Of a DNA stretch of 45,593 nucleotides, positions 1 to 45,593 are shown piece after piece (the stretch's first letter is position 1; each line of letters begins with the position of its first letter). Source of the stretch: Halieaceae bacterium (GTDB lineage: Bacteria > Pseudomonadota > Gammaproteobacteria > Pseudomonadales > Halieaceae); assembly GCA_023253715.1 (NCBI GenBank), contig JALRFH010000023.1, positions 1 to 45,593 on the forward strand, written 5' to 3'. The translations under genes and the position numbers were made by a program. The notes below the pieces were generated by a model. It did no database searches and was not told the origin of the DNA. It was given only the letters and a program-made list of their open reading frames with translations.

Positions 1-16
1 GGTTTCGCAGTAAGTG

Positions 17-799
17 TTAAGCCTCTTCCATGCTGACGGCGCCCATGCTGAGCTCATTCTGGCGTCCGCCATCCACGGGTAATAATACGCCAGTGATATA
101 AGACGCTGCATCAGAGCCCAAAAAGGCAATCGCCTCAGCGACTTCTTCGGGGTCGCCAATTCTTTTCATCGGAATCAGTGATTCTAGGTATTTCCTGCTG
201 CCCTCGTCAGGTACGACGGCTTTGGTGGGTTCGGTGAGAATGGCGCCAGGTACGACAGCATTGACGCGGATACCCGCGTGGGCCCATTCGATGGCAGCAT
301 TACGGGTCATGGAGTTTACCGCGCCTTTAGCCGCAGCGTAGCCCGTCATGTAGGGCGTACCAAGTTGCGCCACGACCGACGACACATTCACAACTGCGCC
401 TTTTGTTTTAGCAAGATGCGGGTAGGCTTCGCGCATCATGAACAAGGTGCCATCGACGGTCACAGTAAAATTCTTGTGCCAAACCTCAGTAGGGTGTTGA
501 TCAATCAAGCTCGCCTCTAGCAAGGTTGCGTTGTTGACTAAAAGATCCAACCGGCCGTACTGCTCTATGATGGCGCTGATTAAGGCTCTGACCTGGTCTT
601 CGTCAGCAATATCACAAGTCTTTGCAAAAGCGGCTCCACCGGCAGTCGCAATCTGTTCGACGACCTGCAAGAGCGGCTCCTCGCGGCGTCCGCACACAAC
701 GACTTTAGCGCCTAATCGAGATAACAGCACCGCTGTAGCTTGACCAATGCCAGTGCCGCCTCCAGAGACTAGCGCCACTTTATTTTTATAGTTAGCCAT
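17..799 (-). CDS. SDR family NAD(P)-dependent oxidoreductase
   Basis: Classical short-chain dehydrogenase/reductase of 260 residues, a normal family length. It has the Rossmann glycine motif GGGTGIG at residues 13-19, the catalytic serine at 140/141, and Tyr154 and Lys158 in YAAAK. A C-terminal PVDGG segment is typical of FabG-like members. Such enzymes oxidise or reduce hydroxyl/keto groups with NAD(P)H in the cytosol; the substrate cannot be read from the sequence. One oddity is that the usual NNAG motif reads NNAT (89-92). The gene lies 11 bases downstream of another SDR on the same strand, so the two are probably co-transcribed and may act on the same catabolic route. The family is certain, the substrate unknown. 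Confidence 0.9.
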   Translation of the reverse strand: MANYKNKVALVSGGGTGIGQATAVLLSRLGAKVVVCGRREEPLLQVVEQIATAGGAAFAKTCDIADEDQVRALISAIIEQYGRLDLLVNNATLLEASLIDQHPTEVWHKNFTVTVDGTLFMMREAYPHLAKTKGAVVNVSSVVAQLGTPYMTGYAAAKGAVNSMTRNAAIEWAHAGIRVNAVVPGAILTEPTKAVVPDEGSRKYLESLIPMKRIGDPEEVAEAIAFLGSDAASYITGVLLPVDGGRQNELSMGAVSMEEA

Positions 800-810
800 A
801 AGACAAATCC

Positions 811-1635
811 TTAAAGTAGATGCATGCCGCCATTAGCGCACAAAGTATGCCCTGTGACATAGGAGCTTTCATCGGACGCTAAATAAAGAACGGCGTTCGC
901 AATTTCAGAGGGCTGCGCTAAACGATTGAGTAGCACGGCTTGGGCGATTTGAGTCCGCCATTCTTCCGAAATACCCGCCATAGCGGGCGTGTCGGTGGGC
1001 CCTGGTGCGACCGCATTGACTCGGATGCCCCGAGCGCCAAGTTCCTGAGCCAACGCTTTGGTTAAGCCCAAGATGGCCGCTTTGCTCGCGCAGTAATGTG
1101 CACCACCTTCTCCATTTAATGCCGAGGTCGAGGAAATGTTAACGATAGAGCCCGTTTTATTTTGAGCGCTCATGACTTTCAACACTTCTCGGCAGAAGTA
1201 AAATGTGCCGTTGATATTGACGTTCATCACAGCCAACCAGCCATCATCTTGCATGTCAATGGTATGGTCAGCGTACACAGTCGGAGTTTCACCCGCCGCA
1301 AACTGGGCTGCGCGCTGGGCCATGCGTTGCTGAAAAAGGTCGGATCCATCATTCGGGGCCATGCCGATGCCCGCATTATTAACCAATACGTCGATTTGAC
1401 CATAGCGTTTGGTCGTCTCTGCGACGACTGAGGCCACCTCCGCGCTGTTGCCAACGTTACATGCAAGCGCGAGTCCTGGCACGGCGAAACCCGCTACCGT
1501 TTCTTGAACACTTTCCAGGTTTAGGTCCACAGCAACGACGGTTGCGCCATGGTGTGACAGCGTTGTGGCGATAGCTCGGCCAATGCCTTGACCAGCGCCC
1601 GTAACGATCGCGATCTTCTCATCGAGACGGCTCAT
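811..1635 (-). CDS. SDR family oxidoreductase with central insertion
   Basis: Short-chain dehydrogenase of 274 residues. It shows TGAGQGIG (12-19), NNAG (86-89), the catalytic serine at 168/169, and Tyr181/Lys185 in YCASK. Between NNAG and the next core helix it carries about 40 extra residues (about 92-130, rich in Gln, Ala and Asp), where classical FabG-type enzymes have a short loop. This region lies near the substrate pocket or subunit interface in the fold, so it may shape specificity (inference). It is the first gene of the two-SDR unit running leftwards and is divergent from the alkaline phosphatase gene. The substrate is not identifiable. Confidence 0.9.
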   Translation of the reverse strand: MSRLDEKIAIVTGAGQGIGRAIATTLSHHGATVVAVDLNLESVQETVAGFAVPGLALACNVGNSAEVASVVAETTKRYGQIDVLVNNAGIGMAPNDGSDLFQQRMAQRAAQFAAGETPTVYADHTIDMQDDGWLAVMNVNINGTFYFCREVLKVMSAQNKTGSIVNISSTSALNGEGGAHYCASKAAILGLTKALAQELGARGIRVNAVAPGPTDTPAMAGISEEWRTQIAQAVLLNRLAQPSEIANAVLYLASDESSYVTGHTLCANGGMHLL

Positions 1636-1697
1636 TTTGTGTCCTTATTGTCATGTTAGAGGGTACAGCTTGAACGATCTCGGGGTGCAAAGGCTAC

Positions 1698-1713
1698 CCT
1701 CATATGGATGAGG
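1698..1713. promoter_or_regulatory. Inverted repeat in divergent intergenic region
   Basis: CCTCAT and ATGAGG face each other across four bases in the 216-base gap between the divergent SDR and alkaline phosphatase genes. The gap otherwise shows only a TTGACA-like element at 1802-1807 and an AGGGAA ribosome-binding site before the phosphatase start. The repeat could be an operator; it is short enough to be chance. Confidence 0.25.
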
Positions 1714-1851
1714 CCCTTATAAACGTGTTGCACGCTAAGGCGTCTTGTTATTTTGTAGGGTTTATTGAACACTATGTTGCGATTTGGGTGTCCGAATGAA
1801 TTTGACATATCCCAGCCACTCCAGAACAACAATAGTTAACAGGGAATTGAA

Positions 1852-3249
1852 ATGCGACTTCCGATAGGCCTGCCTAAGTTTACGAGCTTTGTGCTACTGG
1901 CACTTTTAACACCCGCAACGGTTGCTCAAAACGTGATTTTGATTATCGGTGATGGCATGGATGATCAGCAAATAACGATGGCTAGGAACTATCTGCACGG
2001 TGCGAAAGGACAGCTCGCATTAGACACTCTGCCGATTAGAGGAGCTGTTCAAGTGGTCACCCTCGACCACGACGATCCCAGCAAAGTGATTTACGTAGCA
2101 GATTCCGCCAACAGCGCCACCGCAATCGCGACCGGTAAAATCACCAGTCGAGGTCGAATTTCAACGACGGCAGACACCGATAGCGATTTGCAGCCAATCA
2201 CGGTCGATTTAAAACAGGCAGGCTACTCGGTGGGCATTGTCACCACTGCCAGTGTTACCGATGCGACGCCCGCTGTGTTTATGGCTAACGTGTCACAACG
2301 ATTTTGTGAAAATCCAGAGATGATGGTGCAGGCGAAAATCGGTGGTAACTGGTATGCAAATTGTGAGGATGATCTCATCGCCAAAGGTGGCAAGGGCTCG
2401 ATATCTGAGCAAATAGCCCGATCGAGCGTTGATGTCGTACTGGGTGGCGGGTCGAAGCACTTTGCTGTACAGGCCGAGGCCTCGGACTTGACTGTCCTTG
2501 AGCAAGCCCAAGCGGCAGGATTTAGCTATGTCGAAAGCGGAGAGGTCCTCGATCAGCTGGTCAACAGCAGTGATGATCGTATTTTGGGCTTGTTTTCACC
2601 GAGCACCATGCCCGTTCGCTGGCAAGCAAGTGGGGGAGTGGCGGCGGAAGAGCCGGAACCCAGCCTATTGAATCAGGTGCATGAGTATTTGGGTGATGTG
2701 ACATTGCCGACGCCTGTGCAGTGTGAACCAAATCCGGGCTACGGCAACACGCCACCACTGGCTCGTATGACACAGGCGGCCATCACGCAACTCTCGAAGA
2801 GATCCAGTCAAGGATTCTTCCTAATGGTAGAGTCGGCATCGATCGATAAGCAGAGTCATGCGCGCCGGCCCTGCGGGCAAATCGGCGAGTTGCTGCAGCT
2901 CGAGGAAACCTTACAAATTGCTTTGAATTTTGCTGCTAATCACGGCAATACACTGATTCTCGTCACGGCCGACCACGGTCAAGCGGCTCAGATTATTCCT
3001 AACAACAGTTTGTTTAATGGCTATGGGATTCCGGTCTATACGCCCGGGCGTCTGCAGCGCCTCATAACACCTGAAGGTTCAATTATGGCCATGAATTACG
3101 CAACCAACGAATTTCAGGCAGAGGAACATACCGGCGTGAATATCCCCTTATTGGCAAACGAGCAAGGACGAGGATTCGTGCCGAGCTTTTTAATGCAGTC
3201 AGATATCTATGGGATTATTAAGAACTATCTTTTAGCCGAGACTCGATAG
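1852..3249 (+). CDS. Secreted alkaline phosphatase (PhoA-type superfamily)
   Basis: Alkaline phosphatase of 465 residues, which releases phosphate from phosphomonoesters outside the cytoplasm. The N-terminus has a hydrophobic stretch at about 11-24 ending in ATVA, a credible Sec signal peptide. The metal-binding start reads IIGDGM (31-36). The nucleophile motif DSANSATA places the catalytic serine at residue 85 by analogy with the DSAASATA of E. coli PhoA. Late metal ligands appear as TADHG and EEHTG. The start is supported by AGGGAA a few bases upstream. I see no Pho-box-like direct repeats. It stands alone and is divergent from the SDR pair, ending before a strong hairpin. Confidence 0.9.
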   Translation: MRLPIGLPKFTSFVLLALLTPATVAQNVILIIGDGMDDQQITMARNYLHGAKGQLALDTLPIRGAVQVVTLDHDDPSKVIYVADSANSATAIATGKITSRGRISTTADTDSDLQPITVDLKQAGYSVGIVTTASVTDATPAVFMANVSQRFCENPEMMVQAKIGGNWYANCEDDLIAKGGKGSISEQIARSSVDVVLGGGSKHFAVQAEASDLTVLEQAQAAGFSYVESGEVLDQLVNSSDDRILGLFSPSTMPVRWQASGGVAAEEPEPSLLNQVHEYLGDVTLPTPVQCEPNPGYGNTPPLARMTQAAITQLSKRSSQGFFLMVESASIDKQSHARRPCGQIGELLQLEETLQIALNFAANHGNTLILVTADHGQAAQIIPNNSLFNGYGIPVYTPGRLQRLITPEGSIMAMNYATNEFQAEEHTGVNIPLLANEQGRGFVPSFLMQSDIYGIIKNYLLAETR

Positions 3250-3278
3250 AGTCGCGATCAAGGAATGAGAACAACAAA

Positions 3279-3298
3279 AAAGGGGCTTGCGCCCCTTT
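3279..3298. terminator. Bidirectional intrinsic terminator
   Basis: An 8-bp perfect stem (AAAGGGGC/GCCCCTTT) with a four-base loop sits between the convergent phosphatase and YebC-family genes. On the minus strand the stem is followed by a T-run (complement of the A-run 3276-3281), a good terminator for the gene ending at 3317. On the plus strand the T-tract is shorter, but it can still serve the phosphatase. Confidence 0.85.
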
Positions 3299-3316
3299 CT
3301 CACTCGAGCTGAGGCG

Positions 3317-4033
3317 CTAGACTTCCACGTTGTGGTATACGTTTTGGACGTCATCGAGATCATTGAGCATGTCGACAAAACGGTCAAACATGTCGACATC
3401 ATCGCCCTCTAAAGTCGTTGTATTTTGAGCAATGAATTGTATTTCGTCTACTTCGTAATCCATCTCACCGAGAGCTTCCGCTAGCGCTTGTTTGGCTTTG
3501 AATGAATCGGTGTGCGGAGCGAAAACGGTAATCATCCCATCTTCATTTTCGATATCAGTGACGTCAACATCAGACATCAGAAGCGCTTCAAGCACCGCCT
3601 CTTCGTCCTCGCAGGGAAACTTCAAAATACACAAGTGGTCAAACATGTGACTCACAGCGCCCTGAGAACCTATTTTTGACTTGGTTTTGGTAAAACAGAA
3701 CCGCACATCCCCGAACGTTCTGTTGGGGTTGTCCGTCAAGCATTCGATAATCACCATGCAATTACCAGGTCCGTAGCCCTCGTAGCGAGCGACTTCGAAG
3801 TTTTCACCGGCACCGCCTTTCGCTTTATCGATTGCTTTCTCAATAACGTGCGCTGGAACTTGGTCTTTTTTGGCTCGATCAATGATGCTGCGCAGTGCGA
3901 GATTGCCGTGCGGGTCCGTACCGCCTGATTTAGCTGACACGTAGATCTCACGCGCATATTTACTGTAAACCTTGGCCTTTTGGTCCGAGGTCTTAGCCAT
4001 GGATTCTTTGCGGTTTTGGTAAGCTCTGCCCAT
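3317..4033 (-). CDS. YebC/PmpR family protein, YeeN-like
   Basis: Protein of 238 residues in the YebC/PmpR family (TACO1-like). These are small acidic proteins long annotated as transcription regulators, some of which are now linked to translation through difficult sequences. The start at 4033 is chosen because the protein then begins MGRAYQ, matching the MGRxxxx opening of the YeeN branch. The reading frame stays open further upstream only because it runs through the tRNA gene. The body shows the family's KAIDKAKGG and RYEGYGPG segments and ends with the usual [10 protein letters not shown]. It begins 33 bases after the end of tRNA-Ser on the same strand, so it may share that transcript. Confidence 0.9.
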
Positions 4034-4066
4034 AGTTGTGTCCGTGCTTATTGATCGTGAGCAATT

Positions 4067-4154
4067 TGGCGGTGAGGGAGGGATTCGAACCCTCGGTACG
4101 TTTCCGTACACACACTTTCCAGGCGTGCGCCTTCGACCACTCGGCCACCTCACC
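4067..4154 (-). tRNA. tRNA-Ser (anticodon GGA)
   Basis: An 88-base cloverleaf with acceptor pairs GGTGAGG/CCTCACC, an encoded CCA end (complement of 4067-4069), the T-loop GGTTCGAATCC, a long variable arm typical of serine tRNAs, and anticodon GGA within CTGGAAA. It reads UCC/UCU serine codons. In E. coli the equivalent tRNA (serW) lies between clpA and infA; here it is about 30 kb away from that pair, directly upstream of the YebC-family gene. Confidence 0.95.
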
Positions 4155-4274
4155 AGCGGCGCGTAACCCAACAGAATGAGAATCTGAAATTTCATTGGCC
4201 CAAAAAACACTTATGTTACTCAGGTAAACACGGTATGCTTCAGCGTGTTTGGTTCAAAGAGAGTAAGCCCAATC

Positions 4275-4979
4275 ATGGCTCCGAAGACGTCGGTCAAAGA
4301 AGCACTACAGGCATTGCGCAGATTACTGCAGAATCCCGAAGCTACAGACGAAGTGTTTACCGTTATTCGGGGCTTCAGTGGGAACAGCTTCGAGAAAGAA
4401 TTTCAGCGCTTTGTTCGGTCCGAATCGGGACAGCAAATCCTGGACGCGGAGCAAGAGCTTCTAGATGTGCTCAAATCGGACTTGTCTCAATGTCAGCTCA
4501 ACTCTCTTGCCGGCACCTACTCAAGATTTTTGCGTCTTGAAGGGCTCACGGCCGATGGTTTGGTCGACGCGTCTGATCCAACACAAGAGGTGTTTGACGA
4601 ACCCATGCGCGCCAAATTCGGTCGACGCCAGCGCGATCAGCACGACCTTTGGCATACCGTGACACAGTACGGTCGCGATGAACTGGGTGAGTTGTGCCTG
4701 CTGGCGTTTACCTTCGCGCAGACGGGCAATCGCGGCATTGGGCTCATCGTATTGTTCGGAACCCTCAAGTACCGCAAGATCATTGGAAATAAAGCGTTCA
4801 AAGCTGTGCGAGAGGGTTACCGTAACGGTAAGCGTTGTGCATGGCTGCCAGGTGTCGTATGGGAAGACTTACTGGCGCTGCCCATCGATCAGGTAAGAGC
4901 TCAACTCAAACTAGCGGAACCGAGCACCTATTGGGCTTGCCGGGGCGGCGAGCGATTCGCATCTTTGATACCTGTATAA
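4275..4979 (+). CDS. coq4: Coq4-family ubiquinone biosynthesis protein
   Basis: Protein of 234 residues recognised as Coq4-like from its metal-binding signature HDxxH-x11-E, here HDLWH with His123, Asp124, His127 and Glu139 (numbered from the ATG at 4275). A hydrophobic segment with FGTLKYR follows. In eukaryotes Coq4 supports late steps of ubiquinone synthesis and lipid binding in the COQ complex. Bacterial homologues are less well characterised. An in-frame GTG lies 30 bases further upstream, but the ATG is preceded by a purine-rich GAGAG and is preferred. No other coq/ubi gene is nearby. The family call is good; the exact role in this organism is inferred. Confidence 0.8.
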   Translation: MAPKTSVKEALQALRRLLQNPEATDEVFTVIRGFSGNSFEKEFQRFVRSESGQQILDAEQELLDVLKSDLSQCQLNSLAGTYSRFLRLEGLTADGLVDASDPTQEVFDEPMRAKFGRRQRDQHDLWHTVTQYGRDELGELCLLAFTFAQTGNRGIGLIVLFGTLKYRKIIGNKAFKAVREGYRNGKRCAWLPGVVWEDLLALPIDQVRAQLKLAEPSTYWACRGGERFASLIPV

Positions 4980-5007
4980 GCGCGAGCAGTCCCACGCCCA
5001 TTATAGG

Positions 5008-5526
5008 TTAGTCATTTTCAAACAAGGCTTTGAAGCGAGCGCCATTTTGTATGTAGTGGTCCGTACCCATTCGCACCATGGCGATTTGTTCATCACTTAG
5101 CGTGCGTTTAACCCTTGCGGGGGCTCCCACAACCAGCGAGTTATCGGGGATTTCCATACCTTCGGGCACAAGCGCGTTGGCACCAACAATACAGTTTTTG
5201 CCAATCTTTGCACCGTTTAATACTACGGCATTGATACCAATAAGAGAGCCAGAGCCGATCGTGCAGCCGTGCACTGTGGCGTGATGACCGACTGTCACGT
5301 ATTCACCAATATCCGCTTTAAAGCCCATGTCGGCGTGCACCATCGCCAGATCCTGCACGTTGGCGCCTCTGCGAACGATAATATCCTCGACATCACCACG
5401 AAGCACACATTGAAACCAAACACTGGCGTCCTCGGCGATGGACACTTTGCCAATCAGAGTGGCGTTTGGCGCTATAAACGCGTTGTCCGCGATATCAGGG
5501 GTACTGCCGTTGAAGGATACAATCAT
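5008..5526 (-). CDS. Gamma-class carbonic anhydrase family protein (YrdA-like)
   Basis: Left-handed beta-helix protein of 172 residues built from hexapeptide repeats. It carries the three metal-ligand histidines of the gamma carbonic anhydrase family at His64, His81 and His86, with the usual 17- and 5-residue spacing. Homologues hydrate CO2 or have lost activity; which applies here cannot be read. The ATG overlaps the stop codon of the upstream cation-efflux gene (TAATG), so the two are translationally coupled, which suggests a shared link to divalent metal handling. Confidence 0.9.
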   Translation of the reverse strand: MIVSFNGSTPDIADNAFIAPNATLIGKVSIAEDASVWFQCVLRGDVEDIIVRRGANVQDLAMVHADMGFKADIGEYVTVGHHATVHGCTIGSGSLIGINAVVLNGAKIGKNCIVGANALVPEGMEIPDNSLVVGAPARVKRTLSDEQIAMVRMGTDHYIQNGARFKALFEND

Positions 5527-6434
5527 TACGCTTCCTCAAGGTTCATGCGGCAGTGTTCGTCTGCCAGTTCCAGTTCAAAGGTTGTATGGTGAATGTTAAA
5601 CGGTTTTAACCGAGTGTTTATCTCGCGCTTCACATCGGCATGACTGCTGGCATCACTCTTATTGAGTTTTATGTGTGCCGACACCACGTGTTTGTCTCCG
5701 TCGAGTGACCACATGTGAAAGTGGTGCAGGCCTTGAACCTGCTTAATACTGGTTAAAGCACCTATGATTTGCTGTGACAACTTCCGGTCGGGATTCGCCT
5801 GCGCGAATAAGCGCAGGGTTTCCTTCAAAGAACGGAGTACGTTGAACAGTATAAATAGTGAGAACGCCATAGAAAGTGCGGGATCTAACCAGGTCCACTG
5901 AACGAAATGCAAAGCGATAGCCGCGGCTAGCACCACCACCCAGCCCAACATATCTTCCAATAGGTGCCAGTTTAATACGCGTTCGTTCATGGTCTTACCC
6001 GCGCTCAGTTGCAACGCAGCGACACCATTAACAGCAACGCCCAGTAAGGCGAGCCACATCATACCCTGAGCATTCGGCACGATCGCCTGGTTAAATCGCG
6101 GTAGAGCTTCCGTGAGTATCCAAACACAACCAATCACCAACACGAGTGCGTTGAACAAGGCGCCAAATAAACTCAGGCGTCTGTAACCATAGGTAAAGTT
6201 AGCATCACTCCGTTTTTGTCCTAGACGATTTAAGATTAGCGCGCTTGCAATAGCAAGGGTATCGCCAAGGTCGTGCACCGCATCGGCCATAATGGCTGTG
6301 CTTTGAGTCAGGTAACCTCCCACGAATTCGATGATCGTAAAACAGGCATTCAGCGCGAAAACCATCAACAGGCGACCCTCGCTAGTGTCACGATGATCGT
6401 GCAGATGATGGTGGCCGTGGTGATGTTCTGACAT
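5526..6434 (-). CDS. Cation diffusion facilitator (CzcD/ZitB-like metal efflux)
   Basis: Inner-membrane transporter of 302 residues in the CDF family, which exports Zn(II) or related cations in exchange for protons. The N-terminus is histidine-rich (HHHGHHHLHDH within the first 14 residues), as in zinc-type members. About six hydrophobic segments follow. The transport-site residues appear as DxxHDxxD in the second helix and HxxxD in the fifth. The C-terminal cytoplasmic domain has HHFHMWSLDG, like CzcD/ZitB. It is the first gene of a two-gene unit with the carbonic anhydrase. Zn(II) is the most likely substrate, from family resemblance only. Confidence 0.92.
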   Translation of the reverse strand: MSEHHHGHHHLHDHRDTSEGRLLMVFALNACFTIIEFVGGYLTQSTAIMADAVHDLGDTLAIASALILNRLGQKRSDANFTYGYRRLSLFGALFNALVLVIGCVWILTEALPRFNQAIVPNAQGMMWLALLGVAVNGVAALQLSAGKTMNERVLNWHLLEDMLGWVVVLAAAIALHFVQWTWLDPALSMAFSLFILFNVLRSLKETLRLFAQANPDRKLSQQIIGALTSIKQVQGLHHFHMWSLDGDKHVVSAHIKLNKSDASSHADVKREINTRLKPFNIHHTTFELELADEHCRMNLEEA

Positions 6435-6502
6435 CTGGAGTCTGCGCTCAAAAAACGCTATGGTGGGCTAATAAAAACTTCAACGCAATAGGAGCACAGT
6501 GA

Positions 6503-7327
6503 GTGAGCGAGGTAATTTGGATCACGGGAGCCTCAAGTGGCATCGGTGAGGCTTTGGCAAAAGAGTTTGCGCGTTTAGGCGGCTACCGCTTGGTTTTGAG
6601 CGCTAGACGAGAATCCGAACTCGAGCGCGTGAAAGCGCTGTGTGTGAGTCAGGGGCTGCTCTCAGATGACGTGCTAGTCCTCCCTCTAGATGTCACCCAT
6701 ACGGAAAGTCATGGGGCCAAAGTCGAGGCGGTCGTTGCCAATTTTGGACAGGTGGATATGTTAATCAACAACGCTGGGGTGTCACAACGCTCATGGTGTG
6801 TCGACACCGATTTAGAAGTCTACCGACGGATTTTCGAGATCGATGTGTTCGGCCAGATATCGCTGACGAAAGCAGTATTGCCCCATATGCGCGAACGCAA
6901 ATCCGGTCATTTAGTGATCACATCCAGCGTCGCAGGCAAAGTGGGGGCCCCCTTGCGAACGGGTTACAGCATGGCGAAACACGCCGTCATAGGCTTCTTT
7001 GACGCCTTGCGTTGTGAAATCGCTCATGAGGGCATATACGTGTCGACCATCACGCCGGGCAGTATTCAATCACAAGTTTCCGTAAACGCCATGCGCGCAG
7101 ATGGCGAAGCCTTCGGAATCATGGACGATCAGATCGAGAACGGCATGGATGCTGATCGTTGCGCCCAGGAAGTGGTCGCAAAACTTCTGGCTAAACAGCG
7201 TGAAATCCCGGTAGGTGAAAGCGCTATGGAGATGGGGCTGTTAGAGATGAAGCGGTCGGACCCCGAGGCTCTTTTTGACCTGTTGGAGAGTATGACCGCC
7301 AACCTGAGGGCTCAGGGAATTTACTGA
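6503..7327 (+). CDS. SDR family oxidoreductase (DHRS7-like)
   Basis: Short-chain dehydrogenase of 274 residues with TGASSGIG at 8-15, NNAG at 89-92, catalytic Ser141, Tyr155 and Lys159. The TPGSIxSxVSxNA region after the active site resembles the DHRS7/retinol-dehydrogenase-like branch that acts on lipophilic alcohols and ketones. The GTG start is supported by GGAG eight bases upstream. It converges on the MFS transporter gene with a 7-base overlap of the coding ends. The substrate is unknown. Confidence 0.9.
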   Translation: MSEVIWITGASSGIGEALAKEFARLGGYRLVLSARRESELERVKALCVSQGLLSDDVLVLPLDVTHTESHGAKVEAVVANFGQVDMLINNAGVSQRSWCVDTDLEVYRRIFEIDVFGQISLTKAVLPHMRERKSGHLVITSSVAGKVGAPLRTGYSMAKHAVIGFFDALRCEIAHEGIYVSTITPGSIQSQVSVNAMRADGEAFGIMDDQIENGMDADRCAQEVVAKLLAKQREIPVGESAMEMGLLEMKRSDPEALFDLLESMTANLRAQGIY

Positions 7328-8622
7328 CCTCGAACCTCATGCAACATGGCCAAATCTTTGCGTAAGTATTTGGCGGCCATATAGAACATAATCACTGGGA
7401 CTCCGCCAATGCAGGCGGATACCAGCATCGCGTAACGCAAACCCTCGACACCGTAGTGCACACTGAAGGCGTCACTCATTAGCCCCGTAGCCAATGGGCC
7501 AAGCCCTAAACCTATCATGTTCAATACGAAAAACAGGATAGCGGAGGTCATCGCTCGCATGTGAGCCGGCACCAAAAAATGACTGATTGCGATACAAGGG
7601 CCAAGGTACATCGCACCCGAGATATTTGAGAAAATGAGCACGCTGATCAAGGCATTGAGGTTTGGCGTGATGAGTACGAATATCGCCAGGGGAATGTGGA
7701 TTAGGGCGCCCCACATGGGCACCCACAAGTACCAGCGTTTGTCTTTTTGCCCAAATTTATCGGCGAAGAATCCGCCTAAAAACGTGCCCACAGCGCCAGT
7801 GGTACCAGACACTAAGGCCAAGGTATAACCGATCTCAGCAAGGCCCATACCGTGCACGCGATAGAGAAAAGACGGGAAGAAATTCCCGTTGCCGTAGCTC
7901 GCATAGGCCATCAATGCGGTTCCCAGAGCCGCAAACCAAAAGGACTTGCGACGCAGCAGGAACGCAAAAGTTTCCTTAAATTCGGCTTTTTCTTGGCTTG
8001 CTGGAGCGTCATCCCAGCGTCCCCGCATGGGTTCCTTTAGCACCATGACCAACACTAGGGCAAGCGCAACCCCGGGAAGCCCAACCACCAAAAAAGCCAT
8101 TCGCCAGCCAAATTGTTCGGCCAGCACGCCGCCAAACGCGAAACCAAATAAAATCCCAATATAGATTCCCGCGGAATAAAAAGATAAGGCTTTACCGCGA
8201 TGCTCGGGCGGGAAATAGTCCGAGATCATCGAATGCGATGGTGGTGAGCCTCCGGCTTCACCCAAGCCAACGCCAATACGGGCGAGTAAGAGGTGCCAAT
8301 AGTTTTGCGCCAAACCGGAGAGTGCGGTCATACCAGACCAGACGGCCAGAGCGGTTGCTACGATATTTCTGCGGTTTACTCTGTCGGCCCAATAGGCAAT
8401 CGGTATGCCTGCTGTGACGTACACAAGCGCAAAACTAAATCCGCTTAATAGTCCAAGTTGAGTATCACTGAGCCCCATGTCAACTTTAATCGGTTCCTGC
8501 AAAATGACCAAGATTTGGCGGTCAATGAAGTTAAATGCGTACACTAAGGTCAGTAAAATCAAGGCGAAGTTTCGATATCGAACACTGAAATCGGCTGGGC
8601 AGGGCGGTGGTGTTGGCGCCAT
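7321..8622 (-). CDS. MFS transporter, spinster-like
   Basis: Major facilitator of 433 residues with about twelve hydrophobic helices. Early motifs NFIDRQI and the loop-2-like DRVNRR are typical of the spinster-type MFS group that is common next to lipid, terpenoid and aromatic-acid catabolic genes in marine and soil proteobacteria. It probably moves an organic solute across the inner membrane; the substrate and direction are unknown. The gene is divergent from the flavin reductase-like gene and surrounded by dehydrogenases, so a role in taking up a hydrophobic carbon source is plausible (inference). Confidence 0.88.
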   Translation of the reverse strand: MAPTPPPCPADFSVRYRNFALILLTLVYAFNFIDRQILVILQEPIKVDMGLSDTQLGLLSGFSFALVYVTAGIPIAYWADRVNRRNIVATALAVWSGMTALSGLAQNYWHLLLARIGVGLGEAGGSPPSHSMISDYFPPEHRGKALSFYSAGIYIGILFGFAFGGVLAEQFGWRMAFLVVGLPGVALALVLVMVLKEPMRGRWDDAPASQEKAEFKETFAFLLRRKSFWFAALGTALMAYASYGNGNFFPSFLYRVHGMGLAEIGYTLALVSGTTGAVGTFLGGFFADKFGQKDKRWYLWVPMWGALIHIPLAIFVLITPNLNALISVLIFSNISGAMYLGPCIAISHFLVPAHMRAMTSAILFFVLNMIGLGLGPLATGLMSDAFSVHYGVEGLRYAMLVSACIGGVPVIMFYMAAKYLRKDLAMLHEVRGQ

Positions 8623-8731
8623 TTGAACTCCAAGTATTATTATTTGAGTGCGGGTACGTTACAAAAAACCGGCTGTGTTTTAAATCAAAATCGTCTAAGC
8701 TTGGCGAAATTTTTTTAACTAAGGATGGATT

Positions 8732-9193
8732 GTGAAAGCATTGCGGAATGCCTTTGGCCAGTTTGCGACTGGCGTGTGTGTAGTCAGCGCTATTGATGAA
8801 TCAGGCCATGCGATTGGCATAACGATCAATTCCTTCGGCTCGGTGTCGCTTGAACCAGCACTGGCCTTGTGGAGTATTCAAAACTCCTCAGAGTTATTTG
8901 ATTTTTGGTGCAATACTCAGCGTTATTCCATAAACATTCTCGCTTCTGATCAGAAGGAACTCAGTGGCCAATGCGCTAAGCCCGGTCAGCATGCGCTGCA
9001 TGACAACCAAGTGCGACTCGCGTCGAGTGGCGTGCCTGTCATTAGCGGTGCCTTAGCGTCATTCGAAATGACCCTAGACCAAGTGGTGCCGGCCGGGGAT
9101 CATCATCTGATTTTGGGTCGGATTGATCATTACGAAGTAAACGAAGCGCTGGCACCACTGGTGTTTCACAAAGGCCAGTATCACGCCTTATAA
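8732..9193 (+). CDS. Flavin reductase domain protein (FMN-binding split barrel)
   Basis: Small protein of 153 residues in the flavin reductase-like family. It opens with FGQFATGVCVV and continues with NSFxSVSLEPxL, the FMN-binding segment of HpaC-type proteins. It ends with GRIDHYEV and PLVFHKGQY. Such proteins supply reduced flavin to a partner monooxygenase or are FMN-dependent oxidoreductases. The start is a GTG with AAGGAT six bases before it. No monooxygenase partner lies in the window. It is slightly shorter than the usual 160-170 residues but appears complete. Confidence 0.88.
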   Translation: MKALRNAFGQFATGVCVVSAIDESGHAIGITINSFGSVSLEPALALWSIQNSSELFDFWCNTQRYSINILASDQKELSGQCAKPGQHALHDNQVRLASSGVPVISGALASFEMTLDQVVPAGDHHLILGRIDHYEVNEALAPLVFHKGQYHAL

Positions 9194-9232
9194 GGTAAAG
9201 AATCCTGCGGTGCATTCGTCGCTACAACACTT

Positions 9233-9238
9233 TATAAT
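9233..9238 (+). promoter_or_regulatory. Candidate -10 box for the Nudix-rmuC-bcp unit
   Basis: A perfect TATAAT lies 27 bases before the Nudix start, in the 71-base gap after the flavin reductase gene. There is no good -35 match at the expected distance, so this is a tentative promoter. Confidence 0.35.
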
Positions 9239-9264
9239 GCGGTTTTGACTAGGCCAAACACGTC

Positions 9265-9813
9265 ATGAAGTTTTGTAGCGCTTGCGGGCACGAGGTTCAA
9301 CTTCAAATACCGGACAACGATGACCGAGAGCGTCACGTTTGTGGTCATTGCAAAACGATTCACTATTCGAACCCCAAAGTGATTGTCGGTTGCCTGCCGG
9401 TTTGGGAGGACAAAGTGTTGCTGTGCAAGCGGGCGATCGAACCCCGCTACGGCAAGTGGACACTACCGGCTGGCTTCATGGAGAATCGAGAGACCACATC
9501 CCAAGGTGCCGCGCGTGAAACTTGGGAAGAAGCCAGAGCAAAGGTGAGCAATCTATCACTGTATTATCTGTTTGATGTGCCCGCCATCGATCAAGTTTAT
9601 CTGTTTTATTTGAGTGAAGTCGAAAAAGGCGAGTTTGGCATTGGCCCAGAAAGTCTTGAATGCCGTCTTTTCACAGAGGCAGAGATCCCATGGCAAGAAC
9701 TCGCCTTTCCTGTGGTCGTAGAAACCCTGAAAACCTACTTTTCTGATCGAGCAAGCGGCACAGGGTTTCCGATGCGTGTCGACACCGTGATCAGGCATGG
9801 TAAGCGTGAGTGA
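9265..9813 (+). CDS. Nudix hydrolase with N-terminal zinc ribbon
   Basis: Pyrophosphohydrolase of 182 residues. A zinc ribbon is formed by Cys4, Cys7, Cys26 and Cys29. A Nudix box follows at about 70-92 (G-x5-E-x7-RETWEEARA), with the usual glycine near the end of the box replaced by arginine, a variation I recall as common in this subfamily. The catalytic glutamates are retained. It probably hydrolyses a nucleotide-linked pyrophosphate; the substrate is unknown. It overlaps the following rmuC gene by 17 bases, indicating co-translation. Confidence 0.88.
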   Translation: MKFCSACGHEVQLQIPDNDDRERHVCGHCKTIHYSNPKVIVGCLPVWEDKVLLCKRAIEPRYGKWTLPAGFMENRETTSQGAARETWEEARAKVSNLSLYYLFDVPAIDQVYLFYLSEVEKGEFGIGPESLECRLFTEAEIPWQELAFPVVVETLKTYFSDRASGTGFPMRVDTVIRHGKRE

Positions 9814-11152
9814 TGTGACGCTGAATATGCCAGTGCCCACGATTGTTCTCGTTGGGGCATTGTGGACGGCCCTCTTGGTGCTGGCATTTTTGGTGCGCAC
9901 GTCGCAGTTTCGGTCGCGGGCTCAGTTCGATGCCGAAATCAACTCAAGTTTGCAAGATACCATAAGGGAACAATCAGTCCGATTGCAAACCGTTGAGTCG
10001 GAGCGTGAACAGCTGATACAGGATCTGGCAAGAGTTTCAGCGCAACTCGAGGCTTTGCGAACCGCGTACGACACGATACAGCAAGACACGCAACGCATTC
10101 GTGCTGAGATGGCATCGGATTTCCGCTTGCTGGCGCAACAATTGCTTGATGAAAAGCGAACAAAACTCCAAGAGGGAAATGCCGAAGTTTTGGGTAAGAC
10201 CTTAGATCCCTTGCAGGTCCAACTTAAGGACTTCCGAGCCAAAATCGAGGACGTGCACGAAAAACAACTAAAGGATCGAGCCACTCTTCAAGCGGAGCTA
10301 CAGCAACTCAAACAGTTAAACCAACGTTTATCTGAGGACGCCGAAAATTTAGCCAAGGCGCTCAAAGGTGATAAGAAACTTCAGGGGAACTGGGGTGAAG
10401 TTGTATTAGAGCAAATTCTCGAGCACAGTGGCTTGCGTAAAGGCTACGAGTACGACACGCAGGTCGCCTTGCGCGATGACTCAGGGCGCAGAAGACTGCC
10501 CGACGTCATCGTGCATCTGCCCGATCAACGCGATATTGTCATCGATTCTAAGGTTTCATTAGTGGCGTATGCGCAGGCAATGGGGGCTGACGATCAGGCT
10601 GCCCGAGACGCCGCTTTAAAAGTGCACGCTAGAAATGTTGCCAATCACATCGACAGTTTGTCTAGCAAAAATTACGAAGCTTTAGAAGGTCTGCAGACCT
10701 TGGATTTTGTGCTGCTATTCATACCCATCGAATCGGCCTTTATTACTGCGTTTGAGACCGAGCCAGAGCTCTTTCGACGAGCCTACGACAAAGGGGTAAT
10801 TGTTGTCAGCCCTAGCACCTTGTTAGCGACATTAAAGACGGTGCAAACCGTTTGGCGTTATGAACAACAAAACAAAAATGCCGAACGCATCGCTGAGCAA
10901 GCGGGTCGCCTTTACGATCAGGCGGTTTTGGTGCTCGAGTCCATTGGCGAGGTGGATCGCCATATCTCAAAAGCGAGTGAATCTTTAGTACAAACCAAAG
11001 CCCGACTCAGCATGAATAAAGGTAATCTGGTATCGCGGATCGGCGTCCTGCGTGAACTGGGCGCAAGGCATAAAAAACAATTGCCACCAGGTTATGATAA
11101 CGACAGCGAGGCGTCTGCGACGGAAATCGGGGGCGCGGCTGAGGACCGATAG
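9797..11152 (+). CDS. rmuC: DNA recombination protein RmuC
   Basis: RmuC-family protein of 451 residues. An N-terminal membrane helix (about 14-33) is followed by a long coiled-coil region (about 45-185). The conserved nuclease-like domain comes next, recognisable from QGNWGEVVLEQILE and DIVIDSKVSL. RmuC limits recombination at short inverted repeats and is related to the PD-(D/E)xK nuclease fold. The ATG at 9797 overlaps the Nudix gene; an alternative ATG lies ten codons in. The Bcp peroxiredoxin gene follows 22 bases later, giving a Nudix-rmuC-bcp unit that looks devoted to DNA and oxidative damage (inference). Confidence 0.93.
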   Translation: MVSVSDVTLNMPVPTIVLVGALWTALLVLAFLVRTSQFRSRAQFDAEINSSLQDTIREQSVRLQTVESEREQLIQDLARVSAQLEALRTAYDTIQQDTQRIRAEMASDFRLLAQQLLDEKRTKLQEGNAEVLGKTLDPLQVQLKDFRAKIEDVHEKQLKDRATLQAELQQLKQLNQRLSEDAENLAKALKGDKKLQGNWGEVVLEQILEHSGLRKGYEYDTQVALRDDSGRRRLPDVIVHLPDQRDIVIDSKVSLVAYAQAMGADDQAARDAALKVHARNVANHIDSLSSKNYEALEGLQTLDFVLLFIPIESAFITAFETEPELFRRAYDKGVIVVSPSTLLATLKTVQTVWRYEQQNKNAERIAEQAGRLYDQAVLVLESIGEVDRHISKASESLVQTKARLSMNKGNLVSRIGVLRELGARHKKQLPPGYDNDSEASATEIGGAAEDR

Positions 11153-11174
11153 ACACAGATATAGGAGTAAGCGA

Positions 11175-11636
11175 GTGAGTTTTTTACACGTGGGTGATCA
11201 GGCCCCAGACTTTGCCTTGAAAAATCAAAACGGTGATTTGGTGCACTTAAGCGATTATCGGGGGAAGACCGTCATCGTGTACTTTTACCCTAAGGCCATG
11301 ACGCCGGGCTGCACGACTCAGGCCTGCGGTTTGCGGGACAACCAGTCTCAATACGAGGCTCGAGATGTCGTGGTGTTGGGTTTAAGCCCCGATCCTTATG
11401 AGCGCTTGAAGCGTTTCGAGGCGAAGTACGACCTGAATTTCCAGTTGTTGTCCGATGAAGATCACAGCGTAGCGGAATCCTTTGGTGCCTGGGGGCTTAA
11501 AAAGTTCATGGGCCGCGAATTCATGGGAATACTGCGATCAACCTTTGTCATCGGTCCCGAGGGAAAAATTGCCCATGTCATGAAAACGGTAAAGACCAAA
11601 AGCCATCATGACGATGTGCTCGGCCTGCTCGCTTAA
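11175..11636 (+). CDS. bcp: Thioredoxin-dependent peroxiredoxin Bcp/PrxQ
   Basis: Peroxiredoxin of 153 residues that reduces hydrogen peroxide and organic peroxides with thioredoxin. The peroxidatic Cys46 in TPGCT and the resolving Cys51 five residues later match the atypical two-cysteine Bcp arrangement. The start is the GTG at 11175 with AGGAG eight bases upstream; the open frame extends further into rmuC but without family similarity. Its stop codon abuts that of the convergent MarR gene with no spacer. Confidence 0.93.
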   Translation: MSFLHVGDQAPDFALKNQNGDLVHLSDYRGKTVIVYFYPKAMTPGCTTQACGLRDNQSQYEARDVVVLGLSPDPYERLKRFEAKYDLNFQLLSDEDHSVAESFGAWGLKKFMGREFMGILRSTFVIGPEGKIAHVMKTVKTKSHHDDVLGLLA

Positions 11637-12086
11637 CTATTTCCAGAATGGGGCGGGTGTTTCCAGGGCGGTGACGGCGACCAGTTGGTCCAGCAGAGCC
11701 ACCAGCTTGTCGTAATCTTCTTGGCCAAGTTGGGCGGCTTGCTCTTTGCGGATCGCGGTGAAAGAACGCGCAATGTGATCCGCGACCTTTTTTCCGCTTT
11801 TCGTGAGCTTGATCGCTTTGGCGCGACGATCTTGCGTGTCAATGGCGCGCTCGATGTAGCCCATGAGCTCGAGTTCTCGTAGCGTTTTACCCATTCCTTG
11901 CTGGGTTTGTTGCGCACGATCAGCGAGCTCGGAGACACGAACAGTGCCGGTGCCAATAAACGAAAACACCGCAAAATGAGAGGGGCGTAGTCCGAGATGT
12001 CCATCCGCGTGGAGTGCTGCAAGTGCTCGTTTTTCAAAAGCGCGCCCCAGTGCGAGCAGGGTGCGAGGTAATACACGATCAAGCAT
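11637..12086 (-). CDS. MarR family transcriptional regulator
   Basis: Winged-helix regulator of 149 residues from the ATG at 12086. The core matches MarR proteins: RPSHFAVF, the recognition-helix region VSELADRAQQTQQGMGKTLRELE, then the wing with DRRAKAIKLT. A TTG start 15 codons upstream is possible, but the ATG has AGGA seven bases before it. Such regulators are dimers that bind palindromes and usually repress their own gene until a small aromatic ligand or an oxidant is sensed. A large palindrome lies 43 bases upstream of this start, and the downstream neighbour is a peroxiredoxin gene on the other strand. Confidence 0.9.
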   Translation of the reverse strand: MLDRVLPRTLLALGRAFEKRALAALHADGHLGLRPSHFAVFSFIGTGTVRVSELADRAQQTQQGMGKTLRELELMGYIERAIDTQDRRAKAIKLTKSGKKVADHIARSFTAIRKEQAAQLGQEDYDKLVALLDQLVAVTALETPAPFWK

Positions 12087-12128
12087 GTCAAAGTCCTGTA
12101 GGGTGTGTTGACGCACTGGGCTCAGTTG

Positions 12129-12156
12129 CAATGCGACACAAATTTGTGACGCATTG
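12129..12156. promoter_or_regulatory. 28-bp inverted repeat, probable MarR operator
   Basis: Two 14-base arms meet with no spacer: CAATGCGACACAAA on the left and TTTGTGACGCATTG on the right, pairing at 13 of 14 positions (the exception is 12136/12149). The site lies just upstream of the preferred MarR start, in the 238-base region shared with divergent yajC. Position and symmetry fit an autoregulatory operator. Confidence 0.6.
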
Positions 12157-12324
12157 TTGTCTAAACTATTTGTAATGTAAAGGCTTTGTAGTCTTAAATT
12201 TTGTTTACTCAGTTCAACTGCCTCAGCACCGAATGTTTAAAATCTTCCGACTGATCAAGGATTTTATGGAAGTTCTTGCGTAAGTTTCGTAGCATGACGG
12301 TTTTTAAACACTGCGGAGATTTGT

Positions 12325-12669
12325 ATGAGTTTTTTTATCGCCGACGCACAGGCACAAGCAGCGAATTCAGCGCCGCCTGGTGGTGAGTTGTTCCAAATAT
12401 TTTTCTTGGTTGGCTTGTTCGTCTTGTTCTATTTCATCGCCATTCGGCCGCAGCGCAAACGGCAAAAGGAACATCAGGATTTGGTTGCCAATTTGGCGAA
12501 AGGCGATGAAATTATCACGACCTCCGGCATTTTAGGGCGTGTCGCAAAGCTTGATGAAACCTATATGGTGGTAACTGTGGCCGACAAGGTGGACATGAAA
12601 TTCCAACGCTTGCACGTGCACGCCGTGTTACCAAAGGGCACGCTCAAGAACATCGGTTCTGACGCTTAG
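12325..12669 (+). CDS. yajC: Sec translocon accessory subunit YajC
   Basis: Single-pass inner-membrane protein of 114 residues that associates with SecDF and SecYEG. It has a hydrophobic helix at about 24-40 followed by the family signature IRPQRKRQKEHQ. The cytoplasmic YajC domain follows, with GDEIITTSGILGRV. The usual gene order is tgt-yajC-secD-secF. Here secD and secF are absent, and the next gene is a nucleotidase starting two bases after the stop codon, so yajC has been separated from its partners. Confidence 0.93.
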   Translation: MSFFIADAQAQAANSAPPGGELFQIFFLVGLFVLFYFIAIRPQRKRQKEHQDLVANLAKGDEIITTSGILGRVAKLDETYMVVTVADKVDMKFQRLHVHAVLPKGTLKNIGSDA

Positions 12670-12671
12670 CC

Positions 12672-13565
12672 ATGTCTCGACTGGTGATTGCGATATCGTC
12701 GCGCGCACTGTTCGATATGCGCGACAGTCATCGCGTCTATGAGGAGCAGGGGCTAGACGCTTATGCTACCTACCAGATCGAGCATGAAGATGAGCCGCTA
12801 AATCCGGGCGAAGCCTTCGGTTTTGTGCGGAAGTTGCTCGACCTTAACTCGCGATTCGATGCGGGAGTGGAAGTCGTTTTGTTGTCTCGCAATAGCGCAG
12901 ACACCGGCTTGCGCGTGTTTAACTCGATCGAACATCATCAGTTGAACATTACCCGCGCCGCGTTTTGTGGTGGCGACTCGCCGTGGCGTTACATTACGGC
13001 TTTTGGCTGTCATCTGTTTTTATCGACAGAAGCGGAGGATGTGCGCCGCGCGCTCGATAATGGTGTAGCCGCGGCGACATTGGTATCACATGGCACGACC
13101 GGATCTGCGCATTCGCAGTTGCGTGTGGCGTTTGACGGCGATGCGGTGTTGTTCTCAGACGAAGCAGAGCGAATTTACAAAACAGAAGGGCTGGCTGCAT
13201 TTACAGCGTCTGAGAGAGCCTCGGCCAAGCAGCCTTTGTCGGGAGGCCCGTTCCGCGGTTTCCTGGGCGCCTTGCACGATTTGCAGCAACTGGCACCTGA
13301 GCATGAGTCGCCTATTCGAACAGCGCTGGTGACGGCACGCTCGGCGCCAGCACACGAACGAGTCATTCGCACCCTTAGAGCCTGGAATGTGCGTATTGAC
13401 GAATCGATTTTTCTAGGCGGAATGGATAAATCGGCTTTCTTGAAAGCCTATCAAGCCGATGTCTTTTTCGATGATCAGACCTCCCACTGCGAATCAGCGA
13501 GCGCCCATGTGGCCACAGGGCATGTGCCGCACGGCGTGGCCAATCAAACGTCCGAAACTTTATAA
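12672..13565 (+). CDS. Cytosolic-type 5'-nucleotidase (5-nucleotidase family, NT5C1-like)
   Basis: Protein of 297 residues resembling the bacterial family related to eukaryotic cytosolic 5'-nucleotidase I, which dephosphorylates nucleoside monophosphates. Recognisable segments are the opening VIAISSRALFDM (the family has Ser where other HAD enzymes have Asp), VEVVLLSRNSADTGLRVFNSI, ITRAAFCGGDSP, HLFLSTEAEDV and the acidic late motif DVFFDDQTSHCE. It starts two bases after yajC and must be co-transcribed with it. The substrate range is not determinable. Confidence 0.85.
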   Translation: MSRLVIAISSRALFDMRDSHRVYEEQGLDAYATYQIEHEDEPLNPGEAFGFVRKLLDLNSRFDAGVEVVLLSRNSADTGLRVFNSIEHHQLNITRAAFCGGDSPWRYITAFGCHLFLSTEAEDVRRALDNGVAAATLVSHGTTGSAHSQLRVAFDGDAVLFSDEAERIYKTEGLAAFTASERASAKQPLSGGPFRGFLGALHDLQQLAPEHESPIRTALVTARSAPAHERVIRTLRAWNVRIDESIFLGGMDKSAFLKAYQADVFFDDQTSHCESASAHVATGHVPHGVANQTSETL

Positions 13566-13623
13566 CCAACTTGTCAAAATCTGCGCGCGCATGTAACCTA
13601 CGGTTATAAGTCGATGGTGTTGA

Positions 13624-14601
<978 letters not shown>

Positions 14602-14621
14602 TCAAACCTTAAGGATACACA

Positions 14622-15239
14622 GTGGAACTAGTTTGCTTAGATCTAGAGGGAGTGTTAATTCCCGAAATATGGATAGCGTTCGCAGAAAAAACGGGTATCG
14701 AGGCCTTAAAGAAAACCACTCGAGACGAACCAGATTATGATGTGTTAATGCAATATCGTTTGCAAATTTTGCGCGACAACAAGCTTACACTGCGCGATAT
14801 ACAAGAGGTCATTGCCACTTTGGCTCCCCTACCAGGCGCCATACCCTTTGTCGATTGGTTGAACGAAAACTTTCAAGTCATCATCCTCAGCGATACCTTT
14901 TACGAGTTCTCGGCACCCCTGATGAAACAGCTTGGCTGGCCAACGCTGTTTTGTCATCGGCTGGAAACGGACGCAGACGGCATGGTGGTTAATTATCATT
15001 TGCGGCAGAAGGACCCAAAGCGGGCTTCCGTTAAGGCCTTGCACAGCCTGAACTACACCATTTTTGCCGCGGGCGACAGCTACAACGATACGAGCATGTT
15101 GTCGGAGGCCGACGTAGGCTTCTTGTTTCACGCGCCTGAGAATGTCAAAGCTGAGTTTCCTCAGTTCCAGGCGGTCGACGAGTACGACGACTTAAAGCGC
15201 CTTATCGCGGCGGCAAGTCAAAGAGATATTCCCCTATAA
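14622..15239 (+). CDS. thrH: Phosphoserine phosphatase / homoserine phosphotransferase ThrH
   Basis: HAD-superfamily enzyme of 205 residues matching ThrH. It dephosphorylates phosphoserine and can pass the phosphate to homoserine. Motif I is DLEGVL (Asp7 nucleophile, Glu9 as in this branch), motif II is Ser90-Asp91-Thr92, and motif IV is GDSYND at 151-156. The start is a GTG with AAGGAT upstream. Its place behind cysB is meaningful: phosphoserine phosphatase makes serine, the precursor of the O-acetylserine used for cysteine. Confidence 0.93.
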   Translation: MELVCLDLEGVLIPEIWIAFAEKTGIEALKKTTRDEPDYDVLMQYRLQILRDNKLTLRDIQEVIATLAPLPGAIPFVDWLNENFQVIILSDTFYEFSAPLMKQLGWPTLFCHRLETDADGMVVNYHLRQKDPKRASVKALHSLNYTIFAAGDSYNDTSMLSEADVGFLFHAPENVKAEFPQFQAVDEYDDLKRLIAAASQRDIPL

Positions 15240-15253
15240 TTCAATCGCGACAG

Positions 15254-15281
15254 TGCTCTGCCCAATCTCGGGGGCAGAGCA
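15254..15281. terminator. Hairpin between convergent thrH and pabB
   Basis: A 10-bp perfect stem (TGCTCTGCCC/GGGCAGAGCA) with an 8-base loop lies in the 42-base space between two convergent genes. It lacks a clear T-run on either side, so it may be a weak intrinsic terminator or a transcript-end stabiliser. Confidence 0.6.
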
Positions 15282-16616
15282 TCACACAAGGATTTTTGAC
15301 AGTTTGTCAAAGGTCTCCTGATATTCCTCTTCGGCTATAGAGTCAGAAACAATCCCACCACCGCCCCAAACGCGAGCGAGGCCGTCGCTCACGCTGATTG
15401 TGCGAATGGCTATATTAGAGGTAAAACTGCCGTGGTTAGAAAGTGAAAAAACGCTACCACAATAGATTCCACGGCTAGACGGCTCGAGTTCACGAATAAT
15501 CTCCATCGAGCGCTTTTTTGGCGCACCCGTTATTGATCCTCCTGGGAATACGGCTTTGAGCGCATCGATCGGGGTCTTGCCAGGCGCAAGCACGCCTCGT
15601 ATTTCGCTGACCAAATGATGCACGCTAGGGTAGGACTGTAATTCACACAAGGCGTCTACGCGAATCGAACCTGGGATGCATACCCGACCAAAGTCATTGC
15701 GGAGCAAATCGACGATCATGATATTCTCGGCCCGATTTTTCACCGAATGCGAGAGTTGAGTTGCAAGCTTCTTGTCGCGCTCATGGTCCTCACCCCGCGG
15801 GGATGTCCCCTTAATTGGCTGCGTAAATAAATGCCCCTGATCGGCCTTGATGAACAACTCAGGTGAAAAACACAAAATATCATCCAGCGCTGTATTTAGC
15901 AGACAGGCGCTGTAAGGAGCTTGATTGCTGCCACGTAAGGCTAAGTACATTGGCCAAAGTGTATGGTTGAAGTCGGCTTCAAAACGTTGAGCGTAGTTTA
16001 CCTGGTAGCTGTCGCCAGCCAGCAAATACTGCAGGATTCTGTCGATCGCGCGGTAGTAATGTGCTTGGGTCTCTCGAGCTTGCCAAGTGGGCTTAGTGAT
16101 AACCGCTTGAGAGCTTGGGGGAAGCGCGAGGTCATTGTTTAGTAAGCGCTCCTTGAGGCTGCCAGCAAATGCGTCAAGCTCCTGCCCATCATCTACCCAA
16201 TAGGTTGTTTGGGTATCATGATCGACGATCACTGCCCATGGGTGATAGGCAGCATAGGCGGTCGGGCGCTCGGTTTTTTCTGGTGCAGGCGAAATGTTCA
16301 TAAGCTCTTCGCCGAAATCGTAATACAGAGCCCCCAGCCAACCGCCAGCAAAGGGTAGGTGTGAGTTTTGTTGTAGCGCTCGCGCTCGATATCGTTCGTT
16401 CCAGTAGTCTAAAAAATCACTGGCGCTCCGTTCACCGTAGCGATGCACAAGGATCTCACGGGGTCTGCACGATAGTAGGCTGTACCGACCGTTGTGGCAT
16501 TGCGCCTCGGCGCTGTCGAGCCACACGAATCCTGGTTCATTCTGCAGCAGAGTGGCCAGCAAGACCGTTTGGTTCGGCGGTAAGTTAAGTTCGCGTAAGC
16601 GCATCAAAGTGGGCAT
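15282..16616 (-). CDS. pabB: Aminodeoxychorismate synthase component I (PabB)
   Basis: Chorismate-utilising enzyme of 444 residues that aminates chorismate for p-aminobenzoate and folate synthesis. The PabB-specific lysine is present in PIKGTSPRG, where TrpE has PIAGT. Other hallmarks are NYAQRFEAD, ENIMIVDLLRNDFGRV, FPGGSITGAPKKRSMEII and the C-terminal GGGIVSDS. No amidotransferase partner (pabA) is adjacent. It is transcribed away from the carboxylase operon. Confidence 0.92.
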   Translation of the reverse strand: MPTLMRLRELNLPPNQTVLLATLLQNEPGFVWLDSAEAQCHNGRYSLLSCRPREILVHRYGERSASDFLDYWNERYRARALQQNSHLPFAGGWLGALYYDFGEELMNISPAPEKTERPTAYAAYHPWAVIVDHDTQTTYWVDDGQELDAFAGSLKERLLNNDLALPPSSQAVITKPTWQARETQAHYYRAIDRILQYLLAGDSYQVNYAQRFEADFNHTLWPMYLALRGSNQAPYSACLLNTALDDILCFSPELFIKADQGHLFTQPIKGTSPRGEDHERDKKLATQLSHSVKNRAENIMIVDLLRNDFGRVCIPGSIRVDALCELQSYPSVHHLVSEIRGVLAPGKTPIDALKAVFPGGSITGAPKKRSMEIIRELEPSSRGIYCGSVFSLSNHGSFTSNIAIRTISVSDGLARVWGGGGIVSDSIAEEEYQETFDKLSKILV

Positions 16617-16726
16617 TAATCCGGTTCGTCTGTAGGGCTGCGTGTCGTAGTGTAATAGGTCTTGAGCGATGATGCGATCTAAGCCAAATGAAGGCAGTGG
16701 AATCTATCGCATAAACGGGTCACAAA

Positions 16727-16754
16727 TTGACTTTCTTAGCCGTTGCGGTAGTGT
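16727..16754 (+). promoter_or_regulatory. Candidate promoter of the propionyl-CoA operon
   Basis: TTGACT (16727-16732) and TAGTGT (16749-16754), 16 bases apart, lie in the 242-base region between pabB and the carboxylase beta gene. The -10 match is poor, so this is only a suggestion. No gene or RNA structure is evident in the rest of the gap. Confidence 0.3.
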
Positions 16755-16788
16755 GTGCTTCCTTAATTTTTTGTAAAACGCGCGGTAG

Positions 16789-16802
16789 TTCAAGCACTTG
16801 AA
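16789..16802. promoter_or_regulatory. Inverted repeat upstream of carboxylase operon
   Basis: A perfect TTCAAG-CA-CTTGAA repeat lies 57 bases before the first gene of the operon and just downstream of the candidate promoter, where a repressor would be expected to bind. The regulator is not identifiable. Confidence 0.4.
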
Positions 16803-16858
16803 GCATTGTACAGCTGGCTACCAATACGCACTCTCGAAGTGATAAGAGATATCAACCT

Positions 16859-18592
16859 ATGAGCAAGCAAAATACAGATCAACTTGAGCCCAAGCTCTCG
16901 AATCCTTTTCAAGCGAAGCAGAGCAAGCAATTTTCGGTACCAGGCGCAATTGTCGGCGACCCTGGATTGTATGAAAAATCGCTAGAAGCGGGCTGGAATT
17001 TGCAACAGCGCCCTTATGTTGCGGCTGGCACCAAAGCCATCATGCGTCAACATCAGAAGAATCGCATGACAATTTGGGAACGCATCCAGTGTTTAACCGA
17101 CGGGCCGTTTACGGTGTTTTATCAAAACTGGGGGCCCAATTTAGATGGCGCCTCCCTAGTGACAGGCCTGATACAAGTGAACGGCCGCGACGTTGCGGTG
17201 TATGGTCATGACTTCACTGTGCGTGCTGGATCCATGGATGCGACCAACGGTAAAAAATTGGCCCGATTATTTGAACTTGCTGCGAAGCGCAAGATACCGG
17301 TCGTGGGCTTGAATGATTCGGCCGGCGCCTATATCCCGGCTGGGGTTGGCGGGCTTGATGGTTACGCGGATGCCTTTACTGCTCTCAGAAAAATTTCCGG
17401 CGTCGTTCCTAGCATCATGTGCATGTTTGGTTTTAACGCCGGTGGCGGCTCGTATTTGCCCCGCCAAGGTAGCTTCTTGATCCAACCCAACGAGACCTTC
17501 TTTGGGCTGACAGGGCCGGGTGTCGTGAAATCCGTTTTGGGCGAAGACGTGACACCTGATGAATTGGGTGGACCGAAAGTTCACTCGCAAAGCGGCGTTA
17601 CAGACTTTGTGGTACCAGACGAAGTGGCCGCGCTTCGCAAGGTGCGCGAGTTGCTAAATTACCTTCCCAGTCATGCGGGCGAGCTGGCCCCGGTTCAGGC
17701 GTCAAGTGATCCGCTGAGTAGAAAAACCTGGGATATCGATATATTGTTGAAGCAAGCGTTTAATTCGCCAACCGGCTTCAACACACCAATCGATATTAGT
17801 ATTTTGATCCAGCAGCTGTGCGATCACGGAGATTTTTTGGAAATCCAGCCCGAACGCGCTCGCAATACCATCACAGCTCTCGGTCGGATGGGTGGTAACG
17901 TTGTGGGTTTTGTTGCCAATAATTCGGCCGTTGCCTCTGGGCAAATTGATGTCGATGCTGCCTACAAAAATGCGCGCTTTATTCGTTTTTGCAATCTGTA
18001 CAACATCCCCATTATTTTTCTGGAGGATACCACCGGATTTTTACCGGGTCGTGAGCAGGAAAGTCGCGGCATTGTGCAGGCGGGTCGCGCCATGCTGGAT
18101 GCGATTGTTGACTTAAGAACACCGCGATTTCTCGTATTGGTGCGCAACGCCTTCGGCGGCGCCTATGCTTCTTACAACAACTATCCTACGGGAGCCGACT
18201 TCGTAGTCGCTTTGCCGACCACCCGAGTGGCAGTGATGGGGCCCGCGGGTGTGGAGTACGTCTATAAAGACGAACTTCGCAATATCCGCCAGTCGGTCAA
18301 ACACAGGATCGCGCAAGAGGCCGAAGCGCAGCGGGCGGCGGGCTTGAGTGAAGCTGAGGCACTCGATACGGCATCAACCTTGGTACAGGACTGGGTGAAA
18401 GCCGAAGAGCAATTGTTGGCGCAACGCTATGAACGCGAATTGATGAATCCGAACGAAGCCTTGAGCCTAGGCTCGATTTCCCAAATTGTGATGCCATCAG
18501 ATCTGCGGCAAGTACTGGGCGAACAAATGGCATTCTGCTTGCGTCATTACACCCCGGAGCCCATGGGCGGCGTTCAGCGCGAATTCCACTAA
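16859..18592 (+). CDS. Acyl-CoA carboxylase beta (carboxyltransferase), probably propionyl-CoA
   Basis: Carboxyltransferase of 577 residues with the two crotonase-fold halves of PccB/AccB-type subunits. The first half contains [32 protein letters not shown] and [21 protein letters not shown]. The second has [37 protein letters not shown] and [11 protein letters not shown]. It transfers CO2 from carboxybiotin to the acyl-CoA. Compared with classical PccB the first oxyanion region reads DSAGAYIP instead of DSGGARIQEG, and the protein is 40-60 residues longer, so it belongs to a divergent branch. Propionyl-CoA as substrate is inferred from the epimerase and mutase genes in the same operon. Confidence 0.88.
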
Positions 18593-18622
18593 GCACGTCG
18601 ACGATTTACAGAGGAATACACA

Positions 18623-21481
18623 GTGTCAAACGAATACTACTTAAAAAACCCCTTGATCCACAAAAATCGTCAGCTTCATAGCCATGCATCAGCGTGGGTA
18701 AAGCAGTTTGATTGTCGTGACCTTAGGCCCCTGATTATCTGTAGAGGCCCTATCCGTAAAGAGGCCATGGACGTGTTCAGCGAAATGGGGATTCAGGATT
18801 TCGGTATACTTTTGAGTGAAAAGGACTCCATCGTATACCAAGACGCCTTGGCGCCCGAACTTCGCGCGATTAAAGACCCAAATCACGTTCATCGCGTGCC
18901 CGATTACACAGGTGCTAATAAAGAAGAGCGCGAACAACGCATCGCTCAAATCATCGCGATTGCGCGCAATAATGGTTATAACTCCATTTTTGCCGGTTAT
19001 GGCTTTATGGCAGAGGACGAAATGATGGTCGCCGCCATGGAGAAAGCCGGCCTTAACTTTATTGGACCGTGCTCTAAAACCGTTCACGATGCCGGCCTTA
19101 AAGATGAAGCAAAGCGAACAGCATTGCGGGTTGGCGTGAGCGTAACCCCCGGTATCGATAATGGTACTGCGCTCACATTATTGAAGAAGTATCCGACCAT
19201 TCAGGCCTTAAAAGACCTGGTGCAGGCACAACAGCTGGCGCTTGATCCCACGCTGCTAGATCAAGCCGAGGTGTCGCTTGAAGACAAAGCCGATTTGGTG
19301 TTGCAGGCATCCTACGACAAGGGTATCGACTTGTACACGGTGGATGAATTATCGGAAACGCTAACCGAGGCGGTCATGCGTATGTACGCCGATTACCCCA
19401 GTAATCGTGTGCGTCTAAAAGCGATATCTGGCGGGGGAGGTAAGGGACAACGCATTCTCGCGGCGCCGTCAGCTTATGAGGGCGACGAATCTTCGAGAAT
19501 CGAGCAGGCAGCGAAAAAAACCCCTGAATTGATTCGTGAAATCTTAAATGAAGTCAAAGCCACTGGTGTAGGAGATAACAAGAATGTGCTGGTTGAGTTG
19601 AACATTGAAACAACACGCCACCAAGAGATTCAAGTTATCGGCAACGGCGAATGGTCGATGACGCTGGGCGGTCGCGATTGCTCGCTTCAGATGCATGAAC
19701 AAAAGCTGCTAGAAGTATCAGTTACTGTCGAGTCCTTGCAGGCGGCCATCGAGGAAGCTAGGCAGCAAGGGCGCGAAACGGAACAGCGGGTTTTAGAGCA
19801 AGATCTGAAAACCTTGACAGCGATGGAAAACGAAGCAGCACGTTTTGGCGAGGCTGTGGGACTTGATTCAGTGTCCACCTTCGAATGTATTGTCGATCGA
19901 GACAAGCACTTCTTCATGGAAATGAACACGCGAATTCAGGTGGAGCATCGCGTAACGGAATTGTGCTATGCGCTCAAGTTCGCCAATCCCGAAAATCCGA
20001 ATGATTTTTTTGTGGTTGAATCACTGGTAGAAGCCATGGTGTTATTAGCTGCGCACGGCCCGAAATTACCCAAGCCCGAACGTCTTCTTCGCTGTAATGA
20101 CAGCGTAGAAGCACGCTTGAACGCGACCAATAATGCGCTTCAGCCGTCAGCCGGAGGTGTTATTGAATATTGGAGTGATGCCATTGCGGGCGAGATTCGT
20201 GATGACCAAGGTATTTCTCTACACAACCCAGACACTGATGTGTTCATTAAATACACTTTGGCAGGCGCCTACGATTCGAATATCGCACTGCTGCTGACCG
20301 TGGGTGATACGCGCTTAGACACATACCAGCGTATGGCGGAAACCTTGCGACGTACCACCATTCGAGGCAAGGACTTAGCAACCAACTTGTCGTTTCACAA
20401 TGGACTGGTTAACTGGTTCATCGGCAACAACATTAACGCCCGACCCACCACGCGGTTCATCGTGCCTTACCTAACCTTAGTGGGTGAGGTTAAATCGTTG
20501 GCAGACAATATTGATCTTGATGCCGCCTGGAGCGCCCTCATGCAACACGTGACACGCGGCGCGGAAGGCAATGGCAAGGCGGCGTTAGAGGAGTGTATGA
20601 CCTTAAAGCAAACCTTATTGACGCGTCCGGTCGCCGCACTTTTGCAAGATCCGCACGCTTTAAGCGGGTGGTTGAGCATCCACGGAGACTGTGTGGGCTT
20701 AATCGGCGAGACGTTGGTGTGGAACGAGAACCCGGTTGAGCTGCTGGCAGATACATACGAGTTCTTGAATATGGGGTATCGTCCTGGGCAGGCGGCGTCA
20801 AGTATGATTTGGAGTCATGACAATGATTTACTGTCGGAAGCTAAACAATTTTATCAGGATTTGGATGACCGACTCGCCTGCGAAGACTGGATCGAGCTGT
20901 GCTCGGTATTGGATGAAGAATCCGCACCCGATGGCTCTGAAATCGATGGGCATTTGTGGGCGGCTGTACGATCCGCGCATTATGGGTATCAAGCTGGCAT
21001 GGATTTATTACTGCTGTTGCCGAAATTAGGCCAGCTAGCTGACTTCTATTCGTTGGCTGTGAATGATGATCTGACCATCGCTATTCCCGATCGCTTATTG
21101 GATACTGAGCATCAGGCGAAGATGGCCAAAGTATTAGCTCCGCCGCCAGCGGCGAAGGCCGATGAGATTCTCGCAGCTAGCGGTGGCATGTTTTATGGCC
21201 GAGAGAGCCCAGAGCACGCATTGTATGTGGAAGCGGGCTCGCATTTTGAGGCTGGGGATCCGCTTTACATCGTCGAAGTCATGAAGATGTTTAATAAGGT
21301 TTATGCGCCTTTTGCGGGTACCATTGACGAGGTGTTAATTGAGAAGGATGGTGTCATCATTCGTAAAGGGCAGCCTTTATTTAAAATTACACCCGATGAA
21401 AAAATCGAGATTGAAACACCAGAGCAAAAACAGGCGCGACAGCGCGTCAAGACCTCTGAGCTAATGCAATCCATACTGTAA
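18623..21481 (+). CDS. Acyl-CoA carboxylase alpha: biotin carboxylase plus biotin carrier, long divergent form
   Basis: Protein of 952 residues. In order it has a biotin-carboxylase N-domain (about 35-165, with FAGYGFMAEDE), an inserted segment (about 185-260), an ATP-grasp domain with SGGGGKGQ near 270 and EMNTRIQVEH near 432-441, a biotin-carboxylase C-domain, a linker (about 640-850), and a biotinyl domain with VEVMKMFN, putting the biotin on Lys888. Usual alpha subunits are 650-700 residues. Here the familiar EHPVTE reads EHRVTE, EAMKM reads EVMKM, and a 28-residue basic/acidic tail follows the biotinyl fold. It starts at GTG after GAGG. It charges biotin with CO2 for the beta subunit upstream. 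Confidence 0.88.
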   Translation: MSNEYYLKNPLIHKNRQLHSHASAWVKQFDCRDLRPLIICRGPIRKEAMDVFSEMGIQDFGILLSEKDSIVYQDALAPELRAIKDPNHVHRVPDYTGANKEEREQRIAQIIAIARNNGYNSIFAGYGFMAEDEMMVAAMEKAGLNFIGPCSKTVHDAGLKDEAKRTALRVGVSVTPGIDNGTALTLLKKYPTIQALKDLVQAQQLALDPTLLDQAEVSLEDKADLVLQASYDKGIDLYTVDELSETLTEAVMRMYADYPSNRVRLKAISGGGGKGQRILAAPSAYEGDESSRIEQAAKKTPELIREILNEVKATGVGDNKNVLVELNIETTRHQEIQVIGNGEWSMTLGGRDCSLQMHEQKLLEVSVTVESLQAAIEEARQQGRETEQRVLEQDLKTLTAMENEAARFGEAVGLDSVSTFECIVDRDKHFFMEMNTRIQVEHRVTELCYALKFANPENPNDFFVVESLVEAMVLLAAHGPKLPKPERLLRCNDSVEARLNATNNALQPSAGGVIEYWSDAIAGEIRDDQGISLHNPDTDVFIKYTLAGAYDSNIALLLTVGDTRLDTYQRMAETLRRTTIRGKDLATNLSFHNGLVNWFIGNNINARPTTRFIVPYLTLVGEVKSLADNIDLDAAWSALMQHVTRGAEGNGKAALEECMTLKQTLLTRPVAALLQDPHALSGWLSIHGDCVGLIGETLVWNENPVELLADTYEFLNMGYRPGQAASSMIWSHDNDLLSEAKQFYQDLDDRLACEDWIELCSVLDEESAPDGSEIDGHLWAAVRSAHYGYQAGMDLLLLLPKLGQLADFYSLAVNDDLTIAIPDRLLDTEHQAKMAKVLAPPPAAKADEILAASGGMFYGRESPEHALYVEAGSHFEAGDPLYIVEVMKMFNKVYAPFAGTIDEVLIEKDGVIIRKGQPLFKITPDEKIEIETPEQKQARQRVKTSELMQSIL

Positions 21482-21490
21482 GGACGTGTC

Positions 21491-21904
21491 ATGATTACGG
21501 GTTTAGATCATATCGCTATAGCGGTGCCAGACTTAGAAGCTGCCATCAAACGATTCATGGAAGATTTCGGTTTGCCCTATGAAGGCACAGAGGAGGTTAT
21601 CTCTGCGAAAACCACCACCGCGTTCTTCCCTCTACCCCCCACGAGTATTGAGCTTGTGCACCCTCTGAACGGCGAGGGACCGATCGCAGGCTATCTTGAA
21701 AAACGGGGCGGGGGCATACACCACCTCTGCTTCCGAACGGATAATATTCAAGACGACGTTGAGCGTCTGCGCGCTAAGGGCTACCAGTTTATTGGCGATG
21801 CGCCCGCACCCGGGGCGCACGGTTCTACCGTGATTTTCATCCATCCTAAAAGCTGTGGCGGCGTGTTAATCGAGTTAAGCCAGCCAGCCCACGAGCATAA
21901 ATAA
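21491..21904 (+). CDS. mce: Methylmalonyl-CoA epimerase
   Basis: Vicinal-oxygen-chelate fold enzyme of 137 residues, the usual length. It interconverts (S)- and (R)-methylmalonyl-CoA. It begins GLDHIAIAV, with the first metal histidine at residue 7. The second repeat supplies [12 protein letters not shown], and the C-terminal [12 protein letters not shown] carries the conserved glutamate. It starts nine bases after the carboxylase alpha stop, with AAGGA as ribosome-binding site, and sits exactly between its two pathway partners. Confidence 0.94.
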
Positions 21905-21917
21905 GCAGGGACCGATC

Positions 21918-24077
21918 ATGAGTGATTCAATTTACGACCCCAACCAAGCGACCCCCGACAACTGGAAAACCGTGGCCGAGTCGCAAATGCGCGGTAAGTC
22001 GGTAGACGATCTGGTTTGGCATACCCCCGAGGACATTGATGTAAAGCCACTGTACACGATGGAAGATCTTGATGGGCTGCAATACGTCAACACCATGCCT
22101 GGGATGTCACCCTACATTCGCGGCCCGCAAGCCACGATGTACGCTGGACGTCCTTGGACAATCCGGCAGTATGCGGGATTTTCGACCGCAGAAGAATCCA
22201 ACGCTTTTTATCGAAAGGCACTAGCGGCAGGTGGGCAGGGCATTTCGGTCGCGTTCGACTTGGCGACACACCGAGGTTACGATTCTGATCACCCTAGGGT
22301 GATGGGCGACGTTGGCAAAGCCGGTGTTGCGATCGACTCGGTCGAGGATATGAAGATCCTATTCGATGGCATTCCCCTGGATAAAGTGTCCGTTTCAATG
22401 ACAATGAACGGCGCCGTCTTACCCGTGCTTGCTGGCTACATTGTGTCGGCAGAGGAGCAGGGGGTTACACCTGATCAATTAGCGGGGACCATACAAAACG
22501 ACATCTTGAAAGAATTTATGGTGCGCAACACCTACATTTACCCGCCTGCGCCGAGTATGCGAATCATTGGTGACATTATCGCCTATTGTTCTGAGAATAT
22601 GCCCAAGTTTAATACCATTAGCATATCGGGCTATCACATCCAGGAAGCCGGAGCCAACGCGGCCTTGGAGCTTGCTTATACCTTGGCCGATGGTAAGGAA
22701 TATATCCGAACAGCGATCGCGGCGGGATTAGATATCGACGCTTTTGCACCGCGCTTGTCGTTTTTCTGGGGCATTGGCATGAACTTCTACATGGAGATCG
22801 CCAAGCTCAGAGCAGCGCGCTTGTTGTGGGCGAAAATCGTGGCCGAGTTTAACCCTAAGAACCCAAAGAGTTCGATGCTAAGGACCCACAGTCAAACATC
22901 CGGTTGGTCCTTAACCGAACAAGATCCCTACAACAACGTCGTTCGTACCACGATCGAGGCAATGGCCGCGGTGTTTGGCGGAACCCAGTCCTTACATACG
23001 AACGCCTTGGATGAAGCCATCGCGTTACCCACTGAATTCTCCGCTCGTATTGCGCGAAACACTCAGCTGATCATCCAAGAGGAGACGGGGATCACTAAGG
23101 TGGTCGATCCTTGGGGCGGGTCCTACTTCATGGAGAACTTAACCCAATCTATTGCGGATAAAGCCTGGGAATTAATTGAAGAGGTAGAGGCAGCGGGTGG
23201 TATGGCCAAAGCCATCGAAACCGGCATGCCGAAGTTAAAAATCGAAGAGGCCGCAGCGAAGAAACAGGCACGTATCGACCGGGGCGAAGACGTCATCGTC
23301 GGTGTAAACAAATACAAGACACAGACCGATGAAGAAGTCGATGTGTTATCGATCGACGATCAGGCCGTTCGCGAATCGCAAATCAGCCGCTTGCAGAGTA
23401 TTCGCGCAAGTCGTGACGAAGAAGCGGTGCAACAAGCATTATCTGATCTCAACCAGTGCGCTAAGGCCGGCGTCGGCAACCTGCTTGATCTCGCGGTTAA
23501 AGCCACTCGACTTCGAGCCACCGTGGGTGAAATTTCAGATGCGCTAGAGCGTGAATTTGGGCGCTTTAACGCGACCGCGCAAACGGTATCGGGCGTCTAT
23601 GGCGCCGCTTTTGATGAGGACGATGATTGGAAAATGATCAGCGCAGATATCGAACAGTTTATTAACGATTTTGGCCGACGGCCTAGAATGTTGGTCTGTA
23701 AGATGGGGCAGGATGGGCACGACCGCGGTGCTAAAGTTGTGGCCACAGCATTTGCTGATGTCGGTTTTGATGTCGATCTATCGCCGATGTTCTCGACGCC
23801 CCAAGAGGTCGCTAAGCAGGCCATCGAAAATGACGTGCATGTCGTAGGCGCTTCTTCGCTCGCAGCGGGGCACAAGACCCTCATTCCCGCACTGGTGGAG
23901 GAACTGCGGAAACAGGGTGCCGACGACATCGTGGTCATCGCGGGAGGCGTCATTCCCAAACAAGACTATCAGGCCCTTTATGACGCCGGCGTTCGTTGCA
24001 TTTTTGGGCCGGGTACACCCATTCCGGTTTCGGCGCGCGCGGTATTAGACGCGGTCAGAGAAACGCTGGCTGACTAA
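21918..24077 (+). CDS. Methylmalonyl-CoA mutase, single-chain large form
   Basis: Adenosylcobalamin-dependent mutase of 719 residues that converts (R)-methylmalonyl-CoA to succinyl-CoA. The TIM-barrel domain begins with [21 protein letters not shown] and includes [23 protein letters not shown] and [16 protein letters not shown]. The C-terminal B12-binding domain has the base-off motif DGHDRG at about 600, with the lower-ligand histidine, and continues to VIPKQDY. It is a complete homodimer-type enzyme and needs no small subunit. I see no cobalamin riboswitch in the 13-base space before it. Confidence 0.96.
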
Positions 24078-25034
24078 ATGATGTTGACGCCCGAGGCGAT
24101 ACGGTCCGGCCAACGCCGTGCACTGGCAAAGGCAATTACTTTGATTGAGAGTACTCGAGATCAGGATCGAGAGCAGGCACAAAGCTTGCTCGGTGAACTA
24201 CTGCCGCACACGGGCAACAGCGTTCGCATCGGAATCACGGGCGTGCCAGGTGTTGGCAAGTCCACCTTTATCGAAGCCTTTGGCTTACATCTCTTATCGA
24301 TTGGCAAACGAGTTGCAGTACTGGCCGTTGACCCAAGCTCCCCCATTGCGGGCGGGTCGATTTTGGGTGACAAGACACGCATGGAAGTGCTATCGCGCTC
24401 TGATGATGCCTTCATTCGACCAAGCCCGGCCGGCAGCGCGCTTGGCGGCGTAGCGCAAAAAACCCGGGAAACCATGTTGTTATGTGAAGCCGCCGGTTAC
24501 GATGTCATCTTGGTCGAAACGGTGGGCGTGGGGCAATCGGAACATCAAGTGGCTGGCATGGTCGACTTTTTTGTGTTGTTGATGCTGCCCGGCGCTGGAG
24601 ACGAGTTGCAGGGGATAAAGAAGGGGATTTTAGAACTCGCGGATGCGTTAGTGATTAACAAGGCAGACGGGGAGAGTCTTGGGTTGGCCGAGCAAGCCAA
24701 ACGACACTATCAAAACGCGATGCACCTGCTCAAACATAATGGCTTTTGGACACCCCAAGTTCGAACCTGCTCGGCGCTGCATACCCAGGGTATTGGTGAT
24801 ATTTGGGAGATGATCACCGACTACTGCCAGCAAGCAAAAGCCAATGGCAGCTTGCAAGCCGATCGTCACGCTCAGCGTTTACACTGGATGCATCAATTAA
24901 TTCGGGAGGGATTAGAGGCGAAACTTCGTGCAAATCCACAAGTCAAAGCCCTGTTGCCCGAGTTGGAAAAAGCGGTCGCGGAGCAAGGAGTCACCACCTA
25001 TACCGCGGCGAGGCAAATACTGGATCTGATCTAA
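24078..25034 (+). CDS. meaB: Methylmalonyl-CoA mutase chaperone GTPase MeaB
   Basis: G3E GTPase of 318 residues (MeaB/ArgK family) that gates cofactor loading and protects the mutase from inactivation. The P-loop GVPGVGKST lies near residues 55-63, followed by VDPSSPIAGGSILGDKTRM, ETVGVGQSE and the base-recognition NKADG. The ATG directly follows the mutase stop codon with no spacer, so expression is tightly coupled to its client. Confidence 0.95.
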   Translation: MMLTPEAIRSGQRRALAKAITLIESTRDQDREQAQSLLGELLPHTGNSVRIGITGVPGVGKSTFIEAFGLHLLSIGKRVAVLAVDPSSPIAGGSILGDKTRMEVLSRSDDAFIRPSPAGSALGGVAQKTRETMLLCEAAGYDVILVETVGVGQSEHQVAGMVDFFVLLMLPGAGDELQGIKKGILELADALVINKADGESLGLAEQAKRHYQNAMHLLKHNGFWTPQVRTCSALHTQGIGDIWEMITDYCQQAKANGSLQADRHAQRLHWMHQLIREGLEAKLRANPQVKALLPELEKAVAEQGVTTYTAARQILDLI

Positions 25035-25047
25035 ATCGAGGTTTGCA

Positions 25048-25362
25048 ATGGACTTTTTACCTTTGGAGCGGCTTATCAACCTTTACGATGGCTACCGACA
25101 AGCCTTTAACGTAAATGGCGCAAACATCATTTTGTTGCAAGAAGGGGGGCAAGTGTTTGCCTTTTCACGCACTTGCCCACACCAGAACTATACCTTGGAT
25201 TATGCGCGGGTCAGCGACGGTTTGGTGGTGTGTTCAGCGCATGGGTTTGAATTCGATTTGCATCGAGGAGGCGCGCTGGTGAAGCCTTTGGGGTTTCCTT
25301 GTGCCGCGCTCAAAACCTACGATCTCGTCTACGAGGGAGACAGGATAGGGATTGTGTCTTAA
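25048..25362 (+). CDS. Rieske [2Fe-2S] protein
   Basis: Small soluble Rieske-fold protein of 104 residues. The cluster ligands are clear: Cys43-x-His45 (CPH) and Cys62-x2-His65 (CSAH). It resembles stand-alone ferredoxin components of dioxygenases and similar electron carriers. It begins 13 bases after meaB and is the last gene of the propionyl-CoA operon, although no oxygenase is encoded nearby. Its electron partner is unknown. Its stop overlaps the end of the convergent acetyltransferase gene by four bases. Confidence 0.88.
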   Translation: MDFLPLERLINLYDGYRQAFNVNGANIILLQEGGQVFAFSRTCPHQNYTLDYARVSDGLVVCSAHGFEFDLHRGGALVKPLGFPCAALKTYDLVYEGDRIGIVS

Positions 25363-26294
25363 ATCCCGAGTTCACGTAAATTAGGATCCGCCTCACTACG
25401 CTGCCAAACACGGTCAAAGACCTCAATCAAACGCATACAAAGCGGCCGGTCTGATGGTTCGAAACGCACGCGAGGATCGTTGATATTCGGCATGTAAAGC
25501 ACACCGTCATGATCGGCAAGCACCATCATTTTTCCCTCTAAGGCTTCGGGTACCCGCGTGATATGAAGGTGCACAGAACTGGGCAAGCGTCTTGACAAGT
25601 CCAGCAGCCGGTGCCCTTTTTGTTGGATTAACTGACTATTGGTGATCAAAATCTGAACCTGAGAGTCTCGAGTTGAGCGCGCCAAGTCAGACAGACGGTC
25701 TGCCAATTCTTTATCGTCGAATAGCAAATGATCCAGCGAGTCGCTAAAAATTCGGAGGGTCCTGTTAGCTCGACGAGCCAAATTCAGAACGAGCTGATCA
25801 CTGGGCGCCGGATAACTCGCGCCTACAATGCGTTCATGGTAGTCCTGGTAGTTCAGGGTCATATCCATCGCTTGATGCCTAATGCCCGCTTCATCAAAGG
25901 AGTGACCGTGGCTCGCGAAGCCATGCCTTGCGTAGAAGGCTATGGCGGACTCTTGCGCATGCAGGTAAAGCTTAGGTAGGCCACTTTTCCTGGCATCTTC
26001 CACGACATACTGAACCAAGGCCGAGCCAACCCCGGCGTTGCGATAGGCACTGAGCACCGCCATCCGTCCGACCCGGCCATCGGCGAGACGCCTCGCTGTC
26101 CCCACCGGCTTTTTGTCGACGATAGCAACGTAGTGATGCGCGGTCGCATCTAGACCGTCAAGTTCTACCGTTTCGGGGATTCCTTGCTCGTCGACAAACA
26201 CGCGCCGACGAATCATGCTCAGCACCGTTTGACCCTTGCCCCAATCGAGCTTTTCGACCCGAATATCGAGTTGTTCGCGTTCTTGTTTAATCAT
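25359..26294 (-). CDS. GNAT N-acetyltransferase fused to a C-terminal domain
   Basis: Protein of 311 residues in two parts. Residues 1 to about 150 are an ElaA-like GNAT domain with VFVDEQGIP, the acetyl-CoA loop RNAGVGSA and ESAIAFYARHGF. From about 155 to the end is a second domain with RIFSDSLDHLLFDDKE, QVQILITNSQLIQQKGHRLLDL and DHDGVLYMPNIN. Its order of elements recalls the phospholipase-D-like fold, but I see no HxK catalytic motif. The acceptor is unknown. It is the last gene of the rluE-purB unit, 75 bases after purB. Confidence 0.82.
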   Translation of the reverse strand: MIKQEREQLDIRVEKLDWGKGQTVLSMIRRRVFVDEQGIPETVELDGLDATAHHYVAIVDKKPVGTARRLADGRVGRMAVLSAYRNAGVGSALVQYVVEDARKSGLPKLYLHAQESAIAFYARHGFASHGHSFDEAGIRHQAMDMTLNYQDYHERIVGASYPAPSDQLVLNLARRANRTLRIFSDSLDHLLFDDKELADRLSDLARSTRDSQVQILITNSQLIQQKGHRLLDLSRRLPSSVHLHITRVPEALEGKMMVLADHDGVLYMPNINDPRVRFEPSDRPLCMRLIEVFDRVWQRSEADPNLRELGI

Positions 26295-26368
26295 GCCTTA
26301 AGCATAAACTCAGTCTGAGCATTATCAAACCATCAATGTGATATTGATCACATTTTTCCCTAAAAGCT

Positions 26369-28376
<2,008 letters not shown>

Positions 28377-28380
<4 letters not shown>

Positions 28381-29462
28381 GCTGCCTCCGCGATGACACC
28401 GCCGCCCAAACAACGGTTGCCGTCGTAGAATACCGCGGATTGCCCCGGGGTGATGGCTCGCTGAGGCTGCTCGAAGGCCACCCAGAGACGACCATCCTCG
28501 CAGCGTACCCGACATGTCTGGTCGGGCTGCCGATATCGAATCTTGGCGCTGCAAGTGAAGCTTTCTGGTGGCGGCGTACCAATCCAAAAGGGTTCAACAA
28601 CGGTGAGGCTATTTTTAAATAAACTCGGATGCTGATTACCCTGCGCGACAATCAGTCGGTTGCGTTCAAGATCCTTACTGACCACGTACCAGGGTGCCTC
28701 TGAAAAATCTTTGGTTCCGCCGATTCCAAGCCCTTGGCGCTGCCCAATCGTGTGGTACATAAGCCCTTGGTGCGTTCCTAGCTCTTCGCCCGTAATAGCG
28801 CATATAGCACCGGGTTGCGCGGGCAGATAGGTCGCCAAAAAATCGGAAAAACGTCGTTCCCCGATAAAGCAAATCCCAGTAGAGTCCTTTTTGTCAAAGG
28901 TGGGAAGGCCGGCGGTCTTCGCCCGTTCTCGGACCTCGGACTTATGCATGTTGCTCAATGGGAAGAGGGTTTTTGAAAGGGCTTCGTGTGACACCTGATG
29001 CAAAAAGTAACTCTGGTCTTTGTTAGGGTCATGGCCTTTTACGAGTGTCGTCAGTCCATTTTCATCGATGCCCGTTCCAGCATAGTGGCCAGTAGCGATT
29101 TTGTCAGCACCGAGGGTCAAGGCGTAGTCTAGGAATGCTTTGAACTTTATTTCTTTGTTGCACAATATATCAGGGTTTGGCGTGCGTCCTGCTCGATACT
29201 CGGCGAGGAAATATTCAAACACTCGATCCCAATAGGCTTGCGCAAAATTGGCACCGTGCAGCACAATTCCCAACGCGGCCGCAACAGCAGAGGCATCGGC
29301 AAAGTCTTGCATTGCCGTGCAATACTCGGTGTCGTCGTCTTCATCCCAGTTTTTCATGAACAGCGCTTCGACCTCATAGCCCTGTTCCAGTAGACACAAA
29401 GCCGCCACGGAAGAGTCTACGCCCCCAGACATTCCAACAATGACTTTTTGTTTAGGATTCAT
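28377..29462 (-). CDS. mnmA: tRNA 2-thiouridine synthase MnmA
   Basis: tRNA-specific 2-thiouridylase of 361 residues, which thiolates U34 of tRNA-Lys, -Glu and -Gln. The ATP-binding SGGVDSS is at 12-18. The catalytic pair is Cys101 (LCNKEIKF) and Cys198 (GICFIGER). NPDILCN, DQSYFL and the C-terminal OB-like region are present. It overlaps nudJ upstream by 11 bases and hflD downstream by 4. Confidence 0.96.
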
Positions 29463-29904
29463 AATACGTCAACATACTTAGGGGGTAGCTTTCCCCGCGT
29501 CGATACCTGTTGATACTATCCAGCACCATCGGCGAGCGGAGTTTAGCAGATTCAGCCAGTATTTGCTCATAACTGAGCCACACAACTCGGTGGATGTCTG
29601 GATCAAGTGATGCGCCGAGGTCCTGCCTCTCCCACTGCGCGATTAAAGTAATTCGGCAGTAGGTTTCCGGGCGACTCTGTGGGCGATACAGACCCACACT
29701 AAGAACGCCCGTTGGGTGCACTAGGGAGCCGGTTTCTTCTAAGGTTTCTCGTTTTGCCGCGGCTATGAGCGACTCGCCAAGTTCCACGTGTCCCGCGGGT
29801 TGGTTGTACACGAGTTGCCGTGTCTGTTTGTCTCGCTCTTCGACCATCAAAAACAGTCCTTCACGTTCTACTACCGTCGCCACGGTCACTCGAAATTGTT
29901 TCAT
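29452..29904 (-). CDS. nudJ: Nudix hydrolase NudJ (phosphatase-type)
   Basis: Nudix protein of 150 residues. The full box is visible: GHVELGE, seven residues, then RETLEETG. It opens with [21 protein letters not shown]. coli NudJ hydrolyses nucleoside tri- and diphosphates and the thiamin precursor HMP-PP. Placement between rluE and mnmA is the same as in E. coli, which supports orthology. It begins two bases after the rluE stop. Confidence 0.9.
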
Positions 29905-29906
29905 AG

Positions 29907-30527
29907 TTACGACCTGTTCGAAAAATAAGGGCTTCGGCGGCGTCCTTGCCCGTGTGGCAGCGGTTGCGCAAACTCCCGTAAGGCAGGCGGAATGTGAACA
30001 CGCCGGTATTCACCCGGCGCCAGGTTGTTCAATTCGAAAGGGCCCATTGTATGGCGCACAAGCCTCAAGGTAGGGAACCCTACGTGGGCTGTCATGCGAC
30101 GTATTTGGCGATTCCGCCCTTCTTGTAGACCAACTTCGAGCCACGATGTTGGAATATGTGCACGATAACGTACGGGGGGAACTCGCTCCCACAAATTTGG
30201 CTCTTCGATGCACTTAACCCTTGCAGGTCGAGTGAGCCCATCTTTGAGTTCAACACCCGTGCTAAGCGCCTTCATCGCAGCAGCGTCAATCAAGCCTTCG
30301 ACCTGCACGTAATAATATTTCCACGTGTGGTGCTTTGGCGAAGTAAGGTGGGCCTGCAGGCGACCATAGTGCGTTAACACGAGCAAGCCCTCGGAATCCG
30401 CATCTAAGCGCCCGGCGACACGGTACTCGGGCGCTCTTAACAGATCCGACAACCCACGCTTATCGCCCTCAGACGTAAATTGCGAGAGCATATTCATCGG
30501 TTTATTAAGCAAAATGAGGTCATCCAT
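29907..30527 (-). CDS. rluE: 23S rRNA pseudouridine synthase RluE-like
   Basis: RsuA-family pseudouridine synthase of 206 residues without an S4 domain. The catalytic motif GRLDADSEGLLVLT contains the essential aspartate. QEGRNRQIRRM and LVRHTMGPFELNNLAPGEYR are family hallmarks. E. coli RluE modifies U2457 of 23S rRNA, and the neighbouring nudJ-mnmA and divergent icd match the E. coli arrangement. It is the first gene of the leftward unit. Confidence 0.92.
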   Translation of the reverse strand: MDDLILLNKPMNMLSQFTSEGDKRGLSDLLRAPEYRVAGRLDADSEGLLVLTHYGRLQAHLTSPKHHTWKYYYVQVEGLIDAAAMKALSTGVELKDGLTRPARVKCIEEPNLWERVPPVRYRAHIPTSWLEVGLQEGRNRQIRRMTAHVGFPTLRLVRHTMGPFELNNLAPGEYRRVHIPPALREFAQPLPHGQGRRRSPYFSNRS

Positions 30528-30567
30528 AGTGCGAGTATGATATCATTCCCGCGCCTTAGCGGTTTGC

Positions 30568-30584
30568 GTTCGCGAACAATTGTT
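30568..30584. promoter_or_regulatory. Overlapping palindromes in icd/rluE divergent promoter region
   Basis: Two perfect 10-bp palindromes overlap by three bases: GTTCGCGAAC (30568-30577) and AACAATTGTT (30575-30584). A third, TGATATCA, lies at 30538-30545. All are in the 82-base gap between divergent rluE and icd. They are possible operator sites; the regulator is unknown. Confidence 0.35.
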
Positions 30585-30609
30585 TTAAATTATTTTTACG
30601 GAGTTAGTT

Positions 30610-31863
30610 ATGGGATACAAACACATTCAGGTGCCTGCCGAGGGGCAAGCCATCACTGTCAATGAAGATCACAGCCTGAACGTCCCCAATAATCCAATCA
30701 TCCCCTACATTGAAGGCGACGGGATCGGTGTCGATATCAGCCCAGTGATGATCGATGTGGTCGATGCAGCTGTCGAAAAAGCCTACGGTGGTAGCAAAAA
30801 GATCTCTTGGATGGAAATCTACACAGGCGAAAAAGCCGCCGAACTTTACGACGGTGATTGGTTCCCAGAAGAAACCTTGGACGCAATCAAAGCCTACTCT
30901 GTAGCGATTAAAGGTCCGCTAACAACGCCAGTAGGGGGCGGGTTCCGCTCTTTGAACGTCGCATTGCGTCAAGAGTTGGATTTGTACACCTGTTTGCGTC
31001 CAGTGCGCTGGTTTGAAGGTGTGCCATCGCCGGTGAAAGATCCTGGTGCCTGTAACATGGTGATTTTCCGTGAAAACTCGGAAGACATTTATGCGGGCGT
31101 CGAGTATCAAGCAGGCACTCCAGAAGCTGAAAAAGTGGTCGAGTTTCTATTGAATGAAATGGGCGTGACGAAAATCCGCTTTCCACAGAATGTCGGCATC
31201 GGCATCAAGCCTGTATCGAAAGAGGGCACTGAACGATTGGTTCGTAAAGCGATCCAATATGCCATCGATCAGGACTTGCCCTCGGTGACATTGGTACACA
31301 AAGGTAACATCATGAAATTCACCGAAGGCGCTTTCCGCGATTGGGGCTACGCCTTGGCGCAAACTGAGTTTGGCGGCGAATTACTTGATGGAGGCCCATG
31401 GGTCTCAATCAAAAACCCCAACAACGGCAAAGAAATCGTGATCAAAGATGTGATCGCAGATGCCATGTTACAGCAAATTTTGACTCGCCCCGCTGAGTAC
31501 AGTGTCGTTGCCACGCTGAACTTGAACGGCGACTACTTATCTGACGCCTTGGCTGCTCAAGTCGGCGGAATTGGTATTGCGCCGGGCGCCAACTTGTCCG
31601 ATACGGTGGCGCTATTTGAAGCGACACACGGCACCGCGCCAAAGTACGCCGGCCAAGATAAAGTAAACCCCGGCTCGCTGATTCTGTCGGCTGAAATGAT
31701 GCTGCGTCACATGGGTTGGAACGAGGCGGCGGATCTCATCATCAATGGCATGAATGGTGCAATCCAAGCAAAAACCGTGACCTACGATTTTGAACGATTG
31801 ATGGACGGTGCGACACTGTTAAGCTGCTCTGACTTCGGCAAGCAAATAATCGCCAAAATGTAA
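30610..31863 (+). CDS. icd: NADP-dependent isocitrate dehydrogenase
   Basis: TCA-cycle enzyme of 417 residues that converts isocitrate to 2-oxoglutarate. It contains the substrate-binding [13 protein letters not shown], whose serine is the site phosphorylated by AceK in E. coli. [12 protein letters not shown] follows. The NADP-selecting lysine-tyrosine is in [19 protein letters not shown] six bases before the ATG is a strong ribosome-binding site, and a strong terminator follows, so the gene is probably monocistronic. Confidence 0.97.
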
Positions 31864-31880
31864 GCGGCAAGAAGCCAACA

Positions 31881-31932
31881 ACCCGCGTTACAGGTACAGC
31901 CGCAGGCCGTATCGATAACGCGGGTTTTTTTA
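31881..31932 (+). terminator. Intrinsic terminator of icd
   Basis: A stem of ACCCGCGTTA (31881-31890) and TAACGCGGGT (31916-31925) encloses a 25-base loop and is followed by a run of seven or eight T residues. A smaller hairpin can form within the loop. Confidence 0.85.
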
Positions 31933-31992
31933 TGCGTATTTTCGCCCCTTGTTTTTTTACGATTCGGACGCAAATATTTATTGGATCTCTGC

Positions 31993-32017
31993 GAGCATGA
32001 GTGACATGCTCTATAAT
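31993..32017 (+). promoter_or_regulatory. Inverted repeat and -10 box before clpS
   Basis: GAGCATG and CATGCTC face each other over five bases (31993-32011), and a perfect TATAAT follows at once (32012-32017), 27 bases before the preferred clpS start. No good -35 box is seen. The repeat occupies the -35/spacer area and could be an operator or activator site. Confidence 0.4.
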
Positions 32018-32044
32018 GAACGCAACACAAGCGGTACGAAACAC

Positions 32045-32386
32045 ATGAGCGAGCGCAATCCGGAACAACATGACGATGGCACTGGGCTGGCGGTAGCGCC
32101 AAGCAAACCCGCCTTAAAGAAGCCACCTTTATACAAAGTGGTGTTGATGAATGATGATTACACGCCGATGGAGTTTGTTGTTTTGGTGTTAGAGCGATTT
32201 TTTCGAATGAATCGAGAAAAAGCCACTCAAGTGATGCTGGCCGTGCACACCCGTGGCAAAGGCGTGTGTGGTATCTACCCCAGAGACGTTGCAGAAACCA
32301 AGGCGTATGAAGTGAACGCATTCTCGCGTGAAAACCAACACCCTCTGCTGTGTGAAGTTGAACCCCTAAGCGACGATGATTCTTAA
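32045..32386 (+). CDS. clpS: ATP-dependent Clp protease adaptor ClpS
   Basis: N-recognin of 113 residues that delivers proteins with N-terminal Leu, Phe, Trp or Tyr to ClpAP. The pocket motif [10 protein letters not shown] and the later [12 protein letters not shown] and ENQHPLLC are present. A flexible N-terminal tail of about 30 residues, needed for ClpA engagement in homologues, precedes the domain. The start at 32045 is chosen because the -10 box lies just before it; two upstream in-frame ATGs would start at or before that box. clpA follows 11 bases later. Confidence 0.92.
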
Positions 32387-32397
32387 AGGAAAACGCT

Positions 32398-34692
32398 ATG
32401 TTGAATAAAGCACTGGAACTTAGCTTGAACGAGGCGTTTCGGTCGGCGCAAGCGAAACATCACGAATATCTGACGGTCGAACATCTGCTGTTAGCGATGC
32501 TAGATAACCCCGATGCTGCCCTGGTGCTGAAACACTGCGGTGCGGATGTCGAGGGATTGCGAGCCGATTTGGTTGAATTTATCGATTCAACGACACCCTT
32601 GATGGAAGACGATAGCGGCGATCAGTTCGACACACATCCGACGCTCGGGTTTCAGCGCGTCATTCAGCGCGCAGTGTTCCATGTGCAAAGTTCAGGCAAA
32701 GAAGAGGTCAGTGGCGCCAATGTGTTAGTTGCTATTTTTAGCGAACAAGAGAGTCAAGCCGTCTACTACCTGAAAACACAAAATGTTTCGCGCTTAGATG
32801 TGGTGAATTATATCACTCACGGCGTGTCTAAAATTGAGGACAAGAACGGTGACCAAGACACTCAGCCCCTAAACAATGAGACGCCTGACGAGGGCGTCGA
32901 GGCCAATCCTTTGACAAGCTTTGCGACGAACCTAAACGTTAAGGCTGGTGAAGGTGAGATCGATCCTTTGATCGGGCGCGCCCAAGAAGTGGAACGGTTA
33001 GCCCAAGTGCTGGCGCGTCGACGCAAAAACAACCCATTGTTGGTCGGTGAGTCGGGCGTTGGTAAGACGGCGATCGTCGAGGGATTAGCTAAGCTTATTG
33101 ATGACGGCGACGCGCCAGAAATGCTCGCCAATAGCACGGTCTATTCGCTGGATATGGGTGCCTTGTTAGCCGGCACGAAGTACCGTGGCGACTTCGAGAA
33201 ACGCTTCAAGGGGCTACTAAAAGAGTTGTCTAAACATGACGGTGCCATTCTTTTTATCGATGAAATTCACACGATCATCGGCGCCGGCGCCGCCTCTGGT
33301 GGTGTAATGGATGCCAGTAACTTACTCAAACCCTTACTGACCTCTGGCAAATTGCGATGTGTAGGCTCAACGACCTACGCCGAATACCGCGGCATCTTCG
33401 ACAAGGACAAGGCGCTTAGCCGACGTTTCCAAAAGATTGATGTCACAGAGCCCTCGCTCGATGATGCATATAAAATTTTAAAGGGACTTAAGTCCAGGTT
33501 TGAGGCGCACCATAATGTTCGCTATACCGATAAGGCCTTACGGGTTGCTACAGATTTAGCCGCCAGATACATCACGGATCGTTTTTTGCCAGACAAAGCG
33601 ATCGATGTCATCGATGAGGCGGGCGCCTACCAGCAACTGCTGCCAAAATCGAAACGGAAACGGCAAATTGGCGTGACCGATATCGAGGCGATTGTCGCTA
33701 AGATTGCACGGATTCCACCAAAATCGGTCAGTCGAGATGATAAAAGCACGCTTGAAAAACTTGAAAGCAACCTAAAAATGGTGGTTTTTGGCCAAGATAA
33801 AGCCGTTTCGGAATTGAGCTCAGCCATTAAACTCGCACGCGCTGGTCTCAAATCAGAACAGAAGCCGATTGGAAGCTTTCTGTTGGCAGGCCCAACCGGC
33901 GTGGGTAAAACGGAAGTGACCCGCCAGCTCGCGACGATGCTGGGCTTAGAGCTTATTCGCTTCGATATGAGCGAATACATGGAGCGTCACACAGTGTCGC
34001 GGCTGATCGGTGCGCCCCCGGGATACGTGGGCTTCGACCAGGGTGGGTTGCTGACTGATGCCGTCACTAAGCATCCACATGCCGTGGTCTTGCTTGACGA
34101 AATTGAAAAAGCCCATCCCGAGGTCTTCAACTTGTTACTGCAGGTGATGGATCACGGGGCCTTGACTGACAATAATGGGCGCAAAGCAGATTTCCGTAAC
34201 GTCATTCTGGTGATGACCACCAACGCGGGCGCGGAACGCATCAGTCGCCGTTCTATCGGGTTTACTCAGCAAGACCACCGCAGCGATGGTATGGAAGCGA
34301 TTAATCGCCTGTTTACACCGGAATTTCGAAACAGACTCGATAATATTGTCGAGTTCGAACCCTTGGGCGAAGATGTGATTTTAACCGTCGTTGATAAATT
34401 CTTAACAGAACTTCAGGGGCAGCTCGACGATAAACGCGTTCAGCTTGATGTCGATGAAGACGCGCGCCTATGGTTGGTTGAAAAAGGTTACGACCTGCAT
34501 ATGGGTGCGAGACCCATGGCGCGAGTGATCCAAGAATACATCAAAAAGCCCCTTGCCGAGCTGGTCTTATTTGGCGCGCTCGCGCTGGCTGGAGGGACGG
34601 TTCGAATCACGGTCAATACCGCTGGGGATGGTTTGAGCTTAGAAGTTGAGGGGACCGAAAACCACGAGACGGAGCTTGAGGCACTGAGCTAA
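32398..34692 (+). CDS. clpA: Clp protease ATP-binding subunit ClpA
   Basis: AAA+ unfoldase of 764 residues that feeds substrates to ClpP. An N-domain (1-140) with TVEHLLLAMLD is followed by an acidic linker. The first AAA module has GESGVGKT at about 216-223 and FIDEIHTIIGAG. The second has GPTGVGKT at about 499-506, RFDMSEYMERH and LLDEIEKAHPEV. It lacks the ClpB middle coiled coil, as expected for ClpA. clpP is not in the window. Ends nine bases from the convergent infA end, with no clear terminator. Confidence 0.97.
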   Translation: MLNKALELSLNEAFRSAQAKHHEYLTVEHLLLAMLDNPDAALVLKHCGADVEGLRADLVEFIDSTTPLMEDDSGDQFDTHPTLGFQRVIQRAVFHVQSSGKEEVSGANVLVAIFSEQESQAVYYLKTQNVSRLDVVNYITHGVSKIEDKNGDQDTQPLNNETPDEGVEANPLTSFATNLNVKAGEGEIDPLIGRAQEVERLAQVLARRRKNNPLLVGESGVGKTAIVEGLAKLIDDGDAPEMLANSTVYSLDMGALLAGTKYRGDFEKRFKGLLKELSKHDGAILFIDEIHTIIGAGAASGGVMDASNLLKPLLTSGKLRCVGSTTYAEYRGIFDKDKALSRRFQKIDVTEPSLDDAYKILKGLKSRFEAHHNVRYTDKALRVATDLAARYITDRFLPDKAIDVIDEAGAYQQLLPKSKRKRQIGVTDIEAIVAKIARIPPKSVSRDDKSTLEKLESNLKMVVFGQDKAVSELSSAIKLARAGLKSEQKPIGSFLLAGPTGVGKTEVTRQLATMLGLELIRFDMSEYMERHTVSRLIGAPPGYVGFDQGGLLTDAVTKHPHAVVLLDEIEKAHPEVFNLLLQVMDHGALTDNNGRKADFRNVILVMTTNAGAERISRRSIGFTQQDHRSDGMEAINRLFTPEFRNRLDNIVEFEPLGEDVILTVVDKFLTELQGQLDDKRVQLDVDEDARLWLVEKGYDLHMGARPMARVIQEYIKKPLAELVLFGALALAGGTVRITVNTAGDGLSLEVEGTENHETELEALS

Positions 34693-34701
34693 GCTCAGGC
34701 C

Positions 34702-34920
34702 TTATCGTTCGCGGTACGTGATTCGACCCTTGGTGAGGTCATAAGGCGTTAGCTCTACTCTAACTTTGTCGCCTGTCAAGATACGGATGTAGTGCTTGCG
34801 CATCTTGCCGCTGATGTGTGCGGTCACAACGTGGCCGTTCTCGAGTTTAACCCGGAATGTGGTGTTGGGGAGGGTGTCAATCACCTCACCATCCATTTCA
34901 ATTTGATCTTCTTTAGCCAT
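34702..34920 (-). CDS. infA: Translation initiation factor IF-1
   Basis: S1/OB-fold protein of 72 residues that binds the ribosomal A site during initiation. It begins [19 protein letters not shown] and ends with GRITYRER, the standard IF-1 sequence. The start at 34920 removes an 11-residue upstream extension that has no family similarity. It lies just downstream of bpt on the same strand. Confidence 0.97.
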
Positions 34921-34987
34921 GCACCCTAAGCTCTTGCTGAAAACGGTGCGCATTTTGCCCTAAGTAGCGACATAACGCCACTAAAAA

Positions 34988-35701
34988 CTAATTATCAAGC
35001 CTCACCCAGTCACCGTGGTCGAGCAACTCAATGGGTTTGTATTGGATTTTGTAATCCATCTTGCGACAGTTTTGGACCCAATACCCCAAGTATACGAAGG
35101 GGAGCTGCAGTTGTTTCGCGAGTTCTATTTGCCACAGAATTACAAACTTACCCAAACTTCGCGACTCGTCTTCCGGGTCGAAAAAGGTGTAGATTGCTGA
35201 AAACCCATCGTTCAAGTGGTCAACCACGGCCACCGCCTTCAATTCATCGCCGCGACTAAAGCAATAGTAGCGCGTAAAACTCCAAGCCTGACCCAGAAAC
35301 GATTTGAACTGTTCCACACTCGGTGGATACATGTCGCCATCGCGATGCCTAGCGTTGATGTATCGCTCATACAAGGCATAGGCGCGCTCTGGATCTAATT
35401 CGCTGAAGCTCCGCACAGACAGGTCTGTATTGCGCTTTAAGACACGCTTCTGATTTCGACTGGGCACGAAAGCCGACACTGGGATGCGAGCGGGAACACA
35501 TGCCTGGCACTGAGAGCAGTGTGGTTTGTACATGTGGACGCCAGAGCGCCTGAAGCCCATGCGCGAGAGTGACGTGTACAGGTTTTGATCGACCTCTTGC
35601 TTGGGATCGACAAACAGCGTCGTGGCCTCTTGGCCGAGCAAATAGCTGCAGTCATGCGGGTAGGTGGTAAAGACCTTGAGATGATGCAATGATGAGCTCA
35701 C
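34988..35701 (-). CDS. bpt: Aspartate/glutamate leucyltransferase Bpt
   Basis: Leucyl-tRNA-protein transferase of 237 residues. It adds leucine to N-terminal Asp or Glu, creating an N-degron read by ClpS. The N-domain holds CSYL and the cysteine cluster CSQCQACVPARIP. The C-domain contains YINARHRDGDMYPP and VYLGYWVQNCRKMDYK. The chosen GTG start at 35701 overlaps the aat stop (GTGA) and matches the family's short N-terminus; an ATG 11 codons upstream lies inside aat. Confidence 0.93.
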   Translation of the reverse strand: MSSSLHHLKVFTTYPHDCSYLLGQEATTLFVDPKQEVDQNLYTSLSRMGFRRSGVHMYKPHCSQCQACVPARIPVSAFVPSRNQKRVLKRNTDLSVRSFSELDPERAYALYERYINARHRDGDMYPPSVEQFKSFLGQAWSFTRYYCFSRGDELKAVAVVDHLNDGFSAIYTFFDPEDESRSLGKFVILWQIELAKQLQLPFVYLGYWVQNCRKMDYKIQYKPIELLDHGDWVRLDN

Positions 35702-36384
35702 ACTAAATCCTTCGTCTGTCCAGGTACTCGCCAAACGTTTTGATCGATGGTTGCATGGACATTGTCTCTAAGGATGTTTTCGAAGTCCAGTCGAGACAGC
35801 AAACACGCGCCCAGACTGAGCAAATGCGGGTTTTCGACCTGACAGTCGATCAGAGTGACCCCCGAGTTGCGACAAACCCGTGACAACGCGGCAAGCGCGA
35901 GTTTAGAGCCGTCGGTGGAACGACTGAACATCGATTCACCAAAAAACACACGGCCTAGCTTAATGCCATAGAGCCCTCCAATGAGCTCTTCATCTAACCA
36001 GACTTCTAGCGAATGGGCGTAACCCAGCGTGTGTAATGCGCTGTAGGCCTGAATGAGCTCGGGCAATATCCACGTGTGACCTCGACGCTTATCGACCGTC
36101 GCACAGTATTCAATGACTTTGCCAAATGCCGCATTGAGACTAAGGCGGTAGTTTTTTCGACTCCTTTTTTTGAGTGATTTCGATAATACAAAATCGTTAG
36201 GAAAGAGCACGCAGCGGGGCTCTGGGGTCCACCACAGAATCGGTTCGCCCTCTGAGTACCAGGGAAAGATCCCCTTAGAATACGCGTGAATAAGGCGTTC
36301 AGTACTGAGATCTCCCCCGATGGCAAGCAGACCCGGCGGGTCGGCCAGTGCGTGTTCAGTCGGAGGAAACCCAAACTTATCCAA
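35698..36384 (-). CDS. aat: Leucyl/phenylalanyl-tRNA-protein transferase
   Basis: Enzyme of 228 residues that attaches Leu or Phe from charged tRNA to N-terminal Lys or Arg, making primary N-degrons. Hallmarks are FPPTEHALADPPGLLAIGGDL, YSKGIFPWYSEGEPILWWTPEPR, GHTWILPELIQAY, GGLYGIKLGRVFFGESMFS and DCQVENPHLLSLGA. It starts three bases after the trxB stop and is coupled to bpt by overlap. Confidence 0.96.
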   Translation of the reverse strand: MDKFGFPPTEHALADPPGLLAIGGDLSTERLIHAYSKGIFPWYSEGEPILWWTPEPRCVLFPNDFVLSKSLKKRSRKNYRLSLNAAFGKVIEYCATVDKRRGHTWILPELIQAYSALHTLGYAHSLEVWLDEELIGGLYGIKLGRVFFGESMFSRSTDGSKLALAALSRVCRNSGVTLIDCQVENPHLLSLGACLLSRLDFENILRDNVHATIDQNVWRVPGQTKDLV

Positions 36385-36387
36385 GGA

Positions 36388-39756
<3,369 letters not shown>

Positions 39757-39757
<1 letters not shown>

Positions 39758-40347
39758 TGTGGATCCGCTTTCTGGGAGCTGTTGTCGTCAGCGGGCTCAC
39801 GCAGGTGAGTTTGGCCGGGGAATCGGCGCTTGAGCGCTGGCTTTCCTGGGATGGCTTGCAAGGCACGTTTACGCAGTATGAATACGACGCTAATCAACAA
39901 CTGAGTAGAACCAGCCAGGGAGAAATGACCCTGCAACGGCCAAATTTCGCCCTGTGGCGAATTCTAGAACCCGACCCCCAGTCTTTTTACGCGAGTGCAA
40001 CGGGGGTCTGGCATCACGATACTTGGCTTGAAACAGCTAGGTTTCACGCGCTGGATAGCGATGGCGAACAAGCCACAGTGGCCTTATTCAGCGGCGATAT
40101 TGAGCGTCTACGACAACGTTATCTCGTACAAGAATCGGAAGGCGGCCTGCAGTTTACACCGCTCGCGCAAGACAGCCAGATCGAAAGTATCGCAATACGT
40201 TTGACCAAAGCAGGATATCCGGAGCGCTTGGAACTGAGAACGACCTTGGGTCACCGAACCGTCATCGACATAGAAAATATCACCCTTGGGGAGTTCTCTT
40301 CGGAGCTTTTCGATTTCACACCACCGCCGGGAACAGAAATTCAGTAA
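39757..40347 (+). CDS. lolA: Outer-membrane lipoprotein carrier protein LolA
   Basis: Periplasmic chaperone of 196 residues that carries lipoproteins from LolCDE to LolB. It has an N-terminal signal peptide (about 1-19, ending SLAG). The mature part shows GTFTQYEYD, GEMTLQRPNFALWRI and a conserved C-terminal FDFTPPPGTEI. The ATG overlaps the ftsK stop codon (TGATG), so translation is coupled. In E. coli rarA follows; here crcB does. Confidence 0.92.
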
Positions 40348-40422
40348 TTTGTGATTTCGCTATTCGGAACTTTCTTTTAAACAAGGTACAATAGACGCCT
40401 TTTGGACGGGGCGAGTATTGGT

Positions 40423-42115
<1,693 letters not shown>

Positions 42116-42120
42116 CTAAC

Positions 42121-43515
42121 ATGGAATATCTGCCTCTTGCATTCAAGGTCGAGGCTTCTACAGTATTGCTGGTGGGCGCGGGGCCGGTCGCCGCACGTAA
42201 AGCGAGGCTGCTAAAACGCGCCTCCGCGCATCTGTGCGTCGTCGCGCCAGACATGTGTTCGGAACTCAAAGACCTACTGACACCCCAAGACAGTTATTTT
42301 GCCCGCAAGGTTGAGGAAGGCGATCTTGAGGGCAAGCAACTTATCGTTGCTGCGACATCGGACCACGAGGTCCATGTGTGGCTTGCACGCTTGGCCAAAG
42401 AACGCAATTTGCCGATTAATGTCGTCGACGAACCCGAATTATGCTCGTTTATTTTCCCTGCGATTGTCGATCGCAATCCTGTAATCATCGGTATATCAAG
42501 TAGTGGGCAAAGTCCTGTTTTGGCTCGTCTTTTACGGAAGCGTTTAGAAGCTTGGTTGCCTGGCAACTACGGGGCGCTTGCGCGCTTTGTGGGTGCACTC
42601 AGAGATCGGGTTAAGGCCGCCTTAAACACTGAGAACGAACGCAGACTGTATTATGAAACCCTAGTAGAGAGCGAGGCTGCCGAAGCTGTACTGAATGGTA
42701 ATTTCGATCAGGCAGAACGGTTTGCCGAAGATTTATTGGTCGGCAGCGATCGGCGCAACGGCGATGTCGCGTTGATCGGCGCAGGTCCTGGCGATCCTGA
42801 TTTACTGACTTTTAAGGCCTTGCGCTTGCTTCAACGAGCAGACGTCGTGCTCTATGACCGTTTGGTATCCCAAGAGATTCTAGATCTGGCGCGGCGAGAC
42901 GCCCAACGCCTCTACGTCGGTAAAGCGCGTGATCAACACGCCGTTGCTCAGGATGATATTAATCGGACCTTGCTAGAGCTCGCGCAACATGGGCATAAGG
43001 TTGTCAGGCTAAAAGGCGGCGACCCGTTTATTTTTGGCCGTGGCGGCGAGGAACTCGAGTTGCTCGCCGAACACGGCGTGCCATTTCAAGTGGTCCCTGG
43101 CATTACCTCGGCCTCGGGTGCAGCGAGTTACGCAGGGATTCCCTTGACCCATCGAGACTATGCTCAGTCGGTTCGCTTCGTCCCTGGATACTTAAAACAG
43201 GATACACCGGTAATGAGCTTGGCCGATTGTGGTGCTGAAGACGAGACACTGGTCGTTTATATGGGCATTAAGGCGCTCAATAGTGTCGTCCGGCGTTTAC
43301 TGGAGGCCGGCAGAGCGCCACTAACCCCCATTGCGCTGGTGCAAAACGCCACTTTGCCCGCTCAGCGTGTGTTGGTCGGGACGCTGAGCGATATCGCCGT
43401 CAAAGCGCAGCAGCACACGTGGGATGGCCCTACACTGATCTTGGTGGGCCAAGTCATTAAATTGCACCAAAAGCTCAGCTGGTTTCATCAACCAGACCTT
43501 GAGGTGATTACCTAA
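42121..43515 (+). CDS. cysG: Siroheme synthase CysG (trifunctional)
   Basis: Fused enzyme of 464 residues that makes siroheme from uroporphyrinogen III, for sulfite and nitrite reductases. The N-terminal precorrin-2 dehydrogenase/ferrochelatase part has the NAD motif GAGPVAARK at 19-27 and ISSSGQSPVLARLLR. The C-terminal methyltransferase starts with GAGPGDPDLLT near 220, with DRLVS, KGGDPFIFGRGGEE and PLTHRDYAQSV. After that motif the usual VTGH reads VPGY, a modest departure. It starts five bases after serS, as in Pseudomonas, and its end overlaps the convergent prc gene by eight bases. Confidence 0.94.
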   Translation: MEYLPLAFKVEASTVLLVGAGPVAARKARLLKRASAHLCVVAPDMCSELKDLLTPQDSYFARKVEEGDLEGKQLIVAATSDHEVHVWLARLAKERNLPINVVDEPELCSFIFPAIVDRNPVIIGISSSGQSPVLARLLRKRLEAWLPGNYGALARFVGALRDRVKAALNTENERRLYYETLVESEAAEAVLNGNFDQAERFAEDLLVGSDRRNGDVALIGAGPGDPDLLTFKALRLLQRADVVLYDRLVSQEILDLARRDAQRLYVGKARDQHAVAQDDINRTLLELAQHGHKVVRLKGGDPFIFGRGGEELELLAEHGVPFQVVPGITSASGAASYAGIPLTHRDYAQSVRFVPGYLKQDTPVMSLADCGAEDETLVVYMGIKALNSVVRRLLEAGRAPLTPIALVQNATLPAQRVLVGTLSDIAVKAQQHTWDGPTLILVGQVIKLHQKLSWFHQPDLEVIT

Positions 43516-45593
43516 CCGAGGGCAAGGCGAGCATCGGTTCTTGGCTGAAGAGCAGGGCATCAACGAGGATCTGCGAAGACTCCAACAATAAGGCATCATG
43601 CTCGGTATCAATGGCTTCTGCGTTATCGGTAGCCGCAGCAGCCTCACTCTTGCCCTCATCCTCTTGGTCGAGGCTCTCAAGCGGCTCTTCGCCTGCGAGT
43701 GCACGACGTTTGTTTTCTAAGGTCAACCAGGCCGCATTACGCTCTTTACGAGCCTGTTGTCGCTCGACGAGGTTAAGTGACAGGCGCTGCTGGTCACGAT
43801 CTTTATTCGCCAGTTCGATTTGCGCTTGCAGCAACATCAATTGGGGTTCAGACAATTGTCGTTGCTGTGATGAGGCAATCAGCCGCGGCAACAATGACTT
43901 GTAATCACCGTACGACTGGCGCGAAACGGAGCGAATTTGATCCCAAGGAAGCGGAAAATCCAAAGTGCTCTCGCCGATATCCTCTGGATCGTAAAGCGAT
44001 GGCAACGCCACGTCGGGCGTAACGCCCCGATGTTGTGTCGAGTCGCCTGATATCCGGTAGAACTTCGATTCCGTTACTTTCAACTGCCCCTCTGTTAAAG
44101 GGGCAAAAGTCTGAACGGTACCTTTGCCAAATGATTCATTACCTATGATCAGCCCACGCCCATAATCTTGGATTGCGCCTGCAAAAATCTCGGAGGCCGA
44201 TGCACTCAAACGATTGATAATCACAGCGAGAGGTCCCGAGTAATAGCTACTCCTCTCGCGTTTGCCATCGCGCCAGATGTTACCCGATGAGTGCTTGATT
44301 TGCACGGTCGGTCCATAGTCGATGAATAGGCCGGTCAGATCGTTGGCTTCTCGCAAGGAGCCTCCGCCATTATTGCGTAGGTCCATTAGCACAGCGTCTA
44401 CGTCTTTCGCCTCTAATTCGTCGAGTAAGCGGCGCACATCGCGCGAGGTGCTCCGGTAATTCGGGTCTCCGCGACTCGCCGCTTCGAAATCCATATAGAA
44501 AGTGGGCAGGTCAATCACGCCTATCTTGTAGGTTTTGTCCTCTCGCTTGATTTCAATGATATCGGCCTGTGCGGCTTGCTCCTCAAGTTTGACTTCGTTG
44601 CGAACAATTTTGATTTCCTCGGTTTCGCCTGAGCCAAAAGATTTCGCCGGAAGAATTTCCAATCGCACTGTGGTGCCTTTTGGGCCCCGAATCAAATCGA
44701 CCACTTCGGTTAGACGCCAGCCGATCACGTCCACCATTTCACCGTCTTCTCCCTGAGCAACGCCAACGATACGATCAGCCGCCTTTAGCTGACCGTGTTT
44801 ATCAGCCGGACCTTTAGGAACAATGCGACTGACTTTGACGTAGTCTTCATCCAGTTGCAGCAAGGCACCAATCCCTTCCAAAGAGAGCGACATTTCAATA
44901 TCGAAGTTTTCAGATTGTCGGGGCGAGTAATAGGAGGTGTGTGGACCATAGAGGCTTGCTAAGGCATTCGCATACACACCAAATACGTCGCGTTCCGTGG
45001 TGCGTTTCGTTTCCTTGAGTTGATAGCGATAACGTTTCTCTAGGGTCGTTACGATGTTTTCCTGTGTTTTGTCGGCAAGCTTCAGGTTCAATACGTCGTT
45101 TTTTAGTTGCAGATGCCAACGCACCTGAAGCGCTTCCTCGCTGTCTGCCCACACAATGGCATCGGCATCCAATTCCAGGTAGTCCTGCGCGCTGAAATCT
45201 AAGCTCTTCACCTGATGCTCTAGACCCTCAAGAAGGCTCGTTAATCGCGCGATGCGACGTTCATAATAGAGCGAATACACCTCTATGGCAGTGCTCAGAA
45301 CCCTGTCCTCAGCTTGGTCATCCAGCAGATACTGGCTAGCGGTGAAGGCCTTAAGATCGCTTGTAGTGAAATACAGTTTCCTGGGGTCTAAGGAATCAAT
45401 GTAGCGCTGCAAATGCAAAGCCGATAACGCGTCGTCATAGCCCCAGTAGAAGCGCTGATCGTATGGCGCAGGGTCCGGCAGTTCGCGGATGCCGATTGCT
45501 TCGCGCTCAGCGGCAGTGCTAAGCCTCAACCAGTTGGCTGGGTATTGGATGCCATTGGCGGTAAACGCACGGTCAGGGCTGAGGATTGTGGAA
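43508..45593 (-). CDS. prc: Tail-specific (C-terminal processing) protease Prc, N-terminus cut by window edge
   Basis: Periplasmic serine protease of the S41 family; at least 694 residues are present. The reading frame stays open to the right edge, so the true start and signal peptide lie outside. In order there is an N-terminal helical domain (FYWGYDDALSALHLQRYID), MSLSLEGIGALLQ, a PDZ domain (VPKGPADKHGQLKAADRIVGV), then the catalytic core with the serine in SASASEIFA and the lysine in FGKGTVQ. DUF3340-like helices follow, and the extreme C-terminus is acidic and then hydrophobic. It degrades or trims proteins with nonpolar C-termini, including lipoprotein and cell-wall factors in homologues. 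Confidence 0.94.
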   Translation of the reverse strand, partial: STILSPDRAFTANGIQYPANWLRLSTAAEREAIGIRELPDPAPYDQRFYWGYDDALSALHLQRYIDSLDPRKLYFTTSDLKAFTASQYLLDDQAEDRVLSTAIEVYSLYYERRIARLTSLLEGLEHQVKSLDFSAQDYLELDADAIVWADSEEALQVRWHLQLKNDVLNLKLADKTQENIVTTLEKRYRYQLKETKRTTERDVFGVYANALASLYGPHTSYYSPRQSENFDIEMSLSLEGIGALLQLDEDYVKVSRIVPKGPADKHGQLKAADRIVGVAQGEDGEMVDVIGWRLTEVVDLIRGPKGTTVRLEILPAKSFGSGETEEIKIVRNEVKLEEQAAQADIIEIKREDKTYKIGVIDLPTFYMDFEAASRGDPNYRSTSRDVRRLLDELEAKDVDAVLMDLRNNGGGSLREANDLTGLFIDYGPTVQIKHSSGNIWRDGKRERSSYYSGPLAVIINRLSASASEIFAGAIQDYGRGLIIGNESFGKGTVQTFAPLTEGQLKVTESKFYRISGDSTQHRGVTPDVALPSLYDPEDIGESTLDFPLPWDQIRSVSRQSYGDYKSLLPRLIASSQQRQLSEPQLMLLQAQIELANKDRDQQRLSLNLVERQQARKERNAAWLTLENKRRALAGEEPLESLDQEDEGKSEAAAATDNAEAIDTEHDALLLESSQILVDALLFSQEPMLALPSVR

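Follow-up and report, generated by a model that had tools for sequence, protein, structure and literature searches.

A two-subunit biotin-dependent carboxylase with a rebuilt alpha chain, a probable propionyl-CoA carboxylase of Haliea-related marine bacteria

Background

Which reaction is catalyzed by a biotin-dependent carboxylase whose alpha chain counts 952 residues, and how is such a chain docked on its partner? The question is raised by an operon in a window of 45,593 nucleotides (the whole stretch of DNA that was analysed, contig JALRFH010000023.1 of a Halieaceae bacterium). In the known propionyl-CoA carboxylase (PCC), MCC and GCC, it is the BT domain that docks alpha on beta. The original prediction took the two chains of this operon as a separate carboxylase lineage, whose architecture and substrate range may not be described. 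Up to now, no description of this carboxylase was found in the literature searched, and a 2011 survey that covered 69 Gammaproteobacteria recorded neither PCC alpha nor PCC beta in them (table 1, PMC3199775).

Results

The operon

The operon of the window runs in the order beta, alpha, methylmalonyl-CoA epimerase, methylmalonyl-CoA mutase (MCM) and MeaB, with the following features.

16859..18592, + strand: carboxyltransferase (beta) subunit, 577 aa (PF01039, 353.6 bits; tree position with PCC beta)
18170..18172, + strand: beta Ala437, aligned to Asp422 of S. coelicolor PccB (alignment)
18284..18418, + strand: extra stretch near the beta C-terminus, about residues 476-520, probably helical (alignment with 10 betas of the family and 9 others)
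18610..18615, + strand: AGAGGA, ribosome-binding-like site, 7 bases ahead of the alpha GTG (sequence)
18623..21481, + strand: alpha subunit, GTG start, 952 aa, with biotin carboxylase, predicted helical and biotinyl domains (ORF, domain matches, AF2 model)
18713..20473, + strand: biotin carboxylase (BC) domain of alpha, residues 31-617 (structure alignment, invariant residues)
19160..19405, + strand: predicted helical insert of alpha, residues 180-261, ahead of the ATP-grasp glycine loop (model, alignment)
20474..21160, + strand: predicted helical linker domain of alpha, residues 618-846, at the BT domain place (model)
21161..21394, + strand: biotinyl (BCCP) domain of alpha, residues 847-924 (PF00364, 49.5 bits)
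21284..21286, + strand: Lys888 of EVMKM, expected biotin attachment site (invariant in 58/58 relatives)
21395..21478, + strand: C-terminal tail of alpha, residues 925-952 (helix 933-951 in the model)
21491..21904, + strand: methylmalonyl-CoA epimerase (TIGR03081, 143.7 bits, cut-off 114.95)
21918..24077, + strand: MCM, 719 aa (NF006944, 1298 bits, cut-off 876)
24078..25034, + strand: MeaB, mutase-associated GTPase (NF006958, 479.2 bits, cut-off 329)

This order is largely kept elsewhere. Among the best 80 of 504 candidate stretches in named genomes, beta lies immediately 5' of alpha in 79 of 80 loci and the epimerase 3' of alpha in 76 of 80, and among those loci with sufficient flank MCM follows 3' of alpha in all 63 and MeaB in 59 of 60. 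The operon genes read include none for leucine or terpene catabolism, and those listed include no small epsilon-like gene. A recent foreign origin was rejected, the base composition giving no sign of it and the neighbouring genes keeping their place in many relatives.

The alpha chain is intact and retains a biotin carboxylase core

The 952-residue reading frame was confirmed, and its length is 925-969 residues at 123 of 125 close relatives' loci (some of these being one genome fetched twice), the outliers being L119, which is intact at 740 aa, and L126, a broken gene of 725 aa. Identity among 124 relatives reaches 99% or more at 201 of the 952 positions. In comparison with L002 and L003, the nearest relatives tested, every segment of alpha shows synonymous change that is saturated or no lower than 1.4 per site, against nonsynonymous change of 0.03-0.18, and thus the insert, the linker and the tail are under purifying selection as well. 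A chance ORF or a pseudogene is rejected by the conserved length, the near-invariant positions and this selection, and a fusion or frameshift artefact by the length kept at nearly all loci. The AF2 model of the whole chain reaches pLDDT 90.3 and pTM 0.89.

The BC domain superposes on 3g8c_A with a VIA-align 2 Z of 40.3 (rmsd 2.5, 432 of 444 residues), and the catalytic-type residues K160, K266, GGGGKG 270-275, E325, H333, Q356, K361, E421, E433, N435, R437, Q439, V440, E441 and R498 are invariant in 58 relatives. A point against the PCC reading given below is that Glu359 aligns at the place of E. coli His236. Biotin_carb_C alone lies below its Pfam cut-off (29.5 vs 32.4). The reading EHRVTE pointed out earlier is a family character, as R443 is invariant in 58/58. 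In the biotin motif EVMKM, E885, M887, K888 and M889 are invariant and V886 is kept in at least 90% of the same relatives; the motif is as it was described, and as a sign of novelty it is weak.

The proposed phylogeny of both chains was run, with 15 of the 58 aligned family alphas and with family residues 184-258 left out to keep the insert from steering the grouping. Set against 26 other biotin carboxylases, the alphas fall into a single group (100/100), and no NCBIfam cut-off is passed (best 172.2 vs 965). The deep position of this group has no clear support: the best tree sets it beside PYC/LCC with only 40/49, and placement with PCC (p 0.535), AccC (0.568), MCC/GCC (0.467, all ten rows of that clade included) or urea carboxylase (0.505) was in no case rejected.

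The beta chain groups with PCC beta

Regarding beta, the position is clearer. It joins five betas of PCC and one from Streptomyces with 98/96.7 in the careful tree, and with 86 in a quick tree of 50 rows, seven of which (L134, L148, L154, L171, L172, L173, L184) are absent from the careful one. A grouping of beta with MCC/GCC narrowly escapes rejection (p 0.0508), the best tree being against it. The family betas are again one group of their own against PCC and MCC/GCC (100/100), and the beta of the window shares 35% identity with a classical PccB from the same order. Its extra stretch near the C-terminus is missing from the classical PccB and variable within the family. The motif DSAGAYIP, which had been called atypical, is present, and its DSAGA is invariant in 38/38 betas; Y and I vary, and YIP alone is nothing unusual because MCC-type betas read DSGGAYLP or DSGGANLP.

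Beta passes no NCBIfam cut-off, and its best match is mmdA, the alpha chain of methylmalonyl-CoA decarboxylase (345.6 bits). That the enzyme is a methylmalonyl-CoA decarboxylase or a transcarboxylase working in the reverse direction is nevertheless hardly credible, since this score is far under the cut-off of 998.8, alpha retains the core of an ATP-dependent biotin carboxylase, for which a decarboxylase has no need, and a membrane subunit is absent among the operon genes read.

Added elements of the alpha chain

The extra segment ahead of the glycine loop is real, but the figure of about 75 residues was too high: counted from the PG of the N-domain to the end of the YP ahead of the loop, there are 82 residues vs about 21 in classical chains, an excess of some 60-65. 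The suggested structure prediction gives five helices for it, ahead of the ATP-grasp glycine loop. Residues 178-261 of alpha correspond to 78-93 residues in 58/58 aligned relatives, the insert matches no Pfam family at E<=1, and smaller extra stretches are also found elsewhere in the BC domain. The 28-residue tail stands as described (median 28, range 1-45 in 58 relatives).

The linker before the biotinyl domain is indeed long: in 57 of 58 relatives, residues 604-846 correspond to a stretch of 231-259. The words "long linker" only hinted at the most telling feature, namely that it is predicted to fold as a helical domain at the BT place. A separate model of residues 602-846 (pLDDT 94.8) has twelve helices of at least four residues and one two-stranded hairpin. 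No Pfam family matches the linker domain at E<=1. PF18140 (PCC_BT) is without a match in alpha at E<=1, with 107.4 bits for the control L164, a classical PCC alpha; this absence alone proves little for a loss of BT, because the control L168, a GCC alpha of the window's own genome, lacks the match too. The BT domain is present in GCC, as a helix in an eight-stranded barrel (PMC4673880). Of 188 Foldseek matches in the PDB at E<=10 none reaches E<=0.001, the best being a designed helical bundle (E 0.12), and VIA-align 2 on 986 Foldseek-listed and lower-ranked chains gave at best a Z of 3.7, below common helical arrangements. Such an absence from the PDB does not show a new fold. Judging from the model, the usual BT domain seems to be replaced by a different, helical one.

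The same facts can be read in another way, that alpha is a classical PCC alpha which evolved fast after entry into the order, gained insertions and changed its BT-type linker beyond recognition. The grouping of alpha with PCC alpha is not rejected, the partner beta groups with PCC, and the linker of the deep member L119, with 107 residues, is near the ordinary 100-140 (PMC3199775). On the other hand, AccC or urea carboxylase is equally not rejected as a relative of alpha, the linker model is helical with one hairpin as against the eight-stranded barrel of GCC (PMC4673880), and its profile matches that of five classical PccAs with an hhalign probability of 0.4%, although the BC parts match with 100%. 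We regard this course as possible but doubtful. L119 itself, with the insert kept, helical domain and tail missing (one tail residue) and the motif EAMKM, is possibly a half-way form.

Link with the methylmalonyl-CoA route

In 194 sampled genomes of the order, alpha and MCM are both present in 70, alpha only in 2, MCM only in 7 and neither in 115, counts which are not independent as related genomes share ancestry. Both are present in the single-contig genomes G823 and G794, where they lie 1.7 and 3.3 Mb apart. In the family f289, which is without the new alpha, 4 of 5 MCM genomes have a classical PccB-PccA pair between MCM and MeaB, the PccB being PCC by sequence (3n6r_B, 875 bits). Twelve genomes with the new enzyme have no PF01039 gene above 555 bits, vs 663-677 for the f289 PccBs; 17 of their 34 other PF01039 genes were placed in the tree, none with PCC, and G784 (99% complete) and G798 (96%) have no PF01039 gene at E<=1e-30 apart from the new beta. 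MCM is not always accompanied by PCC, since G856 has MCM and MeaB without the new enzyme and with no PCC found beside them. As for the methylcitrate route, methylisocitrate lyase (PrpB) is above cut-off in 0 of 22 genomes, and a PrpB-like match below cut-off occurs in 7 of them, G784 included. PMC10100682, PMC6440738 and PMC6304351 contain neither propionyl nor methylmalonyl.

The substrate is thus less open than the original prediction implied, because operon and co-occurrence point to propionyl-CoA. The range still leaves room, because Ala437, invariant in 38/38 family betas, stands for an Asp linked to specificity: according to PMC7835884, Asp422 of S. coelicolor PccB is conserved in propionyl-CoA carboxylases and tied to propionyl-CoA specificity, and its change to Ile broadened that enzyme and raised acetyl-CoA use in T. 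fusca. The enzyme may instead be a promiscuous short-chain carboxylase, with propionyl-CoA as one of several substrates beside acetyl- and butyryl-CoA; besides this Ala, the case of Luminiphilus speaks for it, which has the enzyme (L063) and for which an HP/HB CO2-fixing cycle was proposed (PMC9802188). We consider it rather unlikely, in view of the operon, of the mutase also found in 70 of the 72 alpha genomes, of the AccC-type biotin carboxylase (L179) that the window's genome has of its own, and of the family residue being Ala, not Ile as in the mutants.

Distribution

The new alpha occurs in 72 of the 194 genomes of the order, and carriers among the best 80 of 504 candidate stretches of the named-genome scan include Halieaceae, Simiduia, Oleispira, Thalassolituus and others. 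Beyond that, G198 was the sole further hit, next to the genome of the window, in 369 genomes of the class (E<=1e-40), 398 genomes of the phylum gave only the window's own (E<=1e-25), and the helical domain profile again only this one in 299 genomes. Among 1179 plasmid records with a match, none covers 80% of the query.

Discussion

Taken together, beta and alpha are likely to make up a two-subunit biotin-dependent propionyl-CoA carboxylase of the methylmalonyl-CoA route, an enzyme that works like PCC but is not a member of classical PCC. We infer the activity and, from operon and co-occurrence, propionyl-CoA as the main substrate. The alpha core would carboxylate the biotin on Lys888 using ATP and bicarbonate, and the biotinyl domain would ferry the carboxyl group to beta, which would transfer it onto propionyl-CoA; epimerase, mutase and MeaB of the operon would then convert methylmalonyl-CoA into succinyl-CoA. 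The new enzyme may so fill the position that classical PCC has in the neighbouring family.

With respect to structure, the helical domain would replace BT, and alpha would further carry a helical insert next to the ATP-grasp lid and a tail that is helical too. We suggest that the helical domain docks alpha on beta; against this role, a full linker goes together with a short beta insert in L070 and L123. A wider proposal joins a deep separate BC lineage to a PCC-type carboxyltransferase by a new helical docking fold, a third holoenzyme design vs the BT domain and the epsilon subunit, and lets the Asp to Ala change open the enzyme to acetyl- and propionyl-CoA alike for the HP/HB-type CO2 fixation of Luminiphilus. 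As a whole it appears quite improbable.

For the marine groups that carry it, the probable propionyl-CoA carboxylase would fill the PCC hole, which stayed open because neither chain reaches an NCBIfam cut-off; automatic annotation leaves the rebuilt alpha subunit unnamed. This type of enzyme feeds propionate into central metabolism, and many Haliea-related marine bacteria appear to use the rebuilt form. It also bears on the CO2 fixation cycle claimed for Luminiphilus, whose propionyl-CoA step would be the new enzyme. Moreover, within a well-studied family of multi-enzyme complexes, it offers a proposed exchange of docking domains that is open to test.

Comparison with known carboxylases

The two-subunit PCC (R. 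pomeroyi 3n6r; L163-L166 of f289) is alike in the beta lineage, in the operon with MCM and MeaB, and in having BC and biotinyl domains and two separate chains. It differs by an alpha of 663-677 residues (stop to stop) vs 952 here and by PCC_BT as seen in L164, whereas the present enzyme has the predicted helical insert and helical domain, the tail, and Ala for Asp in beta. MCC and GCC (P. aeruginosa 3u9r/3u9s, GCC 5ikl) share the alpha/beta division and a Y/N-L-P-like wording near the DSxGA of beta, but the family beta lies outside them in the best tree (p 0.0508 for a grouping with them). The single-chain long-chain acyl-CoA carboxylase (4rcn) has BC and CT of the same superfamilies in one chain, while two genes are used here. 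A further known case is that of the actinomycete acyl-CoA carboxylases, which lack a BT-like element and use another docking element (PMC3199775); their helper is a separate epsilon subunit, whereas the one proposed here is a domain inside alpha.

Gene organization of the probable new carboxylase

The new enzyme consists of a long alpha chain and its partner beta chain, encoded in the Halieaceae window with the following genes:

16859-18592, + strand: carboxyltransferase (beta subunit), 577 residues, upstream of alpha; PF01039, 353.6 bits
18623-21481, + strand: alpha subunit, 952 residues; GTG start preceded by a ribosome-binding-like AGAGGA
downstream of alpha: methylmalonyl-CoA epimerase, methylmalonyl-CoA mutase (MCM) and MeaB, all above the NCBIfam cut-offs
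25048-25362, + strand: small Rieske [2Fe-2S] protein, after MeaB

Neither alpha nor beta passed any cut-off in the NCBIfam search; in Pfam, alpha exceeds the cut-offs of Biotin_carb_N, CPSase_L_D2 and Biotin_lipoyl, with Biotin_carb_C just below its own. The genome amounts to 2.70 Mb in 250 contigs, with a completeness of 83%.

The Rieske protein stands behind MeaB in many Halieaceae and is poorly conserved, mostly at 33-48%. A pabB-like chorismate-binding gene (15282-16616, - strand) evolves far faster than its neighbours: against the related locus L069 its identity is 63% (about 31-45% for other relatives), whereas its other neighbours in operon and flanks, apart from Rieske and GNAT, reach 86-97%. 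A tRNA-Ser (GGA) at 4067-4154 (- strand) sits within the mechanical 297-aa ORF (3317-4210) of a YebC-like gene, which must therefore in truth begin further inside this ORF.

Architecture of the alpha chain

For the window alpha, AlphaFold2 gave a model with a mean pLDDT of 90.3 and a pTM of 0.89, based on an alignment of 58 relatives of 37-74% identity. Residues 31-617 form the biotin carboxylase (BC) part (VIA-align 2 Z 40.3, rmsd 2.5, over 432 of the 444 residues of E. coli 3g8c_A), and the extra segment of the original prediction is sited at residues 180-261 as five helices directly before the glycine-loop strand. The biotinyl domain occupies residues 848-924 and is followed by a C-terminal tail with a helix at 933-951.

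Between the BC and biotinyl domains the model has a helical domain, which reaches a pLDDT of 94.8 when modelled separately (602-846). It matches nothing in Pfam at E<=1 and nothing in the PDB at E<=0.001, the best VIA-align Z being 3.7. At this place the known PCC (propionyl-CoA carboxylase), MCC and GCC have a BT domain, built as a helix surrounded by an eight-stranded barrel, which docks alpha on beta, as described in PMC4673880 and PMC3199775. A classical PCC alpha chain (PccA) of the same order, Pseudomonadales, matches PF18140 (PCC_BT) at 107.4 bits, whereas the window alpha has no match; a GCC-like alpha (L168) is unmatched as well, so the search has little power where BT domains are divergent. 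In profile-profile comparison of the alpha family with five classical PccAs, the BC part gives a probability of 100 and the linker 0.4%.

Active-site residues and acyl pocket

Invariant in 58 alphas are K160, K266, GGGGKG 270-275, E325, H333, Q356, K361, E421, E433, N435, R437, Q439, V440, E441 and R498, which by assignment to E. coli residues we take to correspond to the catalytic and ATP-binding places known for BC. The single such place that differs in the alignment is Glu359, where classical chains have His, and S. meliloti PCC, a PYC and a urea carboxylase have Asn. K888 within EVMKM is likewise invariant in the 58 alphas. Beta retains the glycine-rich motifs NAGGG and FGGAY, and all 38 betas carry Ala437 where PCC has Asp after GGAY. 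According to PMC7835884, this Asp is conserved in propionyl-CoA-using carboxylases, and its mutation to Ile makes enzymes broader or more acetyl-CoA-directed.

Phylogeny and distribution

The proposal that the two chains represent a separate carboxylase lineage is supported by phylogeny, with alphas and betas each forming one group at 100/100. The new betas join PCC and a Streptomyces beta at 98/96.7; grouping them with MCC/GCC gives p 0.0508. In a tree with 26 other biotin carboxylases the alpha group has a very long stem, and none of four groupings was rejected (p for PCC 0.535, AccC 0.568, MCC/GCC 0.467, urea carboxylase 0.505). Locus L119 is deepest in both trees, with weak support for alpha (88/51 for the remaining alphas); its alpha keeps the insert (89 residues), with a linker of 107 residues and no tail. 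This form would agree with an insert that arose before the helical domain and the tail, or else with loss in L119.

Among 38 near genomes, alpha is present in all 25 of the own family (22 as one full-length piece; partial or in pieces in G001, G003 and G020) and in 6 of 13 from other families of the order. Across a broader sampling of Pseudomonadales it is found in 72 of 194 genomes and 33 of 97 genera. Outside the order, G198 is the sole carrier among 369 genomes of the class, and none of 398 genomes of the phylum except the own genome has alpha. The best 80 of 504 candidates, retained from a scan of named genomes, belong to Halieaceae genera, Simiduia, Oleispira, Thalassolituus, Bermanella, Oleiphilus, Pseudomaricurvus and others. 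Closed copies at 123 of the 125 loci are 925-969 residues long, and identity reaches 99% or more at 201 positions across 124 sequences.

At the G198 locus (L122), from another order, the genes still run nucleotidase, thrH-like, beta, alpha, epimerase, MCM; this points to old shared ancestry or to the block having been transferred entire. At L126 (G918; 7 contigs, 99% complete) alpha and beta are each split over several frames, through either true decay or sequencing error.

Gene order and co-occurrence with the mutase

In the 80 named loci, again the best 80 of 504 candidates, beta lies upstream of alpha in 79 and the epimerase downstream in 76; where the flank suffices, MCM is downstream in all 63 loci and MeaB in 59 of 60. 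Across the 194 genomes of the order, alpha and MCM occur together in 70, alpha only in 2, MCM only in 7 and neither in 115 (Fisher p 7e-42, shared ancestry ignored). In both alpha-only genomes (G819, G842) the contig ends at alpha, so that its downstream flank is missing, and two single-contig genomes (G823, G794) possess both genes though 1.7 and 3.3 Mb apart. Five MCM-only genomes belong to family f289 and two to f197, whose matches are just 44-45% identical in 569-residue frames. PrpB exceeded the cut-off in none of 22 genomes, with weaker matches in 7.

A mutase-like chain of 569 residues stands beside a MeaB-like gene at L178; its genome (G562) lacks the new enzyme. In G787, a 905-residue ORF (L119:1547-4261, + strand), with MCM on one side and the new beta and alpha on the other, fuses MeaB (20-254) to GGDEF (470-632) and EAL (658-886) by Pfam, a putative c-di-GMP module on the mutase chaperone.

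Comparison with known carboxylases

No description of this alpha chain was found in the literature covered, from which subscription papers are mostly absent. PMC9802188 proposes an HP/HB cycle in eight Luminiphilus MAGs; as Luminiphilus carries the new enzyme (L063 and others among the best 80 of 504 named candidates), the propionyl-CoA carboxylation of that cycle would rest on it. Table 1 of PMC3199775 has neither PCC alpha nor PCC beta for 69 Gammaproteobacteria, a zero that is outdated for classical PCC too, given the classical PccB-PccA of f289.

Four of the five f289 genomes have a classical PccB and PccA flanked by MCM and MeaB (L163-L166), the PccB of L164 scoring 875 bits against R. 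pomeroyi PccB (3n6r_B). The fifth, G856, has MCM and MeaB with no adjoining PCC, and its sole PF01039 gene scores MCC-like. PF01039 genes stay at or below 555 bits in all 12 new-enzyme genomes compared, the four classical PccBs scoring 663-677; G784 and G798 yielded the new beta as their sole PF01039 gene. Therefore the new enzyme and classical PCC occupy the same slot, with no joint occurrence seen. The alpha-beta pair likely functions as a propionyl-CoA carboxylase; we infer the substrate range and a docking role for the helical domain. Since BT domain and pocket Asp were both looked for and neither was found, we do not file it as classical PCC: it is a variant of a known carboxylase, apparently built differently from the classical enzyme.
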